Assembly: GCF_003403035.1 (NCBI RefSeq)
Contig: NZ_QURN01000004.1
Span: forward strand, 62,001-126,000
Source: Mesorhizobium denitrificans
GTDB lineage: Bacteria; Pseudomonadota; Alphaproteobacteria; Rhizobiales; Rhizobiaceae
Direction: 5' to 3'
Length of the DNA stretch: 64,000 bases
A program made the position numbers and the translations under genes. This document shows, piece by piece, positions 1 through 64,000 of this stretch. Each line of letters opens with the position of its first letter. Positions within the stretch are counted from its first letter, which is position 1. The notes beneath the pieces were generated by a model. The model ran no database searches and had not been told where the DNA came from. It saw only the letters and a program-made list of their open reading frames with translations.

Positions 1-951
1 GGGGTTCAGCACCGGCACGTGATCTATGAAAATAGTATCATAGCGGTCCGTGATCGCCAGATATTCGCGCGCGGCCAATGGTTTTTCGCACAGGTCCACA
101 AAATCGAACCGCGCGGACGATCCCGACGCCAGCGGAATCTGCACCTTGCGCGTTTTGACGGTCAGGTCCGCTGGCTCGCTTGGCTGTCCTGCCGTCACGG
201 ATTGCCACATCTCATCCATGCGCTTGTCGGACGCTGGCGAAATCGGCGTGAGATAAACGGACAGCCTGTTCATCTTTTCCAGCCGATAGTCGGTAGGTCC
301 ATCGAGCGTCATGATTTCGGCATTGCGCGACAGCGTATCGATAAACGGCAGGAACAGGCCACGGTTCAGGCCGTCACGGTAGAGATTTTCGGGCGCTACA
401 TTCGACGTGGCGACCAGCACGACCCCTTCCGCAAACAGGGCCGAAAACAGCCGCGAGAGGATCATCGCATCGGCAATGTCGGTTACGGAGAACTCGTCGA
501 AGCAAAGCACCCACGCTTGTTCGGCCAGCGCTCTGGCGACCGGCGGGATCGGATCGTCCTCTTTAACCGTACCTTCCTTGCGCGCCTGCCGATGCTTGGC
601 GATTCGGTCGTGAACATCGGCCATGAAATCATTGAAATGGACGCGCCGCTTCCTGCGAACCGGCAGCAGATCGTAGAACATGTCCATGAGCATGGTCTTG
701 CCGCGGCCCACGCCGCCATAGACATAAAGCCCCTTGATCCGCTCTTTCGTTTCGCGCTTTCGTGCAAACAGCCAGCCCAGGGCACTGGATTTCGTCGCAA
801 GCCTGCGCGCAATTATCGAATCGATCAGGCGGTCGAGCGCGCGGGCAATGCGCTCCTGCTCAGCATCGCGTGTAACCGCGCCGGTCTGCACCAGATGCGT
901 ATAGCGCTGGAGAACAGTCGGGTGGGGCTCCAGCCCATCTCGCATTGGCAT
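1..951 (-). CDS. zapE: Cell division protein ZapE (AFG1-like ATPase), 3' end cut by window edge
   Basis: P-loop ATPase of the AFG1/ZapE family, which in Escherichia coli acts at the FtsZ ring during constriction. The frame stays open for 317 codons from the ATG to the first base of the window, so the C-terminus is missing. Walker A reads GGVGRGKT (about residues 79-86), and the Walker B stretch with CFDEFSV follows near residue 150; both are typical of the family. An alternative ATG lies two codons downstream. It follows the omp19-like gene on the same strand with a 25-base gap, so the two may be cotranscribed. The family assignment is firm; only the exact start is uncertain. Confidence 0.93.
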   Translation of the reverse strand, partial: MPMRDGLEPHPTVLQRYTHLVQTGAVTRDAEQERIARALDRLIDSIIARRLATKSSALGWLFARKRETKERIKGLYVYGGVGRGKTMLMDMFYDLLPVRRKRRVHFNDFMADVHDRIAKHRQARKEGTVKEDDPIPPVARALAEQAWVLCFDEFSVTDIADAMILSRLFSALFAEGVVLVATSNVAPENLYRDGLNRGLFLPFIDTLSRNAEIMTLDGPTDYRLEKMNRLSVYLTPISPASDKRMDEMWQSVTAGQPSEPADLTVKTRKVQIPLASGSSARFDFVDLCEKPLAAREYLAITDRYDTIFIDHVPVLNP

Positions 952-976
952 GAGCCGGACCGCCCCGTTTCGACTA

Positions 977-1507
977 TCAGCGACTCAACGAAATGGATTG
1001 TCCGCTGGTGGTTTGCCCATCGAAGCGATTTGCGCCGCTGGAATAGACCGATGCAATCTGGTTGCCGCTCTCATCAAACATTACCACCTGCTTGCCCTGA
1101 ACGTCCCAGCTCCGCATCTTCTGCATGTCGCCGGCGCAACCGCGCGAACCACCGCGCGACGCATTGCCGAACTTGGTGAGCGACAGGAACACCTGGCAAC
1201 TCGAACCGCCTACGCTCGTGTTCCAGGAGCCCAACATACCGTTCTTGGTAACGTCCGGCGCATTTGCGGGCGGTGCTGCGGCAGGCGCGGTGGGCGATGC
1301 GGCTGCAACCTGCGGGTTCTGCGGCGCTTCAGGAAAAGCACCCGGCGCGCTCGGCGGCGGCAATTGTCCGCCGGTAACAGTTCCGGACGGCGCCGCGGGC
1401 AACGGCTCCGGCTGGCTGTCCATAGATTGCATGCGCGAGCTTTGGCAGCCCGCCAAAGCCGTGGAACAGACCATCAAAGCCAATATTGCCGATTTCGAGA
1501 ACGTCAT
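977..1507 (-). CDS. Omp19-like outer-membrane lipoprotein, protease-inhibitor (Inh) family
   Basis: Predicted lipoprotein of 176 residues. A hydrophobic signal ends in the lipobox LAGC with Cys21, then comes a Pro/Ala-rich linker (about residues 30-85), then a C-terminal beta domain containing GSWN, a Cys pair and a closing RFDGQTTSGQ motif. The layout and C-terminal motif match Brucella Omp19, known as a lipoprotein protease inhibitor. I chose the ATG just before the signal peptide because GGAGG lies upstream at good spacing; a longer frame exists but would place 24 residues ahead of the signal. It precedes zapE on the same strand. The inhibitor activity is inferred from family. Confidence 0.88.
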   Translation of the reverse strand: MTFSKSAILALMVCSTALAGCQSSRMQSMDSQPEPLPAAPSGTVTGGQLPPPSAPGAFPEAPQNPQVAAASPTAPAAAPPANAPDVTKNGMLGSWNTSVGGSSCQVFLSLTKFGNASRGGSRGCAGDMQKMRSWDVQGKQVVMFDESGNQIASVYSSGANRFDGQTTSGQSISLSR

Positions 1508-1652
1508 TTCCAAACCTCCAGCCGCCGCTTCATTCCGTACGACGTTCCAAAACGAAGAAAGCTCCATGATTTCAACCATCCATGGTTAAGAAAGCATTTT
1601 CAGGGCGAAACTGTTGCAAATATATCTCGGCTATTTGCCGCTATAGGGCTCT

Positions 1653-1677
1653 GGAACTCGTAGCTGGCCTGCACGTT
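1653..1677 (+). promoter_or_regulatory. Probable EcfG (general stress) promoter of the DUF1328 gene
   Basis: GGAAC, 16 bases, then CGTT; the gene starts 29 bases further on. This fits the GGAAC-N18-TT form described for alphaproteobacterial EcfG/RpoE2 promoters. Small membrane proteins are frequent members of that regulon. Based on sequence match only. Confidence 0.6.
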
Positions 1678-1706
1678 ATGCGACAAAAGTCTGAGGGAGC
1701 GTCTCC

Positions 1707-1868
1707 ATGATCAAATGGATCCTGATTCTGCTTATCGTCGCGGCCGTGGCAAGCCTGCTAGGCTTCAACTCGCTGGCAGGCGCAGCAGCGACCGGCGCGA
1801 GGCTGTTGATCGGCATTGTGCTTGTCCTGTTCCTGCTCGTGCTGTTCGGTCTTGTTGTCGTCGCATAA
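1707..1868 (+). CDS. Small DUF1328 (UPF0391) membrane protein
   Basis: A 53-residue, almost entirely hydrophobic protein with two membrane segments (about residues 3-20 and 32-52) separated by an AGAAATGA turn. This is the standard size and pattern of the DUF1328/UPF0391 family (E. coli YtjA). GAGGGAG precedes the ATG. It stands alone between the divergent omp19-like gene and dapF. The EcfG-like promoter upstream suggests general stress induction. Its biochemical function is unknown. Confidence 0.82.
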   Translation: MIKWILILLIVAAVASLLGFNSLAGAAATGARLLIGIVLVLFLLVLFGLVVVA

Positions 1869-1936
1869 GCGAACACTGGAAATTATACGCCGTTTCCGCC
1901 ATATAGCCCCAAAACCATTTGGGAATATCGAGCGCA

Positions 1937-2818
1937 ATGGCAAAGGCCGCGCAATTTGCGAAGATGAACGGGCTCGGCAATGAGATCATCGTTGCCGACA
2001 TGCGTGGTCGCACGGACCACGTTACGCCCGATGCTGCCATCGCGCTGAACGCCGACGCAACAACGCGATTCGACCAGATCATGGCGATCCATGATCCGCG
2101 CACGCCCGGCACCGCGAATTACGTCGAGATTCTCAATTCCGACGGCTCTATGGCGCAGGCCTGCGGAAACGGCATGCGCTGCGTCGTGCAGGCTTTGGCG
2201 TCCGAAACGGGCAAGCAGTCTTTCACCTTCGAGACAATCGCTGGAATCCTCACCGCGGAAGAACACGCCGACGGTTCGATTTCGGTCGACATGGGCCGGC
2301 CGCGCTTTGACTGGCGCGACATTCCGTTGGCCGAGGAGTTTCGCGACACCCGCATGATCGAATTGCAGATCGGCCCGATCGACGCGCCGATTCTGCATTC
2401 GCCGTCCGTAGCCTCGATGGGCAATCCGCACGCGATTTTCTGGGTGGATAATGACGTTTGGTCTTATGATCTGGAACGTTTCGGCCCGATGCTCGAAAAC
2501 CATCCGATTTTTCCGGAGCGGGCGAACATCACCATTGCGCAAGTCACCGGCCCGGACAGTCTTGTCATGCGCACATGGGAACGCGGCGCCGGTCTGACCC
2601 GTGCCTGCGGCTCAGCAGCTTGTGCCGCAGCCGTTTCCGCCGCGCGCACTGGCCGCACGGGCCGCATCGTGAACGTCAATGTTCCGGGCGGTCTGCTTCG
2701 GATCGAATGGCGCGGTGACGATCACGTCATGATGACCGGCCCGGCCGAATGGGAATTTTCCGGCACATTCGACCCAGCTAGCGGTGCATGGACGCGCGAC
2801 ACGGAAAGCGCGGCCTGA
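1937..2818 (+). CDS. dapF: Diaminopimelate epimerase
   Basis: Interconverts LL- and meso-diaminopimelate for lysine and peptidoglycan synthesis in the cytoplasm. The 293-residue product has both catalytic cysteines in their family motifs: Cys76 in ACGNGMRC and Cys224 in [12 protein letters not shown] 18 bases upstream is a weaker start than this ATG. The stop codon shares one base with the ATG of mtaB (TGATG), indicating translational coupling in a dapF-mtaB-ftsY operon, the order common in Rhizobiales. Identification is secure. Confidence 0.96.
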
Positions 2819-4113
2819 TGGCGGTGGAAATCGTCACATTCGGCTGTCGCCTCAACACCTATGAGTCGGAAGTCATGCGCCGCGAAGCAGAAAGCGCCGG
2901 ACTTGGCACGCTGCGCGATGGCGCTATCATCTTCAACACCTGCGCTGTAACCGCCGAAGCCGTGAGGCAGGCGAAGCAATCCATCCGCAAGGCACGTCGC
3001 GAAAATCCCAATGCGCGCATTATCGTCACCGGCTGCGCGGCGCAGACCGAGCCTGACAATTTTGCGGAAATGGGTGAGGTCGATCTCATTCTCGGCAATG
3101 AGGAAAAGCTGAAGGCGCATTCCTATCGTGCTTTGCCGGATTTTGGCGTCAACGACACCGAAAAGGTTCGCGTCAACGACATCATGTCGGTCACGGAAAC
3201 CGCCTCGCACATGGTGGACGCAATCGAAGGTCGTGCTCGCGCTTTCGTGCAGGTGCAGAACGGCTGCGATCATCGCTGCACCTTCTGCATCATCCCCTTC
3301 GGCAGGGGCAACTCGCGCTCCGTGCCGATGGGTGCAGTGATAGAGCAGATCAAGCGTCTGACCGGCAATGGCTATGCGGAGGTGGTGCTGTCGGGCGTCG
3401 ACCTCACCAGCTATGGCGCAGACCTTCCCGGTACGCCGCGCCTCGGCAAACTGGTCAAAGCCATTCTCAAGCAAGCGCCCGACCTCGCGCGTCTTCGCCT
3501 TTCCTCAATCGATTCCATCGAGGCGGATGAAGATTTGATGGAGGCGTTGGCAACCGAAACGCGCCTCATGCCGCACCTTCATCTGTCGTTGCAGGCGGGT
3601 GACAACATGATTCTCAAGCGCATGAAGCGCCGCCATCTGCGCGACGACTCGATCCGCTTTTGCGAGGATGTGCGCCGCCTGCGCCCAGACATCGTGTTCG
3701 GCGCGGATATCATTGCGGGCTTTCCCACCGAAACCGAGGACATGTTCGCAAACTCGCTGCGAATCGTCGAGGAATGCGGCCTGACCCATCTCCATGTGTT
3801 TCCATTTTCACCGCGCAAGGGAACGCCTGCTGCGCGCATGCCGCAGCTCGACCGCTCCACGATCAAACAGCGCGCTGCGCGGCTGCGCACCGTTGGCGAC
3901 GAGGCTTATCGCCGCCATCTCGACAGCCTGATCGGCACGAACCAGTCCATCCTGATCGAGCGCGAGGGGCTAGGCCGCACGGAAGGTTTCGCGCTCACCG
4001 TGATCGGTACCGGCGCGCCCGGCGACATCGTGTCTGCGCGCATCACGAAGCATGACGGCGAACGGCTGATTGCCGAGCCGATCAGCGATATCAGCAATGC
4101 CAGGGCAGCCTGA
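2818..4113 (+). CDS. mtaB: tRNA t6A37 methylthiotransferase MtaB
   Basis: Radical-SAM enzyme that adds a methylthio group to N6-threonylcarbamoyladenosine-37 of tRNA. In order the 431-residue protein shows the N-terminal MTTase domain with Cys10, Cys42 and Cys73 for one [4Fe-4S] cluster, the radical-SAM motif CDHRCTFC (Cys150, Cys154, Cys157) for the other, and a C-terminal TRAM-like region. The MtaB subgroup is preferred over MiaB and RimO from overall sequence character and length. It overlaps dapF and ftsY by one base at each end. Confidence 0.94.
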   Translation: MAVEIVTFGCRLNTYESEVMRREAESAGLGTLRDGAIIFNTCAVTAEAVRQAKQSIRKARRENPNARIIVTGCAAQTEPDNFAEMGEVDLILGNEEKLKAHSYRALPDFGVNDTEKVRVNDIMSVTETASHMVDAIEGRARAFVQVQNGCDHRCTFCIIPFGRGNSRSVPMGAVIEQIKRLTGNGYAEVVLSGVDLTSYGADLPGTPRLGKLVKAILKQAPDLARLRLSSIDSIEADEDLMEALATETRLMPHLHLSLQAGDNMILKRMKRRHLRDDSIRFCEDVRRLRPDIVFGADIIAGFPTETEDMFANSLRIVEECGLTHLHVFPFSPRKGTPAARMPQLDRSTIKQRAARLRTVGDEAYRRHLDSLIGTNQSILIEREGLGRTEGFALTVIGTGAPGDIVSARITKHDGERLIAEPISDISNARAA

Positions 4114-5690
4114 TGGCCGGACTTCTCAAACGTATATTCTCCTTCGGCAAGAAGGAGGTGGTCGAGACACCGGCTGAAGACGAGCCGCTCGCCCCGATCA
4201 ATTGGGATGCGCTCAAGGAACTCAAACAGCCTGAGCCTGCGCCGGAAGAACAGCCGCAGCCGATCGAAATTCCGGCGCCCGAAATTGCTGAACCGGAGCC
4301 GGAGGTTGAAGCACCAGCCGCGCCACCGGTTATCGAAGAGCCAATAGCGCCACCGCCTGCCGAGCCGGAACTGCCGGACGAAGCGCCAGTCGAGCCTCTG
4401 CCACCAACGCGGCCAGAGCCGGAAATCGCGCCCGTTCCAGTTCCGAGCGCTCCGCCCAAGCAACCGGCAAAGCCGAAGAAGGCTCCCAAGCCAGAGCCTG
4501 TGGCAGAACCTGCGCCCGAACCAATTGTCCCAGAGCCAATTATCGAAGGGCCGATTGTTGACGAGCCTGTTGCCGAGACAATCCAGATTCCGACTCCGCC
4601 GGAGCCGGAGCCTGAACCCGCCCCAGCACCGGAGCCGGTCGAAGAACTGCCCGCCGAACCGCAGCCGCAGCCTGTTGTGGAACCCACCCCGGCACCATCT
4701 GCCGGGAAGGTAACTGTCGCGAAGAAGGTCGAGGCCAAGGCCGAACCCGCTCCGGCGCCCGAAGTACAGCCGCGGCTTTCCTGGTATCAGCGCTTGCGGC
4801 AGGGCTTGGCGCGATCCTCGCGCGAGCTTTCCAGCAACATTGCGGGGATCTTCACCAAGCGCAAGCTGGACGAAGACACGCTGCAAGAGCTTGAGGATGT
4901 TCTGCTGCGCGCAGACCTGGGTCTCGAAACCGCAATTCGCGTCACCGACACGCTTGCCTCCGGGCGTTACGGGCGCGAGATCAGCGATTCGGAGGTACGC
5001 GCCGTCATGGCGACGGAAATGGAGAAGGTTCTCACCCCCGTCGCGCAGGCGCTGGAGCTAGACCTTTCTCACAAGCCGCACGTCATTCTGGTTGTCGGCG
5101 TAAACGGCACCGGCAAAACCACGACCATCGGCAAGCTGGCGTCCAAACTGCACGCGGGCGGGCTTTCGGTCATGCTTGCGGCAGGCGACACGTTCCGCGC
5201 AGCCGCCATCGAACAGCTCAAAATCTGGGGCGAGCGCACAGGCTCGCCGGTCGTTTCGTCCAAGCTCGGTGCGGACGCCGCCGGCCTTGCCTATGACGCT
5301 TTTGCCAAGGCCAAGGAAGCGGGATCCGACGTGCTGATCATCGACACTGCGGGCCGGCTGCAAAACAAGGCTGAACTCATGGCCGAGCTGGAAAAGATCG
5401 TGCGCGTGCTCGGCAAGCTCGACCCGGAAGCCCCGCACACCGTGCTCCAGACCGTCGACGCCACGACCGGACAAAACGCGCTCAATCAGGTCGAAATTTT
5501 CCGCAATGTCGCAGGTGTGAACGGATTGGTGATGACAAAGCTCGACGGAACCGCTCGCGGCGGTATTCTTGTCGCAATTGCCGCCAAGCATAAACTTCCC
5601 GTCTATTTCATCGGTGTCGGCGAGCAGATCGATGATCTCGAACCATTTTCCGCAGGTGATTTTGCCAAGGCAATCGCCGGCGTAGGCTGA
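4113..5690 (+). CDS. ftsY: Signal recognition particle receptor FtsY
   Basis: SRP receptor GTPase that docks ribosome-SRP complexes at the inner membrane. It has 525 residues: a basic N-terminal membrane-binding stretch, a long acidic Pro/Glu-rich A region (about residues 20-215), then the NG domain. GTPase motifs are clear: GVNGTGKTT near residue 328, DTAGR near 411 and TKLDGTARGG near 475. The A region's biased composition keeps several other frames open over about 600 bases, none of which looks coding. It starts on the last base of the mtaB stop. Confidence 0.96.
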   Translation: MAGLLKRIFSFGKKEVVETPAEDEPLAPINWDALKELKQPEPAPEEQPQPIEIPAPEIAEPEPEVEAPAAPPVIEEPIAPPPAEPELPDEAPVEPLPPTRPEPEIAPVPVPSAPPKQPAKPKKAPKPEPVAEPAPEPIVPEPIIEGPIVDEPVAETIQIPTPPEPEPEPAPAPEPVEELPAEPQPQPVVEPTPAPSAGKVTVAKKVEAKAEPAPAPEVQPRLSWYQRLRQGLARSSRELSSNIAGIFTKRKLDEDTLQELEDVLLRADLGLETAIRVTDTLASGRYGREISDSEVRAVMATEMEKVLTPVAQALELDLSHKPHVILVVGVNGTGKTTTIGKLASKLHAGGLSVMLAAGDTFRAAAIEQLKIWGERTGSPVVSSKLGADAAGLAYDAFAKAKEAGSDVLIIDTAGRLQNKAELMAELEKIVRVLGKLDPEAPHTVLQTVDATTGQNALNQVEIFRNVAGVNGLVMTKLDGTARGGILVAIAAKHKLPVYFIGVGEQIDDLEPFSAGDFAKAIAGVG

Positions 5691-5712
5691 GAAAAGTGCA
5701 GGTCAGGAAGCC

Positions 5713-6384
5713 ATGAGCAACCCAATCCTTGAAACCGGACCCTCGGATCCCCGGCAAAAAAAGATCAGCCCCGGCCTGAAATTCGCGCTGGAAATGGGGC
5801 CGTTGCTCATCTTCTTTCTGGCCACCTTCAAGGGTCATTGGCTGGCCGCGATCTTTCCGGCGCTTGGCGCGCTTGGAAAGCCGCTCTTCATAGCCACGGC
5901 CCTGTTCATGGCCGCAACGGCTGTGTCTCTCGTGGTTTCGTGGCTGCTCACGCGCTCGATTCCGATGATGCCACTGGTTTCCGGCGTCGTGGTGTTGATC
6001 TTCGGCGGCCTGTCAATCTGGCTTCAGAACGACACCTTCATCAAGATGAAGCCGACAATCGTCTATGCCCTCTTTGCCGCGATCCTGCTTGGCGGCCTTG
6101 CTTTCAACCGACCGCTACTCGGCTATGTTTTCGATCAGGCTTTCCAGCTTGATGATGATGGCTGGCGAAAGCTGACCTTCCGCTGGGGCCTGTTTTTCGT
6201 CGTATGCGCCATTCTCAACGAAGTTGTCTGGCGCAGCCTCGGCGCGTTCTATCCCCCTGATATTGCAGACGAATATTGGGCGGCATTCAAGCTGTTCGGC
6301 TTTACGGCGCTCACCTTCATTTTCGTTTTCTCGCAGATGCCGCTCATAATGCGCCACTCGCTGGATCAGCAGGTCAGAAAATAG
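5713..6384 (+). CDS. yciB: Septation protein A / YciB (IspZ) inner-membrane protein
   Basis: Multi-spanning inner-membrane protein of 223 residues from the YciB/IspZ family, linked in other bacteria to septation and envelope synthesis. About five or six hydrophobic segments are visible. The family signature appears as KFALEMGPLLIFF near the N-terminus and KPTIVYALFA, with NEVVWR and FKLFGFTALTFIF further on. It follows ftsY by 22 bases and is probably the last gene of the dapF-mtaB-ftsY operon. Confidence 0.93.
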   Translation: MSNPILETGPSDPRQKKISPGLKFALEMGPLLIFFLATFKGHWLAAIFPALGALGKPLFIATALFMAATAVSLVVSWLLTRSIPMMPLVSGVVVLIFGGLSIWLQNDTFIKMKPTIVYALFAAILLGGLAFNRPLLGYVFDQAFQLDDDGWRKLTFRWGLFFVVCAILNEVVWRSLGAFYPPDIADEYWAAFKLFGFTALTFIFVFSQMPLIMRHSLDQQVRK

Positions 6385-6513
6385 CCTGCGCCAATAATTT
6401 GGGCAGCAGTTGCACAAGCTTTGCACAATTTGCATAGCTCGAATGCTTTTAGGCCTCTACCGGAAAATCAAACGAGAGTTTATTTAGTTGGCATAACAAG
6501 AAAGGGGTTGGCG

Positions 6514-6663
6514 GTGGCCAACCAGATCAAAATGTTCAACCGTATGATTGCTCACTTCGCTGCGGACCGGAAGGCCCCGGCCAAAACCAAAGAATTCAAC
6601 GCGCTGGAAAGCCGCTACGTCGATAGCCTGGCTCAGATCTACGCTCGCGTTTACGGTCGCTAA
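6514..6663 (+). CDS. Small basic protein, DUF1127-like C-terminus
   Basis: A 49-residue basic protein started at a GTG that has AAGAAAGGGG six bases upstream; an in-frame ATG seven codons later is the alternative. Its C-terminal half (FNALESRYVDSLAQIYARVYGR split over two turns) resembles the end of the DUF1127 protein encoded 225 bases downstream (AAYQAVYGH), so the two may be diverged paralogues. A strong terminator follows. Several TTGCAC-type elements lie in its upstream region. Function unknown; reality supported by RBS, terminator and conserved tail. Confidence 0.65.
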   Translation: MANQIKMFNRMIAHFAADRKAPAKTKEFNALESRYVDSLAQIYARVYGR

Positions 6664-6688
6664 GCGACCCGTCAAGGTCTAGGGATCA

Positions 6689-6722
6689 ACGGCCAGTCCT
6701 CGGGACTGGCCGTTTTCTTTTT
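6689..6722 (+). terminator. Rho-independent terminator of the small basic protein gene
   Basis: A perfect 11-base-pair stem (ACGGCCAGTCC / GGACTGGCCGT) with a TCG loop is followed by TTTCTTTTT. Confidence 0.9.
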
Positions 6723-6888
6723 GCGCCCGTGCTTGTTCGTCAAACATCAATTCCTAAAATTCGATGAATTAGCCATGCATGACTTGCATTGCTGCGTTGC
6801 ACTAAAATATTTTGCACTGCACAATATCGGGCCTATATTCGGAGTGTTCCAAAGGGAGGAAATTGGCAACCCGAAAGGAACCAGGAAA

Positions 6889-7044
6889 ATGTTCGAAGGT
6901 ATTCGCAAATCTATCGCAAAGCATAATCGCTATCAGCGCATGGTCACTGAAATTCGCAGCCTCACCGACCGTGACCTTGCTGATTTCAACGGCAATCGTG
7001 ATGAAATGCTTCGCGCCGCATATCAGGCTGTTTACGGACACTAA
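6889..7044 (+). CDS. DUF1127 family small protein
   Basis: A 51-residue protein whose RYQRMVTEIRSLTDRDLADF stretch is the DUF1127 signature (aromatic-basic N-terminus, then L(T/S)DRxLAD), ending in AAYQAVYGH. Short alphaproteobacterial DUF1127 proteins have been linked to RNA binding and to phosphate or carbon responses; the role here is not known. AAAGGA precedes the ATG. The upstream region carries three TTGCAY elements and a TATATT-like -10, and lies downstream of the terminator of the related small gene, so it is transcribed on its own. Confidence 0.8.
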   Translation: MFEGIRKSIAKHNRYQRMVTEIRSLTDRDLADFNGNRDEMLRAAYQAVYGH

Positions 7045-7173
7045 GTCCGACAGTTACACGGGGCAAAGTTTCACTAAAGTCGGGGCCTCTCCTAGCGGAT
7101 CGAGACCCCTTCCCAACCCGGCAAAAGCAGTAGCGTAAGCGCGCTTAGCCGGGGTGGGATTAATTCCGGCGGG

Positions 7174-7746
7174 TCATCCCGCCAGCGCCTTTTCGATTTC
7201 AGGCATCAGCGTGCCGCTCACCGATTCCGGCGAAAGCGGCCCGACATGCTTGAAAAGAATGGTGCCATCCTTGCCGATGACAAACGTCTCCGGCACGCCA
7301 TAGACGCCCCAATCTATCGCGGCGCGGCCTTTTTCATCTGTGCCTATTGCCGTGAACGGGTTTCCAAGTTCGCCCAGAAAGCGCCGCGCGTTTTCGGGCT
7401 GATCCTTGTAGTTCAGCCCGACAATCGCAAACCGCTTGTCCTGCGAAAGCTGGAGCAACACCGGATGCTCCTCGCGGCATGGCGCGCACCATGACGCAAA
7501 CACATTGACGAGCGTAACCTTTCCGCCAAACGCGGACGTGTCGAGGCCGGGCAAGCCGACCCCTTCAAGCGGCGGCAGATTCGTTGCGGGCGCTTTTTGG
7601 CCAATCAGCGCGGATGGCACCACCGAAACGTCTTCGCCGGACATCAGTTGGCGAAAGAAAACCCCCGCCAGTGCGACAAACACCAGCAGCGGAAGCAGTA
7701 CCATCAAGAGACGCGGCCCTTTGGAAGCCGGTTTTTCAATGCTCAA
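7174..7746 (-). CDS. ccmG: Cytochrome c maturation thioredoxin CcmG/DsbE
   Basis: Membrane-anchored periplasmic thiol-disulfide oxidoreductase that keeps apocytochrome c haem-binding cysteines reduced. It has 190 residues: an N-terminal anchor (about residues 12-32) and a thioredoxin fold with WCAPC (Cys87, Cys90). The GVYGVPETF stretch with the cis-proline is typical of DsbE. It overlaps ccmD by four bases and is the last gene of the ccm operon. Confidence 0.94.
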   Translation of the reverse strand: MSIEKPASKGPRLLMVLLPLLVFVALAGVFFRQLMSGEDVSVVPSALIGQKAPATNLPPLEGVGLPGLDTSAFGGKVTLVNVFASWCAPCREEHPVLLQLSQDKRFAIVGLNYKDQPENARRFLGELGNPFTAIGTDEKGRAAIDWGVYGVPETFVIGKDGTILFKHVGPLSPESVSGTLMPEIEKALAG

Positions 7747-7910
7747 TATGCTGCCCCGCGATCCGAACGCCTGCGCTCACCCTGTCGTTCCAATTCGGCA
7801 AGCTCCTGCTTTCGCCCGCGCTGGTCAGCCAAAACGGCAACGACAAGGCCGGCAAGCACGATAAAAGTTATGCCGTACGCAGCGGCAACATAGGCGTCAT
7901 GCGCGCTCAT
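7743..7910 (-). CDS. ccmD: Haem exporter protein CcmD
   Basis: A 55-residue protein with one membrane segment (about residues 9-29) followed by a charged tail with QRGRKQELAELE, typical of CcmD, which helps release holo-CcmE from the CcmABC complex. It overlaps ccmC and ccmG by four bases (ATGA) at each end, so position and coupling support the call even though CcmD sequences vary. Confidence 0.9.
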   Translation of the reverse strand: MSAHDAYVAAAYGITFIVLAGLVVAVLADQRGRKQELAELERQGERRRSDRGAAY

Positions 7911-8668
7911 GCACGAGCCTCCGCACGACGAGCCGCAAGCTGGCGCATCGTCCGTACGCGCCGACGCCACAGTTCCGTGCGCATCGACATGAGATGCAGC
8001 GTGAAAAACAACAGTGTGAAGCCAAGCGCCATCACCAGCAACGGCCAGAGCATACTCGGATCGATTGCCGGTCCACCCATGCGGACAACGCTGGCGGACT
8101 GATGAAGCGTATTCCACCAATCGACCGAAAATTTGATGATTGGAATGTTGATGAACCCGACCAGCGTCATGACCGCGGCGGCGCGTGCCGCGCGCGTTGG
8201 GTCTTCCATCGCCCGTGTCAGGGCAATAATGCCGAGATAAATCAGGAAAAGCACGAATACCGACGTCAGCCGCGCATCCCAGACCCACCAGGTGCCCCAC
8301 ATCGGCTTGCCCCAGATCGAGCCCGTGATCAGCGCAAGCGCGGTGAATACCGCGCCAATCGGCGCAGCGGACTTCAGCGCCACATCGGCCAGCGGATGCC
8401 GCCACACGAGCGTACCCAGCGCCGCCACCGACATGATCGTGTAGCACATCATGGCAAGCCACGCGAAAGGCACATGGATATACATGATGCGAACCGTGGT
8501 GCCCTGCTGATAATCTTCAGGAGCTGCAAAGCTCATATAAAGCCCAACCGCGAGCACGATCAGCGTGAGTGCTGCCAGCCACGGAACCAGCTTGTCCGCC
8601 AGCGCAATGAAGCGCGTCGGATTGGCGAGATCGGAAATTTTTCGCGCCGTGGCCACGGTTTCAGACAT
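7907..8668 (-). CDS. ccmC: Haem transporter/handling protein CcmC
   Basis: Six-segment inner-membrane protein of 253 residues that loads haem onto CcmE. The tryptophan-rich periplasmic WWD motif is visible as WGTWWVWDARLTS near residue 125, with a haem-ligand type histidine in YIHVPFAW ahead of it and another in TLHQSAS after it. It is translationally coupled to ccmD. Upstream lies a 54-base gap and an ACT-domain gene rather than ccmB directly. Confidence 0.95.
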   Translation of the reverse strand: MSETVATARKISDLANPTRFIALADKLVPWLAALTLIVLAVGLYMSFAAPEDYQQGTTVRIMYIHVPFAWLAMMCYTIMSVAALGTLVWRHPLADVALKSAAPIGAVFTALALITGSIWGKPMWGTWWVWDARLTSVFVLFLIYLGIIALTRAMEDPTRAARAAAVMTLVGFINIPIIKFSVDWWNTLHQSASVVRMGGPAIDPSMLWPLLVMALGFTLLFFTLHLMSMRTELWRRRVRTMRQLAARRAEARA

Positions 8669-8722
8669 AGAAGCTCCATAAACGCAGCAATTGTGGCGCG
8701 CAATTGAACTTTCTGACGCGCA

Positions 8723-9136
8723 TCATGTGGCGTGCTCGCGCGCAAGCGCCTGCAGAAGCGTGGCCGCTTCCGCCGCCCGCTCCTCCGGCACAAACAAGTG
8801 GTCGTGATAGAATGCTGAAACCGGGTTCACGCCCATCCCGGCTGTGGCGAGCTGCGCAGTGATTGCCGCCAGAAAGCCAACCGCCTCCAGCGACGAGTGA
8901 ATGTTGAGAGTAATCATCCGGCAGCGGAAGCCATATTCTATGCCCGCCGCTTCCAGTTCGTGCGTTTCCGCTATGATCGTAACGCCTTCTTTCTCGCGAA
9001 AGCACATGAGCGAATTCAGACCTTGGGGAGCACTGGTCACACTCGCAAAGCCATAAACAGCGTCATGCAGCACGGGCGTCATGCCGCCGAGCAGTTTCGC
9101 TAGATTTGTTTCGCCAATAGTCAATCGCTCGCCCAT
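8723..9136 (-). CDS. ACT-domain protein (ACT_3/ACT_7 type) inserted in the ccm cluster
   Basis: A 137-residue soluble protein opening with GERLTIGETNLAKLLGGM, the start pattern of the ACT_3 (DUF2241) family, with a second ACT-like half around residues 60-130 (ITLNIHSSLEAVGFLAAI). Such proteins are presumed small-molecule, often amino-acid, sensors; no ligand can be read from the sequence. The start overlaps the end of ccmB by 16 bases, so it is probably cotranscribed and coupled. Its place between ccmB and ccmC is unusual, as these are normally adjacent. Confidence 0.8.
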   Translation of the reverse strand: MGERLTIGETNLAKLLGGMTPVLHDAVYGFASVTSAPQGLNSLMCFREKEGVTIIAETHELEAAGIEYGFRCRMITLNIHSSLEAVGFLAAITAQLATAGMGVNPVSAFYHDHLFVPEERAAEAATLLQALAREHAT

Positions 9137-9786
9137 CTCAATGAAAGCGCCGCTGCCACAGGCCCAACCACCGCAAGGAACAGCGTCAGCGCGGTCAGCA
9201 TCAGGAAAGGCGGCAGAAACGGGTCTGGCTCCGCAACCGCGCCATAACTTGCCGAAACGCCGAAGATCAGCACCGGAATGACCAGCGGCAGAATGAGCAC
9301 CGAAATCAGCACGCCACCGCGTGGCAGTGCCACGGCCACCGCCGCGCCAGCCGCTCCAATAAAAGTGATCGCGGGCGTGCCCACCAGCAGCGTCAGCGTG
9401 GTCGCGCCGATACCTTCAGGCGTCATGTTCAACAGCACGCCGAGCAACGGTGCGGCAATCACCAGCGGCAGCACACCCGTAACCCAATGCGCGAGGCACT
9501 TTGTAATCACGGCCAGCACAAGCGAGAACCGATCCGTGGATAGAATTATCAGGTCGAGCGAACCGTCTTCCCGATCTGCCTGAAACAGCCTGTCGAGGCC
9601 GAGCAGGCTCGCCAGCAGCGCGCCGATCCAGAGAATCGCCGGGCCTATTCGCGCCAGCAGATTCAGGTCCGGCCCGATCGCAAACGGAACAGTCGCGATA
9701 ACTGCGAGGAAGAACAGCACGCCGGTCAGCGCCCCGCCGCCTGCCCGTACACCCAGCCGAACCTCACGCACAAACAAGGCTAGCAT
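9121..9786 (-). CDS. ccmB: Haem exporter membrane protein CcmB
   Basis: Permease subunit of the CcmABC complex, with six hydrophobic segments in 221 residues, the usual family length. The motif LLGLDRLFQADREDGSLDL near residue 65 is characteristic of CcmB. The start was set at MLALFVREVRLG because the longer open frame adds 37 residues without family character. A 127-base gap with an inverted repeat separates it from ccmA. Confidence 0.94.
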   Translation of the reverse strand: MLALFVREVRLGVRAGGGALTGVLFFLAVIATVPFAIGPDLNLLARIGPAILWIGALLASLLGLDRLFQADREDGSLDLIILSTDRFSLVLAVITKCLAHWVTGVLPLVIAAPLLGVLLNMTPEGIGATTLTLLVGTPAITFIGAAGAAVAVALPRGGVLISVLILPLVIPVLIFGVSASYGAVAEPDPFLPPFLMLTALTLFLAVVGPVAAALSLRWASD

Positions 9787-9865
9787 GGCAGGCAATTTTC
9801 CACGGAATGACGGGTCGTTAGCGGGGGTAATATCGTAAGAGAAGCGTCTTGCGCTACTGACCCCA

Positions 9866-9889
9866 CATCCGCTTGCCGGCAGGCGGATG
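9866..9889. repeat. Inverted repeat in the ccmA-ccmB gap
   Basis: CATCCGC and GCGGATG flank a 10-base centre containing TGCCGGCA. The core CATCCGC-YTGCCGG recurs in the hairpin downstream of the phasin gene at 16956-16982, so both are probably copies of a dispersed rhizobial intergenic repeat. Confidence 0.5.
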
Positions 9890-9913
9890 AGAGGCAAATT
9901 GACGAATTCGCCA

Positions 9914-10513
9914 TTACGCCCCCATCCTCAATTCTGCGGCATCTTCCAGCCCAAGTGGGTGATGCGTTGCCGCGATAATCATGCCGCCGTCGGCAAGATG
10001 CGCCCGCATAAGCTCGGCGAACTGCGTTTCCGACGCCTTGTCCAAACCTGCTGTCGGCTCATCGAGCAGCCAGACGGGCCGATAGGAAACCAGCAGCTTG
10101 GCAATTGCCGCCCGCCGCCGCTGCCCGGTCGACAAATATCCGAACGGAAGATGTCCGATATCGCCCAGGCCCACCATCTCAAGCGATTCTGCAATCTCGA
10201 GATGCGCGTTGCCGGAGAACTCTCGCCAGAAACGCAAGTTCTCCGCCACCGTCAGCGCCGTTTTCATCGCGTTTTGATGCCCGAGATAGTGGCACGCACC
10301 GCCCACCTCATCGAACTCGGCATCGCCCTCGAATCGCACGCGGCCAGCCGCCAGCGGCAACAACCCGGCTACCGCACGGAGCAGGGTCGATTTGCCGGCT
10401 CCGTTCGGTCCGGTCACAACCAACCCGTCGCCCTCTCGCAGCGCAAACCCGATGTCCGAGAACACCAGTTCTCCGCCCCGTTCAGCGGCCAGATTCTCGG
10501 CCTCAAGCAGCAT
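9914..10513 (-). CDS. ccmA: Haem exporter ATP-binding protein CcmA
   Basis: ABC ATPase of the CcmABC complex, which uses ATP hydrolysis to release holo-CcmE. In 199 residues it shows Walker [10 protein letters not shown] (about 35-43), the CcmA-type signature LSTGQRRR, Walker [13 protein letters not shown], and a switch histidine in ATHHPLGL. It is the first gene of the ccm cluster and diverges from acnA across 288 bases. Confidence 0.95.
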
Positions 10514-10581
10514 TCCCTCTCCTTCGCCGAAAGTCTGACCCGATTCGATGTGCGGCGCAGCAAAAATGGCAAAACTCTGTC

Positions 10582-10609
10582 TAGAACTATTCTACGAATT
10601 TCTCTATAT
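10582..10609 (+). promoter_or_regulatory. Candidate Irr box and promoter of acnA
   Basis: TAGAACTATTCTA is a perfect inverted repeat (TAGAA-CTA-TTCTA) resembling the rhizobial iron control element bound by Irr. It sits where a -35 would be for the CTATAT -10 that ends this feature. The acnA start is about 190 bases further on. Aconitase is a reported Irr-regulon member in rhizobia; the site is also close to the divergent ccmA. Sequence match only. Confidence 0.55.
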
Positions 10610-10801
10610 GCGTGGGACCAACTCCAGCGGTCGGAGAAGGCAAACGAAATTTGCGCCGAACCAACGCACGCGCCGCCTTTTAACGGCTCGGGTTGCTTGG
10701 GAGCGGACAGCGGAAATGGCCGTACCCGCACCTTTGCGCGTGATTGCATGCCATCGGAGTCCGTTCCCTTTCAGGCTGAACAGACTAAGGATGTATCGCA
10801 C

Positions 10802-13492
<2,691 letters not shown>

Positions 13493-13515
13493 TTCCACGC
13501 GACATCAACACATTG

Positions 13516-13551
13516 GGCAGCGCAAACTTTGAAAGTTCGCGCTGCCTTTTT
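13516..13551 (+). terminator. Rho-independent terminator of acnA
   Basis: A 14-15-base-pair stem (GGCAGCGCAAACTTT with one mismatch in the other arm) is followed directly by a T-rich run, 23 bases after the acnA stop. Confidence 0.9.
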
Positions 13552-13667
13552 CATTCCGAACCGTCTGAACTTTCCTCGTCTTGAATTTTTCACCCCATCG
13601 TGACTTCGCTTTGAACAATTGCTCTGGCACATAAGCGAGCAGAGGATTTCCGACTCTGCGATACACA

Positions 13668-14426
13668 ATGAAAATGGTTGCGTTTCTTGAACCTGTAAAA
13701 GCAGCACTCGTCGTGCTTGCGGCGTGCATGATGCTTTCGGCCCCGGCGCTGGCAGGTACGGACAAGCCGGCAGGTGTCGTGGAACTCTTCACGAGTCAGG
13801 GCTGCAATTCCTGCCCACCCGCAGACAGCTTTTTCAACGAGCTTGTCCAGAAAGGCGATGTCATCGCGCTCGCCTACCACGTGGACTATTGGGATTATCT
13901 CGGCTGGAAGGACACGCTCGCCAAGCCCGAGCACACCGAGCGCCAATATTCATATATGCGCAGCTTCGGCGACAGGTCGATCTACACGCCGCAGCTCGTC
14001 GTCAATGGGCGCAAAGATTTCATGGGCGGTGACCGCAAATCTGTCGAAGAGGGCCTTAATTCGCTGAGCAACAGCGGCGAAGGCATGGAGGTGAACCTTA
14101 CCGTGTCGGAGACGAAAGACAGCATCATCATCAAAGTCGGTGCCACGACACAGCCGGCGGCTGAGGCAAATCTGATGCTGGTTTATTTCGAGCCTCCCAA
14201 AGTCATCGATATCGAAAAAGGCGAGAATGTCGGTCGCAAAGCCATTTATCTTAACGCGGTAACCGGTATCCGCGCGGCAGGCGTCTGGCACGGCAAGGCG
14301 GCGGAGTTCGAACTCCCCAAGAGCGAATTTGAAAGCAAGGGCGGCTGCGCGGCACTGCTGCAAGCCGAAACTAACGATGGAAAACTAGGCCCCATTCTGG
14401 GCGCAACGCTGGTTCGACACCCCTAG
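13668..14426 (+). CDS. DUF1223 secreted thioredoxin-fold protein
   Basis: A 252-residue exported protein with a signal peptide ending near ALA-G29 and the DUF1223 signature VELFTSQGCNSCPPAD, which puts a CxxC pair (Cys46, Cys49) at the start of a thioredoxin-like fold. AYHVDYWDYLGW and TPQLVVNG are also family motifs. The family is thought to act in the periplasm but has no settled function. It stands alone between acnA and a gap holding a probable antisense-strand small RNA. Two ATG codons six bases apart could serve as start. Confidence 0.88.
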   Translation: MKMVAFLEPVKAALVVLAACMMLSAPALAGTDKPAGVVELFTSQGCNSCPPADSFFNELVQKGDVIALAYHVDYWDYLGWKDTLAKPEHTERQYSYMRSFGDRSIYTPQLVVNGRKDFMGGDRKSVEEGLNSLSNSGEGMEVNLTVSETKDSIIIKVGATTQPAAEANLMLVYFEPPKVIDIEKGENVGRKAIYLNAVTGIRAAGVWHGKAAEFELPKSEFESKGGCAALLQAETNDGKLGPILGATLVRHP

Positions 14427-14434
14427 AGCGGCCA

Positions 14435-14474
14435 GCAAAAAACAAAAACCGGCGCAGCCTATGGGCTAGCCGGT
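14435..14474 (-). terminator. Second minus-strand terminator downstream of the small RNA
   Basis: On the minus strand ACCGGC and GCCGGT enclose an inner AGCC/GGCT pairing, followed by TTTTTGTTTTTTGC. No minus-strand protein gene ends here, so it most likely backs up the terminator of the small RNA to its right; it could also limit readthrough from DUF1223 weakly. Confidence 0.7.
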
Positions 14475-14475
14475 C

Positions 14476-14577
14476 AAAAAATCCCGAACTTTCCGGGAGT
14501 AGCCTGATTCGATCCGGTAAGGCTCGTGGGCGGGGGGCTTGGGGTTACGAGCAAAACCGGACCGAACCGTCTCAGGC
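14476..14577 (-). ncRNA. Candidate structured small RNA with its own terminator
   Basis: The minus strand can form a long imperfect hairpin between 14577 and 14502: GCCTGA/TCAGGC (6 bp), a 5-base bulge, TTCGGTCCGGT/ACCGGATCGAA (11 bp, one G-U), a symmetric 3+3 internal loop, GCTCGT/ACGAGC (6 bp), and a 19-base C-rich apical loop. It is followed by a terminator hairpin (TCCCG/CGGGA) and six T. The G-U pair is an A-C mismatch on the plus strand, which favours minus-strand transcription. The 5' end is not defined and may lie further right. I do not recognise the family. The C-rich loop could pair with Shine-Dalgarno sequences, which is inference. Confidence 0.6.
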
Positions 14578-14778
14578 AACAGCAACACCGTCGATTTTAT
14601 TTGGGGCATCAACTTGGATAAATTGCGGCAACAATGTGTTGAATGATCACCAATCATTACAAATTGTTTCAGGATGTGATCGCAAGCTCCGCGTGTGCGA
14701 GCCCGCATTTACCACTAACTCTTGCATTTCCTTAATGAAAAGGCGACCCTGCATTTACCGTTATCAAAGGGAAGCTGA

Positions 14779-15165
14779 ATGACGGATCGCGGAACCGGTT
14801 CAAAGGGCGACGACGAGTCGGCAATACTCATCCCTTTTCCGGAATCGAAGCCGCAGACCGTGCTGCGGCAGGTTTCATTTGAGCGTCGGGAGCTTGAAAC
14901 CATCCTGCGTTTATATGGACGTATGGTCGCCGCGAATGAGTGGCGCGACTATGCGATTGATCACACGACGGACCGCGCCATTTTCTCTGTTTTCCGGCGA
15001 GCGAGTGAAACGCCTTTGTTCCAGATCGTCAAAAACCCCGCGCTCGCGCGCAAGCAGGGCGCCTTTGCTGTCTTCACAGGCACGGGTCAGGTGCTCAAGC
15101 GCGGTCAGGAACTGGCGCGGGTGCTTGGCGTGTTCGACAAGAAGCTGCGCCTGATTGAAGGCTGA
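14779..15165 (+). CDS. DUF2794 family protein
   Basis: A 128-residue soluble protein with the DUF2794 pattern: VSFERRELETILRLYGRMVAA split over two helices, then EWRDYAIDH and FQIVKNPALARKQGAFAV. The family is widespread in alphaproteobacteria and uncharacterised. AAGGGAAG precedes the ATG. Three GCATTT(A/C)C elements lie 20-75 bases upstream. The DUF445 gene begins four bases after its stop, so the two are one transcription unit. Confidence 0.85.
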   Translation: MTDRGTGSKGDDESAILIPFPESKPQTVLRQVSFERRELETILRLYGRMVAANEWRDYAIDHTTDRAIFSVFRRASETPLFQIVKNPALARKQGAFAVFTGTGQVLKRGQELARVLGVFDKKLRLIEG

Positions 15166-15169
15166 GCCT

Positions 15170-16444
15170 GTGCCTGATCCCCTGCCCGCCAGCGCGGACT
15201 CGCAGAAGATTGCTGCGCTGCGCCGGACCAAATTCGTCGCGACGTCCGCCCTTGTGCTTTGTGTGGCCGTATTCGCCGCCGCCAAGCTGATGCAGGCCAG
15301 CTATCCTTGGCTTGGCTATGTTGCCGCCTTCGCGGAAGCCGCGACCATCGGCGGCCTGGCAGATTGGTATGCCGTCGTCGCCCTGTTCAAGCGTCCACTT
15401 GGCCTGCCTATTCCTCACACCGCCATCATTCCGGAAAATCGAGAACGCATTGCCGACAATCTTGGCCGCTTCATTGAAACGAACTTTCTGTCCGAAGGAC
15501 CGGTTCGCGAAAAGCTGAATGAGGTGGATTTCGCGAGCCTGGTGGCTGACTGGCTGTCAGACCCGCAACGTTCGCAAGGGTTGTCGCGGTTTGTGGCGCG
15601 GCTGGTTCCCAAAACACTGGCGGCAGTTGACCAATCGGGGCTACGCGGCTTCGTCACCCAGCGCGTGGTGGAGCAGGTAAACCGGATCGAGGTCGCGCCC
15701 CTCGCAGCCGATTTTCTCGCCGCCTTTACGGAAGATCGCAAGCACCAGAAGATATTCGACGAACTCACGCGCGCCATTGAGCGCTTCCTGAAAGACGAAA
15801 CGGCACTCGAAACATTACGCGACAAAATCCGGGCCGAACTGCCGAGCGTGTTCAATCTTTTTCGCGCCGACGCCTACCTTCTCAAACGCATCGTCAATTC
15901 CGCAGGCACTCTTCTGGAGCAGGCCCGCAAAGACAAGAACCATCCTTTGCGCCACGAATTCGATGCCTTTTTCTCCCGCTTCATCAACAAGCTGCGCAAT
16001 TCAAAGGACTACGCCCGCCGCGCCGAGCGCATGAAGCAGGATTTGCTCGCTCGCCCCCAGTTTCGCGAACTGGCCGACGATATGTGGGGGAGTTTCAAAC
16101 ACTTCATTGAGCAGGATTCGCAGGCGGAAAATTCTCTCACACGCAAACATCTCTCCGGCATGTTCGTGGAGATCGGCAGGCATCTGGCCGAAGACCCCGC
16201 CATCCGCGCCGACATGAACCGAGGCTTTGTTGTCGCGCTCGCTTCATTCGTCGAAAGCCAGAAGAGCGGCGTTTCGGCCTTCATCGCAGATCAGGTGAAA
16301 CGTTGGGATCTTACCCAGCTGACCCGCGTGATTGAGATCAATATCGGTCGTGACCTGCAATATATACGCTTCAACGGCATGGCCATCGGCGGCTTGGCCG
16401 GTCTCGCGCTCTATATTTTCGAACGGACATTTCTCACGAATTGA
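15170..16444 (+). CDS. DUF445 membrane-anchored protein
   Basis: A 424-residue protein with an N-terminal hydrophobic pair (about residues 20-60) containing AEAATIGGLADWYAVVALF, the DUF445 hallmark, a long helical, charged middle part, and a C-terminal hydrophobic anchor (GMAIGGLAGLALYIFER). The family (E. coli YjiN) is of unknown function. I started it at GTG four bases after the DUF2794 stop; a TTG five codons earlier would overlap that gene. Confidence 0.88.
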   Translation: MPDPLPASADSQKIAALRRTKFVATSALVLCVAVFAAAKLMQASYPWLGYVAAFAEAATIGGLADWYAVVALFKRPLGLPIPHTAIIPENRERIADNLGRFIETNFLSEGPVREKLNEVDFASLVADWLSDPQRSQGLSRFVARLVPKTLAAVDQSGLRGFVTQRVVEQVNRIEVAPLAADFLAAFTEDRKHQKIFDELTRAIERFLKDETALETLRDKIRAELPSVFNLFRADAYLLKRIVNSAGTLLEQARKDKNHPLRHEFDAFFSRFINKLRNSKDYARRAERMKQDLLARPQFRELADDMWGSFKHFIEQDSQAENSLTRKHLSGMFVEIGRHLAEDPAIRADMNRGFVVALASFVESQKSGVSAFIADQVKRWDLTQLTRVIEINIGRDLQYIRFNGMAIGGLAGLALYIFERTFLTN

Positions 16445-16492
16445 CCACGACGGACTTTGGCATATTCTCAATGAAAACAACGGGAGGATGAA

Positions 16493-16927
16493 ATGGCGAA
16501 GCAACCTGAAATGCCCGATTTCATGGAAATGTTCTCGAACTTCGGCAAAGATCTGAAAATGCCTGCCGTCGATGTGGACGAGATTCTCGCGCACCATCGC
16601 AAGAACCTTGAAGCCTTGCAGAAAGCTGCCTCTGCCGGAGCCGCGGGCGCAAGCTCGGTCATGGCAAAGCAGCGCGAGGCACTTCAGGAGGGAATGCGCG
16701 ACATAACCGAAATGGTGCACAATTTACGCACCAGCGGCGCAGCACAGGAAGCGATCACCAAACAGACGGAGTTCGCTCGCAAGTCGTTTGAGGCCGCAGT
16801 GCGTCATGCTGGCGAAGTTGGCGAGATTTTCAAAAAGTCGGGCGAGGAATCCACGGAGATCCTCCGCGACCGCATCAAAGCAGCGATGGAAGAAATCCGC
16901 GATGCTTATGAGAAGAAAAAGGGGTGA
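16493..16927 (+). CDS. Phasin family protein
   Basis: A 144-residue, helix-rich, strongly charged protein of the phasin family, which coats polyhydroxyalkanoate granules or related structures. Features: FMEMFSNFGKDLKMPAVDVDEILAHHRKN at the N-terminus (family start), a Lys/Ala helix and a coiled tail ending EEIRDAYEKKKG. GGGAGG lies before the ATG. A palindromic hairpin follows. No polyhydroxyalkanoate synthase gene is in the window. Confidence 0.85.
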   Translation: MAKQPEMPDFMEMFSNFGKDLKMPAVDVDEILAHHRKNLEALQKAASAGAAGASSVMAKQREALQEGMRDITEMVHNLRTSGAAQEAITKQTEFARKSFEAAVRHAGEVGEIFKKSGEESTEILRDRIKAAMEEIRDAYEKKKG

Positions 16928-16955
16928 GCGGAGTAACGTCGCGCGTCCATTAGCG

Positions 16956-16982
16956 CCCCTCATCCGCCTGCCGGATGAGGGG
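16956..16982. repeat. Palindromic hairpin downstream of the phasin gene
   Basis: An 11-base-pair stem (CCCCTCATCCG / CGGATGAGGGG) with a CCTGC loop. There is no T tract, so it is more likely a dispersed repeat of the type also seen at 9866-9889, possibly stabilising transcript ends of the convergent phasin and acetyltransferase genes. Confidence 0.6.
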
Positions 16983-17004
16983 TAAGCGAAGAACGCCCCG
17001 AGTT

Positions 17005-17580
17005 TTACCCCTTGCCGCTTGTCGCCTGATAGACCCGCTCTGGCACTGACTTCGGATCGGGCGCGCCTACATTGCCGCCGTTCATGTCGAGCTGCATGAA
17101 AACCGTGTCCAGCCAGCGTTCGTGCTTGTAGCCTGAACCTTGCAGCGCACCGCAATGGCGAAAGCCGAGCCGTTCGTGCAATATCACCGACGGGCTGTCT
17201 GGATGCCCATCACCGATCACGGCAACAAACTGGCGATAGCCATCTGCCCGACACGCTTCGATCAGCGCCAGCATGAGCGCCTTGCCTACACCCTTACCTT
17301 TCGATTCAGGCGCAATGTAAATCGAGTCTTCCACGATGAACCGATACGCTGGTCGCGCCCGAAATGGGCCTGCATAGGCATAGCCCAGCACTCGGCCATT
17401 CTCTTCGGCCACGAAGTAAGGATATGAACTCGCGCGCAGGCTTTTATAGCGCTCCGTCATCTCAGCCAGCGTTGGCGGTTCAAGTTCATAAGTCGCAGTG
17501 CCGTGCAGCACGGCATCTGCATAGATCTCCGTTATCTCTGTAAGATCGGCCTCAGTCGTGTCGCGGATCGTAATGCCCAT
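17005..17580 (-). CDS. GNAT N-acetyltransferase, phosphinothricin/methionine-sulfoximine type
   Basis: A 191-residue GNAT enzyme of the Pat/YncA group, which acetylates phosphinothricin, methionine sulfoximine or similar amino acids with acetyl-CoA. Visible family features are IRDTTEADLTEITEIY, the substrate-side FRARPAYRF and EDSIYI segments, and the acetyl-CoA loop ESKGKGVGKAL. The ATG with GAGGGG upstream is better than two earlier ATGs. The true substrate is unknown; the assignment rests on subgroup resemblance. Confidence 0.85.
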   Translation of the reverse strand: MGITIRDTTEADLTEITEIYADAVLHGTATYELEPPTLAEMTERYKSLRASSYPYFVAEENGRVLGYAYAGPFRARPAYRFIVEDSIYIAPESKGKGVGKALMLALIEACRADGYRQFVAVIGDGHPDSPSVILHERLGFRHCGALQGSGYKHERWLDTVFMQLDMNGGNVGAPDPKSVPERVYQATSGKG

Positions 17581-17620
17581 AATGCCCCTCATCAGGATTA
17601 TCCGCGGTAGCAATACGTCC

Positions 17621-17651
17621 AAACAAAAAGGGCGGCCAGAGAGCCGCCCTT
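17621..17651 (-). terminator. Terminator of the Bax-inhibitor-1 gene
   Basis: On the minus strand a 9-base-pair stem (AAGGGCGGC / GCCGCCCTT) with a 6-base loop is followed by a T-rich run, 24 bases after the stop. Confidence 0.88.
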
Positions 17652-17674
17652 CGATTTTCTTGTGCCAGACCTGC

Positions 17675-18451
17675 TTAGTTGCGGTTGCCCATGAACTGCA
17701 GCAGGAAGGTGAACAGGTTGATGAAGTCGAGGTAGAGCGTCAGCGCGCCCATAATTGCCTTGCGGCCAGCAACGAGCACGTCGTCACCCTCGAAATACAT
17801 TTCCTTGATCTTCTGCGTGTCGTAGGCGGTCAGGCCCGAGAAGACCAGCACGCCGATCGCCGAAATGGCGAACTGAAGTGCAGACGACTGCAGGAAGATG
17901 TTCACCAGCATGGCAATCAGGATGCCGAATACGCCCATGATCAGGAACGAACCCATCGCGGTAAGGTCGCGACGCGTCGTGTAACCATAGAGCGAGAGCG
18001 CGCCGAAAGCGGCTGCGGTCACGAAGAAGGTCTGCGTGATCGATTGAGTCGTGAAGACCAGGAAGATCGTGGAGAGCGACGCACCCACCAGCGCGGCATA
18101 GACCCAGAAGGTCGCCTGCGCGGCTGGAACGCTCAGCCGATCAATACGGAACCCAAGGAAGAACACCAGAGCCAGCGGAGCCAGCATGAGAACCCACCTG
18201 AGCGGCGTGGTGAACACCGTCACGCCAAACTGGGTCAACATCTTGCCGTTGCCGAGTGTCGCAGCCGCCGCCGAAGGATCGTTCGTGGTAGCCATCGTGA
18301 TGATGCCAAGCGCGGCGACACCGGTAATGACCATCGCCACGGCCATAAGGTTGTAAACCTTGAGCATGTAGGAGCGCAGACCCTGGTCGATTGCGGCGTC
18401 TGTACGCGCACCCGTACCCATCTGCGACTGATAATTGCGAAGTTCAGCCAT
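17675..18451 (-). CDS. Bax inhibitor-1/YccA family membrane protein (YbhL type)
   Basis: A 258-residue protein with seven hydrophobic segments and the family's closing pattern, AYDTQKIKEMY followed by GALTLYLDFINLFTFLLQF. Members in bacteria are implicated in calcium leak and FtsH regulation. The ATG has GAGGAAAAT directly upstream; a longer frame runs through the leader and is rejected. The mRNA leader folds into a long hairpin resembling the ybhL motif described upstream of such genes in Rhizobiales. Confidence 0.92.
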   Translation of the reverse strand: MAELRNYQSQMGTGARTDAAIDQGLRSYMLKVYNLMAVAMVITGVAALGIITMATTNDPSAAAATLGNGKMLTQFGVTVFTTPLRWVLMLAPLALVFFLGFRIDRLSVPAAQATFWVYAALVGASLSTIFLVFTTQSITQTFFVTAAAFGALSLYGYTTRRDLTAMGSFLIMGVFGILIAMLVNIFLQSSALQFAISAIGVLVFSGLTAYDTQKIKEMYFEGDDVLVAGRKAIMGALTLYLDFINLFTFLLQFMGNRN

Positions 18452-18482
18452 ATTTTCCTCTGTTGCTTCCATCCCGTCGGGT

Positions 18483-18530
18483 GTCAGGCAAATGCCCAGG
18501 CGCCGCTGGCGGGACTCCAGCATGCCTGAC
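18483..18530 (-). promoter_or_regulatory. Structured mRNA leader, candidate ybhL motif
   Basis: GTCAGGCA and TGCCTGAC form a perfect 8-base-pair outer stem with an inner GCTGG/CCAGC hairpin in the transcribed minus strand, 32 bases before the start of the YbhL-type gene. A ybhL RNA motif was described computationally in this position in Rhizobiales; I infer identity from context and fold, not from alignment. Confidence 0.5.
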
Positions 18531-18641
18531 CGAAATATGATCATTCTCGAAGATAAGAACAAGACCTGTTGCGGCTTGCAACACGGCGTGAATCACGATT
18601 CCGCAAGAAATTTTGCTAACATTTCAGTGATGCGGGCTCTT

Positions 18642-21227
18642 TTAGAGCTCGCGAAGCACCGGCGCAGCCTTCTGGCCGAGTATCCGCCAAGTGCCGAGCA
18701 ATCCGAAACCAACCGTCAGGACAAGCGCCAGCACGATTGTCGCGACCGCCACTTCCGGAAGGAAAACGGATGGCAATTTCATCACGCGCGCCACCACATA
18801 CCAGGCCGCAACGCCGCCCGCGATCAGCGCGAAAATCGCCGTGGCCAGGCCGATCAGCAAATATTCCAGGCTGAAAGCAGCCATCAGCGTGCGCCGCGTC
18901 GCGCCCAGCGTCTTGAGCACCACCGCATCATGGACGCGCGCACGATTGCCCGCAGCCAGCGCACCGGAAAGCACGAGCACCGACGCAACGAGCGCCACCG
19001 CCGCCGCAGTGCGTATCGCCGTGCCGAGCTGCCCGACAAGCTGGTTCACCACATCCAGCGCATCCTTGACGCGCACACTCGTCACCGCCGGAAATTGCTT
19101 CGTCACGGCATTGAGCAGCTTTGCTTCATCGGCTGGCGCGGCGTTTTGTTCGCGCAGCGTCGCCAGCCAGCTATGCGGCGCACCCGCAAACGTATTCGGC
19201 GAAAACACCATCACGAAATTGATGCCGAGCGACTCCCATTGTACCCGCCGCATATTGGCGATTTTCGCTGTGATGTTCCGGCCAAGCACGTTAACCGTGA
19301 CCGTATCGCCCAGCTTCAAGCCGATCTGCTGCGCTTCATCCGCGGAGAAGGAAACCAGCGGTTCGCCGGCGTAGTCCTTCGGCCACCACTCGCCTTCGGA
19401 GATCACCGCATTTTCAGGAATCGCCTCGGAATAGGTTATGCCCCGGTCGCCGCGCAGCACCCACGCGCCCTCTGGCGGCACCTTCACCGTTTGCGCATCG
19501 ACGCCATTCAGCGCCACCACGCGCCCGCGCAGCATGGGCACGCGCTGTATCGCGCCGCGCGGCGATTCCGCTTGTACGAATTTCACAAAGTCATCGATTT
19601 CGGCCGGCTGCACATCGACGAAGAAGAAGTTCGGAGCGCGCTCGGCAATCGTGCCGGAAATCTGTCGCCGCAGATTGCCGTCAATGAGTGCCAGCGTAAC
19701 CACCAGCGTCAATCCGAGTCCCAACGACAGCACTACCGAGGGCGTCAGCGCGCCTGGTCGATGAATATTGCCGATTGCCAATCGGAGCGGTGTTGAACGA
19801 ACCGAAGGCGCACGCCGCGCCAGCGCCTGCACCAACCCGCCGACACCGCGCAATACAAGAAACGACGCAACCGCCGCTGCCACGAAAATGATCGCAATGC
19901 GCTTGTCACTGGAAAACAGCACCGCCAGCGTGGCCAGCAGAACGCCCGCGCCAATCGCCGTCGCAACATAGGCGATGCGCGGCAGGCCCTTCGCCTCAAA
20001 TCCCAACTCGCGAAACAGCGCCGTCGCTGGAACATCGCGCGCCCTGCCGAGCGGCAACACCGCAAACGCCAGCGTCACCAGCACGCCGAATATCACCGCC
20101 ACCGCGAGCGCGCCTGGATAGACGCCACTCTCCGCCGGAACCGGTATGAGCGAGGCAAGCGCTGCCTTGGCCGCAAACGGCATCAACACGCCGAGCACCA
20201 GACCAATCGCAATGCCGATGGACGCAATCAGCATGATCTGGATCAGATAAACAGAAAAAACAAAGCCGCCCGAAGCACCAAGGCTTTTGAACGTAGCAAT
20301 TACCCCGCGCTTGGAGTCGAGATAGGCGCGCACGGCGTTTGCCACGCCAACGCCTCCCACCACCAATGCGGTCAGGCCAACCAGCGTCAGGAATTGCGAG
20401 AACCGCTCAATATTGGCCGACAGCGCAGGAGCGGCATTGGTACGGCTACGAATGCTCCAGCCTGCCTGCGGAAACTCTGCCTGCGCCCGGTCCTTGACCG
20501 CTTGCAATTGCGCCTCGCTGGAACCACCCGGCAGTCGAACCTTGTAAACATGCTCCACAAGGCTTCCCGGCTGAATCAGGCCCGATGCTTTCAGCGCCTC
20601 CATCGACATAAGCAGTCGTGGCGCGAAGCCAAACCCGTCAGAGATCGCGTCAGGCTCATTGGTCAGCAGCGCTCGCAACTGGATGCGTTGACTGCCAAGC
20701 TCGATCGAATCGCCAACCTTCAGCGCAAGCCGGTCGAACAGAATTTGCGGCGCGGCAGCACCATAGGCACCATCACGCAACCCAAACAGATCATCGCGCG
20801 ACAGCGCGGGCTCCGTCTCAAGCGTCCCGTAGAGCGGATAGGCTGGATCGACAGCCTTGGCTTCCACCAGCGCCTGATCCGAACCATCCGCTAGTCGCGC
20901 CATGGACCGCATTCCGGCACTCACCGCGAGCGTTCCCAGTCCATTCAGAAAGGCGCGTTCCTGCTCGTTCGCCTCACGCTGATTCAGCTCGAATCGCATA
21001 TCCGCGCCGAGCAGCGTTTGCCCCTGATTGGCAACCCCATCGGCAATCGCTCGCGCAACGGAATTGACACCAGCAATCGCGCCCACGCCGAGCGCAATGC
21101 AGGCGACAAAGATCAGGAAGCCTGAAAGCCCGGCGCGCATTTCGCGCAGCGCAAATCGCATTGCCAGCCCAAACTGCGCCGCACCTTTCGGCGGCTGATA
21201 GGCGTTTGGCGAGACGGTCGCGTCCAT
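18642..21227 (-). CDS. FtsX-like ABC permease, YbbP type
   Basis: An 861-residue permease with an N-terminal membrane segment, large extracytoplasmic domains and two sets of FtsX-type transmembrane segments (about residues 260-480 and 740-850), the duplicated layout of the YbbP group of macrolide/lipoprotein-type exporters. It follows the ATPase gene with a two-base gap, and both diverge from a tesA-type lipase gene, the same neighbourhood as E. coli tesA-ybbA-ybbP. Its substrate is not known. Confidence 0.92.
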   Translation of the reverse strand: MDATVSPNAYQPPKGAAQFGLAMRFALREMRAGLSGFLIFVACIALGVGAIAGVNSVARAIADGVANQGQTLLGADMRFELNQREANEQERAFLNGLGTLAVSAGMRSMARLADGSDQALVEAKAVDPAYPLYGTLETEPALSRDDLFGLRDGAYGAAAPQILFDRLALKVGDSIELGSQRIQLRALLTNEPDAISDGFGFAPRLLMSMEALKASGLIQPGSLVEHVYKVRLPGGSSEAQLQAVKDRAQAEFPQAGWSIRSRTNAAPALSANIERFSQFLTLVGLTALVVGGVGVANAVRAYLDSKRGVIATFKSLGASGGFVFSVYLIQIMLIASIGIAIGLVLGVLMPFAAKAALASLIPVPAESGVYPGALAVAVIFGVLVTLAFAVLPLGRARDVPATALFRELGFEAKGLPRIAYVATAIGAGVLLATLAVLFSSDKRIAIIFVAAAVASFLVLRGVGGLVQALARRAPSVRSTPLRLAIGNIHRPGALTPSVVLSLGLGLTLVVTLALIDGNLRRQISGTIAERAPNFFFVDVQPAEIDDFVKFVQAESPRGAIQRVPMLRGRVVALNGVDAQTVKVPPEGAWVLRGDRGITYSEAIPENAVISEGEWWPKDYAGEPLVSFSADEAQQIGLKLGDTVTVNVLGRNITAKIANMRRVQWESLGINFVMVFSPNTFAGAPHSWLATLREQNAAPADEAKLLNAVTKQFPAVTSVRVKDALDVVNQLVGQLGTAIRTAAAVALVASVLVLSGALAAGNRARVHDAVVLKTLGATRRTLMAAFSLEYLLIGLATAIFALIAGGVAAWYVVARVMKLPSVFLPEVAVATIVLALVLTVGFGLLGTWRILGQKAAPVLREL

Positions 21228-21229
21228 CG

Positions 21230-21907
21230 CTACACTTTCACCGCTGTCTCGATCCGGCCGGACCGCATTGCGATCTGACGGTCGCAGCGTTGCGCCAGTG
21301 CCGGGTCATGCGTCACCAGCACCAGCGTCATGCCGCGTTCCCGCGCCTTGGCAAAAAGCAGATCGGCCACCTGCTTGCCCGTCGCCTGATCGAGATTGCC
21401 GGTCGGCTCATCCGCAATGAGAATGCGCGGCTCTGGCGCAAGTGCGCGCGCAATCGCCACGCGCTGCTGTTCGCCACCTGAAAGCTGGCCGGGATAATGG
21501 CTTATCCGCTCGCCCAGCCCAACCGCCTCCAATTCGCGTGCAGCAACGGCAAATGCATCGCGATGGCCCGCCAATTCCAGCGGCACGGCGACATTTTCCA
21601 GCGCCGTCATATTTGGAATGAGATGGAACGACTGAAACACGATCCCGACATTACGACCGCGAAAAGCCGCAACGGCATCTTCGCTCAGGCCGGTAATCTC
21701 CGTCCCCGCGATCCTCACCTTGCCGCTATCCACGCGCTCCAGCCCCGCCAGAACCATGAGCAGGGTCGACTTGCCGGAACCGGAGGGGCCGACAATGCCA
21801 GCCGCCTCGCCTGCCGCCACATCCAGCGAAACGCCTTTCAGCACATGCACTGACGAAGCACCCTGCCCAAGCGTCAGCGAAACGTCCTTCAATTCGATGA
21901 CGAGCAT
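21230..21907 (-). CDS. ABC transporter ATP-binding protein, YbbA/LolD type
   Basis: A 225-residue ATPase with Walker [10 protein letters not shown] (about residues 41-49), signature LSGGEQQR, Walker [13 protein letters not shown] and the H-loop VTHDPALA, all typical of the LolD/MacB/YbbA class. The ATG is preferred over a GTG two codons upstream. It partners with the large permease directly downstream and is divergently oriented to the esterase gene. Confidence 0.93.
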
Positions 21908-21968
21908 TGTCACAAGAAAATCCTATATGGGAGACAAAGGATGCTGCGGCTCATATGGGAACGGAAAG

Positions 21969-22604
21969 ATGGTAATCAAACCGATGCGGATGGCGCTAGC
22001 CGCAATCTTCCTCGCTTTTGCTGCACCAGCGAAGGCTGATCCGTACCAGATCGTCGGATTCGGCGACAGCCTCATGGCCGGATACGGACTTCAAAATGGC
22101 GAGAGCTTCACCGACAAGCTGCAAGCCGCGCTAAAGGCAAAGGGTCACGATGTTGTGATCTCAAATGCGGGCGTTTCAGGCGATACGTCCAGCGGCGGAC
22201 TCTCGCGTCTCGATTGGTCGATTCCGGACGGAACCAACCTCGTCATTCTCGAACTCGGCGCGAACGATATGCTGCGCGGCATAGATCCTGCGCTTACCGA
22301 AAAGAACCTCGATACGATGCTCGCCAACCTGAAGAAGCGCGGCATTCCCGTCATGTTAGCCGGCATGCGCGCTGCACCCAATCTCGGCCCCGACTATCAG
22401 GCGAAGTTCGACGCCATCTATCCGCGCCTGGCAGAGAAATATGGCGTGACGCTCTACCCGTTCTTTGTCGATGGAATCGTCGCGGACAAGACCTATTTGT
22501 TGGAAGACGGAATGCATCCCAACGCAGCCGGCATCGACCGCATGGTCGAGCGCATTCTGCCGACCGTAGAGAAGGTGATTGTGTCAAATGGAAAGGCAAG
22601 TTGA
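21969..22604 (+). CDS. tesA: SGNH-family arylesterase/lysophospholipase, TesA type
   Basis: Periplasmic lipolytic enzyme of 211 residues. A signal peptide ends near AKA-D24. The SGNH blocks are present: GDSL with Ser34 in FGDSLMAGYG, the Gly of GVSGDTSSGG, GAND, and the catalytic Asp/His in DGMHPN near residue 180. It diverges from the ybbAP-like transporter, the arrangement seen with E. coli tesA. Substrate specificity cannot be read from the sequence. Confidence 0.92.
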   Translation: MVIKPMRMALAAIFLAFAAPAKADPYQIVGFGDSLMAGYGLQNGESFTDKLQAALKAKGHDVVISNAGVSGDTSSGGLSRLDWSIPDGTNLVILELGANDMLRGIDPALTEKNLDTMLANLKKRGIPVMLAGMRAAPNLGPDYQAKFDAIYPRLAEKYGVTLYPFFVDGIVADKTYLLEDGMHPNAAGIDRMVERILPTVEKVIVSNGKAS

Positions 22605-22713
22605 ACACACTGCTTTAACCAGTTGCCGACGCAACTGCGAAAACCTCTTGCCGCATTGCGCAAACGGTGATTCGCTTGGGATGCGCGTTTGATTCGAGAT
22701 AGGGAGCCTGCCT

Positions 22714-23307
22714 ATGCCCCGTTTGTTCACCGCTCTCGAAGTTCCTCGTGACGCAGCGCTTTCCCTATCGCTTCTGCGCGGCGGCTTGCCGGGCGCTCGC
22801 TGGATCGATGTTGAGAATTATCACCTGACCTTGCGCTTTTTCGGCGATGTCGAAGGCCATGTGGCTGACGAAATAGTCAACGCGCTGGATCGCGTACACC
22901 GCCCTTCCTTCCAGATCACGCTTTCCGGCGTAGGCGCTTTCGGCGGCAAGAAGCCCCATTCGATCTGGGCGGGCGTGACCGCATCGCCAGATCTTTTCGC
23001 GCTTCAGGCTGAAATCGACCGCATTGCTGCGCGTCTCGGTCTGCCGTCTGACGCTCGCAAATTCTCGCCGCACGTCACGCTGGCGAGACTGCGCAATACC
23101 TCGCCCGATGCCGTAGCGATGTATCTCTCCGCGCGCGGCAATTTCGCCACCATGCCGTTCAAAGTCGGGCGATTCGTCCTTATGTCATCCCGCGATTCGG
23201 TCGGTGGTGGACCTTATGTCGTCGAGGAAGCCTGGCCACTCGGCGCGGACATTCGCTCGCCAAGCTTGATGGCCAGCCCGTCGGACGCTTCACGGAGCAT
23301 CCGGTAA
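22714..23307 (+). CDS. thpR: RNA 2',3'-cyclic phosphodiesterase (LigT/ThpR)
   Basis: 2H-phosphoesterase superfamily enzyme of 197 residues with both histidine motifs, H37-L-T39-L and H120-V-T122-L, and the standard RLFTALEVP start. Acts on 2',3'-cyclic phosphate RNA ends in vitro. GGGAG precedes the ATG. The last 94 bases overlap the 3' end of the convergent phosphatase gene, so both C-termini are encoded by the same DNA in opposite directions. Confidence 0.93.
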   Translation: MPRLFTALEVPRDAALSLSLLRGGLPGARWIDVENYHLTLRFFGDVEGHVADEIVNALDRVHRPSFQITLSGVGAFGGKKPHSIWAGVTASPDLFALQAEIDRIAARLGLPSDARKFSPHVTLARLRNTSPDAVAMYLSARGNFATMPFKVGRFVLMSSRDSVGGGPYVVEEAWPLGADIRSPSLMASPSDASRSIR

Positions 23308-23729
23308 ACGGACTCGAATCCGTCATTGCCGCCATAATACGGGTCGGGGACATCCCGAACTGGCCCCAGCGCATATTGATTGAACAAATGAATACGCCCG
23401 CGCGCCTCCGGTTCTGCCACCCGGCGCAAATCATCCACATTCGATCGGTCCATAGCCATAACCAGATCGAAACGCTCGAAGTCGTCCGGTCGAATTTTCC
23501 GCGCGCGCTGGTCGGAAATATCAATGCCGTATCGCGCAGCCACCGCTATCGAACGCGGGTCCGGCGGCGAACCCTGATGCCAGGCGCCAATTCCGGCAGA
23601 GTCGATCACGAAGCGATTATCCCAACCCCTTTTCCGCACTGCGTCGCGAAAAAGCCCCTCGGCCAACGGTGATCGGCAGATATTGCCCAAGCACACGAAC
23701 AGAACCGAGTACTGCCATTGTGAAGTCAC
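23214..23729 (-). CDS. Low-molecular-weight protein tyrosine phosphatase
   Basis: A 171-residue phosphatase with the P-loop C13-LGNIC-R19-S near the N-terminus and the general-acid loop VPDPYYGG near residue 128. The start is a GTG preceded by AGGGG, since there is no ATG before the P-loop. The C-terminal extension after SDGLAIKLGERM lies in the overlap with thpR. Possible role in exopolysaccharide or stress signalling is family knowledge only. Confidence 0.92.
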   Translation of the reverse strand: MTSQWQYSVLFVCLGNICRSPLAEGLFRDAVRKRGWDNRFVIDSAGIGAWHQGSPPDPRSIAVAARYGIDISDQRARKIRPDDFERFDLVMAMDRSNVDDLRRVAEPEARGRIHLFNQYALGPVRDVPDPYYGGNDGFESVYRMLREASDGLAIKLGERMSAPSGQASSTT

Positions 23730-23819
23730 GAATAACCCCTTCTACCGATTTGAAAGGTTGCGGTCTTGCAGCGGGGCAGAACCTATACCACATCATCGGT
23801 AATGATCACGGAGGGATCG

Positions 23820-24161
23820 ATGGACGCAGCGCGAATGTTTCGCACCGACGGAACTGACAATATCCGGCAGAATTTCTGGCGCACGGCACGCAAGGCCGCG
23901 CGGCACGTACCGTTCATGGAAGACGTTGTTTCGGCCTACTATTGTGCGCTGGACAAGGAAACGTCCACCAAGACCAAGGGCATCCTGCTCGGCGCGCTGG
24001 CCTATTTCGTTCTTCCCATCGATGCGGTGCCTGACATCCTCGCCGGGATAGGTTTCACGGACGATATTGCGGTGCTATCCGCTGCCATAGCTGCCGTACA
24101 GGCAAGCATCACGACCGCTCATCGCAGCGCAGCGCGCAAGGCCATCGACGACTGGTCATGA
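23820..24161 (+). CDS. DUF1232 (YkvA family) small membrane protein
   Basis: A 113-residue protein with the DUF1232 core KGILLGALAYFVLPIDAVPD followed by GFTDD, a hydrophobic hairpin conserved in YkvA proteins of unknown function. GGAGGG precedes the ATG. It is monocistronic: a terminator follows 12 bases after the stop. Confidence 0.88.
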   Translation: MDAARMFRTDGTDNIRQNFWRTARKAARHVPFMEDVVSAYYCALDKETSTKTKGILLGALAYFVLPIDAVPDILAGIGFTDDIAVLSAAIAAVQASITTAHRSAARKAIDDWS

Positions 24162-24173
24162 CGTTGTCCTGAG

Positions 24174-24200
24174 ACGGCAAGTCAAACTCTTGCCGTTTTC
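24174..24200 (+). terminator. Terminator of the DUF1232 gene
   Basis: ACGGCAAG / CTTGCCGT form an 8-base-pair stem with a 7-base loop, followed by TTTTC. Confidence 0.85.
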
Positions 24201-24384
24201 ATGCCCTCCTCAATGTGCGCGCAAGCTTGGTGCGGCAGCTTGGACTGTCTGGTATCGGATGTTCGAGCACCGGATTTGGGCGGGATAACGGTTTGGTAAC
24301 TCTGATTAAGTCAATATGAACCAAATTGCCTCGCCCGTCAGGCACGGCGCATAGTGATTTTTTAGAACGGGAAATGTCTCAGCA

Positions 24385-24888
24385 ATGTACAGATTGACTG
24401 CCTTGGTTACGAGTTTTGTGCTGGCGATAAGCGCCGCACCCGCGTTGGCGCAGTCGGCCACCAAGATCGGCCAGCACAATGCGTGGGGCACGTATAGCTA
24501 TCAGGCGCAGAATGGTAAGGTCTGCTATGTGCTCACGGTTCCGACCGACAAGCAGCCAGCCACACTGGACCACGGCGATATCTTTTTCTTCGTAAGCCAG
24601 CGCCCCGGTGGCAAGGCTTCGTACGAACCGCAGTTCATCGCTTCCTATGATTTGCAGGCCAATTCCAAGGTCCAGGTCACCGTAGGCAATAAGTCGTTCT
24701 CCATGTTCACCAAGGGTAAGTCGGCCTGGGTGGAAAAGCCGGAAGACGAACCAGCGCTGATCAACGCCATGCGCGGCGGGTCGGACATGAAGATCGCCGC
24801 CAAGTCCAAGCGCGGCAACCCGACGAACTACACCTTCTCGCTCAAAGGCATTTCGGCAGCGCTCAGTTCAATCGCCCAGTGCAAGTGA
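24385..24888 (+). CDS. Invasion-associated locus B (IalB) family periplasmic protein
   Basis: A 167-residue exported protein with a cleavable signal (AQ-S24 region) and the IalB pattern: AWGTYSYQAQNGKVCYVLT, FFVSQRPGG, then a C-terminal Cys in SIAQCK that can pair with the first. IalB-type proteins are abundant in Bartonella, Brucella and relatives; a role in invasion has been shown only for some. The upstream 223 bases contain the DUF1232 terminator and nothing else I can identify. Confidence 0.85.
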   Translation: MYRLTALVTSFVLAISAAPALAQSATKIGQHNAWGTYSYQAQNGKVCYVLTVPTDKQPATLDHGDIFFFVSQRPGGKASYEPQFIASYDLQANSKVQVTVGNKSFSMFTKGKSAWVEKPEDEPALINAMRGGSDMKIAAKSKRGNPTNYTFSLKGISAALSSIAQCK

Positions 24889-24911
24889 GCCAGTACCGCG
24901 CCTCCAAAAGT

Positions 24912-24944
24912 TAGGCCGCGCCCTGCGGCCTATTTCTTTTTTTC
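24912..24944. terminator. Terminator between ialB-like and DUF6489 genes
   Basis: TAGGCCGC / GCGGCCTA stem with a 5-base loop, then TTTCTTTTTTT on the plus strand. Its T tract lies inside the 3' end of the convergent DUF6489 gene, encoding that protein's Lys-rich tail. Confidence 0.85.
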
Positions 24945-25181
24945 GTCCGAAGATCCCGGCGAGAACATTCCGCCCATAACGTTGCGCATCCAGTCCGTAT
25001 TCTGCGGCATGCCGGAGAACCATGTCTTGAGCAGGTTTTCCGGCGAAAACCGATCGATCTCAACGATCATGCGCTCTTCCATCTGTTTCATCATCGCCTG
25101 CTGAAGCGGCTGCACATCCGGCAACCCCATGAATTGCCGCGCTTCCTCCGGTGTGCAGTCGATGTTGATAGTCACCTTCAT
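24930..25181 (-). CDS. DUF6489 family protein
   Basis: An 83-residue acidic protein with the DUF6489 pattern: MKVTINIDCTPEEARQFMGL at the start, a Met-rich helix and a central ENLLKTWF. Found widely in alphaproteobacteria and of unknown function. The final lysines are encoded by the T tract of the neighbouring terminator. AGAGAAAAGA lies before the ATG. Confidence 0.82.
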   Translation of the reverse strand: MKVTINIDCTPEEARQFMGLPDVQPLQQAMMKQMEERMIVEIDRFSPENLLKTWFSGMPQNTDWMRNVMGGMFSPGSSDEKKK

Positions 25182-25267
25182 TCTTTTCTCTCCACTCTGG
25201 TGGCTTGTCGTTCACCAAGATTGCGCATGTTTCGCGCATTGAACAACTATCGAGCGAAATTCAAGCA

Positions 25268-25297
25268 ACAAAAAAAGGGCGGCTCGCGACCGCCCTT
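25268..25297 (-). terminator. Terminator of the Pro/Ala-rich membrane protein gene
   Basis: On the minus strand AAGGGCGG / CCGCCCTT form an 8-base-pair stem with a 7-base loop, followed by seven T. Confidence 0.88.
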
Positions 25298-25318
25298 CCT
25301 TTAGAAGCGCTTTGCCCG

Positions 25319-25720
25319 TTAGTTCGCCGGGGCAGGCTGCGTCGGCTGCGGTGCTGGAGCCGTCGCATTCGGCGCAGTTGCCGGCGGTGTGGCAGGTTGA
25401 GCCGGAGCCGTCGCATCAGGTGCCGGTGCGGCTGGCGTTGCCGGGGCCGGCTCGCTGGTTGTCGCTGGTGCCGGAGCCGGCGCCTCGGATTTACCCGGAG
25501 CGAAAACGAAATAGGCGATCACTGCGAGTACCAGAACAATCGCGGCGATAATCGCGCCATTTCCCGTGCCACGTCCTTCAACAACACGGCGATTATACAC
25601 GATGTTGTCACCCGCGTTCGTCACGCGTGAATCCCGTGGATCAATCGGTGCGCCAACAGGGTCCGTCACATGCTTCGGATCGTTGGCGTGGTCATGCAAT
25701 TTGCGTGCAGGTTCAGCCAT
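25319..25720 (-). CDS. Hypothetical membrane-anchored protein with Pro/Ala-rich tail
   Basis: A 133-residue protein: a charged cytoplasmic N-terminus (about residues 1-53, with GDNIVYNRRVVEGRG), one membrane segment (about 55-73, AIIAAIVLVLAVIAYFVF) and a low-complexity Pro/Ala/Thr tail to the end. I do not recognise a named domain. A GGAGG-type site precedes the ATG, and an EcfG-type promoter lies 35 bases upstream, suggesting general stress control. Its own terminator follows. Confidence 0.75.
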   Translation of the reverse strand: MAEPARKLHDHANDPKHVTDPVGAPIDPRDSRVTNAGDNIVYNRRVVEGRGTGNGAIIAAIVLVLAVIAYFVFAPGKSEAPAPAPATTSEPAPATPAAPAPDATAPAQPATPPATAPNATAPAPQPTQPAPAN

Positions 25721-25754
25721 TGCCGTCCTCCTTGTGTTCAGCTTCGGACTGACA

Positions 25755-25779
25755 AACGTAAGAAATAAGCCGAGGTTCC
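25755..25779 (-). promoter_or_regulatory. Probable EcfG promoter of the Pro/Ala-rich membrane protein gene
   Basis: On the minus strand GGAAC, 16 bases, then CGTT, ending 35 bases before the start codon. Same architecture as the site at 1653-1677. The -35 element lies inside the inverted repeat that probably terminates the upstream gene. Confidence 0.6.
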
Positions 25780-25794
25780 AAAGAATCTCGGCTT
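25767..25794 (-). terminator. Hairpin downstream of the small secreted protein gene
   Basis: AAGCCGAG / CTCGGCTT stem with a 12-base loop, followed on the minus strand by ATTTCTT. It is a plausible but weak terminator, 45 bases after the stop of the upstream gene. Confidence 0.5.
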
Positions 25795-25838
25795 TCGGTC
25801 GTTTGGCGACGCAAAAATCAGATGGGTAGCTGATTTTT

Positions 25839-26042
25839 CTAGTTTTGGTCAGTTTCCTGCGTCTGAACCGGCTCGTTGGTGGTTGGGAGCGCCGGGGTCG
25901 ACATATTGAGATTTTGCTCGGAAGCTACACTAGCTACGACTGTTTTATCTTCCTTGGCCTGCGCCGAGCGTTGAAACTCGCAAGCGCTCGCGAATGGTGC
26001 AGAGAAGGCAAGAAGGCTAATGGCTAGAACAGCTTTCTTCAT
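25839..26042 (-). CDS. Small secreted or lipoprotein, unknown
   Basis: A 67-residue protein with a good signal peptide (MKKAVLAISLLAFSAPFASA) immediately followed by Cys21, so either a signal peptidase I product or an atypical lipoprotein; the mature part is short, polar and Thr/Gln-rich. GAAAGGAG lies at good spacing before the ATG. I do not recognise a family. Confidence 0.7.
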   Translation of the reverse strand: MKKAVLAISLLAFSAPFASACEFQRSAQAKEDKTVVASVASEQNLNMSTPALPTTNEPVQTQETDQN

Positions 26043-26119
26043 TTCGTGCTCCTTTCAGTCAGAAGCACAAAGAATAACAAAGCTCAGTTCTTTGACAAAT
26101 CACGCTTTGCGTGAGCGCC

Positions 26120-26251
26120 CTAGCGCGCCACCGCCATGCAAAAGACCGCGATGAACGAGACAAGAAACAGCACGTTCAACGTTGCAAGCAGCTTCATCGC
26201 GGGAAGCGCGAGGGTTTCGGCGATGGTGGTTGCTGTCGCTGTTCTGGCCAT
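26120..26251 (-). CDS. Small single-span membrane protein, unknown
   Basis: A 43-residue frame with a polar start (MARTATATTIAETLALPAMK) and one hydrophobic segment (about residues 21-41, LLATLNVLFLVSFIAVFCMA). It lies 63 bases downstream of xerC on the same strand. There is no clear ribosome-binding site, so this is a candidate based on composition only. Confidence 0.4.
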   Translation of the reverse strand: MARTATATTIAETLALPAMKLLATLNVLFLVSFIAVFCMAVAR

Positions 26252-26314
26252 GCGCACATCTTAATCCGCAAAGCAGGACGATTGGTTAAGCCGTTATCTC
26301 GAATTGCACGGTTT

Positions 26315-27253
26315 TCACGCGCGCGGATGCGCCGCCTCATAAATATCCAGCAGTCGAGCCGAATCGACGCCCGTATAGATCTGCGTAGTCGAGAGGCTTG
26401 CATGGCCGAGCAATTCCTGAATCGCGCGCAGATCACCGCCGCGCCCCAACAGATGCGTCGCAAACGAGTGGCGCAGAGCGTGCGGCGTTGCCGTTTCGGG
26501 CAGATTGAGCGCCGAACGCATTCGCTTCATTTCACGCTGTACGATTGCCGGATTGAGCTGCCCGCCCTTGGCACCGCGAAACAGCGGTTGATCTGCCGCC
26601 AGATGATACGGGCAAAGGCTGCGATAGGTGGTGACGGCCTCAAACGCTACCGGCAATACCGGCACGAGCCGCGTCTTTCCGCCTTTACCCGTCACACGCA
26701 GCACATTATCTCCCCGCGCGGCAAGATCGGTCCCCAGCAGCCCCAAGGCCTCCGAAATACGCATCCCGGACCCATATAGCAGCGCCAGCACGGCCGCGTT
26801 GCGCGCGGCAATCCACGGCTCTTCCGCAAGCTGCTCGCCAACATCGACGACCCTGCGCGCATCGGAAACCGTCAGCGGCTTCGGCAATGATTTGGGCTGC
26901 TTAGGCGCGCGCAACGCTGACGCACCAGCGGCATTGGCCAACCCCTTGCGATCCAGGTAGCGCAGGAACGACCGCACACCCGCCAGCCCGCGCCCAATCG
27001 TTCTCGCCCCTGCGCCATCCGAGCGACGGGCTGCGAGAAAGGCGCGCAAATCGACTGGCCGCAACGCGCTCACGCTGGAAACGCCCGGTGGCCCGCCGCA
27101 ATGTCCCGTCAGAAACTGCAAAAACTGGCGCGTATCCCGCTCATAGGCCTCGACGGTCAGCTTCGACAGACGCCGCTCGCTTGCCAGCGCTTTCAACCAA
27201 GCCTGCCGTGCTTCGGCTAGATCGGGTTTGGCGGAGATCAAAAATTCCTGCAT
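26315..27253 (-). CDS. xerC: Tyrosine recombinase XerC
   Basis: Site-specific recombinase that resolves chromosome dimers at dif with XerD. The 312-residue product has the SAM-like N-terminal DNA-binding domain and the catalytic set Arg165, Lys190, His258, Arg261, His284 and Tyr293. Length and context (stand-alone housekeeping gene, no phage genes around) favour XerC over a mobile-element integrase. dif itself is not in this window as far as I can see. Confidence 0.9.
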   Translation of the reverse strand: MQEFLISAKPDLAEARQAWLKALASERRLSKLTVEAYERDTRQFLQFLTGHCGGPPGVSSVSALRPVDLRAFLAARRSDGAGARTIGRGLAGVRSFLRYLDRKGLANAAGASALRAPKQPKSLPKPLTVSDARRVVDVGEQLAEEPWIAARNAAVLALLYGSGMRISEALGLLGTDLAARGDNVLRVTGKGGKTRLVPVLPVAFEAVTTYRSLCPYHLAADQPLFRGAKGGQLNPAIVQREMKRMRSALNLPETATPHALRHSFATHLLGRGGDLRAIQELLGHASLSTTQIYTGVDSARLLDIYEAAHPRA

Positions 27254-27374
27254 GGTTATCCCGAAACCTCAAAGCCATATCTGACCTCACCAACCTTAAT
27301 GACAGGAAAACATCTGCGAGCCGGAACGAATATTGTGTTCGCCGCTTTCGGCAAAACAGATTGAGGGAATTCCG

Positions 27375-28430
27375 ATGCGCCTGTTCCAGTGCCAGAATTG
27401 CGGCAACGTCCTCTATTTTGAGAACTCATACTGCGAGCAATGTGGCAAACAGATCGGATATCTTCCCGACAAAGGGCAGATGACCGCCGTCGATCCCGAC
27501 GGGCCGAACTGGATCGCGCTCGCCGATCCACACTCACGCTATCGCTTCTGCGCGAATTGGGAGCAAAGCGCCTGCAACTGGCTGACACATGCCGATAGCG
27601 GCGAGATCTACTGCCGCGCCTGTCGCCACAATCGCACCATCCCGGATATTTCCACGCCGGAGCACTATCGCGACTGGCGCAAGATCGAAGCCGCGAAGCG
27701 CCGCTTGTTTTACTCGCTCATCCGGCTTGATCTTCCCCTGCCGACACCCGCCAGCGGAGAACCGGAGCCGCTCGTGTTCGACTTTCTGGCGGATGCGCCC
27801 GATGGCAGCACCAAAATCATGACCGGCCACGATAGTGGAGTCATCACCATCTCCTTGAATGAGGCCGATGACGCCAAACGCGAGGCTGCGCGCACCTCGA
27901 TGGGCGAGCCATATCGCGCGATCCTCGGCCATTTCCGGCACGAAGTCGGCCATTTTTATTGGGACCGGCTGGTCCGCGATGGCGGCCAGCTTGAAAGCTT
28001 TCGCGCTCTGTTCGGTGACGAAGGTGCCGATTATGCCGAGGCCCTTCAGCGGCATTATCAACAAGGCGCGCCAGGAGACTGGCGCCTGAGCTATGTCAGC
28101 GCCTACGCGACCATGCATCCATGGGAAGACTGGGCGGAAACCTGGGCGCATTATCTCCACATCGTCGATACGCTGGAAATGGCCGCGTCATTCGGCATCG
28201 AAACACACCCCGCTGTCGCGACGGAAGCGCTAGCGACTCAAATCACCTTCGATCCTTATGAAACCGAAGACGTAAATGTGCTGATCAACGCCTGGCTGCC
28301 GCTCAGCTACGCCTCAAACAGTCTCAACCGCTGCATGGGCCTGCCGGATTTATACCCCTTCGTCATCCCGCCAAAGGCCGTCCAGAAGCTGGGCTACATT
28401 CACGATCTGATTCACCGCCACGCGCAGTGA
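27375..28430 (+). CDS. Putative zinc-binding metallopeptidase with N-terminal zinc ribbons
   Basis: A 351-residue protein. Two Cys4 zinc-ribbon-like sets come first (Cys6, Cys9, Cys20, Cys23 and Cys59, Cys67, Cys80, Cys83), then a zincin-type active site, HEVGH at 189-193, with a downstream WEDWAETWAHYLH segment that can supply the third ligand. This is the COG4307 type, predicted but not shown to be a peptidase. It converges on the ATP-grasp/transglutaminase operon with a 16-base gap; in comparative genomics such peptidases occur with that system. Confidence 0.85.
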   Translation: MRLFQCQNCGNVLYFENSYCEQCGKQIGYLPDKGQMTAVDPDGPNWIALADPHSRYRFCANWEQSACNWLTHADSGEIYCRACRHNRTIPDISTPEHYRDWRKIEAAKRRLFYSLIRLDLPLPTPASGEPEPLVFDFLADAPDGSTKIMTGHDSGVITISLNEADDAKREAARTSMGEPYRAILGHFRHEVGHFYWDRLVRDGGQLESFRALFGDEGADYAEALQRHYQQGAPGDWRLSYVSAYATMHPWEDWAETWAHYLHIVDTLEMAASFGIETHPAVATEALATQITFDPYETEDVNVLINAWLPLSYASNSLNRCMGLPDLYPFVIPPKAVQKLGYIHDLIHRHAQ

Positions 28431-28446
28431 GGGAGTTACCCCTCAT

Positions 28447-29322
28447 TTACGCCAGCGGGATCACATCAACGGATTGCGAGATGTCTTGGGATCCGGCGGT
28501 GCGCAACACGCCCCGCACGGGTGCGACGTCGAAATAATCTCGTCCGCGGGCGGCGACGATATGGTCCAGACCAGCCATCATCGCATTGGTAGGATCAAAC
28601 TCGATCCAGCCCGCGTTGGCACCGCACCATGCCTGCACCCATGCATGCATGGCATCTGCGCCTTCCAGCCGGGGCTTGCCCTTCGGCGGTTCGGTGCGCA
28701 GAAAGCCACTTACATAGCCCGCTGGAATACCGATCTCACGCAGGCATGCGATCATGATGTGAGTGAAATCCTGACACACGCCGCGACGTTTCGCGAAGGC
28801 TTCCTCGAGCGGCGTGTCCACCGTCGTCGCGTCGCCATCATATCGAAGGTCGCGATGCAGCGCGGCGTTTATTGCCCCAACTATCTCCATCGTCGTCGCA
28901 GCCTTGGGCATAACATCGCGCACATATTCGGCAATTGCGGGACTTGGGCCCACCAGCGGCGACGTATCCACGAAATGATGCGGCGAGGTTGAACCGAGAT
29001 TGCGCATAGCCGCCAGTTCCACCGGCAAATCTTCCAGCCGCGCAGAAACATCCATCGCGGGCGGATAACCAAACCGGTCAACGCGGGCACGCACAGTCAC
29101 GTCAACCGTTTCGTTCGGCGTATTGAAACATACATCCACCGTGCGATTTCCGAAAAAGTCGATGCGGTCAATTCGCTCGTGCGGCGCTGGATCAATATCG
29201 ATAGCGCCCGCAACCAGCCGCTGAATCCCGGCCTCATCTGCGGGCATGACGCGCAACGCCTGACGTCCTGCCGCCATCCGGTCGTAGGTACATCTGGTGC
29301 GGAGCAAAACCTCGTAGAGCAT
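28447..29322 (-). CDS. Transglutaminase-like cysteine peptidase family protein
   Basis: A 291-residue protein with an N-terminal beta domain (YEVLLRTRCTYDR start, the bacterial transglutaminase-like N-terminal region) and a transglutaminase core with catalytic triad Cys183 (RRGVCQDFTH), His226 (DAMHAWVQ) and Asp243 (FDPTN). Bacterial members usually act as peptidases or amide transferases. It begins two bases after the ATP-grasp/alpha-E gene stop and is the last gene of the three-gene operon. Confidence 0.92.
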   Translation of the reverse strand: MLYEVLLRTRCTYDRMAAGRQALRVMPADEAGIQRLVAGAIDIDPAPHERIDRIDFFGNRTVDVCFNTPNETVDVTVRARVDRFGYPPAMDVSARLEDLPVELAAMRNLGSTSPHHFVDTSPLVGPSPAIAEYVRDVMPKAATTMEIVGAINAALHRDLRYDGDATTVDTPLEEAFAKRRGVCQDFTHIMIACLREIGIPAGYVSGFLRTEPPKGKPRLEGADAMHAWVQAWCGANAGWIEFDPTNAMMAGLDHIVAARGRDYFDVAPVRGVLRTAGSQDISQSVDVIPLA

Positions 29323-29324
29323 GG

Positions 29325-31712
29325 CTACTTCAAATAGGCTTTCGTGATGAGTTCCGACAGCGCAGCAATTTCGTCGTACGTCTGGTTCAGCGCTTCAATG
29401 TCAAACGCCTCCGGCGTCTGCACGGCGATGTTTGTCTGGGTTCGCAGTGCCGCGCGCGCCAACTCGGACATATGTCCGGGCACACCGGCATCCGGCAGCA
29501 GATCGACCTGCGTTTTTATCTCGTTCAGCTGATAAAGGATCGAGCGCGGGTTCATGCTGTCCAGCGCCATCAAGTCGATCACCGTCGGGCGAGTGGTGCG
29601 CACCGTATAACGCCGGCGATGCGATAGCGTGCTGTCGCCCACCTCCACCGCAAAATCCAGTGCGCCATCGGGCGCTTCGTCGTCGGTCATCGAGGTCAGC
29701 AGCGAGGTTATTGCCAGCGCACGTTCCAATGATCGGCCAAGGGTGAGAAACCGCCAGCCTACAAACCGGTACATGTTTTCATGGACCAGGCCTGAAAAGC
29801 CGGTGATCTTGCGTAGCAACACGCTCATCGCGCGCGCACTGTCGTCGCCCACGGTGGCGGTCAGCGTCATGCGATTGGCGCTATCTGCCAGGTCGTTCAG
29901 CGCCATCCAGCCGTCGACCGAAAAGCGGTCGCGTATCTTTGCCGCGCTTCCGATTGCCGATGAGAACATGGCGCGCAAACTTGTCGGAATCGCCTCATTC
30001 GCCTCAATGTCGCGCGCGTCGATATGCTCTCGAACGTAAGACAGCAGCGGGCTTTCCAGTTCGCCCGCTTCCGCCAGCCGCGCAAAATAGGCGCGCATCA
30101 AGCGCATGGTGGATTCGGCGCGCTCGACATAGCGCCCGAGCCAGAACAGATTATCGGCGGCGCGGCTCGGCAGCGCGCCCTGCCTCGGGCGCACATAGGG
30201 CCCCGCAGGCGGCGCCAGCATCGTCTCGGTGCTCACCTTGCGATCCGAAACGACCCACACATCCGCCACCGCTCCGCCCTGCTGCATGGCAATAGCCTTG
30301 GGATCACGCGAATGACCGATGCGCGCAAAGCCGCCCGGCATAGCAACCCAGCCATCCGCCGTGCGCGCGAGGTAAACGCGAAGACTTAGCGGCCGCGGCA
30401 ACAGGCGCCCATCCTCCCAGCTCGGCGTGGTCGAAAGCGTCACCGCCTCCTGCCCCACAAAATGGCGACCGTTTTCCGGTGTCAGAATCAGCTCCCGCCC
30501 CGCTTCGCCCATGCCGAATTCGGGCCGCGCCGGTCTGCCTGCCAGCCGCAAAGGCGGCACCGCCGGGCATATCACCATCCGTTCCGAATTGGCGGCAACG
30601 TGACGTCGCTCCATCTCCGAACCGCACCACCACGTCGCGACATTCGGCATCCCCAGTGGCTGCCCCATCACGGCTTCACTGATACGCGGCAAAAAGGCGA
30701 ACAGTGCCTTTGCCTCCAGTGCGCCCGCGCCAAGCGCGTTGACCATGGAGATATTGCCATGCCGCACTGCACCAGCCAGACCCGGCGTGCCGAGTCTGGA
30801 CGCACCGTCAAATTCCAGCGGATCGGCAAATGTGGAATCGAGCCTGCGCCACAGCACGCTTATCGGTCGATTGCCGGAAACAGAGCGCACCATCACTCTG
30901 TCGTTTTCGACGCTCAGATCTTCGCCTTCCAGCAGCCCCATGCCGAGATAGCGCGCAATATAGGCATGTTCGTAATAGGTGTCGGTCATCGGCCCGGGCG
31001 AGAGAATGGCAATCCCGTTCTCGTCGCCGCCGCGCATGAGATTGAGCGACTCGCGGAAGCGGCGGAAAAAGCCCGCAAGGCGATGCACATGCGCCTCGGA
31101 ATAATAGTCGGAAAACACACGCGCCGTCGCGACACGGTTCTCCAGCGCAAAGCCAGCGCCGGAAGGAGCCTGCACGCGATCTTCCAGCACCCACCATTGC
31201 CCGTTTGGCCCACGGCCCAGATCGAACGCGAGGAAATGCAGGAAGTGTCCGCTGGCAGGCCGCACACCAACCATCGGGCGCAGCCATTCCGGATTTCCGG
31301 CGATAATCGAGGCAGGTAACTTGCCTTCCGCCACCAGATTGTTCGGCCCGTAAATGTCCGCCGCAACATGTTCCAGCAGGTCGGCGCGCTGTGTCAGCGC
31401 CGATGCGATATCAGCCCATTCGCTCTCATGCAGGATCACTGGTACATGGCTCAGCGGCCAGGAGCGGTCGATGGCGTTCTTCTGGTCATATTGCCGGAAA
31501 TAAACACCAGCATCGCGCAAATATTCGTCGCCGCGCGCAAAGCGGCCTGCAAGATCAGCAGGCGCCAGCGATGAGAAATAGCTGAGAAACTGCGACCAGA
31601 CGGGACGGATCGCGCCGTTCTCCGACATAAGCTCGTCAGGCACGCCCGGCATCGGACGATATTCCGATGCCGCGTTCCACTTCGGCACTTTCTTGTCGTT
31701 TACGCTCGCCAT
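29325..31712 (-). CDS. Circularly permuted ATP-grasp / alpha-E domain fusion protein
   Basis: A 795-residue protein fusing a circularly permuted ATP-grasp domain (COG2308/DUF404-DUF407, about residues 30-480) to an alpha-E helical domain (COG2307/DUF403, about 500-795, starting LPSRAADNLFWLGRYVERAE). In many bacteria these are separate genes. The family is predicted to form amide bonds in a peptide or small-molecule product. The start codon shares its first base with the stop of the DUF2126 gene upstream. Confidence 0.92.
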   Translation of the reverse strand: MASVNDKKVPKWNAASEYRPMPGVPDELMSENGAIRPVWSQFLSYFSSLAPADLAGRFARGDEYLRDAGVYFRQYDQKNAIDRSWPLSHVPVILHESEWADIASALTQRADLLEHVAADIYGPNNLVAEGKLPASIIAGNPEWLRPMVGVRPASGHFLHFLAFDLGRGPNGQWWVLEDRVQAPSGAGFALENRVATARVFSDYYSEAHVHRLAGFFRRFRESLNLMRGGDENGIAILSPGPMTDTYYEHAYIARYLGMGLLEGEDLSVENDRVMVRSVSGNRPISVLWRRLDSTFADPLEFDGASRLGTPGLAGAVRHGNISMVNALGAGALEAKALFAFLPRISEAVMGQPLGMPNVATWWCGSEMERRHVAANSERMVICPAVPPLRLAGRPARPEFGMGEAGRELILTPENGRHFVGQEAVTLSTTPSWEDGRLLPRPLSLRVYLARTADGWVAMPGGFARIGHSRDPKAIAMQQGGAVADVWVVSDRKVSTETMLAPPAGPYVRPRQGALPSRAADNLFWLGRYVERAESTMRLMRAYFARLAEAGELESPLLSYVREHIDARDIEANEAIPTSLRAMFSSAIGSAAKIRDRFSVDGWMALNDLADSANRMTLTATVGDDSARAMSVLLRKITGFSGLVHENMYRFVGWRFLTLGRSLERALAITSLLTSMTDDEAPDGALDFAVEVGDSTLSHRRRYTVRTTRPTVIDLMALDSMNPRSILYQLNEIKTQVDLLPDAGVPGHMSELARAALRTQTNIAVQTPEAFDIEALNQTYDEIAALSELITKAYLK

Positions 31713-34700
31713 TAAAGCCCTGCCGGACGGCGCATATCGAGCGTCATGGGGAATTCCGACGATATGCTCGGAGGCTCGGCTTCATAGAATCCAGCGGTGT
31801 GGCCGGACGGCTCGAAGCGAGCCAGGCGGCGGGCTTCCGCTTCATTGGCGTTGACCGGAAATGTCTCGTAATTGCGGCCGCCCGGATGTGCGACATGATA
31901 GATGCAGCCGCCCAGCGCTCGCCCGCTCCACTTGTCGTAAATATCGAATGTCAGCGGCGCGTTGACCGGCAACACCGGATGCAGCGCCATGGATGGTTGC
32001 CAAGCCTTGAAGCGCACACCAGCGACGGAAACGCCTGCCGTCTCGGTCTTCTGCAACGGCACGCTGCGCTTGTTGCACGTCACCGCATAGCGGGAAGGAT
32101 CGGCAGCGGTCAGCTTGACCTGCATTCGCTCAACAGAACTGTCCGTATAGCGCACGGTGCCCCCAATCGCGCCTGTCTCGCCGAGCACATGCCACGGCTC
32201 GAGCGCCTGCCGCACTTCCAACCCCGCGCCTTCATACTCTACCTCCCCGCAGAACGGGAAGCGAAATTCAAGCTGTGCCTCAAACCATTCCGGCTTCAGG
32301 TCCAGTCCATGCAGCCGCAGATCGGCCAGAACATCGAGAAAATCGCGCCACAGATAATGCGGCAGCATGAAGCGATCATGCAGTGTCGTTCCCCAACGCG
32401 TCAGCGACCCATCCAGCGGAGCCTTCCAGAGCCGCGCAATCAGCGCCCGGATCAGCAATTGCTGCGCAAGGCTCATGCGCGGGTTCGGCGGCATCTCAAA
32501 GCCACGAAATTCCACCAATCCCAAACGCCCGGTCGGTCCATCCGGCGAATAGAGCTTGTCGATGCAGATTTCCGAGCGATGCGTATTGCCAGTCACGTCC
32601 ACCAGCAGATTGCGCAGCAACCGGTCCACCAACCAGGGCAGCGGCTGCGCTCCCATACCCGGCACGGGTATTTGCGAAAGCGCCGTCTCCAGTTCGTACA
32701 GCCCATCATGCCGCGCCTCATCTATGCGCGGCGCCTGACTTGTCGGCCCGATGAACAGTCCCGAAAAAAGATAGGACAAACTTGGATGCCGCTGCCAATG
32801 CAGGATCAGGCTTTTCAGCAAATCCGGCCTGCGCAGAAACGGGCTGTCATTCGGCGATTGCCCGCCCACCACGACATGGTTGCCGCCCCCCGTGCCGGTG
32901 TGCCGCCCGTCGATCATGAACTTGTCCGCGCCAAGTCGCGTCTGCCGCGCTTCCTCGTACACGATCCCGGTCGTCGCAACGCATTCATCCCAGGAAGATG
33001 CCGGATGAATATTCACCTCGATCACGCCCGGATCGGGCGCAACACGAATGACATTGATGCGCGGGTCGTGCGGCGGCGCATAGCCTTCAATCCGCACCCG
33101 CAATTTCTCCTGCTTTGCCGCCGCCTCCACCGCCGCGATCAGTTCCAGATAATCCTCGATGCGCTCCACCGGCGGCATGAACACGCACAGCCTGGCGTCG
33201 CGCGGCTCCACGGCAATTGCCGTACGAACCGCGCCACCGCCCGCATCCAGCGTTTGCTCGATAAGCGTACCAACCTCAACGCTCGGAGCCTCAACCACTG
33301 TCGCAGGCTGTTGCCGGTCGATCTCCGGCAATGGTCCGCGCTCTTCGGTCGGGTCGGCTGGCTGAATATACGGAAACGCCGAAGGCGGCACATAGGGCAG
33401 CGCGCCGAGCGGCAGACGAAAGCCAACCGGACTATCGCCCGGCGCTAAAAACAGATGGCTGCGCCTCAGCTTCCACTTCTCAGATTGCCAGCCATGACCG
33501 CTCGCCTTTGCCTGCCATCTTTGCACCGGCAGCACATAGCCGGAAGGGTTGTTCAACCCACGCTCGAACACACGCGCTATGCGATTGCGATCTTCCGGAT
33601 TCTTCAGCTTGGAATCCTCCGGCGTCACATTCTCCGGCAAGTTCGCTTCCTTTAGAACCCATTCCGCCGGGTCTTCAAACGCAGGCACAACATGGTCGTC
33701 GCTGATTGCAAGTTCACGCGCGATGGTCGCGAGCAACCGCGCCGCCTGCTCGATGGTCGCCGCCTCGCCGCCTTCCTCCGGTGCGATCAGCGTTTCATCT
33801 TTCCAGATCGGCTTTCCGTCGCGTCGCCAAAAAAGCGAAAACGTCCAGCGTGGCAGGCTCTCGCCGGGATACCATTTGCCCTGTCCGTGATGCAGCATAC
33901 CGTTGGGCGCAAACTTGTCTCGCAAGCGCCGGATAAGCGCGTCGGCAAGCCCGCGCTTCGTCGGCCCCACCGCATCCGTGTTCCACTCAGCCGATTCAAA
34001 ATCATCGATCGAAACGAAGGTAGGCTCGCCGCCCATCGTCAGGCGCACATCGCCTTCCTTGAGCAGTTCATCCACCTTGCGCCCAAGCGCATCCAGCGCC
34101 GCCCATGATTCATCCGAAAACGGCTTGGTGATGCGCGGATGCTCGGAAACGCGCTCCACATGCATGTCGAAGTTGAACTCAACATTCGCGAAACTCGCCG
34201 CCCCCGAAATAGGCGCAGCATTGCGATAATGCGGCGTGGCCGCCAGCGGAATATGGCTCTCGCCCGTAAGCAAGCCGGATGTCGGATCAAGTCCGATCCA
34301 TCCAGCGCCCGGCAGATAGACTTCCGCCCACGCGTGCAAATCCGTAAAGTCGTGATCCGTACCGGGCGGACCGTCGAGCGAAACGAGGTCCGGCTTGAGC
34401 TGGATCAGATAGCCCGACACGAACCGCGCAGCCAATCCGCAATGCCGCAAGGCCTGCACCAGCAGCCAGCTTGTATCGCGGCAAGAGCCTGTGCGAACGC
34501 TGAGCGTTTCCTCTGGCGATTGCACGCCCGGCTCCATGCGGATGACATAGCCGATCTCGCGCGAAAGCCGTGCATTCAGGTTCACGACAAAATCAACCGT
34601 ACGCTGCGGCTCGCGCGAAACGGTTTCCAGAAAGCCCGCAAGCAACTGCCCGGCAGGCTCCGGCGTGCGATAGATGGCGAGGTCTTCGCGAATGTCCTCG

Positions 34701-35020
34701 GGATAGTCGAACGGATAAGTCTCGGCGCTCTCCTCCACGAAGAAATCGAACGGGTTGTAGACCGTCATATCCGCGACGAGATCGACCTCGATCTTTAATT
34801 CCGTCACAGGTTGGGGAAACACAAAGCGCGCCAGCCAGTTTCCATACGGGTCTTGCTGGTGATTGATGAAGTGATTGGACGGCGTGACCTTCAGCGAATG
34901 TGAGATAACGCGCGTGCGGCTATGCGGAGCGGGACGCAGCCTTATGATCTGCGGCCCCAGCGAAACAGGTCGGTCATATTTGTAGTGCGTAAGGTGATAA
35001 ATCCCCGCCTTGATTGACAT
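31712..35020 (-). CDS. Large transglutaminase-like / DUF2126 protein
   Basis: A 1102-residue protein with an N-terminal transglutaminase domain (about residues 1-290; Cys180 in [10 protein letters not shown], His229 in DLHAWAEV, Asp245 in LDPTSG) and a long C-terminal DUF2126 region (about 390-1100), related to glutamine-synthetase-like or other amidoligase folds in published predictions. It is the first gene of the operon. Together with the ATP-grasp/alpha-E and second transglutaminase genes it forms a predicted peptide-ligation and hydrolysis system of unknown physiological role. Confidence 0.92.
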
Positions 35021-35158
35021 ATATGCACTGTCCCCTTCTTCGGTGTGCCCCCTTCATTGGTGTGCAGTGCATCATAATCGACCTGTCATGCCAAGCTGGA
35101 ACTTCCGGTGGTCGGCAACCCCGGCTCACGCGCTATTCGCGCCAAAACCGCGCCCCTA

Positions 35159-35482
35159 TCAACCTTCGGGACCGACCCATTCACCGGCATCGTATCGCCG
35201 CCAGAGTTCCTTACGCACCCTATGCCATTTGCCTTGCTGAAAGTTCTGCGAATAGCGCCACGCGCGGTCCTCTTCCAGGAAGGCGATTTCCTCTGCACGC
35301 GAACCATATTGCGCAATAAGACAATCCGCCTCCGCCTTGATCTCTCCCAACTCAATCAGCCGAGGTAAAACACTCTGCTGCCAAAAGCCCCACAGAAACA
35401 TGCTCCATGCGGGTGACAGGGCGATAACCCAGAGTACCCAGTTCCATTTCTCCCACACCGGCAGCACCTCAACATCGCCCAT
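35159..35482 (-). CDS. Hypothetical protein with one membrane segment
   Basis: A 107-residue frame, Trp-rich, with a hydrophobic segment near the N-terminus (about residues 13-35) and a charged helical C-terminus (AEEIAFLEEDRAWRYSQNF). I do not recognise it. It sits with an XRE regulator and a RhuM protein in a stretch that looks inserted between conserved genes. An upstream in-frame ATG four codons earlier is possible. Confidence 0.55.
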   Translation of the reverse strand: MGDVEVLPVWEKWNWVLWVIALSPAWSMFLWGFWQQSVLPRLIELGEIKAEADCLIAQYGSRAEEIAFLEEDRAWRYSQNFQQGKWHRVRKELWRRYDAGEWVGPEG

Positions 35483-35561
35483 CGTGCAATGCAATACCCT
35501 GTTTTGGGGTATTCCGAAATAGGGTTTTATTGAGCAGCTGGTTTTTGAACTGGCGCTTTCC

Positions 35562-35801
35562 TTGTCCTCACTTAATCCAGAACTTTATCGACGAATTATC
35601 GAGCTTCTTGTGCAAGCTCGAAAAGACGCTGGCATTACGCAGGCCGAGTTAGGCAAGCGGATCGGCCAGCGCCAAACATTCGTCTCGAAATTTGAGCTAG
35701 GCGAGCGGCGCTTGGATGTGGCGGAATTTATCGTCGTTAGCCGAGCGATAGAGGTTGACCCGCGCACTATCTTTCAACTGGCCGAAGGAAGCATGCCCTA
35801 G
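35562..35801 (+). CDS. XRE-family helix-turn-helix regulator
   Basis: A 79-residue protein made up almost wholly of a Cro/CI-type HTH (about residues 15-70: ARKDAGITQAELGKRIG, then QTFVSKFELGERRLD). The likely start is TTG; the frame stays open upstream without a better codon or RBS, so a few N-terminal residues are uncertain. It faces rhuM tail to tail with a 21-base gap. Such small regulators often control the adjacent accessory gene. Confidence 0.75.
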   Translation: MSSLNPELYRRIIELLVQARKDAGITQAELGKRIGQRQTFVSKFELGERRLDVAEFIVVSRAIEVDPRTIFQLAEGSMP

Positions 35802-35822
35802 GCTGCCAGCTCTCGCAGCAGT

Positions 35823-36872
35823 TCACGAGCGCCGAGTCTTTGGAAGCGCTTTGGCTTCTTTGGCCAAGGCTGCGATACCTCCATCGGCCCTTTGGTATCG
35901 ATCAAGCTTGCGTTGCTCATCGAATTTTTCGAACTCAGCCTCTGCAAGCGCCTTCGCCCTGCTGGCGCTCATCCGACCACCGTTACGCAATACGGCGCGA
36001 CCAAGGTTCTGCAATTGTTGATCCATGAGGTTTTGTGCGTCCTGCATCAAAACAAGCCTGCCAATGTCAAGCTGATCCTCAAAAATATCCAGCAGGATCG
36101 TAGTCAGTCTGTTCAGCTCTTTTATCTCGGATTCAGCGAGGTAGTTCTTGGAAACCGTGCAGTCCCGTTTCCGAATATTGGTGCTCGGCCAAGTTTGAAG
36201 GCCCATATTCTCGGCTTGATGGTCCGCGCGCTCTGCCACGATCTCTGACGGAGTATGCGATGTGACTGCGAAAACCAGCTTCGCTTGCATCTTTTGGAAA
36301 AACTCGGTTGCTGCTTTCGCGCCGTCGTAGTCTTGGCACATCGCGCAAATTTGCTGCAACTCGCGATAGACATTCGCCTCATCGGAACGAATATCGCGGA
36401 TTATCTCGCGGAGTTCAGCTACTCGATCCCTGCTTTCAGGTTCTTTGAGACGCAGCGCATCAACCACGAAGCCCTTTTTGGCGAACTGCACCAAAATACC
36501 GGTCGCCCAACGCCGAAACATGGTGGCTTGTGCTGACGACACGCGGTAGCCAACGGAAATCACCATATCGAGATTATAGTGCTCGATCTGCCTCTCGACC
36601 CTTCTTGCGCCCTCGCGCCGAACTTGTGCAATTTTTGCACAAGTTGCTTCGGCTTCCAGTTCGCCGTCCGAATACACATTTGCGATGTGCTTGGTAATTA
36701 CCGATCGGTCTGATCCGAAAAGCTGAGCAATCTGCGCCTGCGTCATCCAGAGGTTTTCGCCCTCATACCGGATATCGAGCCGAAGCCCCTTGTCCGTTCC
36801 ATAGACAAGAAACCGGTCGCCGGTCTTCTCATCCTCAACAAGATGCACCGGTCCATTGCTATCGTTGATCAT
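35823..36872 (-). CDS. RhuM family protein
   Basis: A 349-residue protein of the RhuM ('virulence protein') family, recognised by the start-region pattern of a Bro-N-like DNA-binding part (LWMTQAQIAQLFGSDRSVITKHIANVY, in two pieces) and the central EHYNLDMVISVGYRV motif. RhuM genes lie in pathogenicity and defence islands of many bacteria; biochemical function is unknown. The gene appears intact. A 9-bp inverted repeat lies inside it. Confidence 0.85.
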   Translation of the reverse strand: MINDSNGPVHLVEDEKTGDRFLVYGTDKGLRLDIRYEGENLWMTQAQIAQLFGSDRSVITKHIANVYSDGELEAEATCAKIAQVRREGARRVERQIEHYNLDMVISVGYRVSSAQATMFRRWATGILVQFAKKGFVVDALRLKEPESRDRVAELREIIRDIRSDEANVYRELQQICAMCQDYDGAKAATEFFQKMQAKLVFAVTSHTPSEIVAERADHQAENMGLQTWPSTNIRKRDCTVSKNYLAESEIKELNRLTTILLDIFEDQLDIGRLVLMQDAQNLMDQQLQNLGRAVLRNGGRMSASRAKALAEAEFEKFDEQRKLDRYQRADGGIAALAKEAKALPKTRRS

Positions 36873-37083
36873 ATTCCATCCGACTCATATATAGAGAGCC
36901 TTACCACACCCGATTTTCCAAAGACTAGGCGTATCGAAGGTCCAGCGACTGTATTGGTGCCAAAATCCCTTCCACCACTCCCGCAAGGGTTGAGCTTTCG
37001 CCCTCATTTACACTATGACATCGGCTCATGCTGTTGAAGCACGCGCGCCCGGTCGGGCGCCACATCGTCAACAAGGGATGCAT

Positions 37084-38196
37084 ATGAAAACGAGAGCCGC
37101 AGTCGCATGGGAAGCCAAGAAGCCTCTGACCATCGAGACAATCGAGATCGGAGGGCCGAAGCCGGGCGAGGTGCTCGTTGAAATCATGGCGACCGGCGTT
37201 TGCCACACCGACGCCTACACGCTCGACGGCCTTGATTCCGAAGGCAAGTTTCCCGCGATTCTCGGTCACGAAGGCGCGGGCATCGTGCGCGAGGTCGGCG
37301 CGGGCGTCACGTCGCTGAAGGTGGGCGATCACGTCATCCCGCTTTACACGCCGGAGTGCCGCCAGTGCAAAACCTGCCTGTCGCAGCGCTCAAATCTCTG
37401 CACCTCGATCCGCGCCACGCAGGGTCAAGGCCTTATGCCGGATCACACCAGCAGGTTCTCATGCGACGGCGGCGAGATTTTCCATTACATGGGCTGCTCG
37501 ACCTTCTCGAACTTCACCGTGCTGCCGGAGATTGCGCTGGCAAAAGTTCGCGAGGACGCGCCTTTTGACAAGATTTGCTACATCGGCTGCGGCGTGACCA
37601 CCGGCATCGGCGCTGTAGTTTACACGGGCAAGGTCTGGCCGGGAGCCAATGTCGTTGTGTTCGGCTTGGGCGGCATCGGCCTCAACGTCATTCAGGGTGC
37701 CAGAATGGTTGGCGCAGACAAGATCATCGGCGTCGACATCAACCCCGGCAAGGTCGAGATGGCGAAGAAGTTCGGCATGACGCACTTCATCAGTCCGAAC
37801 GATGTCGGCGTAGACAAGGTCGTCAGTGCCATTCAAGACCTGACCGATGGCGGTGCGGATTTCAGCTTCGATTGCACGGGCAATGTCAATGTCATGCGGC
37901 AGGCGCTGGAATGCTGCCATCGCGGCTGGGGAACCAGCATCGTGATCGGCGTGGCGCCAGCCGGTGCCGAGATTTCCACCCGCCCATTCCAGCTTGTTAC
38001 GGGTCGCAACTGGCGCGGCTCCGCCTTTGGCGGTGCGCGTGGCCGCACCGATGTGCCGAAGATTGTCGACTGGTACATGGAGGGCAAGATCAACATTGAC
38101 GATCTGATTACCCACACCATGCCGCTGGACGACATCAACAAAGCCTTCGACCTCATGCATGAGGGTAAGTCGATCCGCTCCGTGGTCATTTATTGA
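37084..38196 (+). CDS. frmA: S-(hydroxymethyl)glutathione dehydrogenase / class III alcohol dehydrogenase
   Basis: NAD-dependent zinc enzyme that oxidises the formaldehyde-glutathione adduct to S-formylglutathione, and can reduce S-nitrosoglutathione. In 370 residues it shows catalytic zinc ligands Cys40, His62 and Cys169 and structural zinc cysteines 92, 95, 98 and 106, plus the GLGGIGL nucleotide-binding turn. The ATG was chosen by AAGGGATG upstream; a longer frame adds 23 non-family residues. It is followed nine bases later by fghA, forming the glutathione formaldehyde-detoxification pair. Confidence 0.95.
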
Positions 38197-38205
38197 GGTC
38201 GCGCG

Positions 38206-39039
38206 ATGGAGATCGTCTCGAAAGCCAAATCGCATGGCGGCGTGCAGGGTGTGTACCGGCACGCGTCTGACGCAACCGGAACGCCCATGACGTTTGCCGT
38301 GTTCGTTCCGCCACAGGTGGATAGCGGGCCGGTGCCTGTGCTGTGGTACTTGTCGGGCCTGACCTGCACCCATGCCAATGTGATGGAAAAGGGCGAATAC
38401 CGTGCTGCCGCTGCACAGCATGGCGTCATCATCGTCGCGCCCGATACGAGCCCGCGCGGCGAAAACGTGCCTGACGAACCGGGCAACTGGCAATTCGGTT
38501 CAGGCGCAGGCTTTTACGTAGACGCGACCCAAGCGCCGTTTTCCACGAACTACAACATGTACTCTTACATCGTGGACGAACTGCCCGCGCTCATTGCCTC
38601 GCAGTTTCCAGCCGATATGAAACGGCAAGGCATTTTCGGCCATTCAATGGGCGGGCATGGCGCGCTGACAATTGCGCTCAAACATCCCGACCGTTTCAAA
38701 AGCTGCTCCGCGTTCGCGCCCATCGTGAACCCCAGCACGGCAGACTGGTCGCGCCCGGCCTTCGAGAAATATCTCGGCAAAGACGAGACCGCATGGCGCG
38801 AATATGACGCCGTTTCGCTTATCGAAGACGGCAGGCGCTTCCCGGAGTTTCTGGTGGATCAGGGCACTGCGGACAGCTTCCTGACAACCGGCCTGCGCCC
38901 GGAGCTATTGGCCGAAGCGTGCAGGAAGGCGCAAATCCCGTTGCGCCTGAACATGCGCGAGGGATATGACCATTCCTATTTCTTCATTTCGTCGTTCATG
39001 GCGGATCATATCGACTGGCACGCCGCGCGCCTGAAGTGA
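38206..39039 (+). CDS. fghA: S-formylglutathione hydrolase
   Basis: Alpha/beta-hydrolase of the esterase D family, 277 residues, hydrolysing S-formylglutathione to formate and glutathione. The nucleophile elbow GHSMGG holds Ser147; the family segment YLSGLTCTHANVMEKGEYR comes before it, and the catalytic His in DHSYFFISSF lies near the C-terminus. It directly follows frmA, whose product is its substrate. Confidence 0.95.
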   Translation: MEIVSKAKSHGGVQGVYRHASDATGTPMTFAVFVPPQVDSGPVPVLWYLSGLTCTHANVMEKGEYRAAAAQHGVIIVAPDTSPRGENVPDEPGNWQFGSGAGFYVDATQAPFSTNYNMYSYIVDELPALIASQFPADMKRQGIFGHSMGGHGALTIALKHPDRFKSCSAFAPIVNPSTADWSRPAFEKYLGKDETAWREYDAVSLIEDGRRFPEFLVDQGTADSFLTTGLRPELLAEACRKAQIPLRLNMREGYDHSYFFISSFMADHIDWHAARLK

Positions 39040-39054
39040 TTAAGACCGGAAACG

Positions 39055-39864
39055 CTAAGCGTTCGCCTTGATCACATGTGCCTGCATCTTGGCGGAGATT
39101 TCTCCGCTTCCGCGCCTTTCTGCAATGGTCGCTGCAACACGGTCGGTTATAGCCTCCAGATTTCCGCCCCTCGCCTCGATTTCATTGCGAATGGGCGTGC
39201 CCTGGCAAAAGGCCGTCGCAACAATTCGAGCCAAAGGCGCACGGCTTTGCTCTGCTTTCGTCTCGATTGCGACGTCAGAAAAGCCCGCCTCTTCCAACTG
39301 GCTGCGGATTAGCCCCGTGTCAAAATAGCCGTGGGGCGTGCGTGTAATGAAGCGTGGCGGATCGTCCGGGAAAATCTCGCCAAGAGCGTCGAGCACGTCT
39401 TGCGCAAACACGTTTTCCTCGATCCGGTCCCATACGTTAAACAAAAAGCGCCCTCCGGGTTTCAGAACACGCTTCACCTCGCGATAGCCGGACGTTCGAT
39501 CCGGGAAGAACATCGCGCCAAACTGACAACAAGCGAGATCGAAGGCCGCATCGTCGAACGGCAGCGCCATCGCGTCCGCTTGCTTCCACTGTATCCGGCT
39601 ATCCGGCGGCTGGCGTGAGGCTGCATAGTCAAGCATTGCGGGGTTGAGATCAGTCACCACGTAGGCAGCATCCGCTGCAAGTTTTGGAGCCAGGGCTCGG
39701 GTCACGACACCAGTACCAGCTGCAATTTCCAGAACGGCTTTCGGCGAAAACGAAGCTGCCTGCTGCGCGATATCATTTGCATAGAAGTCGAAGATCAGTG
39801 GCACCATGTAGCGGTCATAGTTTTCCGGAACAGAGCCAGCGAAAACCTTGTCAGCTTCCAACAT
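39055..39864 (-). CDS. Class I SAM-dependent methyltransferase
   Basis: A 269-residue Rossmann-fold methyltransferase of the UbiE/Methyltransf_11 kind: motif I VLEIAAGTGVVTRAL near residue 45, the acidic loop DLNPAMLDYA, and FDLACCQFGAMFFPD as motif II region. The substrate is unknown. It converges on fghA and diverges from the luciferase-like oxidoreductase gene. Confidence 0.85.
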   Translation of the reverse strand: MLEADKVFAGSVPENYDRYMVPLIFDFYANDIAQQAASFSPKAVLEIAAGTGVVTRALAPKLAADAAYVVTDLNPAMLDYAASRQPPDSRIQWKQADAMALPFDDAAFDLACCQFGAMFFPDRTSGYREVKRVLKPGGRFLFNVWDRIEENVFAQDVLDALGEIFPDDPPRFITRTPHGYFDTGLIRSQLEEAGFSDVAIETKAEQSRAPLARIVATAFCQGTPIRNEIEARGGNLEAITDRVAATIAERRGSGEISAKMQAHVIKANA

Positions 39865-40021
39865 AGGAGCACCTATTGTTTGGCGGTTTTCAATATTAGC
39901 ACATTGCGAGCCACTTTGGATTCGAAATCAAACACCAGTTCAAACGCACAGCCAAAAGACCGCCACGTTTCACTTGCACCGATCGGTAGCTTTGAACGCA
40001 ATCCTGATTTACGTTGAACAG

Positions 40022-41044
40022 ATGAAGAAGATCGGATTTCTGTCCTTCGGACACTGGACGCCATCACCGCAATCGCAGACGCGATCTGCCTCCGACACGT
40101 TGCTGCAGTCTATCGATCTCACCGTCGCCGCGGAGGAACTTGGTGCAGATGGAGCCTATTTTCGGGTTCATCATTTTGCGCGGCAGCTTGGCTCGCCCTT
40201 TCCTCTGCTGGCTGCGGCGGGCGCGAAGACCAAACGCATCGAAATCGGCACCGCTGTCATCGACATGCGGTATGAGAACCCTCTCTACATGGCCGAAGAT
40301 GCCGGTGCGGCTGACCTCATCGCTGGTGGACGTCTGCAACTGGGTATTAGTCGCGGCTCTCCTGAGCAGGTGATCGATGGTTGGCGCTATTTCGGTTACG
40401 CGCCGGCCGAAGGTGAAACAGACGCCGATATGGCTCGTCGGCACGCTGAGGTATTTCTCGATGTGCTGCGGGGCCAGGGGTTCGCCGAACCTAATCCGCG
40501 CCCCATGTTTCCTAACCCGCCGGGTAAACTCCGTATCGAGCCGCACTCGGAAGGTTTGCGCGAGCGCATCTGGTGGGGTGCTGCAACGAATGCGACAGCA
40601 GAGTGGGCTGCAAAGCTTGGTATGAACTTACAGAGTTCAACCCTGAAGTTCGACGAAACGGGCGAGCCGTTCCACATTCAGCAAGCCCAACAGATCAGGG
40701 TTTACCGGGAGGCATGGAAGGCCGCCGGTCACGAACGCGAACCTCGCGTTTCGGTCAGCCGCAGCATCTTTGCGATTGTTGATGATCGCGACCGTGCGTA
40801 TTTCGGCAGCGGTAGCAGAGAACAAGACCAGATAGGGTTCATTGAAGAGAACACGCGCGCCATTTTCGGCCGCGGATATACTGGCGAGCCCGAAACCTTG
40901 ATAAAGGAACTGGCAAAAGACGAGGCAATCGCAGAGGCCGACACGCTGTTGCTGACCGTACCCAATCAGTTGGGGGTCGAATACAATGCCCACGTGCTGG
41001 AAGCCATTCTAAAGTACGTAGCGCCGGAACTTGGGTGGCGCTGA
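40022..41044 (+). CDS. LLM-class flavin-dependent oxidoreductase
   Basis: A 340-residue luciferase-like monooxygenase-family protein: MKKIGFLSFGHW start, the HHFARQLGSPFPLLAA and IEIGTAVIDMRYENP segments and RLQLGISRGSP, all typical of the bacterial luciferase-like fold that uses FMNH2. The substrate is unknown. The ATG was chosen because the open frame upstream lacks family character. It stands alone. Confidence 0.88.
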   Translation: MKKIGFLSFGHWTPSPQSQTRSASDTLLQSIDLTVAAEELGADGAYFRVHHFARQLGSPFPLLAAAGAKTKRIEIGTAVIDMRYENPLYMAEDAGAADLIAGGRLQLGISRGSPEQVIDGWRYFGYAPAEGETDADMARRHAEVFLDVLRGQGFAEPNPRPMFPNPPGKLRIEPHSEGLRERIWWGAATNATAEWAAKLGMNLQSSTLKFDETGEPFHIQQAQQIRVYREAWKAAGHEREPRVSVSRSIFAIVDDRDRAYFGSGSREQDQIGFIEENTRAIFGRGYTGEPETLIKELAKDEAIAEADTLLLTVPNQLGVEYNAHVLEAILKYVAPELGWR

Positions 41045-41062
41045 CAGCCAGGCTGATAAATT

Positions 41063-41884
41063 TCAGCTATCGCGAAACGATGCATGTGGTGGCGGCGGTG
41101 GGCTCTTGTGAAACTTTGCTCCCTTGAACCACAGGCGCAGTGCTTGCCAATGGATCCCTAGCGTTACCTTCAACGTCATGAAAGGGAACTTGGCCAGGCA
41201 CACCGCAAGGCTTGCGCTGTCGAGATGCACTGCGTCCCCATTGAATGTAGCCGCCAACACCGGCTCGTCGCCGACTTCTTCGTGAATGCGCAGCCGAACT
41301 GTCCTGCCCGGTGGTAAAACCCGGAAATGATAGCGCGCGCTCATTTCCATGAACGGTGAAACGTGCAGCACTTTTGCGCGCGTTTGCCGAATTCCGGCGG
41401 GGCCGGACTCACCATGCATAACCGGAGCAACATAGCTGTGCCGTTCGCCAAATGTGTTTCGCACAGCGTAGATAAGAGCGGTCAAAGCCCCGTTTTGGTC
41501 ATATGCGAAATAGACTGAAATGGGGTTAAACGCGTATCCGAAGATGCGCGGATAAGCGAGCATCAGAATCCTGTGCGCGGGCTTTTGAAACCCCGCTTTG
41601 CCGAGCAACCCATCAGCGTATTGCCTAAGCGTCTCGCCGGTTTGTTCGACGTGGTCGCGCTCATAAAGCGAAACCATGCCGGGCCGATTGACGCACAGGA
41701 GAAAGGTCTGTCCGTCCAACTCCGGCAAGCGGTCCAGATCCACGAGGAGAGAAAATACTGAGTAGGAAAAGCGGTGGCCGAACGGCTTCAGGCGCTGGTG
41801 CATAACGCTGCCAGCATAGAGTGTGCCGGCAGCGTCCGGTGCGGTCCCGTTCGCGGCAGTCGTCGTGATGCGTGCGCGACTCAT
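41063..41884 (-). CDS. DUF1365 family protein
   Basis: A 273-residue protein with the DUF1365 (COG3496) pattern: LYAGSVMHQRLKPFGHRFSY at the start, YPRIFGYAFNPISVYF in the middle and KVLHVSPFMEM later. The family lies beside FAD-dependent amine-oxidase-like and CFA-synthase-like genes in many proteobacteria, often under RpoE/ChrR control, and is thought to act on membrane fatty acids. It overlaps phrB by four bases and is the last gene of the DUF2147-phrB-DUF1365 operon. Confidence 0.88.
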   Translation of the reverse strand: MSRARITTTAANGTAPDAAGTLYAGSVMHQRLKPFGHRFSYSVFSLLVDLDRLPELDGQTFLLCVNRPGMVSLYERDHVEQTGETLRQYADGLLGKAGFQKPAHRILMLAYPRIFGYAFNPISVYFAYDQNGALTALIYAVRNTFGERHSYVAPVMHGESGPAGIRQTRAKVLHVSPFMEMSARYHFRVLPPGRTVRLRIHEEVGDEPVLAATFNGDAVHLDSASLAVCLAKFPFMTLKVTLGIHWQALRLWFKGAKFHKSPPPPPHASFRDS

Positions 41885-43320
41885 ACGTCGGCCTTTACGG
41901 ATTGGTATGCGGCCAATGCGCGGGCGCGCGCTGTGGCGTGATCCACAATTGGCGCGGGATAGTTTTCACCCAGAATCACGCCAGCTTTTTCCAGCACACC
42001 GCTTGACGCTTCCCAAGGCTGGTGAATGAAGCGATCCGGAAGCGCTGCCAGTTCGGGCACGTATGTGCGAACATATTCGCCCTTGAGGTCGAATTTTTCA
42101 CCCTGCAAAACCGGATTGAATATTCGAAAATACGGTGCGGCATCCGCTCCCGACCCAGCGACCCATTGCCAATTGCCTGGATTGCTGGCCTGGTCTGCAT
42201 CCACGAGCGTATCCCAAAACCACCGCTCGCCCTCTCTCCAATCGATCAGCAGGTGTTTGGTCAAAAACGACGCTGCAATCATCCGCACGCGATTGTGCAT
42301 CGTGCCCGTTTGCCAAAGCTCGCGCATACCCGCATCGACAATCGGATAGCCCGTCGCTCCGCGTTGCCATGCATGCAACGCGCGCTTGTTGGTCAGCCAG
42401 GGAAAATGATCGAAGGCGCGCTGGAAGTTTTGCTGTGCAAGGTCGGGATTGTGCGACAGGAGGTGATAACAGAACTCGCGCCAACCCACTTCCTGCCTGA
42501 ATTTCGCAGCATCGGAGCTGTTTGAGGTTCGATTTTTGGCAATCGCCGCAAAAATGGTGAAAGGCGTGATTTCCCCATGCGCGAGATGCGGAGACAGCCG
42601 CGATGTGAGACGCGCGGGAAAGTCGCGTCCCTCCGCATACCCACGAAGATTTTCCGCTACGAACTCCTTTAGCGCGGCAATCGCGCCTTCCTCACCGGGC
42701 GTCCATGCCTCTCGTAAACCGCTTGCCCAATCGGGTTTCGGCAAAGGCAGAACTTCATCGACAGGTTCAGTCCAAACCTCGCCTGAATATGCCCGCAAAC
42801 TCTTTGGCACATCTATCGGGTCCCGGTGTTCCGGGCCAGACGACAAAGCATTCCAGAACGGCTTGAACACCTTGTAAAACGAACCTGATTTGGTGGCGAG
42901 TTGCGAAGGCTCATGCAGCAGATGCCCGTCGAAATCTCGGGTGCGTATGCCATTCGCCCGCAGCGCTTTTTCCATTCTGCGGTCCGCTGTCGCCCCATTT
43001 GGGTCGTACCTGCGGTTCCACGTCACGGCATCCGCTCCGCTCTCCGCCACAAGTTCGGAAACAACTTTGGAAAGCTCGCCCCGCCGAATGATGAGCTTGC
43101 CGGCAAGGCCATCCAGCGCCTTTTCCAACTCCTTTAACGATTGATGGAGCCACCAGCGGGATGCTGCCCCTCTCGGGCGCAAATCGCCTTCACCGTCATC
43201 AAACACAAAAGCCGGAATGACCGGCTTATCCAGTCGCGCAGCCTCGGCAAGCGCACCGTTATCTCGCAAACGAAGGTCATGGCGGAAAAGAACTATTGTC
43301 GGCTTGTCTGTCATTGCCAT
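41881..43320 (-). CDS. phrB: Deoxyribodipyrimidine photolyase
   Basis: Light-driven repair of cyclobutane pyrimidine dimers. The 479-residue product has the N-terminal antenna-binding Rossmann domain (IVLFRHDLRLRDNGAL) and the C-terminal FAD domain with WREFCYHLL, the Trp-rich WDTLVDADQASNPGNWQWVAGSGADAAPYFRIFNP region (in several pieces) and the HNRVRM motif. Two ATG codons six bases apart could start it. It begins five bases after the DUF2147 gene, behind an RpoE-type promoter; photolyase is a known RpoE target in Rhodobacter. Confidence 0.95.
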   Translation of the reverse strand: MAMTDKPTIVLFRHDLRLRDNGALAEAARLDKPVIPAFVFDDGEGDLRPRGAASRWWLHQSLKELEKALDGLAGKLIIRRGELSKVVSELVAESGADAVTWNRRYDPNGATADRRMEKALRANGIRTRDFDGHLLHEPSQLATKSGSFYKVFKPFWNALSSGPEHRDPIDVPKSLRAYSGEVWTEPVDEVLPLPKPDWASGLREAWTPGEEGAIAALKEFVAENLRGYAEGRDFPARLTSRLSPHLAHGEITPFTIFAAIAKNRTSNSSDAAKFRQEVGWREFCYHLLSHNPDLAQQNFQRAFDHFPWLTNKRALHAWQRGATGYPIVDAGMRELWQTGTMHNRVRMIAASFLTKHLLIDWREGERWFWDTLVDADQASNPGNWQWVAGSGADAAPYFRIFNPVLQGEKFDLKGEYVRTYVPELAALPDRFIHQPWEASSGVLEKAGVILGENYPAPIVDHATARARALAAYQSVKADV

Positions 43321-43325
43321 GAGCG

Positions 43326-43706
43326 TCAGTTTGAAGGCTTCCAGCTAACATTCTTACACAAAATGCCACCGAGCACACAGCCGCGCGTAACCAGTTTGTC
43401 CTTGGCGACGGTCATCGTCATACCGTAGGTGCGGTCCCGTTTTTCATCATAGGCTGTGCCGGCTAGCTTGCCTGTCGCGTCTGGCTTCAATGACATAACC
43501 AGCCTGTCGCCAACTTCTTCGCCGCCGCTGGTATCTCCTATCCACAGGTTTGTGGCGCAGATTTTGGTTCCACACGCGGCAACGCGGACACGCGCATTTC
43601 CGTCATCCCGCATCCAGACACCGCTGGGGTCAGGCTCTTGCTGGGCGAAAGCCTGTGTCGCAAACAGCAATGCCGCAGCAAGCACATAAGAAACAGGATT
43701 TGCCAT
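43326..43706 (-). CDS. DUF2147 family exported protein
   Basis: A 126-residue protein with a signal peptide (cleavage after AFA-Q) and the DUF2147 pattern: DPSGVWMRDDGNARVRVAACG, KICATNLWI, then a C-terminal GCVLGGILCKNVSW with a Cys pair. Periplasmic, function unknown. GGGAGGAAAA precedes the ATG, and an RpoE-type promoter lies upstream; it is the first gene of the photolyase operon. Confidence 0.87.
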   Translation of the reverse strand: MANPVSYVLAAALLFATQAFAQQEPDPSGVWMRDDGNARVRVAACGTKICATNLWIGDTSGGEEVGDRLVMSLKPDATGKLAGTAYDEKRDRTYGMTMTVAKDKLVTRGCVLGGILCKNVSWKPSN

Positions 43707-43729
43707 ACCCGTTTTCCTCCCTGTCTTAC

Positions 43730-43759
43730 CTATTACGTTGGTGGAGGCATTTCGGTTCA
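43730..43759 (-). promoter_or_regulatory. RpoE-type promoter of DUF2147-phrB-DUF1365
   Basis: On the minus strand TGAACC, 18 bases, then TAATAG, ending 24 bases before the DUF2147 start. It differs from the TGATCC of the other three sites by one base. It is back to back with the promoter of the DUF2177 gene. Confidence 0.6.
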
Positions 43760-43767
43760 CCGGCGGG

Positions 43768-43797
43768 TGATCCGCCGACCCGGAAATCACGTAAAAC
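43768..43797 (+). promoter_or_regulatory. RpoE-type promoter of the DUF2177 gene
   Basis: TGATCC, 18 bases, then TAAAAC, ending 25 bases before the DUF2177 start. Matches the TGATCC-N18-TA form known for the Rhodobacter RpoE/ChrR system. Confidence 0.72.
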
Positions 43798-43821
43798 TTC
43801 GATGTTCACACAGGGCGAAAC

Positions 43822-44223
43822 ATGAAAACGATTATGGTTGCCTATGTTGTCGCGGGTCTGGCATTTCTCGCTGTAGATGCCATCTGGCTGACCGTTATGG
43901 CGGAGACACTTTATCGACCGCTGCTTGGGAGCAAGCTCGCTGACGGGTTTGTATTGGCTCCCGCCACATTGTTTTATCTGATCTATATCGCCGGTATCGT
44001 CTATTTCGCAGTGCTCCCAGCGCTTCAGGATGGTGGGCTGACCAAGGCAGCTCTAAATGGCGCCATCCTTGGGTTGGTCGCCTACGCCACATATGATCTT
44101 ACAAACCAGGCAACGCTGCGCGATTGGCCGCTGACAATCACGCTCGCCGATATTCCATGGGGAATGTTTGTATCCGCCGTTGGTGCTTCAGCGGGCTTTC
44201 TCGCTGCCAGTCGCTTTGGCTGA
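43822..44223 (+). CDS. DUF2177 family membrane protein
   Basis: A 133-residue protein with four hydrophobic segments and the DUF2177 (COG4852) pattern AFLAVDAIWLTVMAETLYRP, followed later by YDLTNQATLRDWP. Function unknown. COG4852 genes recur beside CFA-type and FAD-oxidoreductase genes of the same stress regulon. Its last 36 bases overlap the 3' end of the convergent membrane-protein gene. Confidence 0.88.
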   Translation: MKTIMVAYVVAGLAFLAVDAIWLTVMAETLYRPLLGSKLADGFVLAPATLFYLIYIAGIVYFAVLPALQDGGLTKAALNGAILGLVAYATYDLTNQATLRDWPLTITLADIPWGMFVSAVGASAGFLAASRFG

Positions 44224-44784
44224 GACCTCGCATTCCGCCAGCAGCCGCGAGAACATGATTGCAACGAGAGCGGTAAGCGCGCTCGCGCTCATGACATTGA
44301 GCCGCACCAAGGCTGCGTATTCGTCAGCGGAATAAGACACGACCGGCTCGCCATAGCGACCATGCAAAAACAGAAACGCCGCGAAGCATGCACCTGCCAA
44401 AGCGAGCGATAATATCCGCTCGCGTGAACGAAAAATCAGCAGCGCCAGAACCGCGCACGGAATGAGAAATATCTCCACCCCGGATTGAACTCCGAAAAGC
44501 CTGGCGCAAAGCAAAGTGTTGGCAATGCCCGTCACCGGTAGCAGACCGCGCCCGGCAGCCGAATTTACCCGCGCGATTGCGGGAACCGCCAGAAAGAACG
44601 GCGTCGAAAGAAATGTGTAGAAAGCAGGCGTTATGTTTCCGCCAACGAACCACCAGAGATAGAGCGGATAAAATGGCTGGTTTGACGCAACCAGAACGGA
44701 AACGGAGTTGGCCAAAGCCACGCGCGGATCTGGGTTTCCGATGTATGCATTGACCGCAGCACTCAGCCTTTGCAAAGCGCCCAT
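44188..44784 (-). CDS. Multi-spanning membrane protein, unknown
   Basis: A 198-residue, strongly hydrophobic protein with about five membrane segments; recognisable stretches are NQPFYPLYLWWFVGGNITPAF (in two parts) and AFLFLHGRYG. I do not recognise the family. The ATG is five bases after the stop of the methyltransferase gene; an earlier ATG at 44832 would overlap that gene by 43 bases and give 214 residues. Last gene of the rpoE operon. Confidence 0.7.
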   Translation of the reverse strand: MGALQRLSAAVNAYIGNPDPRVALANSVSVLVASNQPFYPLYLWWFVGGNITPAFYTFLSTPFFLAVPAIARVNSAAGRGLLPVTGIANTLLCARLFGVQSGVEIFLIPCAVLALLIFRSRERILSLALAGACFAAFLFLHGRYGEPVVSYSADEYAALVRLNVMSASALTALVAIMFSRLLAECEVSAKATGSEKAR

Positions 44785-44789
44785 CGCAG

Positions 44790-45818
44790 TCACGATCCCG
44801 AAGGTCGCAATAGGTAGTGGCTGACACTCCATTCATTGCCGGCTTCGTGTCCGAACAAGCCAGCGGTAGCGAGGAAGAACAAGCGCCATCGGCGCATCCA
44901 TAGAGCCGCGTCTTCACCATAGGTTCGCTGAAAAATCGTCCTGATCGCAGCGCTGTTGCGGTCGAAATTTCCCAACCAGTCAAGCGCAGTGCGTTGATAG
45001 TGTATCCCGTTCCACCGCCAGTCTCGCTCGACGACAAAACTCTCCTCGAACTGGCGCATCAGAGTGTGGCTCGGCATCAAGCCACCCGTGAAAAAGTGCT
45101 GCGCTATCCAGTCCGTCTTATCGGCGCGATCAAAGCGATAAGCACTGTCGCAATGGGAAAAAACATGAATGAAAACCCGGCCATCAGGCGCGATCCAATC
45201 ACGGGCACGTCGCAGCAACGCGTCCCAGTTCGACATGTGCTCAAACATTTCTACCGACACTATGCGGTCGAATTTTCCTTGCGCGTCAAAATCATTCATA
45301 TCGGCGGTCACGACGCTAAGGTTCTCAAATCCGCGGCGCACTATCTCGCTTTCGATAAACATGCGCTGCGAAACTGAATTGGATACCGAAACGATGCTCG
45401 AACGCGGGTAGCGTTCCGCCATGAAAAGCGACAGCGAACCCCACCCGCAACCTAGCTCGAGAATGCTCTGACCGTCGGTCAGATTGGCATGCTCGCAACT
45501 CTCTTCAAGCGCAGCAAGCTCGGCTTCCGCCAAGGTACTTTCAGGGCCGCGATACAGGCAGCACGAGTATTTTCTCTGTGGCCCTAACGCCAATTCAAAA
45601 AATGCAGGCGGCAACTCATAATGCTGCTCATTTGCCTGATCGACATTCGTGGCGATGGGCCACCCCGCCATGCCTTGCGCAAATTCACGATCTGAATTGC
45701 GGGCATTCGCTAGCAAGCGGCTCGTGCGCCCGACAAGTCGAGCAACCCCGAATCGAAGTGCAGCGTCGGGTAGCGGCAGGTTTTCAGCAGCCGCGATTGC
45801 GGCTTGCGCCATATTCAT
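44790..45818 (-). CDS. Cyclopropane-fatty-acid-synthase-family methyltransferase
   Basis: A 342-residue SAM-dependent enzyme of the CFA synthase/mycolic-acid methyltransferase family. It has EQHYELPPAFFELALGP before motif I (ILELGCGWGSLSLFMAE), VSNSVSQRMFI, and VSVEMFEHMSNW as the acidic region. It is shorter at the N-terminus than E. coli Cfa. Related enzymes in the Rhodobacter RpoE regulon modify unsaturated phospholipid chains, including in furan fatty acid synthesis. The start overlaps the DUF1295 stop (ATGA) and has GGGAG upstream. Confidence 0.9.
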   Translation of the reverse strand: MNMAQAAIAAAENLPLPDAALRFGVARLVGRTSRLLANARNSDREFAQGMAGWPIATNVDQANEQHYELPPAFFELALGPQRKYSCCLYRGPESTLAEAELAALEESCEHANLTDGQSILELGCGWGSLSLFMAERYPRSSIVSVSNSVSQRMFIESEIVRRGFENLSVVTADMNDFDAQGKFDRIVSVEMFEHMSNWDALLRRARDWIAPDGRVFIHVFSHCDSAYRFDRADKTDWIAQHFFTGGLMPSHTLMRQFEESFVVERDWRWNGIHYQRTALDWLGNFDRNSAAIRTIFQRTYGEDAALWMRRWRLFFLATAGLFGHEAGNEWSVSHYLLRPSGS

Positions 45819-46630
45819 GCTGTACTCCCGCTGCGTTGAAAGCCTGGCCAGAACGCATTCACGCGCTTTTGATATTGGGCATATGCCGCGCCCCGCGTTT
45901 GCATCATGTGCTTTTCCAGTGGCGGTATGCCGGAGGCTCGCGTCAGCAGCAAATACATCATCAAGGGTCCTAGGAGGGCGCACCATCCCCACGGCCAAGT
46001 GCCGGAGGGGCCTATCGCGACGACCGCATATCCCAGCCAGCCCAACCATTGGAAAAAATAGTTTGGATGTCGCGAGAGACTCCAAAGTCCAGCATCGCAA
46101 ACTGCGTCTCTGTCGTTCGTGTTGCGGGCAAATCGCGACAGTTGTGCGTCAGCGATTCCTTCACCGACCACAGCGATGACCAGCAGGGTCAGCCCGGCGA
46201 GGTCGCTCCAGTGCAATCCCTGCTGCGGGTTTCGCGCGGCCATAAATATGGTCACCGCCAGCAGCAGCGCCACCGCGGCCTGAATTTGTAGAAACCAGAA
46301 CAGGCGACCGCGCCAATTTGCTCCCCATTCCGCTTTCAGGGCGACATAGCGCGGATCATCTTTTCCTCGCAGCGTGCGACTAACGATGTGCAGACCGAGC
46401 CGAAGCGACCAAGCCAAGGCAACAGTTGCAACAACGGTCCGTCGCCAGAACTCCGCCTCCCAACCTTCAATCGGAAAGAGGGAGACAACGACCCCCGCAA
46501 GTCCAACGAGGAAAGACCAGCTCGCATCGATCCAGCCGAATTTCGATCCGCCTGCAACCACGAGCCAGGCACCGCACATCACGAGGCTTGATAGAACCGC
46601 GACAGCAAAGAACATCGCGGTCGCACACAT
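45815..46630 (-). CDS. DUF1295 membrane protein (steroid-reductase-like fold)
   Basis: A 271-residue protein with seven or so hydrophobic segments. The C-terminal motif LWSLSRHPNYFFQWLGWLGY, followed by EKHMMQTRGAAYAQYQKR, is characteristic of DUF1295/ICMT-like and steroid-5-alpha-reductase-like proteins, which reduce or methylate lipid-like substrates at the membrane. It starts one base after the chrR stop. The substrate is presumably a fatty acyl chain, by context. Confidence 0.9.
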   Translation of the reverse strand: MCATAMFFAVAVLSSLVMCGAWLVVAGGSKFGWIDASWSFLVGLAGVVVSLFPIEGWEAEFWRRTVVATVALAWSLRLGLHIVSRTLRGKDDPRYVALKAEWGANWRGRLFWFLQIQAAVALLLAVTIFMAARNPQQGLHWSDLAGLTLLVIAVVGEGIADAQLSRFARNTNDRDAVCDAGLWSLSRHPNYFFQWLGWLGYAVVAIGPSGTWPWGWCALLGPLMMYLLLTRASGIPPLEKHMMQTRGAAYAQYQKRVNAFWPGFQRSGSTA

Positions 46631-46631
46631 G

Positions 46632-47285
46632 TCAGATCCCGAATATCGGCTGCAACATGCGGCCTATCAGGCTGTTGAAGCGCATCTTGCCCTCAACTGC
46701 GGCTAAACAGATGCACTCCCCATCGCGATCAACGATGGGTTGGTGCTCAACATGCTCGTCAACGTCAGCAATATCTCCGGGTGTAAACTGTCCCAGAGCG
46801 TCGGTGTATGATCCTGAGACTATATATGTAAGCTCGGTCCCCACATGTCCGTGGTCTGGCAATGCGCGACCCGGCCCAACTTTCAGCAAAATGAGATTCG
46901 CTTCAGGGTCGTGCGGTACACCAACCCTGCTCATGTGAATGCCGGGTCCGATCCATCGCCAGCGCCTTATCTCACAGCCCTTTAGCGTGTCGGGAAGGCG
47001 TACACCGTCGATGACGATTGGCTGACTGTGGTTGTCACCACTCGCCTCTCGTTTCCCTTCTGCATCGATGCGGGCCAATGTTTTCGCAAGCGCATCGGCT
47101 GACAACGCGGTCGGTTCGGTTTGCTCAAGAATTGCCCCGCCCAACGCTTCAAATGTCCTGACAGCCTCCGCGCAGTGCGGGCAGGCAGACACATGCGCCC
47201 CCACCACTATCGCCGGTCCAGCGCCAATCGTGCCGGCGGCATAGCGCATAAGTGTCTCGTCAGTCGGATGATGTGTAATTGTCAT
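46632..47285 (-). CDS. chrR: Anti-sigma factor ChrR
   Basis: Zinc anti-sigma factor that holds RpoE until singlet oxygen or similar stress causes its release. In 217 residues the N-terminal domain has His6, His31, Cys35 and Cys38, the same positions reported for Rhodobacter sphaeroides ChrR, and the C-terminal cupin has His145, His147, Glu151 and His181, the expected set shifted by four. Both sensing and inhibition residues are therefore intact. It overlaps rpoE by four bases. Confidence 0.95.
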   Translation of the reverse strand: MTITHHPTDETLMRYAAGTIGAGPAIVVGAHVSACPHCAEAVRTFEALGGAILEQTEPTALSADALAKTLARIDAEGKREASGDNHSQPIVIDGVRLPDTLKGCEIRRWRWIGPGIHMSRVGVPHDPEANLILLKVGPGRALPDHGHVGTELTYIVSGSYTDALGQFTPGDIADVDEHVEHQPIVDRDGECICLAAVEGKMRFNSLIGRMLQPIFGI

Positions 47286-47854
47286 TGATCTTCATCCAAC
47301 ACTGCACGAAGCCGATTCATCGCCAGCCTAATCCTGGATTTCACGGTCCCGAGCGGTATGCCGAGCTCACTGGCGATCTCCGTTTGGGATTTTTCGATAT
47401 AGTAGGACAAGCGTATTATCGCCTGCTGCTCGGGCGAGAGCTTGGCTAGCGCAAGCCGCACATTCTCATCCCGTTCTGCCGCCAAAAGTTCGTCTTCAAT
47501 CGATGGCGGCACATCAACTGGATCCGACGGCAAAAGTGATGGATCTCGCTGGCGGCGGTTGAAGTCGATGCGCAGGTTGCGCGCAATCGTGAAGATCCAT
47601 GTCGATACCGCTGCGCGACCCGGATCATAATGGCTGGCTTTTCGCCACACGCGCAACATCGTCTCCTGAACGAGTTCTTCCGCCATTTCCGGGCTCATTC
47701 CCCCGCGCCGGAAAAATGTCTTAATGCGCGGCCCAAAGTGACCAAATAGGGAACCGAACGCGTCACGATCCTGACGTGTCGCAACTGCCACGAGCAGCTT
47801 CTCCAAAACTTCAGCGGTCAGATATAAGGATTCGCCTTCTTCACGATTTGTCAC
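47282..47854 (-). CDS. rpoE: ECF sigma factor RpoE (ChrR partner)
   Basis: Group IV sigma factor of about 190 residues with region 2 (AEELVQETMLRVWRKA, then STWIFTIARNLRIDFNRR) and region 4 (LSPEQQAIIRLSYYIEKSQTEIA, then GIPLGTVKSRIRLAMNRLR). I set the start at a GTG giving VTNREEGESL, because the strong RpoE-type promoter places transcription start near 47922, which rules out the longer frame from 47959 and makes an ATG at 47923 unlikely. Autoregulated by its own promoter and held by ChrR. Confidence 0.9.
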   Translation of the reverse strand: MTNREEGESLYLTAEVLEKLLVAVATRQDRDAFGSLFGHFGPRIKTFFRRGGMSPEMAEELVQETMLRVWRKASHYDPGRAAVSTWIFTIARNLRIDFNRRQRDPSLLPSDPVDVPPSIEDELLAAERDENVRLALAKLSPEQQAIIRLSYYIEKSQTEIASELGIPLGTVKSRIRLAMNRLRAVLDEDQ

Positions 47855-47928
47855 GACCAACTGCCTGCCGATTGGAACGGGCCATAAAGATCGTACAGCA
47901 ACGTGATTCAAAGCCTCATGCATGCGCC

Positions 47929-47958
47929 ATTCTACGTCGCGAGTCCGAAACCGGATCA
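47929..47958 (-). promoter_or_regulatory. RpoE-type autoregulated promoter of rpoE-chrR operon
   Basis: On the minus strand TGATCC, 18 bases, then TAGAAT. Almost identical in layout to the divergent site at 47971-48000, 12 bases away. Confidence 0.78.
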
Positions 47959-47970
47959 CAGTCGCGACAG

Positions 47971-48000
47971 TGATCCGACCGCGCGTTCGCTGCGTAGAAC
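47971..48000 (+). promoter_or_regulatory. RpoE-type promoter of the FAD oxidoreductase gene
   Basis: TGATCC, 18 bases, then TAGAAC, ending 60 bases before the ATG of the FAD-dependent oxidoreductase. Forms a back-to-back pair with the rpoE promoter. Confidence 0.78.
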
Positions 48001-48060
48001 CTACTACTCGAGCAACAAAAGCAAACCGATTTCTGTCGGGTGGCGAATTTCAGCGAAGCG

Positions 48061-49380
48061 ATGAAACATTTCCCTCCCAACGAACGCCCTCTGAAAATAG
48101 CCGTTATCGGAACGGGAATCGCCGGACTTTCCGCAGCATGGCTGCTTTCACAGCGCCACGAAGTCACGGTATTCGAGGCCGATTCCCGCATTGGTGGCCA
48201 TTGCCACACCATCGACACCGGCGAGACACAGGTCGACACAGGTTTCATCGTCTACAACGACACAACGTATCAAAACTTGTCAGCGTTGTTCGCGCATCTT
48301 GGCGTTCCCACCAAGCCGTCGAACATGTCCTTCTCTGTTTCTATGGATGGTGGCGCGCTGGAATATTCTGGAACCAATCTTGCAGGAATTTTCGCGCAGG
48401 GAAGTAATATTGCCAGTCCGCGCTTCTGGTCGATGTTGCGCGATGTTGTCCGCTTTTACCGCGAAGCGCCTGTAAAAATCCGCGATATCGATTCAGGCGC
48501 AAGTCTCGACGAGTACTTGAACGCGGCGGGTTTCGGTACAGCGTTTAGGGAAGACCATCTATACCCCATGGCAGCCGCGATCTGGTCCACACCGGCATTT
48601 GAGATCGGCAACTATCCTGCTGTTTCCTTCATCCGCTTTTGCGAGAACCATGGCCTGTTGAAGCTGTTCCGGCGGCCTGTTTGGCGAACTGTCGAAGGCG
48701 GAAGCCGTGCATATATAGAAAAGCTCATCGCTCCTTTCAGGCACCGCATACGCACTAACGCCGCGGTCACTTCTGTCAGGCGCGTGAATGGTGTTGTGGA
48801 AATATCTGCTTCAGGCAGCGATCCAGAGTGGTTCGATGAGGTGGTCATCGGCGCGCATGCGGATCAGGCGCTCAAGATGCTTGCAGACCCTTCAGATGCC
48901 GAGGTCGAACTGCTCGGCGCGTTCAAATATGGGCTGAACGAAACAGTCCTTCACACCGACGCATCGCTCATGCCCAAGCGGCATCGCGTGTGGTCGAGTT
49001 GGAACTATCTCGCTCAATCGTCCGCGAATGACGTGTTACGTCGTAAGCCATGCGTCACGTATTGGATGAACCGCCTGCAAAGCCTGCGCACCCGCGAGCC
49101 GGTGTTTGTCACCCTCAGCCCACTTCATGAACCGCGCGCGGAAAGCGTGCTTTGGCGCGGTGCATATGCGCACCCCTTATTTGATACGGGCACGCTCAAT
49201 GCGCAGAAACGTCTCTGGTCCTTGCAGGGGGTCAGAAACACGTGGTTCTGCGGCTCTTACTTTGGGTCGGGGTTCCACGAAGATGCGATACAAGCTGGCC
49301 TTGCCGCAGGTGAGGCGGTTGGAGGCTTGATAAGACCGTGGGCCGTTGAGGGGCAGTCCAGCCGGATACACGTTATATGA
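48061..49380 (+). CDS. FAD-dependent amine-oxidase-like oxidoreductase (COG2907 type)
   Basis: A 439-residue flavoprotein with the dinucleotide-binding start IAVIGTGIAGLSAAWLL (Gly17, Gly19, Gly22), the ribose-binding VFEAD, then GGHCHTID, VDTGFIVYN and a C-terminal WFCGSYFGSGFHEDAIQAGL, all of the COG2907 group of desaturase-like proteins. Homologues in Rhodobacter lie in the RpoE regulon, where one such gene was linked to furan fatty acid synthesis. A GTG seven codons earlier is an alternative start. Divergent from rpoE and preceded by its own RpoE-type promoter. Confidence 0.9.
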   Translation: MKHFPPNERPLKIAVIGTGIAGLSAAWLLSQRHEVTVFEADSRIGGHCHTIDTGETQVDTGFIVYNDTTYQNLSALFAHLGVPTKPSNMSFSVSMDGGALEYSGTNLAGIFAQGSNIASPRFWSMLRDVVRFYREAPVKIRDIDSGASLDEYLNAAGFGTAFREDHLYPMAAAIWSTPAFEIGNYPAVSFIRFCENHGLLKLFRRPVWRTVEGGSRAYIEKLIAPFRHRIRTNAAVTSVRRVNGVVEISASGSDPEWFDEVVIGAHADQALKMLADPSDAEVELLGAFKYGLNETVLHTDASLMPKRHRVWSSWNYLAQSSANDVLRRKPCVTYWMNRLQSLRTREPVFVTLSPLHEPRAESVLWRGAYAHPLFDTGTLNAQKRLWSLQGVRNTWFCGSYFGSGFHEDAIQAGLAAGEAVGGLIRPWAVEGQSSRIHVI

Positions 49381-49440
49381 CCGAATGCCGGCGTTAGGTC
49401 CGGCACCGTCGTCGTATCGGACAATGCGCCGTTCACGGGC

Positions 49441-50814
49441 TTATCCCAGCACCGACTTCACAGCACCCGCCGCGGCCGCAATCACCGTGTCTGCATCTTC
49501 TTTTGTCAGGCAGAGCGGGGGCGCAAAGCCTAGAATGTCGCCTTGCGGCATGGCGCGTCCAATAACGCCGCGTTCGAGCAACGCCGCAGCAACCTGCGGG
49601 CCGACTTTCCTGGACGCATCGAAGAACGCGCGGTCATCCTTATCCTCGACAAATTCTATTGCCGCGAGCATCCCATCGCCGCGCACTTCCCCGACATGCT
49701 TGTGGCCCGCAAGAGCATCCGCAAGGCCAGCGCGAAAATATGCGCCTACGCTTCCGGCGTTCTCGACAAGGCCGAGTTCGTCGATCAGTTCGAGATTGGC
49801 CACGCCCGCAGCAGCGCAGATGGGATGCGCGGAGTAGGTCCAGCCGTGGCCGATTGGGCCGAGTTCATCGGAACCCTGCACCAACACCTGCCAGACTTTA
49901 TCGGAAACGATCACGCCCGACAGCGGCGCGTAGGCCGAGGTCAATCCCTTGGCGATGGTGATGAGATCGGGCCTGATGCCATAATGATCCGAACCGAACA
50001 TGGTGCCCAGCCGTCCAAATCCTGTCACCACTTCGTCAGCGACGAGCAGCACGTCATATTTCTTCAACACGGCCTGGATCTTTTCCCAGTAACCGGCCGG
50101 CGGCGGAACGATGCCGCCCGTTCCGAGAATCGGCTCGCCAATAAATGCTGCAACGGTTTCCGGACCTTCCGCGAGAATCATCTCTTCCAGTCTGTCCGCA
50201 CAATATTGCGAAAACTGCTCCTCGCTCATCGAGCGATCGTCGCGGCGGAAATAATAGGGCGCCTCCGTGTGCAGGATCGGCGCGCGCGGCAGGTCGAAAG
50301 CATTGTGGAACACGTGCAGGCCGGTCAGCGAGCCGGTCATGACGCCCGATCCGTGATAGCCGCGCCAGCGCGAGATGATCTTCTTCTTTTCGGGACGGCC
50401 GAGAATGTTGTTGTAGTACCAGATCAGCTTGATGTTGGTTTCATTGGCATCCGAACCCGAAAGGCCGAAATAGACGCGGCTCATGCCCTGCGGCGCGCGG
50501 TCGATGATCATCTTGGCAAGACGGATCGAGGCGTCTGTGCCATGCCCGACATAAGCGTGATAATAGGCGAGTTCCTTAGCCTGCTCCGCAATTGCATCGG
50601 CGATCTTCTGCCGGCCATATCCCACGTTCACGCAGTAAAGCCCGGCGAAGGCGTCAATGCTTTCCTTGCCTGTGATGTCGCGCACGCGCACACCCTCCCC
50701 GCCCGCCATCACACGCGTCGGCGACTCGCCGCGCGCGTGCATTCCCATATGGGTCGAGGGATGGAAGAAATGGTCGCGGTCCCACGCCGTGCGTTCGTTT
50801 GTCAGGTCAAGCAT
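49441..50814 (-). CDS. doeD: Diaminobutyrate aminotransferase of ectoine catabolism
   Basis: Class III PLP aminotransferase, 457 residues, with Asp260 (LLVADEVVTGFGR) and PLP-Lys289 (IAKGLTSAYAPLSG). In the ectoine pathway DoeD converts L-2,4-diaminobutyrate to L-aspartate-beta-semialdehyde; the substrate here is assigned from its position next to doeC and the full ehu-eut cluster. AAGGAAAA precedes the ATG. It follows doeC with a 10-base gap. The fold is sure; the specificity is contextual. Confidence 0.88.
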   Translation of the reverse strand: MLDLTNERTAWDRDHFFHPSTHMGMHARGESPTRVMAGGEGVRVRDITGKESIDAFAGLYCVNVGYGRQKIADAIAEQAKELAYYHAYVGHGTDASIRLAKMIIDRAPQGMSRVYFGLSGSDANETNIKLIWYYNNILGRPEKKKIISRWRGYHGSGVMTGSLTGLHVFHNAFDLPRAPILHTEAPYYFRRDDRSMSEEQFSQYCADRLEEMILAEGPETVAAFIGEPILGTGGIVPPPAGYWEKIQAVLKKYDVLLVADEVVTGFGRLGTMFGSDHYGIRPDLITIAKGLTSAYAPLSGVIVSDKVWQVLVQGSDELGPIGHGWTYSAHPICAAAGVANLELIDELGLVENAGSVGAYFRAGLADALAGHKHVGEVRGDGMLAAIEFVEDKDDRAFFDASRKVGPQVAAALLERGVIGRAMPQGDILGFAPPLCLTKEDADTVIAAAAGAVKSVLG

Positions 50815-50824
50815 TGGATTTTCC

Positions 50825-52315
50825 TTACGCTGCATCGATGCAAAGATATTTGAGGTCGGTGAACGCCTCTATTCCGTGGCGCGAACCTTCGCGCCCGAGT
50901 CCGGATTGTTTCACGCCGCCGAAAGGCACCGGTGCGCCGGTAATCTTGACGCGGTTGACGGCGACCATGCCGTAGGCGAGTGCCTTGCCCATTCTGAGCT
51001 GGCGGCGGGCACTTTCGGTGACGACATAGGCTACCAGCCCATATTCCGTGTCGTTGGCGCGTTCGATCACCTCGTCTTCGGTGTCGAAAGGCGTGACCGC
51101 CGCAACCGGGCCGAACGTTTCCTCGTGCATGATGAGCGCATCTGCCGTCACATCCGCGAGCACGGTGGGTTCATAAAACAGAGCGCCCGGATGGCTGCGT
51201 TTTCCTCCGGTCAGGCACCTGGCGCCCTTCGCCAACGCATCTGCAACATGCTCCTCGACTTTTGAGACGGCGCGTTCGTGCATCAGCGGACCTATATCCG
51301 GGTCGTCCAGACCTGCGCCGAGCGTCAGGCCGGCGACACGCGCAGCGAACGCCCCACAGAACTTGGCGTAGATTGAGCGCTGCACAAAGATGCGATTGGC
51401 GGCCAGGCAATCCTGTCCAGAGGTTGCGAATTTCGCATCGAGCGCGATCTGAACTACCCGCTCAATATCCGCATCGTCAAAAACAATAAGCGGTGCGTGA
51501 CCACCCAATTCCATCACCAACCGCTTCATTGTCGGCGCACATTGTTCCGCGATCCGGCGGCCGATTTCGGTGGAACCGGTGAAGCTCATTGCACGCACGC
51601 GCCGGTCTTCGCACATGCATCCCACGATGGTGGCCGCATCGCCGGTTATCACGTTGAACACGCCGGCCGGCAGGCCCGCCCGCTCGCCAAGTTCCGCCAA
51701 TGCCAGCGCAGTAAGCGGCGTTTCGGAAGACGGGTGCGCAACAATCGTGCATCCCGCGGCCAGAGCGGCAGCGGCTTTTCGCGTCAGCATGGCAGCCGGA
51801 AAGTTCCACGGCGTGACCACGCCCACCACGCCCACCGGCTCGCGCTGCACCAGCATCGCAGCCCCTGCAAGGTGGCTCGTGATCCCTTCCGCATTAAGGC
51901 GCTTTGCCTCTTCCGCATACCACTCGACAAACGATGCCGCGTAGTCGATCTCGCCGCGCGACTCTTTCAGCGGCTTGCCCTGCTCAATCGTCATGATGAG
52001 CGCCAGATCGTCCTTTGCCTCGATTATAAGCTCGAACCATTTGCGCAAGATCGCCGCGCGCTCCTGCGGCAGCAGGCTTTGCCAGCCCGCAAACGCACGC
52101 GATGCAGCCTCTATTGCCCCACTCGTCGCCCGCACACACAGCGAAGCAACCTGCGCAATCGTCCCACCGTCCGCCGGATTGATAACGGGAAAGGTAGAGG
52201 CCGCGCCGTCGGCAGTCCATTTGCCGTCGATATAGGCCAGCTCGCGCAGCAACCTGCGGTCCGACAAACCGTCGAGCTCGTTGCGATGCGCAATCGTAGC
52301 GAGTTTGGCGCTCAT
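50825..52315 (-). CDS. doeC: Aspartate-semialdehyde dehydrogenase of ectoine catabolism (ALDH family)
   Basis: NAD(P)-dependent aldehyde dehydrogenase of 496 residues, close to succinate-semialdehyde dehydrogenases, with Glu269 (MELGGH) and catalytic Cys303 (SGQDC). In ectoine degradation DoeC oxidises aspartate-beta-semialdehyde to aspartate. One oddity: the usually invariant Lys of the KPS(S/E)xTP cofactor-binding segment is His194 (AHPSSETP). Start by GGAG at good spacing; a longer frame adds 14 residues. Confidence 0.88.
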   Translation of the reverse strand: MSAKLATIAHRNELDGLSDRRLLRELAYIDGKWTADGAASTFPVINPADGGTIAQVASLCVRATSGAIEAASRAFAGWQSLLPQERAAILRKWFELIIEAKDDLALIMTIEQGKPLKESRGEIDYAASFVEWYAEEAKRLNAEGITSHLAGAAMLVQREPVGVVGVVTPWNFPAAMLTRKAAAALAAGCTIVAHPSSETPLTALALAELGERAGLPAGVFNVITGDAATIVGCMCEDRRVRAMSFTGSTEIGRRIAEQCAPTMKRLVMELGGHAPLIVFDDADIERVVQIALDAKFATSGQDCLAANRIFVQRSIYAKFCGAFAARVAGLTLGAGLDDPDIGPLMHERAVSKVEEHVADALAKGARCLTGGKRSHPGALFYEPTVLADVTADALIMHEETFGPVAAVTPFDTEDEVIERANDTEYGLVAYVVTESARRQLRMGKALAYGMVAVNRVKITGAPVPFGGVKQSGLGREGSRHGIEAFTDLKYLCIDAA

Positions 52316-52432
52316 GCGTGCAGATCTCCCATTTGCGGGAATGCTAGTCCGCAACACTGAGAGACAGAGCCCAAATCATGCGCGCCCAACCCTCATTCGG
52401 GCTAAACGCGGCGGCCTGAATAGAGAGATGGT

Positions 52433-52921
52433 CTATTCGGCGAGGATTTGGGCGGATAAGGCCCGGTCCTTCACAACCCGCGTAACGATATAGGTGAAGT
52501 AGCGGTCGATGCCGATTTCAGACGCCAGCAGCCGGTCGATCAGCCGCTGATAGGCATCGATGTCGCGCGCGGTCACCTTGAGCATGTAATCTATCCCGCC
52601 ACCCACCGACCAGCAGGCGACGATTTCTGGAATGTCACGAATGGTGCGCTCGAAGCGATCAAAATCAGCTTGTCTATGGCTGCCAAGCGTAACCTCGACC
52701 AGCACCGTGGTAATTGGCGCGACCGCGCGCAGGTCGATCTCAGCGCGATAGCCACGGACGATCCCGGCCTTTTCCAACCTGCGGAGCCGCAGCCACGCAG
52801 GTGTGGCAGACAGGCCAACCTTTTCGGCCAGCGCGAGCTTGGTAATTCGCCCGTCATGCTGCACGGCGTCGAGTATCTTCACGTCAATGCTGTCGAGTTT
52901 GATGCCAGCCATTTTGTTCAT
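52433..52921 (-). CDS. Lrp/AsnC-family regulator of ectoine catabolism
   Basis: A 162-residue regulator with the N-terminal AsnC HTH (LDSIDVKILDAVQHDGRITK, then PAWLRLRRLEKAG) and a C-terminal RAM ligand domain (about 70-150). Lrp-type regulators (AsnC, DoeX) accompany ectoine degradation genes and respond to diaminobutyrate derivatives. It is on the doeD-doeC strand with a 117-base gap and diverges from enuR across 74 bases, where it probably binds. Confidence 0.87.
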   Translation of the reverse strand: MNKMAGIKLDSIDVKILDAVQHDGRITKLALAEKVGLSATPAWLRLRRLEKAGIVRGYRAEIDLRAVAPITTVLVEVTLGSHRQADFDRFERTIRDIPEIVACWSVGGGIDYMLKVTARDIDAYQRLIDRLLASEIGIDRYFTYIVTRVVKDRALSAQILAE

Positions 52922-52995
52922 GACATTCCGTTTATTCCAGATGAGGGCTACTAAGCCCCATTGTCAATTGCACTGAATTCAGGCTCTACTCAATC

Positions 52996-54381
52996 ATGAC
53001 AATCTGGCAACCCGATCCAACGCTCATCCGTCGCCCAGCCTACCTGTCTCTGGCCGATCAGATCGCGCGCGCCATCCACGATGGGCACCTGCCACACGGC
53101 ACGCGTCTGCCGCCGCACCGCAAGCTCGCCTATGATCTCGGTCTATCGGTCCAGACAGTGAGCCGAGCCTATGAGGAGCTTATTCGGCGTGATCTGGTTT
53201 CGGGCGAGATCGGCCGCGGCAGCTTCGTTCAGACCATGCGGCGTGAGGTCGAGCCACCATACCTGCCCGAGCGCCTTGGCGAGCTGATCGACCTTTCCAT
53301 CCTGAAACCGGTCTGCGAGCCGATGCATCTTGAAGAGTTGAAAGGCGCGTTGACCTGGCTCGGCTCCAATCTTCCGTCAAGTTCGGGCCTGTCCTTCAGG
53401 CCAAATGTCGTTTTCCCGCGCCACCGGGCTGCGGCCACGGAATGGCTCAAATTATGCGGCCTCAACGTTCCCGCGCAAAATATCAGCGTCACCAACGGCG
53501 CAACCGCCGCCATGACCGTCGCGCTCATGAGCGTTGCGCCGCCCGGTTCTACCGTTGCCACCGAAGCGCTCGGCCACCACACGCTCATACCGCTATCAAC
53601 ATATCTCGGCTTTCATTTGCACGGCCTCCCGGTGGACAAGGAAGGCATCCTCCCGCAAGCCCTGGATCAGGCCTGCCAAGGGTCCGACATCCGCGCGATT
53701 TTCGTGCAGCCATCGGTCATAAATCCAACCGCAATGCTGATGGGCAGCCAGCGGCGCAGCGACCTTGTGGACGTAGCCCGCAAGCACGATCTCGCCATTA
53801 TCGAGGGCGACGTGCTTGGCCCGCTTGTCGATGCTGGCCTTTCACCAATTGCAGCCATCGCACCGGAACGCACGCTCTATTACACCAGCTTTACCAAGAA
53901 CACCGTTCCGGGCCTGCGCATCGGTTACCTCGTGGCGCCCGACCGCTATGTCGCCGCCGTCGCCAACAGGCATCTCGTTTCAAACTGGATGGCAACGCCC
54001 ATGGTCGCCGAAATTGCAACAAAATGGGTGACCGACGGCACGGCGATCCGGCTGGTCGAATGGCAGCGCGACGCTCTCCTGCGCCGTCAGGCCATAGTCC
54101 GCGAGGTGATGGGCGAAGGGTCCTATCTCACCCATGAGCGCGCTCTGCACATCTGGATTCCACTGCCCGACAACCGCGCGGAAGACGGGTTCGTCGCGCA
54201 GGCACGTCTTCAGGGCGTGGCAATTGCGCCGGGCATGTCCTTCCGTACGTCCGATGCCCCTTGGCGGCCCGCAGTGCGCGTGTCGCTGGGCTCAACAACG
54301 GAAAACGAACTGCGCGCAGGACTCGGCGTCATCTCTCGTCTCCTGATCAGCGAGGCGGAACATCTGTTGCTGGCGATTTAG
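52996..54381 (+). CDS. enuR: MocR/GabR-type regulator EnuR of ectoine catabolism
   Basis: A 461-residue protein with an N-terminal GntR winged-helix domain (about 14-80, SLADQIARAIHDG, then HRKLAYDLGLSVQTVSRAYE) fused to a fold-type I aminotransferase-like domain holding the PLP lysine Lys301 (TSFTKN), one position from that reported for Ruegeria EnuR. EnuR represses ectoine uptake and catabolism genes and is relieved by N-acetyl-diaminobutyrate or diaminobutyrate bound to PLP. It leads into ehuA-eutE. Confidence 0.92.
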   Translation: MTIWQPDPTLIRRPAYLSLADQIARAIHDGHLPHGTRLPPHRKLAYDLGLSVQTVSRAYEELIRRDLVSGEIGRGSFVQTMRREVEPPYLPERLGELIDLSILKPVCEPMHLEELKGALTWLGSNLPSSSGLSFRPNVVFPRHRAAATEWLKLCGLNVPAQNISVTNGATAAMTVALMSVAPPGSTVATEALGHHTLIPLSTYLGFHLHGLPVDKEGILPQALDQACQGSDIRAIFVQPSVINPTAMLMGSQRRSDLVDVARKHDLAIIEGDVLGPLVDAGLSPIAAIAPERTLYYTSFTKNTVPGLRIGYLVAPDRYVAAVANRHLVSNWMATPMVAEIATKWVTDGTAIRLVEWQRDALLRRQAIVREVMGEGSYLTHERALHIWIPLPDNRAEDGFVAQARLQGVAIAPGMSFRTSDAPWRPAVRVSLGSTTENELRAGLGVISRLLISEAEHLLLAI

Positions 54382-54414
54382 CCGCGCTATACCGAAACTC
54401 GGGCATTCCGACTA

Positions 54415-54453
54415 AATTGTCATGATTTTATTTTCCGAATTGACATGATTTAA
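54415..54453 (+). promoter_or_regulatory. Direct repeat upstream of ehuA, candidate EnuR operator
   Basis: AATTGWCATGATTTWA occurs twice, starting 23 bases apart (about two helical turns), between enuR and ehuA; the AT-rich spacer could hold the promoter. MocR-type regulators typically bind direct repeats. Sequence observation plus inference. Confidence 0.55.
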
Positions 54454-54498
54454 AGCTTCTCACATCGTTTAGCCATGACTATGTGGGAAAGGTTCTGA

Positions 54499-55284
54499 AT
54501 GGCCGCGCCGATCATCGAGATCGAAAGCATCAGCAAGAGCTTTGGCGCCTTCCAGGTGCTGGATCAGCTCTCGATGCAGGTAATGCCGGGCGAGAAGCTT
54601 GCGCTGATCGGGCCATCGGGGTCGGGCAAGACGACCATCCTGCGTATTCTCATGACGCTGGAGCGCATCGATGGCGGACATATTCGCATCGAGGGCGAGG
54701 AACTTTATCACATGTCGAAGAACGGCGGCCTCGCGCCCGCTGATGAGAAGCACCTGACCAAGATGCGTCAGAAGATCGGCATGGTGTTTCAGCTCTTCAA
54801 TCTGTTTCCGCATATGAGCGTACTCGACAATGTCACGCTTGCTCCGATCCTGACGAAAGGCGTCTCGCGCGCTGATGCCCGTAAGCGGGCGATGGAATTG
54901 CTCGACATGGTGGGCATGTCGGCCAAGGCAGATGCCATGCCCTCGCAATTGTCAGGCGGGCAGAAGCAGCGTGTGGCGATCGCTCGGGCTCTCGCGCTCT
55001 CGCCAAAGATCATGCTGTTTGACGAAGTCACGTCGGCACTCGATCCCGAACTGGTTGAGGAAGTCCTGAACGTCATGCGCAAGCTGGCGGCTGAAACCGA
55101 CATGACCATGCTTCTGGTCACGCATGAAATGGGCTTCGCGCACGACTTTGCCGACCGCGTACTTTTCTTCGATCGCGGACGGATCGTCGAGGAAGGCAAG
55201 CCCGATGATATTTTCCGTCATCCCAAGCAGGAGAGGACGCAGACTTTCCTGCGCAAGATCATCGCGGCCGGGCATCGCGTCTGA
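54499..55284 (+). CDS. ehuA: Ectoine/hydroxyectoine ABC transporter ATP-binding protein EhuA
   Basis: A 261-residue polar-amino-acid-type ABC ATPase: Walker [10 protein letters not shown] (38-46), signature LSGGQKQR near 151, Walker [15 protein letters not shown] and the H-loop VTHEMGFA. It opens the ehuABCD-eutABCDE operon, and the following genes supply binding protein and permeases for compatible-solute uptake. Specificity is from gene context. Confidence 0.92.
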
Positions 55285-55295
55285 CCGCATGTAGC

Positions 55296-55313
55296 GCGGT
55301 CTGGGAGGACCGC
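55296..55313 (+). other. Intercistronic hairpin between ehuA and ehuB
   Basis: GCGGTC / GACCGC stem with a 6-base loop, no T tract. Such hairpins before the binding-protein gene can adjust mRNA stability so that the binding protein is made in excess; this role is inferred. Confidence 0.45.
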
Positions 55314-55356
55314 ACCCGCTGTAAAACTGAAAACAACTCCGAAGGAGCCGGGAACA

Positions 55357-56211
55357 ATGAAGAAATTTGCAATTCTGGGTGGGATGGGCGCCGCCGCCGT
55401 CGCCGCCATCATTGCCGTCACAATGCCGTCCACCGCGCAAGATGACGCCAAGCTGGAACAGTTGCGCGCTCAGGGCTTTGCGCGCGTCGCAATCGCGAAT
55501 GAGCCGCCCTACACGGCCGTCGCAGCAGACGGCAAGGTATCAGGCGCAGCTCCGGACGTCGCTCGTGTGATCTTCCAGCATCTTGGCGTGCCGGACATCG
55601 TCGCCTCGATCTCCGAATATGGCGCAATGATCCCCGGCCTGCAGGCAGGGCGTTTTGACGTTGTCACCGCGGGCCTGTTCATGAAGCCGGAGCGCTGCGC
55701 AGCGGTCGCCTACTCCGAGCCGGTCCTGTGCGACGCGGAAGCCCTCCTTGTAAAGAAGGGCAATCCGAAAGGCTTCAAATCCTATGGCGACATTGCCAAG
55801 GACACGTCTGCAACCGTAGGCGCGCCGGGCGGCGGTACGGAGGAAAAGCTCGCGCTCGAAGCGGGCGTTCCGCGTGACCGCGTCGTCGTGGTTCCAGACG
55901 GGCAAAGCGGCCTGAAAATGGTTCAGGACGGCCGCATAGACGCCTATTCGCTGCCGGTTCTTTCCATCAACGACCTTATCAAGAAGGCGAACGACCCGAA
56001 TCTCGAGGTGATCGCGCCAGTCGAAGGCGCGCCGGTCTATTGCGACGGCGCGGCATTCAAGAAAGGCGACGAGGCCCTGCGCGATGCCTTCAACGTCGAG
56101 TTGGCGAAGCTGAAGAAATCCGGTGAATTCGCCAAGATCATCGAGCCTTACGGCTTCTCCGCTGCCGCGGCCATGTCCACGACGATGGAAAAGCTCTGCG
56201 CAGCTAAATAA
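55357..56211 (+). CDS. ehuB: Ectoine/hydroxyectoine-binding protein EhuB
   Basis: A 284-residue periplasmic solute-binding protein of the amino-acid family with a signal peptide ending near AQ-D29, then FARVAIANEPPYTAV and the two-lobed pattern GAAPDVARVIFQHLG and FDVVTAGLFMKPERC. EhuB binds ectoine and 5-hydroxyectoine in Sinorhizobium meliloti. GAAGGAG precedes the ATG. The assignment rests on the following permease and eut genes. Confidence 0.92.
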   Translation: MKKFAILGGMGAAAVAAIIAVTMPSTAQDDAKLEQLRAQGFARVAIANEPPYTAVAADGKVSGAAPDVARVIFQHLGVPDIVASISEYGAMIPGLQAGRFDVVTAGLFMKPERCAAVAYSEPVLCDAEALLVKKGNPKGFKSYGDIAKDTSATVGAPGGGTEEKLALEAGVPRDRVVVVPDGQSGLKMVQDGRIDAYSLPVLSINDLIKKANDPNLEVIAPVEGAPVYCDGAAFKKGDEALRDAFNVELAKLKKSGEFAKIIEPYGFSAAAAMSTTMEKLCAAK

Positions 56212-56294
56212 CCTTAATCGGCGGCAGAACGAGGAAGCGCATGCCGCCTCGTTCTGCCCGCTCGCATTTTCCGCAACACGGAACCAAGCCATTC

Positions 56295-56954
56295 ATGATC
56301 GACTGGTCCGGTTATCTCAGTCTCATCCTGCAAGGCGCCGTCGTCACGGTGCAACTCACTGTGATGGGCTCCATCCTCGCGCTGATCGTCGCGTTCATCG
56401 CTGGCCTCGGTCGCATTTCGCGCTTTGCGATCCTGCGCTGGCTGGCAACCGCCTATATCGAGTTTTTTCGCGGCACGTCGATTTTCGTGCAGCTTTTCTT
56501 CGCCTATTTCGTGCTGCCCTTCATGGGAATTTCGCTGACGCCGCTTCAGGCTGGCGTTCTGGCCCTTGGTCTGAATGTCGGCGCATACGCCGCTGAAGTG
56601 GTGCGCGGTGCGATCCTGTCGGTCGGCCGGGAGCAATATGAAGCCTGTACCGCGCTCAACCTGTCGCGGTGGCAATGCATGCGAAAGGTGATCCTGCCGC
56701 AGGCGCTTCTGGTCATGCTGCCTACCTTCGGCAACAACGCCATCGAGTTGCTCAAGGCGACCTCCGTCGTCTCGCTGATCTCGCTCGCCGACATGACCTT
56801 TCAGGCTAATATTGTGCGTTCGCAGACGGGCAGCACGCTCATTCCCTTTGCGACGATCCTGTTCCTCTATTTCGTCTTCGCTTTGTTGATTTCCTTCGGT
56901 GTGCGGGCACTCGAAAGGCACATGGCGCGCGGCCTCGATGGAGTGCGCACCTGA
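56295..56954 (+). CDS. ehuC: Ectoine/hydroxyectoine ABC permease EhuC
   Basis: A 219-residue His/Glu/Gln/Arg-opine-type permease with about five membrane segments and the EAA-like loop ILSVGREQYEACTALNLS in the cytoplasmic part. The ATG was chosen because a longer frame begins inside the ehuB-ehuC gap. Its stop shares one base with the ehuD start. Confidence 0.9.
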   Translation: MIDWSGYLSLILQGAVVTVQLTVMGSILALIVAFIAGLGRISRFAILRWLATAYIEFFRGTSIFVQLFFAYFVLPFMGISLTPLQAGVLALGLNVGAYAAEVVRGAILSVGREQYEACTALNLSRWQCMRKVILPQALLVMLPTFGNNAIELLKATSVVSLISLADMTFQANIVRSQTGSTLIPFATILFLYFVFALLISFGVRALERHMARGLDGVRT

Positions 56955-57613
56955 TGGAATGGGATTGGAACTTCGTCTGGCAAATTTTTCCGACCCTGCT
57001 TCAGGGCGTAAAAATCACCATCATCGCGACATTGCTTGGCTCGGTCCTGGCTGTTTTCGTTGGGCTCGCCATCGCGCTGCTGCGCCGTTCACCAAACAGG
57101 CTGGTTTCGACGACAACCGGCTTCATCGCTGAATTCATTCGTGGCACCCCGCTGCTGGTCCAGCTCTATTTCATCTTCTACGTATTGCCGGACATCGGCA
57201 TCCTCCTGCCGCCCCTGGTGGCAGGTGTTATCGGCCTCGGCCTGCACTATGGAACCTACACCGCGGAAGTCTATCGCGCTGGAATCGACAACGTGCCGCG
57301 CGGCCAGTGGGAGGCTGCAAAAGCCTGCAACCTGACCGCCCGCCAGACATGGACGCGCATCATACTGCCGCAAGCCATTCCGCCCATGATGCCGGCGCTG
57401 GCCAATTACTTCATCGCCATGTTCAAGGAAACGCCGCTGCTTTCCGCAATCACAGTGCTGGAACTGATGAATCAGGCAAAAAGCGTCGCGAACACTTACT
57501 ATCGCTACATCGAGCCAATCACGCTCGTCGGCGTATTTTTCCTGACCATCAGCCTGATCTCCGTTGTCGTGCTCCGCTGGCTCGAACAACGCTACGGAAG
57601 GATCGAACGATGA
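56954..57613 (+). CDS. ehuD: Ectoine/hydroxyectoine ABC permease EhuD
   Basis: A 219-residue permease paralogous to EhuC with the EAA-like segment IDNVPRGQWEAAKACNLTA and about five membrane segments. It completes the EhuABCD importer. Overlaps ehuC by one base and eutA by four. Confidence 0.92.
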   Translation: MEWDWNFVWQIFPTLLQGVKITIIATLLGSVLAVFVGLAIALLRRSPNRLVSTTTGFIAEFIRGTPLLVQLYFIFYVLPDIGILLPPLVAGVIGLGLHYGTYTAEVYRAGIDNVPRGQWEAAKACNLTARQTWTRIILPQAIPPMMPALANYFIAMFKETPLLSAITVLELMNQAKSVANTYYRYIEPITLVGVFFLTISLISVVVLRWLEQRYGRIER

Positions 57614-58401
57614 CCGCACATGCAAGTCCGCCAGTGGAAATCGAGCTTCGCGCCGAGCGTCCAGCCCTTGATGATCGTCCTTTGGCAAAACGCGTGGGTC
57701 TGGTGATCCTTGCGACCGACCACACCACCGAGCCAGATTTCCAGCGCATGGTCGCCAGCGACCGCATCGGCGTCTATGTCGCCCGTATCGCTTACGCCAA
57801 TCCCACAACGCCGGAGAATTTGCGGCGTATGTTGCCATCGCTCACAGAGGCCGCATCGCTCATCCTGCCAAACGAAACGCTCGACGCGATTTGCTATTCC
57901 TGCACCTCCGCTTCCGCAGTCATCGGCGAGAGCGAAGTCGAACGCGCCCTGCACAAGTCAAAGCCCGGTGTGCCGGTTATTACGCCAACTCACGCAGTGA
58001 CAACCGGACTAAAGGTATTGGGCGCGCAACGCATCAGCGTACTTACCCCCTACACGATAGAGACGAGCCGACCGATGGCGAACTACCTGACGGGCGAAGG
58101 TTTCCATATCGACCGATTCACCTGCCTCGGGTTCGACGACGACCGTGAGATGGCTCGCATCAAGCCCGATGCGCTGGTTGACCTTGCGCGCGAGGCGACG
58201 CACCCGGATTCCGATGCCTTGTTCATTTCCTGCACAGCCGTGCGCGCCGCCGTGGCGGTGCCGCAGATCGAGGCCGCCATCGGACGTCCGGTGGTCAGCA
58301 GCAATCTGGCAACGGCATGGATGTGCCTGCGCCTTTGCGGCGAAACGGCCTTCACGCCGAAACTTGGGCGACTGATGGAACAGGCGCTGCCATCGCCATG
58401 A
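57610..58401 (+). CDS. eutA: Ectoine utilization protein EutA (Asp/Glu racemase fold)
   Basis: A 263-residue protein of the arylmalonate decarboxylase / Asp-Glu racemase fold, with the paired cysteine-containing motifs CYSCTSAS and FISCTAVRA. EutABC together are held to convert 5-hydroxyectoine to ectoine. The four-base ATGA overlaps with ehuD and eutB mark one translationally coupled operon. Confidence 0.9.
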   Translation: MTAHASPPVEIELRAERPALDDRPLAKRVGLVILATDHTTEPDFQRMVASDRIGVYVARIAYANPTTPENLRRMLPSLTEAASLILPNETLDAICYSCTSASAVIGESEVERALHKSKPGVPVITPTHAVTTGLKVLGAQRISVLTPYTIETSRPMANYLTGEGFHIDRFTCLGFDDDREMARIKPDALVDLAREATHPDSDALFISCTAVRAAVAVPQIEAAIGRPVVSSNLATAWMCLRLCGETAFTPKLGRLMEQALPSP

Positions 58402-59408
58402 CCCCCACACTTGCCGACATAAAGGATGCGGCACGCCGCATCGCCGGGCGCATTTCGCGAACGGATATGGCTCTCTCTCCCAGCCTGACCGAGCGCATGG
58501 GATTGCCGGTCCATCTCAAGCTGGAAAGCCGCCAGACGACCGGCAGCTTCAAGCTGCGCGGCGCATCGAACGCCATTGCGCAACTCAGTGCAACGGCCCG
58601 CGGCAAAGGCGTCGTTACAGCTTCAACCGGCAACCACGGCAGGGCGCTGGCTTATGCTGCGAAGCTGGAAGGCATTCGCGCGGTGATCTGCATGTCATCT
58701 CTGGTGCCCGCCAACAAGCTCGCTGAAATCGAGCGGTTGGGAGCCGAAATCCGTATTGTCGGTGACAGTCAGGACGACGCGCAGGAAGAAGCCGAAAGGC
58801 TCGCAAGAGAGAGCGGGCTTTCGATGGTGCCGCCATTCGACGACCCGCACGTCATTGCCGGGCAAGGAACGCTCGGCCTCGAAATGATCGAGGCCGTGCC
58901 GGATGCAACGACGGTATTGGTGCAACTGTCGGGCGGCGGTCTGGCTGCCGGCATTGCCACCGCGGTCAAGGCGCTCAATCCAGACACGCGCGTCATCGGC
59001 ATTTCCATGGCGCGCGGCGCGGCGATGAAAGCAAGCATCGACGCGGGCCACCCGGTGAACGTCACGGAGCTGCCCACGCTGGCGGATTCGCTCGGCGGTG
59101 GGATCGGTCTGGACAATCGCCTGACCTTCTCCATTTGCCGGAACCTCCTCGACGATATCGTGCTGCTGTCGGAAAGCGAAATAGCCGCCGGTATTCGCCA
59201 TCTCTACGCAGTCGAACGCGAAATAGCCGAAGGCGCCGGCGCGGTCGGCGTGGCGGCGTTGCTTGCCGGGAAAATCAACGCGCAAGGCCCGATAGTCACA
59301 CTCGTTTCCGGACGAAACATCGACATGACGCTGCACCGCAAGATCGTGGACGGCGACGCAACTGAATTCGAACGGCTCGACACCCAACGGAATGGAAGGG
59401 CAGCCTGA
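58398..59408 (+). CDS. eutB: Hydroxyectoine utilization dehydratase EutB (PLP, threonine-dehydratase-like)
   Basis: A 336-residue fold-type II PLP enzyme related to threonine dehydratase. PLP-Lys52 lies in TGSFKLRGA, and the STGNHG phosphate-side loop and QLSGGGLAAGI (PLP-phosphate Gly-rich loop) are present. Acts in hydroxyectoine breakdown with EutA and EutC. No ACT-like regulatory domain follows the catalytic part. Confidence 0.91.
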   Translation: MTPTLADIKDAARRIAGRISRTDMALSPSLTERMGLPVHLKLESRQTTGSFKLRGASNAIAQLSATARGKGVVTASTGNHGRALAYAAKLEGIRAVICMSSLVPANKLAEIERLGAEIRIVGDSQDDAQEEAERLARESGLSMVPPFDDPHVIAGQGTLGLEMIEAVPDATTVLVQLSGGGLAAGIATAVKALNPDTRVIGISMARGAAMKASIDAGHPVNVTELPTLADSLGGGIGLDNRLTFSICRNLLDDIVLLSESEIAAGIRHLYAVEREIAEGAGAVGVAALLAGKINAQGPIVTLVSGRNIDMTLHRKIVDGDATEFERLDTQRNGRAA

Positions 59409-60400
59409 TGCCGCGCATGACCATTCTCACCGAGGCCGATCTGCGCAAGATCGTCCGGCTCGATCTGGACGCGGTCGCCGCTGTGGAAAACGCATTCCGC
59501 GCGCTGGCGACCGAAGCTGTCGCCATGCCGCCGATCCTGCGTCTAGACATTCCCGAACATCGCGGCGAGGTCGACGTCAAGACCGCCTATGTCCCAGGCA
59601 TCGACGGTTTCGCGATCAAGATCAGCCCCGGCTTCTTCGACAATCCGAAGCTCGGCCTGCCTTCCCTCAACGGCATGATGGTGCTGCTGTCGTCGAAAAC
59701 CGGCCTCGTCGAAGCGCTACTCCTCGACAATGGCTACTTGACCGATATCCGCACAGCTGCCGCCGGAGCCGTTGCGGCCAAGCACCTGTCGCGGTCGGAT
59801 TCATCCGTTGCCGCAATTATCGGCGCAGGCGTTCAGGCGCGGCTTCAACTGGAAGCGCTCAAGCTCGTGCGGCCCATCGAAACCGCCCGCATCTGGGCAC
59901 GCGACGCAGGCAAGGCTCTACAAGCCGCTTCCGACCTCAGCGAAAAACTTGGGATCAAGGTCGAGGCCGCATCCGACGTCGCGCGCGCTGTCGCCGGTGC
60001 CGACATCATTGTCACCACCACCCCGGCAACCGAGCCGATCATCAAGGCCGAGCACCTTGCACCCGGCCAGCACCTGACTGCGATGGGATCCGATTCCGAA
60101 CACAAGAACGAGATCGCGCCTGCGGCCATCACCCACGCTGACCTCTATGTCGCGGACAGCGCGAAGCAGACGCGCCGGCTGGGCGAACTACATCACGCCA
60201 TTGCGGCCGGGCTCATCAATGCGGATGCAGACACAGCAGAACTCGGCGCGGTCGTCGCCGGAAAGATCGCGGGCCGGCTGAGTGCCCGCGACCTGACGAT
60301 AGCGGATCTGACGGGAACCGGCGTGCAGGACACAGCAATTGCAACGCTCGCCCGCGACCGCGCCCGAACCGTTGGCGCAGGCACACCTTTCGAAAGTTGA
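59408..60400 (+). CDS. eutC: Ectoine utilization protein EutC (ornithine cyclodeaminase family)
   Basis: A 330-residue NAD-dependent enzyme of the ornithine cyclodeaminase/mu-crystallin family, with GMMVLLSSKTGLVEALLLDNGYLTDIRTAAAG in pieces, and the Rossmann turn IGAGVQARLQ. Partner of EutA and EutB. It starts on the last base of the eutB stop; a 36-base gap with a new RBS (GAGGAAA) follows before eutD. Confidence 0.91.
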   Translation: MPRMTILTEADLRKIVRLDLDAVAAVENAFRALATEAVAMPPILRLDIPEHRGEVDVKTAYVPGIDGFAIKISPGFFDNPKLGLPSLNGMMVLLSSKTGLVEALLLDNGYLTDIRTAAAGAVAAKHLSRSDSSVAAIIGAGVQARLQLEALKLVRPIETARIWARDAGKALQAASDLSEKLGIKVEAASDVARAVAGADIIVTTTPATEPIIKAEHLAPGQHLTAMGSDSEHKNEIAPAAITHADLYVADSAKQTRRLGELHHAIAAGLINADADTAELGAVVAGKIAGRLSARDLTIADLTGTGVQDTAIATLARDRARTVGAGTPFES

Positions 60401-60436
60401 ATTGAGGGGCGCACCCGCCCATGACGAGGAAATGAA

Positions 60437-61618
60437 ATGGTCGAACCCAATCTGAAATTCACCCGTGCGGAATTTGCCGACCGTCTCGCAAAGACGCGCC
60501 GCGCCATGCAAGCCAGGGGCGTAGACCTGCTCATCTGCTCCGATCCGTCAAACATGAACTGGCTTACCGGCTATGACGGTTGGTCGTTCTATGTTCATCA
60601 GGCAGTTCTGGTTCCGCCGGATGGCGAACCTGTCTGGTATGGCCGTGGCCAGGACGCCAATGGCGCGAAGCGCACCGCCTACCTCAACCATGACAACATC
60701 ATCGGCTATGCTGATCACTACGTTCAGTCCACCGAGCGCCACCCGATGGACTACCTTTCTCAAGTGATCGCCGAGCGCGGCTGGGACAAGCTCACCATTG
60801 GCGTCGAGATGGACAATTACTGGTTTTCCGCTGCCGCTTTCGCGTCCCTCCAGCGCCACTTGCCTAACGCCAGATTCGTGGACGCCACCGCGCTGGTAAA
60901 CTGGCAGCGCGCCGTGAAAAGCCCCACCGAAATCGACTACATGCGCAAGGCCGCCCGAATCGTGGAAGCCATGCACCAGCGCATTTTCGACAAGATCGAG
61001 GTCGGCATGAGAAAATGCGATCTCGTAGCGGAAATATATGATGCAGGAACGCGCGGCGTTGACGGCGCGGGCGGCGATTATCCCGCAATCGTCCCGCTGC
61101 TGCCTTCGGGGGCGGACGCTTCGGCCCCCCACCTGACATGGGACGACAAACCCATGAAGCGCGGCGAAGGCACCTTCTTCGAGATTGCGGGCTGCTACAA
61201 TCGCTACCACGTGCCGCTGTCGCGCACCGTCTTTCTGGGTAAGCCGACGCAGGCCTTTCTCGATGCGGAAAAGGCGACACTCGAAGGCATGGAGGCGGGC
61301 CTCGCGGCCGCTAAGCCCGGCAACACCTGCGAGGATATCGCCAACGGTTTCTTCGCGGTCCTGAAGAAATACGGCATCGTAAAGGACAATCGCACCGGCT
61401 ATCCGATCGGCGTTTCCTATCCGCCCGATTGGGGCGAGCGCACCATGAGCCTGCGCCCCGGCGACCGTTCCGAACTCAAGCCCGGCATGACCTTCCATTT
61501 CATGACGGGACTATGGCTGGAAACGATGGGTTTGGAGATAACCGAGTCGATCCTGATCACGGATACGGGTGTCGAATGCCTCGCGAACGTTCCGCGAAAG
61601 CTCTTCGTGAAGGACTAA
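60437..61618 (+). CDS. doeA: Ectoine hydrolase DoeA/EutD (M24 peptidase fold)
   Basis: A 393-residue pita-bread-fold protein related to Xaa-Pro dipeptidases, opening ectoine's ring to N-acetyl-L-2,4-diaminobutyrate. N-terminal creatinase-like domain (LICSDPSNMNWLTGYDGW), then the M24 core (FFEIAGCYNRYHVPLSRTVFLG in pieces, and SELKPGMTFHF). Several metal-ligand positions of true M24 peptidases are absent, as known for ectoine hydrolases. A good RBS precedes it. Confidence 0.93.
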   Translation: MVEPNLKFTRAEFADRLAKTRRAMQARGVDLLICSDPSNMNWLTGYDGWSFYVHQAVLVPPDGEPVWYGRGQDANGAKRTAYLNHDNIIGYADHYVQSTERHPMDYLSQVIAERGWDKLTIGVEMDNYWFSAAAFASLQRHLPNARFVDATALVNWQRAVKSPTEIDYMRKAARIVEAMHQRIFDKIEVGMRKCDLVAEIYDAGTRGVDGAGGDYPAIVPLLPSGADASAPHLTWDDKPMKRGEGTFFEIAGCYNRYHVPLSRTVFLGKPTQAFLDAEKATLEGMEAGLAAAKPGNTCEDIANGFFAVLKKYGIVKDNRTGYPIGVSYPPDWGERTMSLRPGDRSELKPGMTFHFMTGLWLETMGLEITESILITDTGVECLANVPRKLFVKD

Positions 61619-61624
61619 TCGATC

Positions 61625-62617
61625 ATGAAGGCCAATCCAATTTCGCCAACCATTCCACTCGACGCAGAAGGTGTCCATCACGGCCACCTTCGCCTGCCCT
61701 ATAGCCGCGACGATTCGGCCTGGGGCTCCGTGATGATCCCCATATGCGTCGTGAGAAACGGCTCAGGTCCAACTGCACTGCTTACCGGCGGCAACCACGG
61801 CGATGAATATGAAGGACCGCTGGCGTTGTTCGATCTCGCACGCAACCTGGCCGCAAAGGATGTATCGGGCACGGTCATCATCGTGCCCGCGATGAACTAT
61901 CCGGCATTCCGTGCCGGAACGCGAACTTCCCCCATCGACAAGGGCAACATGAACCGCGCCTTCCCCGGCGCTCCCGATGGCTCGGTAACGCAGAAGATCG
62001 CCGACTTCTTCCAACGCGAATTGCTGCCTCGTGCCGACATCGTGCTCGATTTCCATTCCGGCGGAAAAACACTTGATTTCCTGCCATTCTGCGCGGGCCA
62101 CATACTGCCCGACAAGAAGAAGGAGGCGGAGACCTTCGCTGCTGTCGAGGCATTCGGCGCACCATATTCCATGCGCATGACGGAGATTGACGCCGTTGGC
62201 ATGTACGATACCGCCGCCGAAGATATGGGAAAGATTTTCGTCACCACAGAACTTGGCGGCGGCGGCACTGCGCGTGCTGAAACCGTTCGCATCGCCCGCC
62301 TGGGTGTCGCCAATGTGCTCAAACACGCAGGAATCCTGCGCGGAGCGGTCGAAACTTCACCGACGCAGTGGCTCGACATGCCGGAAGGCTGTTTCTCCTT
62401 TGCCGAGAATGACGGCATGGTGGAGCCGATGGTTGATCTGGGTGAGCCAGTTGCAGCAGGCAGCACGGTAGCACGCATCTGGCCCGTCGGACGGACGGGA
62501 ACCGACCCCGTCGAAGTCAAAGCGCGGATTTCAGGAATGCTGATCGCACGACACTTCCCCGGCCTGACCCAGAGCGGCGACTGCGTTGCAGTTGTCGCCA
62601 CGCAGGTTGTCCCTTAG
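61625..62617 (+). CDS. doeB: N-acetyl-diaminobutyrate deacetylase DoeB/EutE
   Basis: A 330-residue zinc enzyme of the succinylglutamate desuccinylase/aspartoacylase family that releases L-2,4-diaminobutyrate and acetate. Zinc ligands are visible as His58 and Glu61 (GGNHGDEYEG) and His144 (DFHSGG); RAFPGAPDGSVTQ is also typical. Last gene of the operon, six bases after doeA. Confidence 0.92.
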   Translation: MKANPISPTIPLDAEGVHHGHLRLPYSRDDSAWGSVMIPICVVRNGSGPTALLTGGNHGDEYEGPLALFDLARNLAAKDVSGTVIIVPAMNYPAFRAGTRTSPIDKGNMNRAFPGAPDGSVTQKIADFFQRELLPRADIVLDFHSGGKTLDFLPFCAGHILPDKKKEAETFAAVEAFGAPYSMRMTEIDAVGMYDTAAEDMGKIFVTTELGGGGTARAETVRIARLGVANVLKHAGILRGAVETSPTQWLDMPEGCFSFAENDGMVEPMVDLGEPVAAGSTVARIWPVGRTGTDPVEVKARISGMLIARHFPGLTQSGDCVAVVATQVVP

Positions 62618-62677
62618 GCGTGCCCTGAGTGAGCGATGACGTTGAGAACATCGCCTGCTGCGCGGTGTCATCCGCTT

Positions 62678-63745
62678 TCACGTATTCACGCCTTTAAGGT
62701 TGCGGACTATTGCGCGCACCATGCCGAAGAAGGTGATGATCCAGGCAGTTAGAGCGATATAGAGAAAGATGCGCGGCAACGCGGTAAGAAAGCCGAATTG
62801 CATGGCGCGATCCATCTGCAAGGTACAAGCAGCATACATGCCGAGCGGGAATACAGCGCCCCAGTAGAGCGGATCGTAGCTAAACGGAAATCGCCGATAG
62901 CCGTGGCGCCAAATGCCGAGCAGTAGCAGCATTGGAATCCACCATGTTCCGGTTGCCCAGTAGAAGAGGGTGAACCCCTTCAGGAATGGAAGCAGCGACG
63001 ACAGATAGGGCGCATGTGGCGCATTCAGGATCAGCAATGAGCCGGCAAGGGTGGAAATCGCCATAGCTCCCATATTGATCCAGTAAGGCGGCGCCAGATC
63101 GCCGGGAGAGAAGCGGAAAAAGGCATAGCGGTAGAAGATCAGCGACATCATCCAGATGTAGAGCATGCCTCCCCACAGCCACATCGACAACGCCACAAGA
63201 TTGAGTTCAAGCCGGTAGGGCTGGTCGATGCGTGCCGCCAGCAATGCGCTGGATACCGACACCGACTGGGTTGCAACTACCGCCAGCAGCCAGCTACCGG
63301 TGATGCCCTTGTCGAGGGTGGGTTTTTCCTGGCGAACGGTGAAGGCAGTGAAGATCGTGTAGGTCAGGCATATCCACAAAACGACAGCCAGCAGCCACAA
63401 GCCACGACCGATCATGAGGTTCTCTTTTAACACCATGAACTGACTGGCAAGGATGCCCGTGCCGGCTACGGTGGTGAAGTAACCAGGCCCAGTCAGGTGG
63501 GCTACCATGTCGCCGAAGAAACGGCGCGGATAACGCCACGCTCGTAAGGCAAAAAGTATGCACAGCACGACATACTGCCCGATATTGAGATAGAACAGTG
63601 CCATCGCAAGCGTCTGGTGTTCCATCATGAAGGCCGCCAGCGAGACGATGCCGGTGGCCATTACCAGCCCGAAATAGGCGGGTGACAGTTCGGCAAGGCC
63701 TGTGGTCGGCGCCTGCGGCTTGAGTGCCACGCTACCAATCGTCAT
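62678..63745 (-). CDS. TDT-family transporter (tellurite-resistance/dicarboxylate or sulfite type)
   Basis: A 355-residue membrane protein with about ten hydrophobic segments and the TDT start SPAYFGLVMATGIVSLAAF, with GPGYFTTVAGTGILASQF later. The family includes TehA, Mae1 and sulfite exporters, so the substrate is open. It converges on doeB. A possible 47-codon frame upstream stops within its start codon (63742-63885), which may couple translation, but the peptide looks unlike a real protein. Confidence 0.82.
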   Translation of the reverse strand: MTIGSVALKPQAPTTGLAELSPAYFGLVMATGIVSLAAFMMEHQTLAMALFYLNIGQYVVLCILFALRAWRYPRRFFGDMVAHLTGPGYFTTVAGTGILASQFMVLKENLMIGRGLWLLAVVLWICLTYTIFTAFTVRQEKPTLDKGITGSWLLAVVATQSVSVSSALLAARIDQPYRLELNLVALSMWLWGGMLYIWMMSLIFYRYAFFRFSPGDLAPPYWINMGAMAISTLAGSLLILNAPHAPYLSSLLPFLKGFTLFYWATGTWWIPMLLLLGIWRHGYRRFPFSYDPLYWGAVFPLGMYAACTLQMDRAMQFGFLTALPRIFLYIALTAWIITFFGMVRAIVRNLKGVNT

Positions 63746-63829
63746 GATCTTCTCGCCCGTGGTGGCTGGGGCACTCGCATTTGCGGTGCCGCTCCGGTCA
63801 TCTTTTTCTTTGCCGCAAGCGAGATGCTC

Positions 63830-64000
63830 TCATCCCCGCCGAGAACACGCTGCAAAGAAATAAGCCCCATTTCCATAAACACCATGCATCGCCACCAGGA
63901 ACCATATCACGAGCAGGTCAGCGCGGAAAACCCGAGCGCCGAATATGTCTGTCAGCAAGACATTTGGCTCGGACGGCCAAACTTCCAACGGCGTGGCGAT
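63830..64000 (-). other. Partial open frame at the window edge, uninterpreted
   Basis: 57 codons open from the right edge to a TGA, with a hydrophobic stretch (RADLLVIWFLVAMHGVYGNGAYFF in parts). It may be the end of a membrane-protein gene that continues beyond the window, or chance. The 84 bases between it and the TDT gene show no clear promoter. Confidence 0.3.

Follow-up and report, generated by a model that had tools for sequence, protein, structure and literature searches.

GspR (SmelC775), PmaR and BjrC174 are the described small RNAs that come closest to the element analyzed here. In Sinorhizobium meliloti, the gspR gene is located between SMc03844 and SMc03845, and the RNA, of 143-144 nt with three stem-loops (-66.30 kcal/mol), accumulates in stationary phase (PMC5928217). 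According to the same report, the first stem-loop (SL1) represses ctrA and the third one (SL3) represses cspA5 at the ribosome-binding site and is linked to growth arrest on overproduction. GspR is described there as identified only in Sinorhizobium, suggesting a genus-specific adaptation, and a 2011 survey counts it as one of eight families confined to Sinorhizobium/Ensifer (PMC3927594). PmaR is reported to be confined to Agrobacterium and one Rhizobium strain, and to be possibly recent; it is most abundant in stationary phase and in minimal medium, its effects on mRNA stability are both positive and negative, and the regulation of its targets requires the CCCA at nt 58-61 of its loop (PMC6234868). 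BjrC174 has been described in Bradyrhizobium/Rhodopseudomonas.

The unity of these three named RNAs has apparently not been recognized so far; among the open-licence papers searched, none names two of GspR/SmelC775, PmaR and BjrC174 together, apart from two papers that give both names of GspR. The stretch of 64,000 nucleotides of Mesorhizobium denitrificans DNA analyzed in this work (the window) contains a small RNA that the initial annotation had presented as new, which does not hold, as its family is already known as BjrC174 (RF02355), Atu_C10/PmaR (RF02497) and GspR, with a shared locus and a shared fold or architecture. We consider it highly probable that the window element is a trans-acting, minus-strand small RNA of about 107 nt with its own promoter and terminator, orthologous to BjrC174, to PmaR (Atu_C10) and to a 5'-extended GspR, with a function like that of PmaR and GspR. 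The orthology appears from locus, fold and loop in the case of BjrC174 and PmaR, and from locus and architecture in the case of GspR; the structure, strand, conservation, preferred locus, single copy and promoter box are computational results.

The hairpin and its surroundings in the window

The RNA lies, as first proposed, in a gap between two plus-strand genes, DUF1223 and DUF2794. The features of the region are the following:

13668-14426, plus strand: DUF1223 gene (SrlA-like), convergent neighbor (PF06764, E 8.6e-61)
14440-14475, minus strand: second hairpin and T-rich run, possible back-up terminator (read directly from the sequence)
14476-14582, minus strand: small RNA gene, predicted transcript of about 107 nt (structure and covariation; start predicted at 14580-14583)
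14476-14498, minus strand: intrinsic terminator, hairpin 14498-14482 followed by TTTTTT (terminator scan)
14506-14515, minus strand: conserved basal stem, 3' arm GGATCGAATC (alignment, letters checked)
14522-14527, minus strand: apical stem, 3' arm ACGAGC (fold and alignment)
14528-14546, minus strand: apical loop AACCCCAAGCCCCCCGCCC, 19 nt and C-rich, which holds the best-conserved letters of the family (fold and alignment)
14547-14552, minus strand: apical 6-bp stem, 5' arm GCTCGT, partner 14522-14527 (fold and alignment)
14559-14568, minus strand: conserved 10-bp basal stem, 5' arm GGTTCGGTCC, partner 14506-14515 (alignment, letters checked)
14605-14629, minus strand: promoter box GCC (14629-14627), TCC (14618-14616), GCC (14607-14605), 11-bp spacing (register conserved in 50 of 55 loci)
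14779-15165, plus strand: DUF2794 gene, divergent neighbor marking the locus (PF10984, E 3.8e-38)

Folding of the minus strand between 14590 and 14470 yielded a minimum free energy of -48.1 kcal/mol (z -3.06), with 1 of 200 dinucleotide shuffles folding as well or better. This structure reproduces the 23 bp (6+11+6), the symmetric internal loop (3x3) and the 19-base apical loop of the initial annotation, and adds a 5-nt bulge, absent from it, that separates the 6-bp and 11-bp stretches. The sole G-U pair lies in the 11-bp stretch and corresponds on the plus strand to a mismatched A-C, so that the wobble is legal on the minus strand only, as had been noticed. The plus-strand fold was less distinct (z -2.17, with 7 of 200 shuffles equally good). 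The lower 6-bp stretch (GCCUGA/UCAGGC) is outside the conserved core and was present, among 15 aligned rows, only in those of the window's genus (L001-L003). The proposed terminator with six T is present on the minus strand; a terminator-like hairpin by itself is no proof of a small RNA, because the scan found 2 sites in 601 bases and a mean of 1.1 in shuffles. The transcript start was placed from the first position of the covariance model R1 (14580) and from the distance between box and +1 in the PmaR-type loci and the GspR-type locus.

The small RNA is single-copy in the window's genome, where the R1 search gave 68.3 bits for it and 17.3 bits for the next match, the first score not being independent since the window row is one of the R1 rows. 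No repeats were detected within 14250-14750, and a repeat element was discarded on the basis of both results. No reading frame is conserved across 15 relatives. The TTG of GTTGCC is the one start-like codon inside the RNA common to all of them; the frame that it opens closes after 11 codons in 4 of the 15, while in 9 of them no stop has appeared by 110 nt, and a coding function was rejected because this sole shared codon opens no conserved frame. An 80-aa ORF on the minus strand (14466-14708) overlaps the RNA region. The element is very probably a real small RNA, rightly placed and oriented from the beginning, and the claim of a minus-strand RNA that has a C-rich loop and ends at a terminator of its own is borne out by the fold, the strand signal and the covariation presented below.

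The S. meliloti gene SMc03845 has been reported as srlA, with Atu2684 (PDB 2AXO) as homolog, and SrlA as dependent on CenK-CenR (PMC9561847). The DUF1223 protein of the window matches 2axo (Atu2684) with E 5e-60, on which grounds it is, by sequence, a homolog of SrlA; SMc03845 is likewise, by this homology, the DUF1223 gene, and we infer that SMc03844 is DUF2794. In a Brucella study of MucR, the DUF2794 gene BAB1_0087 is included in a table of MucR-affected genes, an effect that could concern the divergent RNA promoter.

Covariation and distribution of the RNA

Three rows (L048, L061 and L062) were dropped before the alignments. Alignment A2 (MAFFT) includes 39 of the 44 prepared rows (38 distinct), leaving out L002, L005, L032, L033 and L054, and alignment A3 includes 37 rows, with L057 and L060 also left out. 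The 39-row alignment revealed two-sided changes in 8 of the 10 pairs of the basal stem, with 98.4% of the cells paired, and a covariation score of 0.545; shuffles scored 0.310 (sd 0.018) and slid registers no more than 0.313. Some of these rows had entered via a structure model. All 16 pairs covary in a 99-row alignment fitted to the model (score 0.671 versus 0.282), which leans towards the structure. Covariation at the same locus in relatives, a check proposed in the initial annotation, is therefore strong, and the comparative evidence for the element goes far beyond chance. The basal cells read on the minus strand contain 34 G-U and 0 A-C combinations in the 39-row alignment, and the RNA was assigned to this strand for that reason; the 99-row model-fitted alignment contains 133 G-U and 14 A-C cells. 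The least variable letters are those of the loop, AGCCCCCCAGCCCCC in most rows of the order and AAGCCCCCCGCCC in the window's clade, a conservation that derives partly from selection, since the rows of A1-A3 were picked by a C-rich pattern.

A protein-first analysis has also been carried out, in which the loci were chosen by DUF2794 and not by the RNA. DUF2794 (PF10984) was found in 91 of 101 genomes of the order, from which 92 loci were taken; among 14 control genomes, it was found in Caulobacter only. Model R1 (37 sequences) matched 55 of the 92 loci at E 0.01, 39 of them from genomes without a row in R1 and 16 from genomes with one, and in 54 of these 55 the RNA is divergent, 144-476 bp upstream of DUF2794. 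The RNA match of the other locus (L104, genome G112) is on the DUF2794 strand, possibly by a local inversion. No R1 match at E 0.01 was obtained in 37 loci, two of which match with model R2.

Model R2 matched at E 0.01 in 160 of 247 genomes of the family, corresponding to 73 of 109 genera; 87 genomes gave no match at this threshold, with strict search filters that miss weak matches. One genome of the phylum sample (G060) has two R2 matches (48.3 and 43 bits) and may carry a duplicate of the RNA. The RNA has been lost or has diverged in many lineages, judging from the 37 of 92 loci and the 87 of 247 genomes of the family that gave no match. In the class sample, R1 matched 13 of 337 genomes, one being the genome of the window and the other 12 belonging to five families outside the order; 6 of these 12 matches adjoin DUF2794 and 6 are without it. 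In the phylum sample, the 25 matches (R2) among 299 genomes all belong to the window's own genome, family, order or class. The exact 24-base pattern occurs, among the matches listed, in Mesorhizobium, Brucella/Ochrobactrum, Aminobacter, Nitratireductor, Aquamicrobium and Bauldia. A plain DNA search (E 0.1) matched 24 of 61 genomes, own included, and DUF2794 adjoins all 15 of its loci L001-L015 and none of the 15 weaker ones (L016-L030).

The RNA was found without DUF2794 in the stretch examined at L044, L046, L048, L049, L051 and L058 within the order, and at L191 and L193-L197 outside it. Three of the order genomes concerned (G130, G085 and G048) have the RNA and carry DUF2794 elsewhere without an R1 match; therefore, the RNA can leave the locus.

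Correspondence with BjrC174, PmaR and GspR

No gathering-score match to any of 4227 Rfam families was found in the 64-kb window. The Rfam search suggested by the initial annotation thus gave no match at the gathering level and was productive at permissive thresholds: the BjrC174 model (RF02355) matched the window RNA on the same strand and over its full length with 29.7 of the 45 bits of its gathering score (E 0.0011 in 431 bases, 0.0027 genome-wide), and the Atu_C10 model (RF02497) matched it on the same strand with 22.1 of 60 bits (E 0.042 in 431 bases, 0.096 genome-wide), scores below those of formal members of either family. A match to the Rfam anti-hemB family (E 0.89) was taken as chance.

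At E 0.1, the BjrC174 model matched 71 of the 150 order genomes, with nine above the cut-off and a single match in 70 of the 71; among the 14 control genomes, it matched Caulobacter vibrioides only, below the cut-off. DUF2794 adjoins 24 of 30 BjrC174 loci, the other 6 being without DUF2794 within 3 kb. The loci L031-L033 (170-176 bits) have the gene order acnA, DUF1223, RNA, divergent DUF2794, and the window RNA has the same order and orientation.

The Atu_C10 model matched 3 of 150 genomes of the order, weakly, and 33 of 247 of the family, four of them above the cut-off. All four loci above the cut-off sit between DUF1223 and a divergent DUF2794. Among the 29 Atu_C10 loci newly examined, DUF2794 is present in 24, and four weak ones are without DUF2794 or DUF1223. 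R1, which was built without these Atu_C10 loci, recovered all four loci of the PmaR type at 28-31 bits (E from 2e-4 to 1e-3), whereas the four weak hits that lack the synteny gave no match at E 1. Atu_C10 (RF02497) is Agrobacterium PmaR, since the PmaR report gives the name as 'formerly C10' (PMC6234868) and the nucleotides that it names (G18, G19, the loop-closing G47, CCCA 58-61, G62 and G81) fit the four loci (L064-L067) when counted from Rfam position 1. The locus, spoon hairpin and C-rich loop of Atu_C10 are all found in the window RNA.

At a syntenic locus (L090), a predicted transcript of 144 nt, with its start 46-49 nt downstream of the box's first GCC, forms three stem-loops with -66.3 kcal/mol, and the third of them is the spoon hairpin; this agreement in energy is that of one locus among nine, with seven start offsets tried in each. 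The best energies of L084, L085 and L086, of similar architecture, were -64.6, -64.6 and -58.7 kcal/mol. As L090 reproduces the 144 nt, the three stem-loops and the energy, GspR appears to be this hairpin extended by two 5' stem-loops, and we infer that GspR SL3 corresponds to the spoon hairpin of L084-L086 and L090. In five loci of the window's family (L073, L076, L078, L081 and L083) the GCC box is located 176-244 bases ahead of the loop, which predicts 5' extensions longer than that of GspR.

The window RNA has the features of the orthologous group defined with R1 and R2 (covarying 10-bp stem, apical stem, C-rich loop, GCC box and divergent DUF2794), and its core identity to PmaR-, GspR- and BjrC174-type rows is 55-59%.

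Promoter box, targets and relation to known systems

The promoter box of the family is GCC-N8-GCC-N8-GCC, with the first GCC 49 bases ahead of the model start, and the window version is GCC-N8-TCC-N8-GCC. In register (-51 to -49), at least 7 of the 9 letters are present in 50 of the 55 protein-first loci, at least 8 in 39 and all 9 in 22, and 200 shuffles gave a mean of 0.56 and a maximum of 3 loci with at least 7 letters; this comparison, restricted to these 55 loci, is descriptive, as the register was chosen after inspection. The PmaR-type loci retain 8 of the 9 letters. The box occurs in most loci inspected and often has TCACA ahead of it. The GspR start is described as having no known promoter signatures upstream (PMC5928217), and, of the starts assayed for which no RpoD/RpoN motif had been mapped, that of BjrC174 is reported to have the highest promoter activity (PMC4842269); at these starts, the shared box offers a direct route to the regulator. 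OmpR-type regulators have the same 11-bp spacing, which suggests that a response regulator of this type would bind the box and drive the promoter. CenR was considered as the activator and found no support by motif: its Rhodobacter sphaeroides site, TGA-N8-TGA (PMC9275681), shares the 11-bp spacing but not the GCC letters. The S. meliloti CenR site is described as an inverted repeat, and in the Brucella CenR/EssR paper, as far as consulted, no motif was found.

The RNA would be transcribed on the minus strand from its own promoter upstream of DUF2794 and ended by the intrinsic terminator ahead of DUF1223. By analogy with the published work on PmaR and GspR, it would accumulate in stationary phase, and its exposed C-rich loop would pair in trans with G-rich segments in a number of mRNAs, whose stability and translation would thereby increase or decrease. 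Pairing of the window RNA with such segments is most likely, judging from the homology of the loop. Motifs of anti-Shine-Dalgarno loops are of the CCUCC type. The resemblance to such loops pointed out in the initial annotation is a fair analogy, in that PmaR and GspR SL3 act on mRNA via loop or stem-loop, and fails in the letters, since the loop CCCCAAGCCCCCC is not of the CCUCC type; a crude target comparison did not support it either. With crude start codons and 103 window ORFs as background, the murB leader of this genome ranked 35 of 103 in pairing with the loop, which is unremarkable, and five cold-shock leaders (of six matches) ranked 13-90 of 103, none being outstanding.

This lack of an outstanding pairing with the two reported target types in this genome would fit an RNA that serves mainly as a sponge, with a C-rich loop that binds a protein or the ribosome, mRNA pairing being secondary. 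The near-invariance of the loop core across the order, though PmaR (murB, ampC and others) and GspR (ctrA and cspA5) have different confirmed targets, points in the same direction. However, when its loop is mutated, PmaR no longer regulates its targets or binds murB and ampC RNA in vitro (PMC6234868), and GspR no longer represses cspA5 once either SL3 or the cspA5 site is mutated (PMC5928217), which makes a sponge unlikely as the main function.

The same published work, in which PmaR and GspR act on distant mRNAs, argues against a cis-acting antisense RNA or divergent-promoter product regulating only DUF2794 or DUF1223. Such an RNA would account for the preferred place next to DUF2794, and the S. 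meliloti antisense to GspR (SmelC776) is reported to come probably from the SMc03845 mRNA (PMC5928217); but the apical loop is the most conserved part, 6 of 30 loci within the order and 6 of 12 beyond it have the RNA but no DUF2794 next to it, and we regard a purely local role as very improbable. Long inverted repeats fold on either strand (plus-strand z -2.17), and both flanking genes are on the plus strand, as would suit a terminator of DUF1223 or a part of the DUF2794 leader. A plus-strand element is nevertheless hardly credible in view of the 34 G-U and 0 A-C cells of the minus strand, the T-run present on this strand only, and the fixed distance from box to hairpin in minus-strand order.

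The trans-acting small RNA is thus the preferred reading. On its wider history we lean only slightly towards one RNA older than the order and present in at least six alphaproteobacterial families inside and outside it, a general stationary-phase or envelope regulator of the order that would have kept hairpin, loop, GCC box and, mostly, locus while its targets and 5' modules were rewired, the box being the site of an activator, plausibly an envelope-stress regulator of the OmpR family. PmaR and GspR have been published as genus-restricted, perhaps recent; if they are one gene with BjrC174, their target lists constitute a natural experiment in retargeting, and what is learned in one species would guide the search in roughly two thirds of the sampled genomes of the family (160 of 247).

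GsrN of Caulobacter and EcpR1 (SmelC291) are also described as stress-related, trans-acting alphaproteobacterial RNAs with C- or GC-rich loops. Both were rejected as relatives by their published loci: most GsrN homologs are near genes of general stress response (GSR) sigma factors, a different locus, and EcpR1/SmrC10, a first guess from the name C10, is located at divK-pleD/rpmG. GspR shares with the window RNA the corresponding gene gap, the DUF1223 neighbor and SL3 as spoon hairpin. It differs in the extra 5' SL1 and SL2, as the window RNA, in the gap that corresponds to SMc03844/SMc03845, lacks SL1-SL2 of the 144-nt transcript and has its core directly after the predicted +1; since SL1 is absent, control of ctrA by this stem-loop is not expected. 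BjrC174 shows 55% core identity at one high-scoring locus (L112), and is alike in locus, strand, hairpin and full-length model match. PmaR has a different 5' leader, a core identity of 57-59% (two loci) and the loop core CCCCCAGCCCCC, compared with CCCCAAGCCCCCC in the window RNA, and both RNAs have in common the locus, the retained promoter box and a spoon hairpin with corresponding loops of 19 nt.
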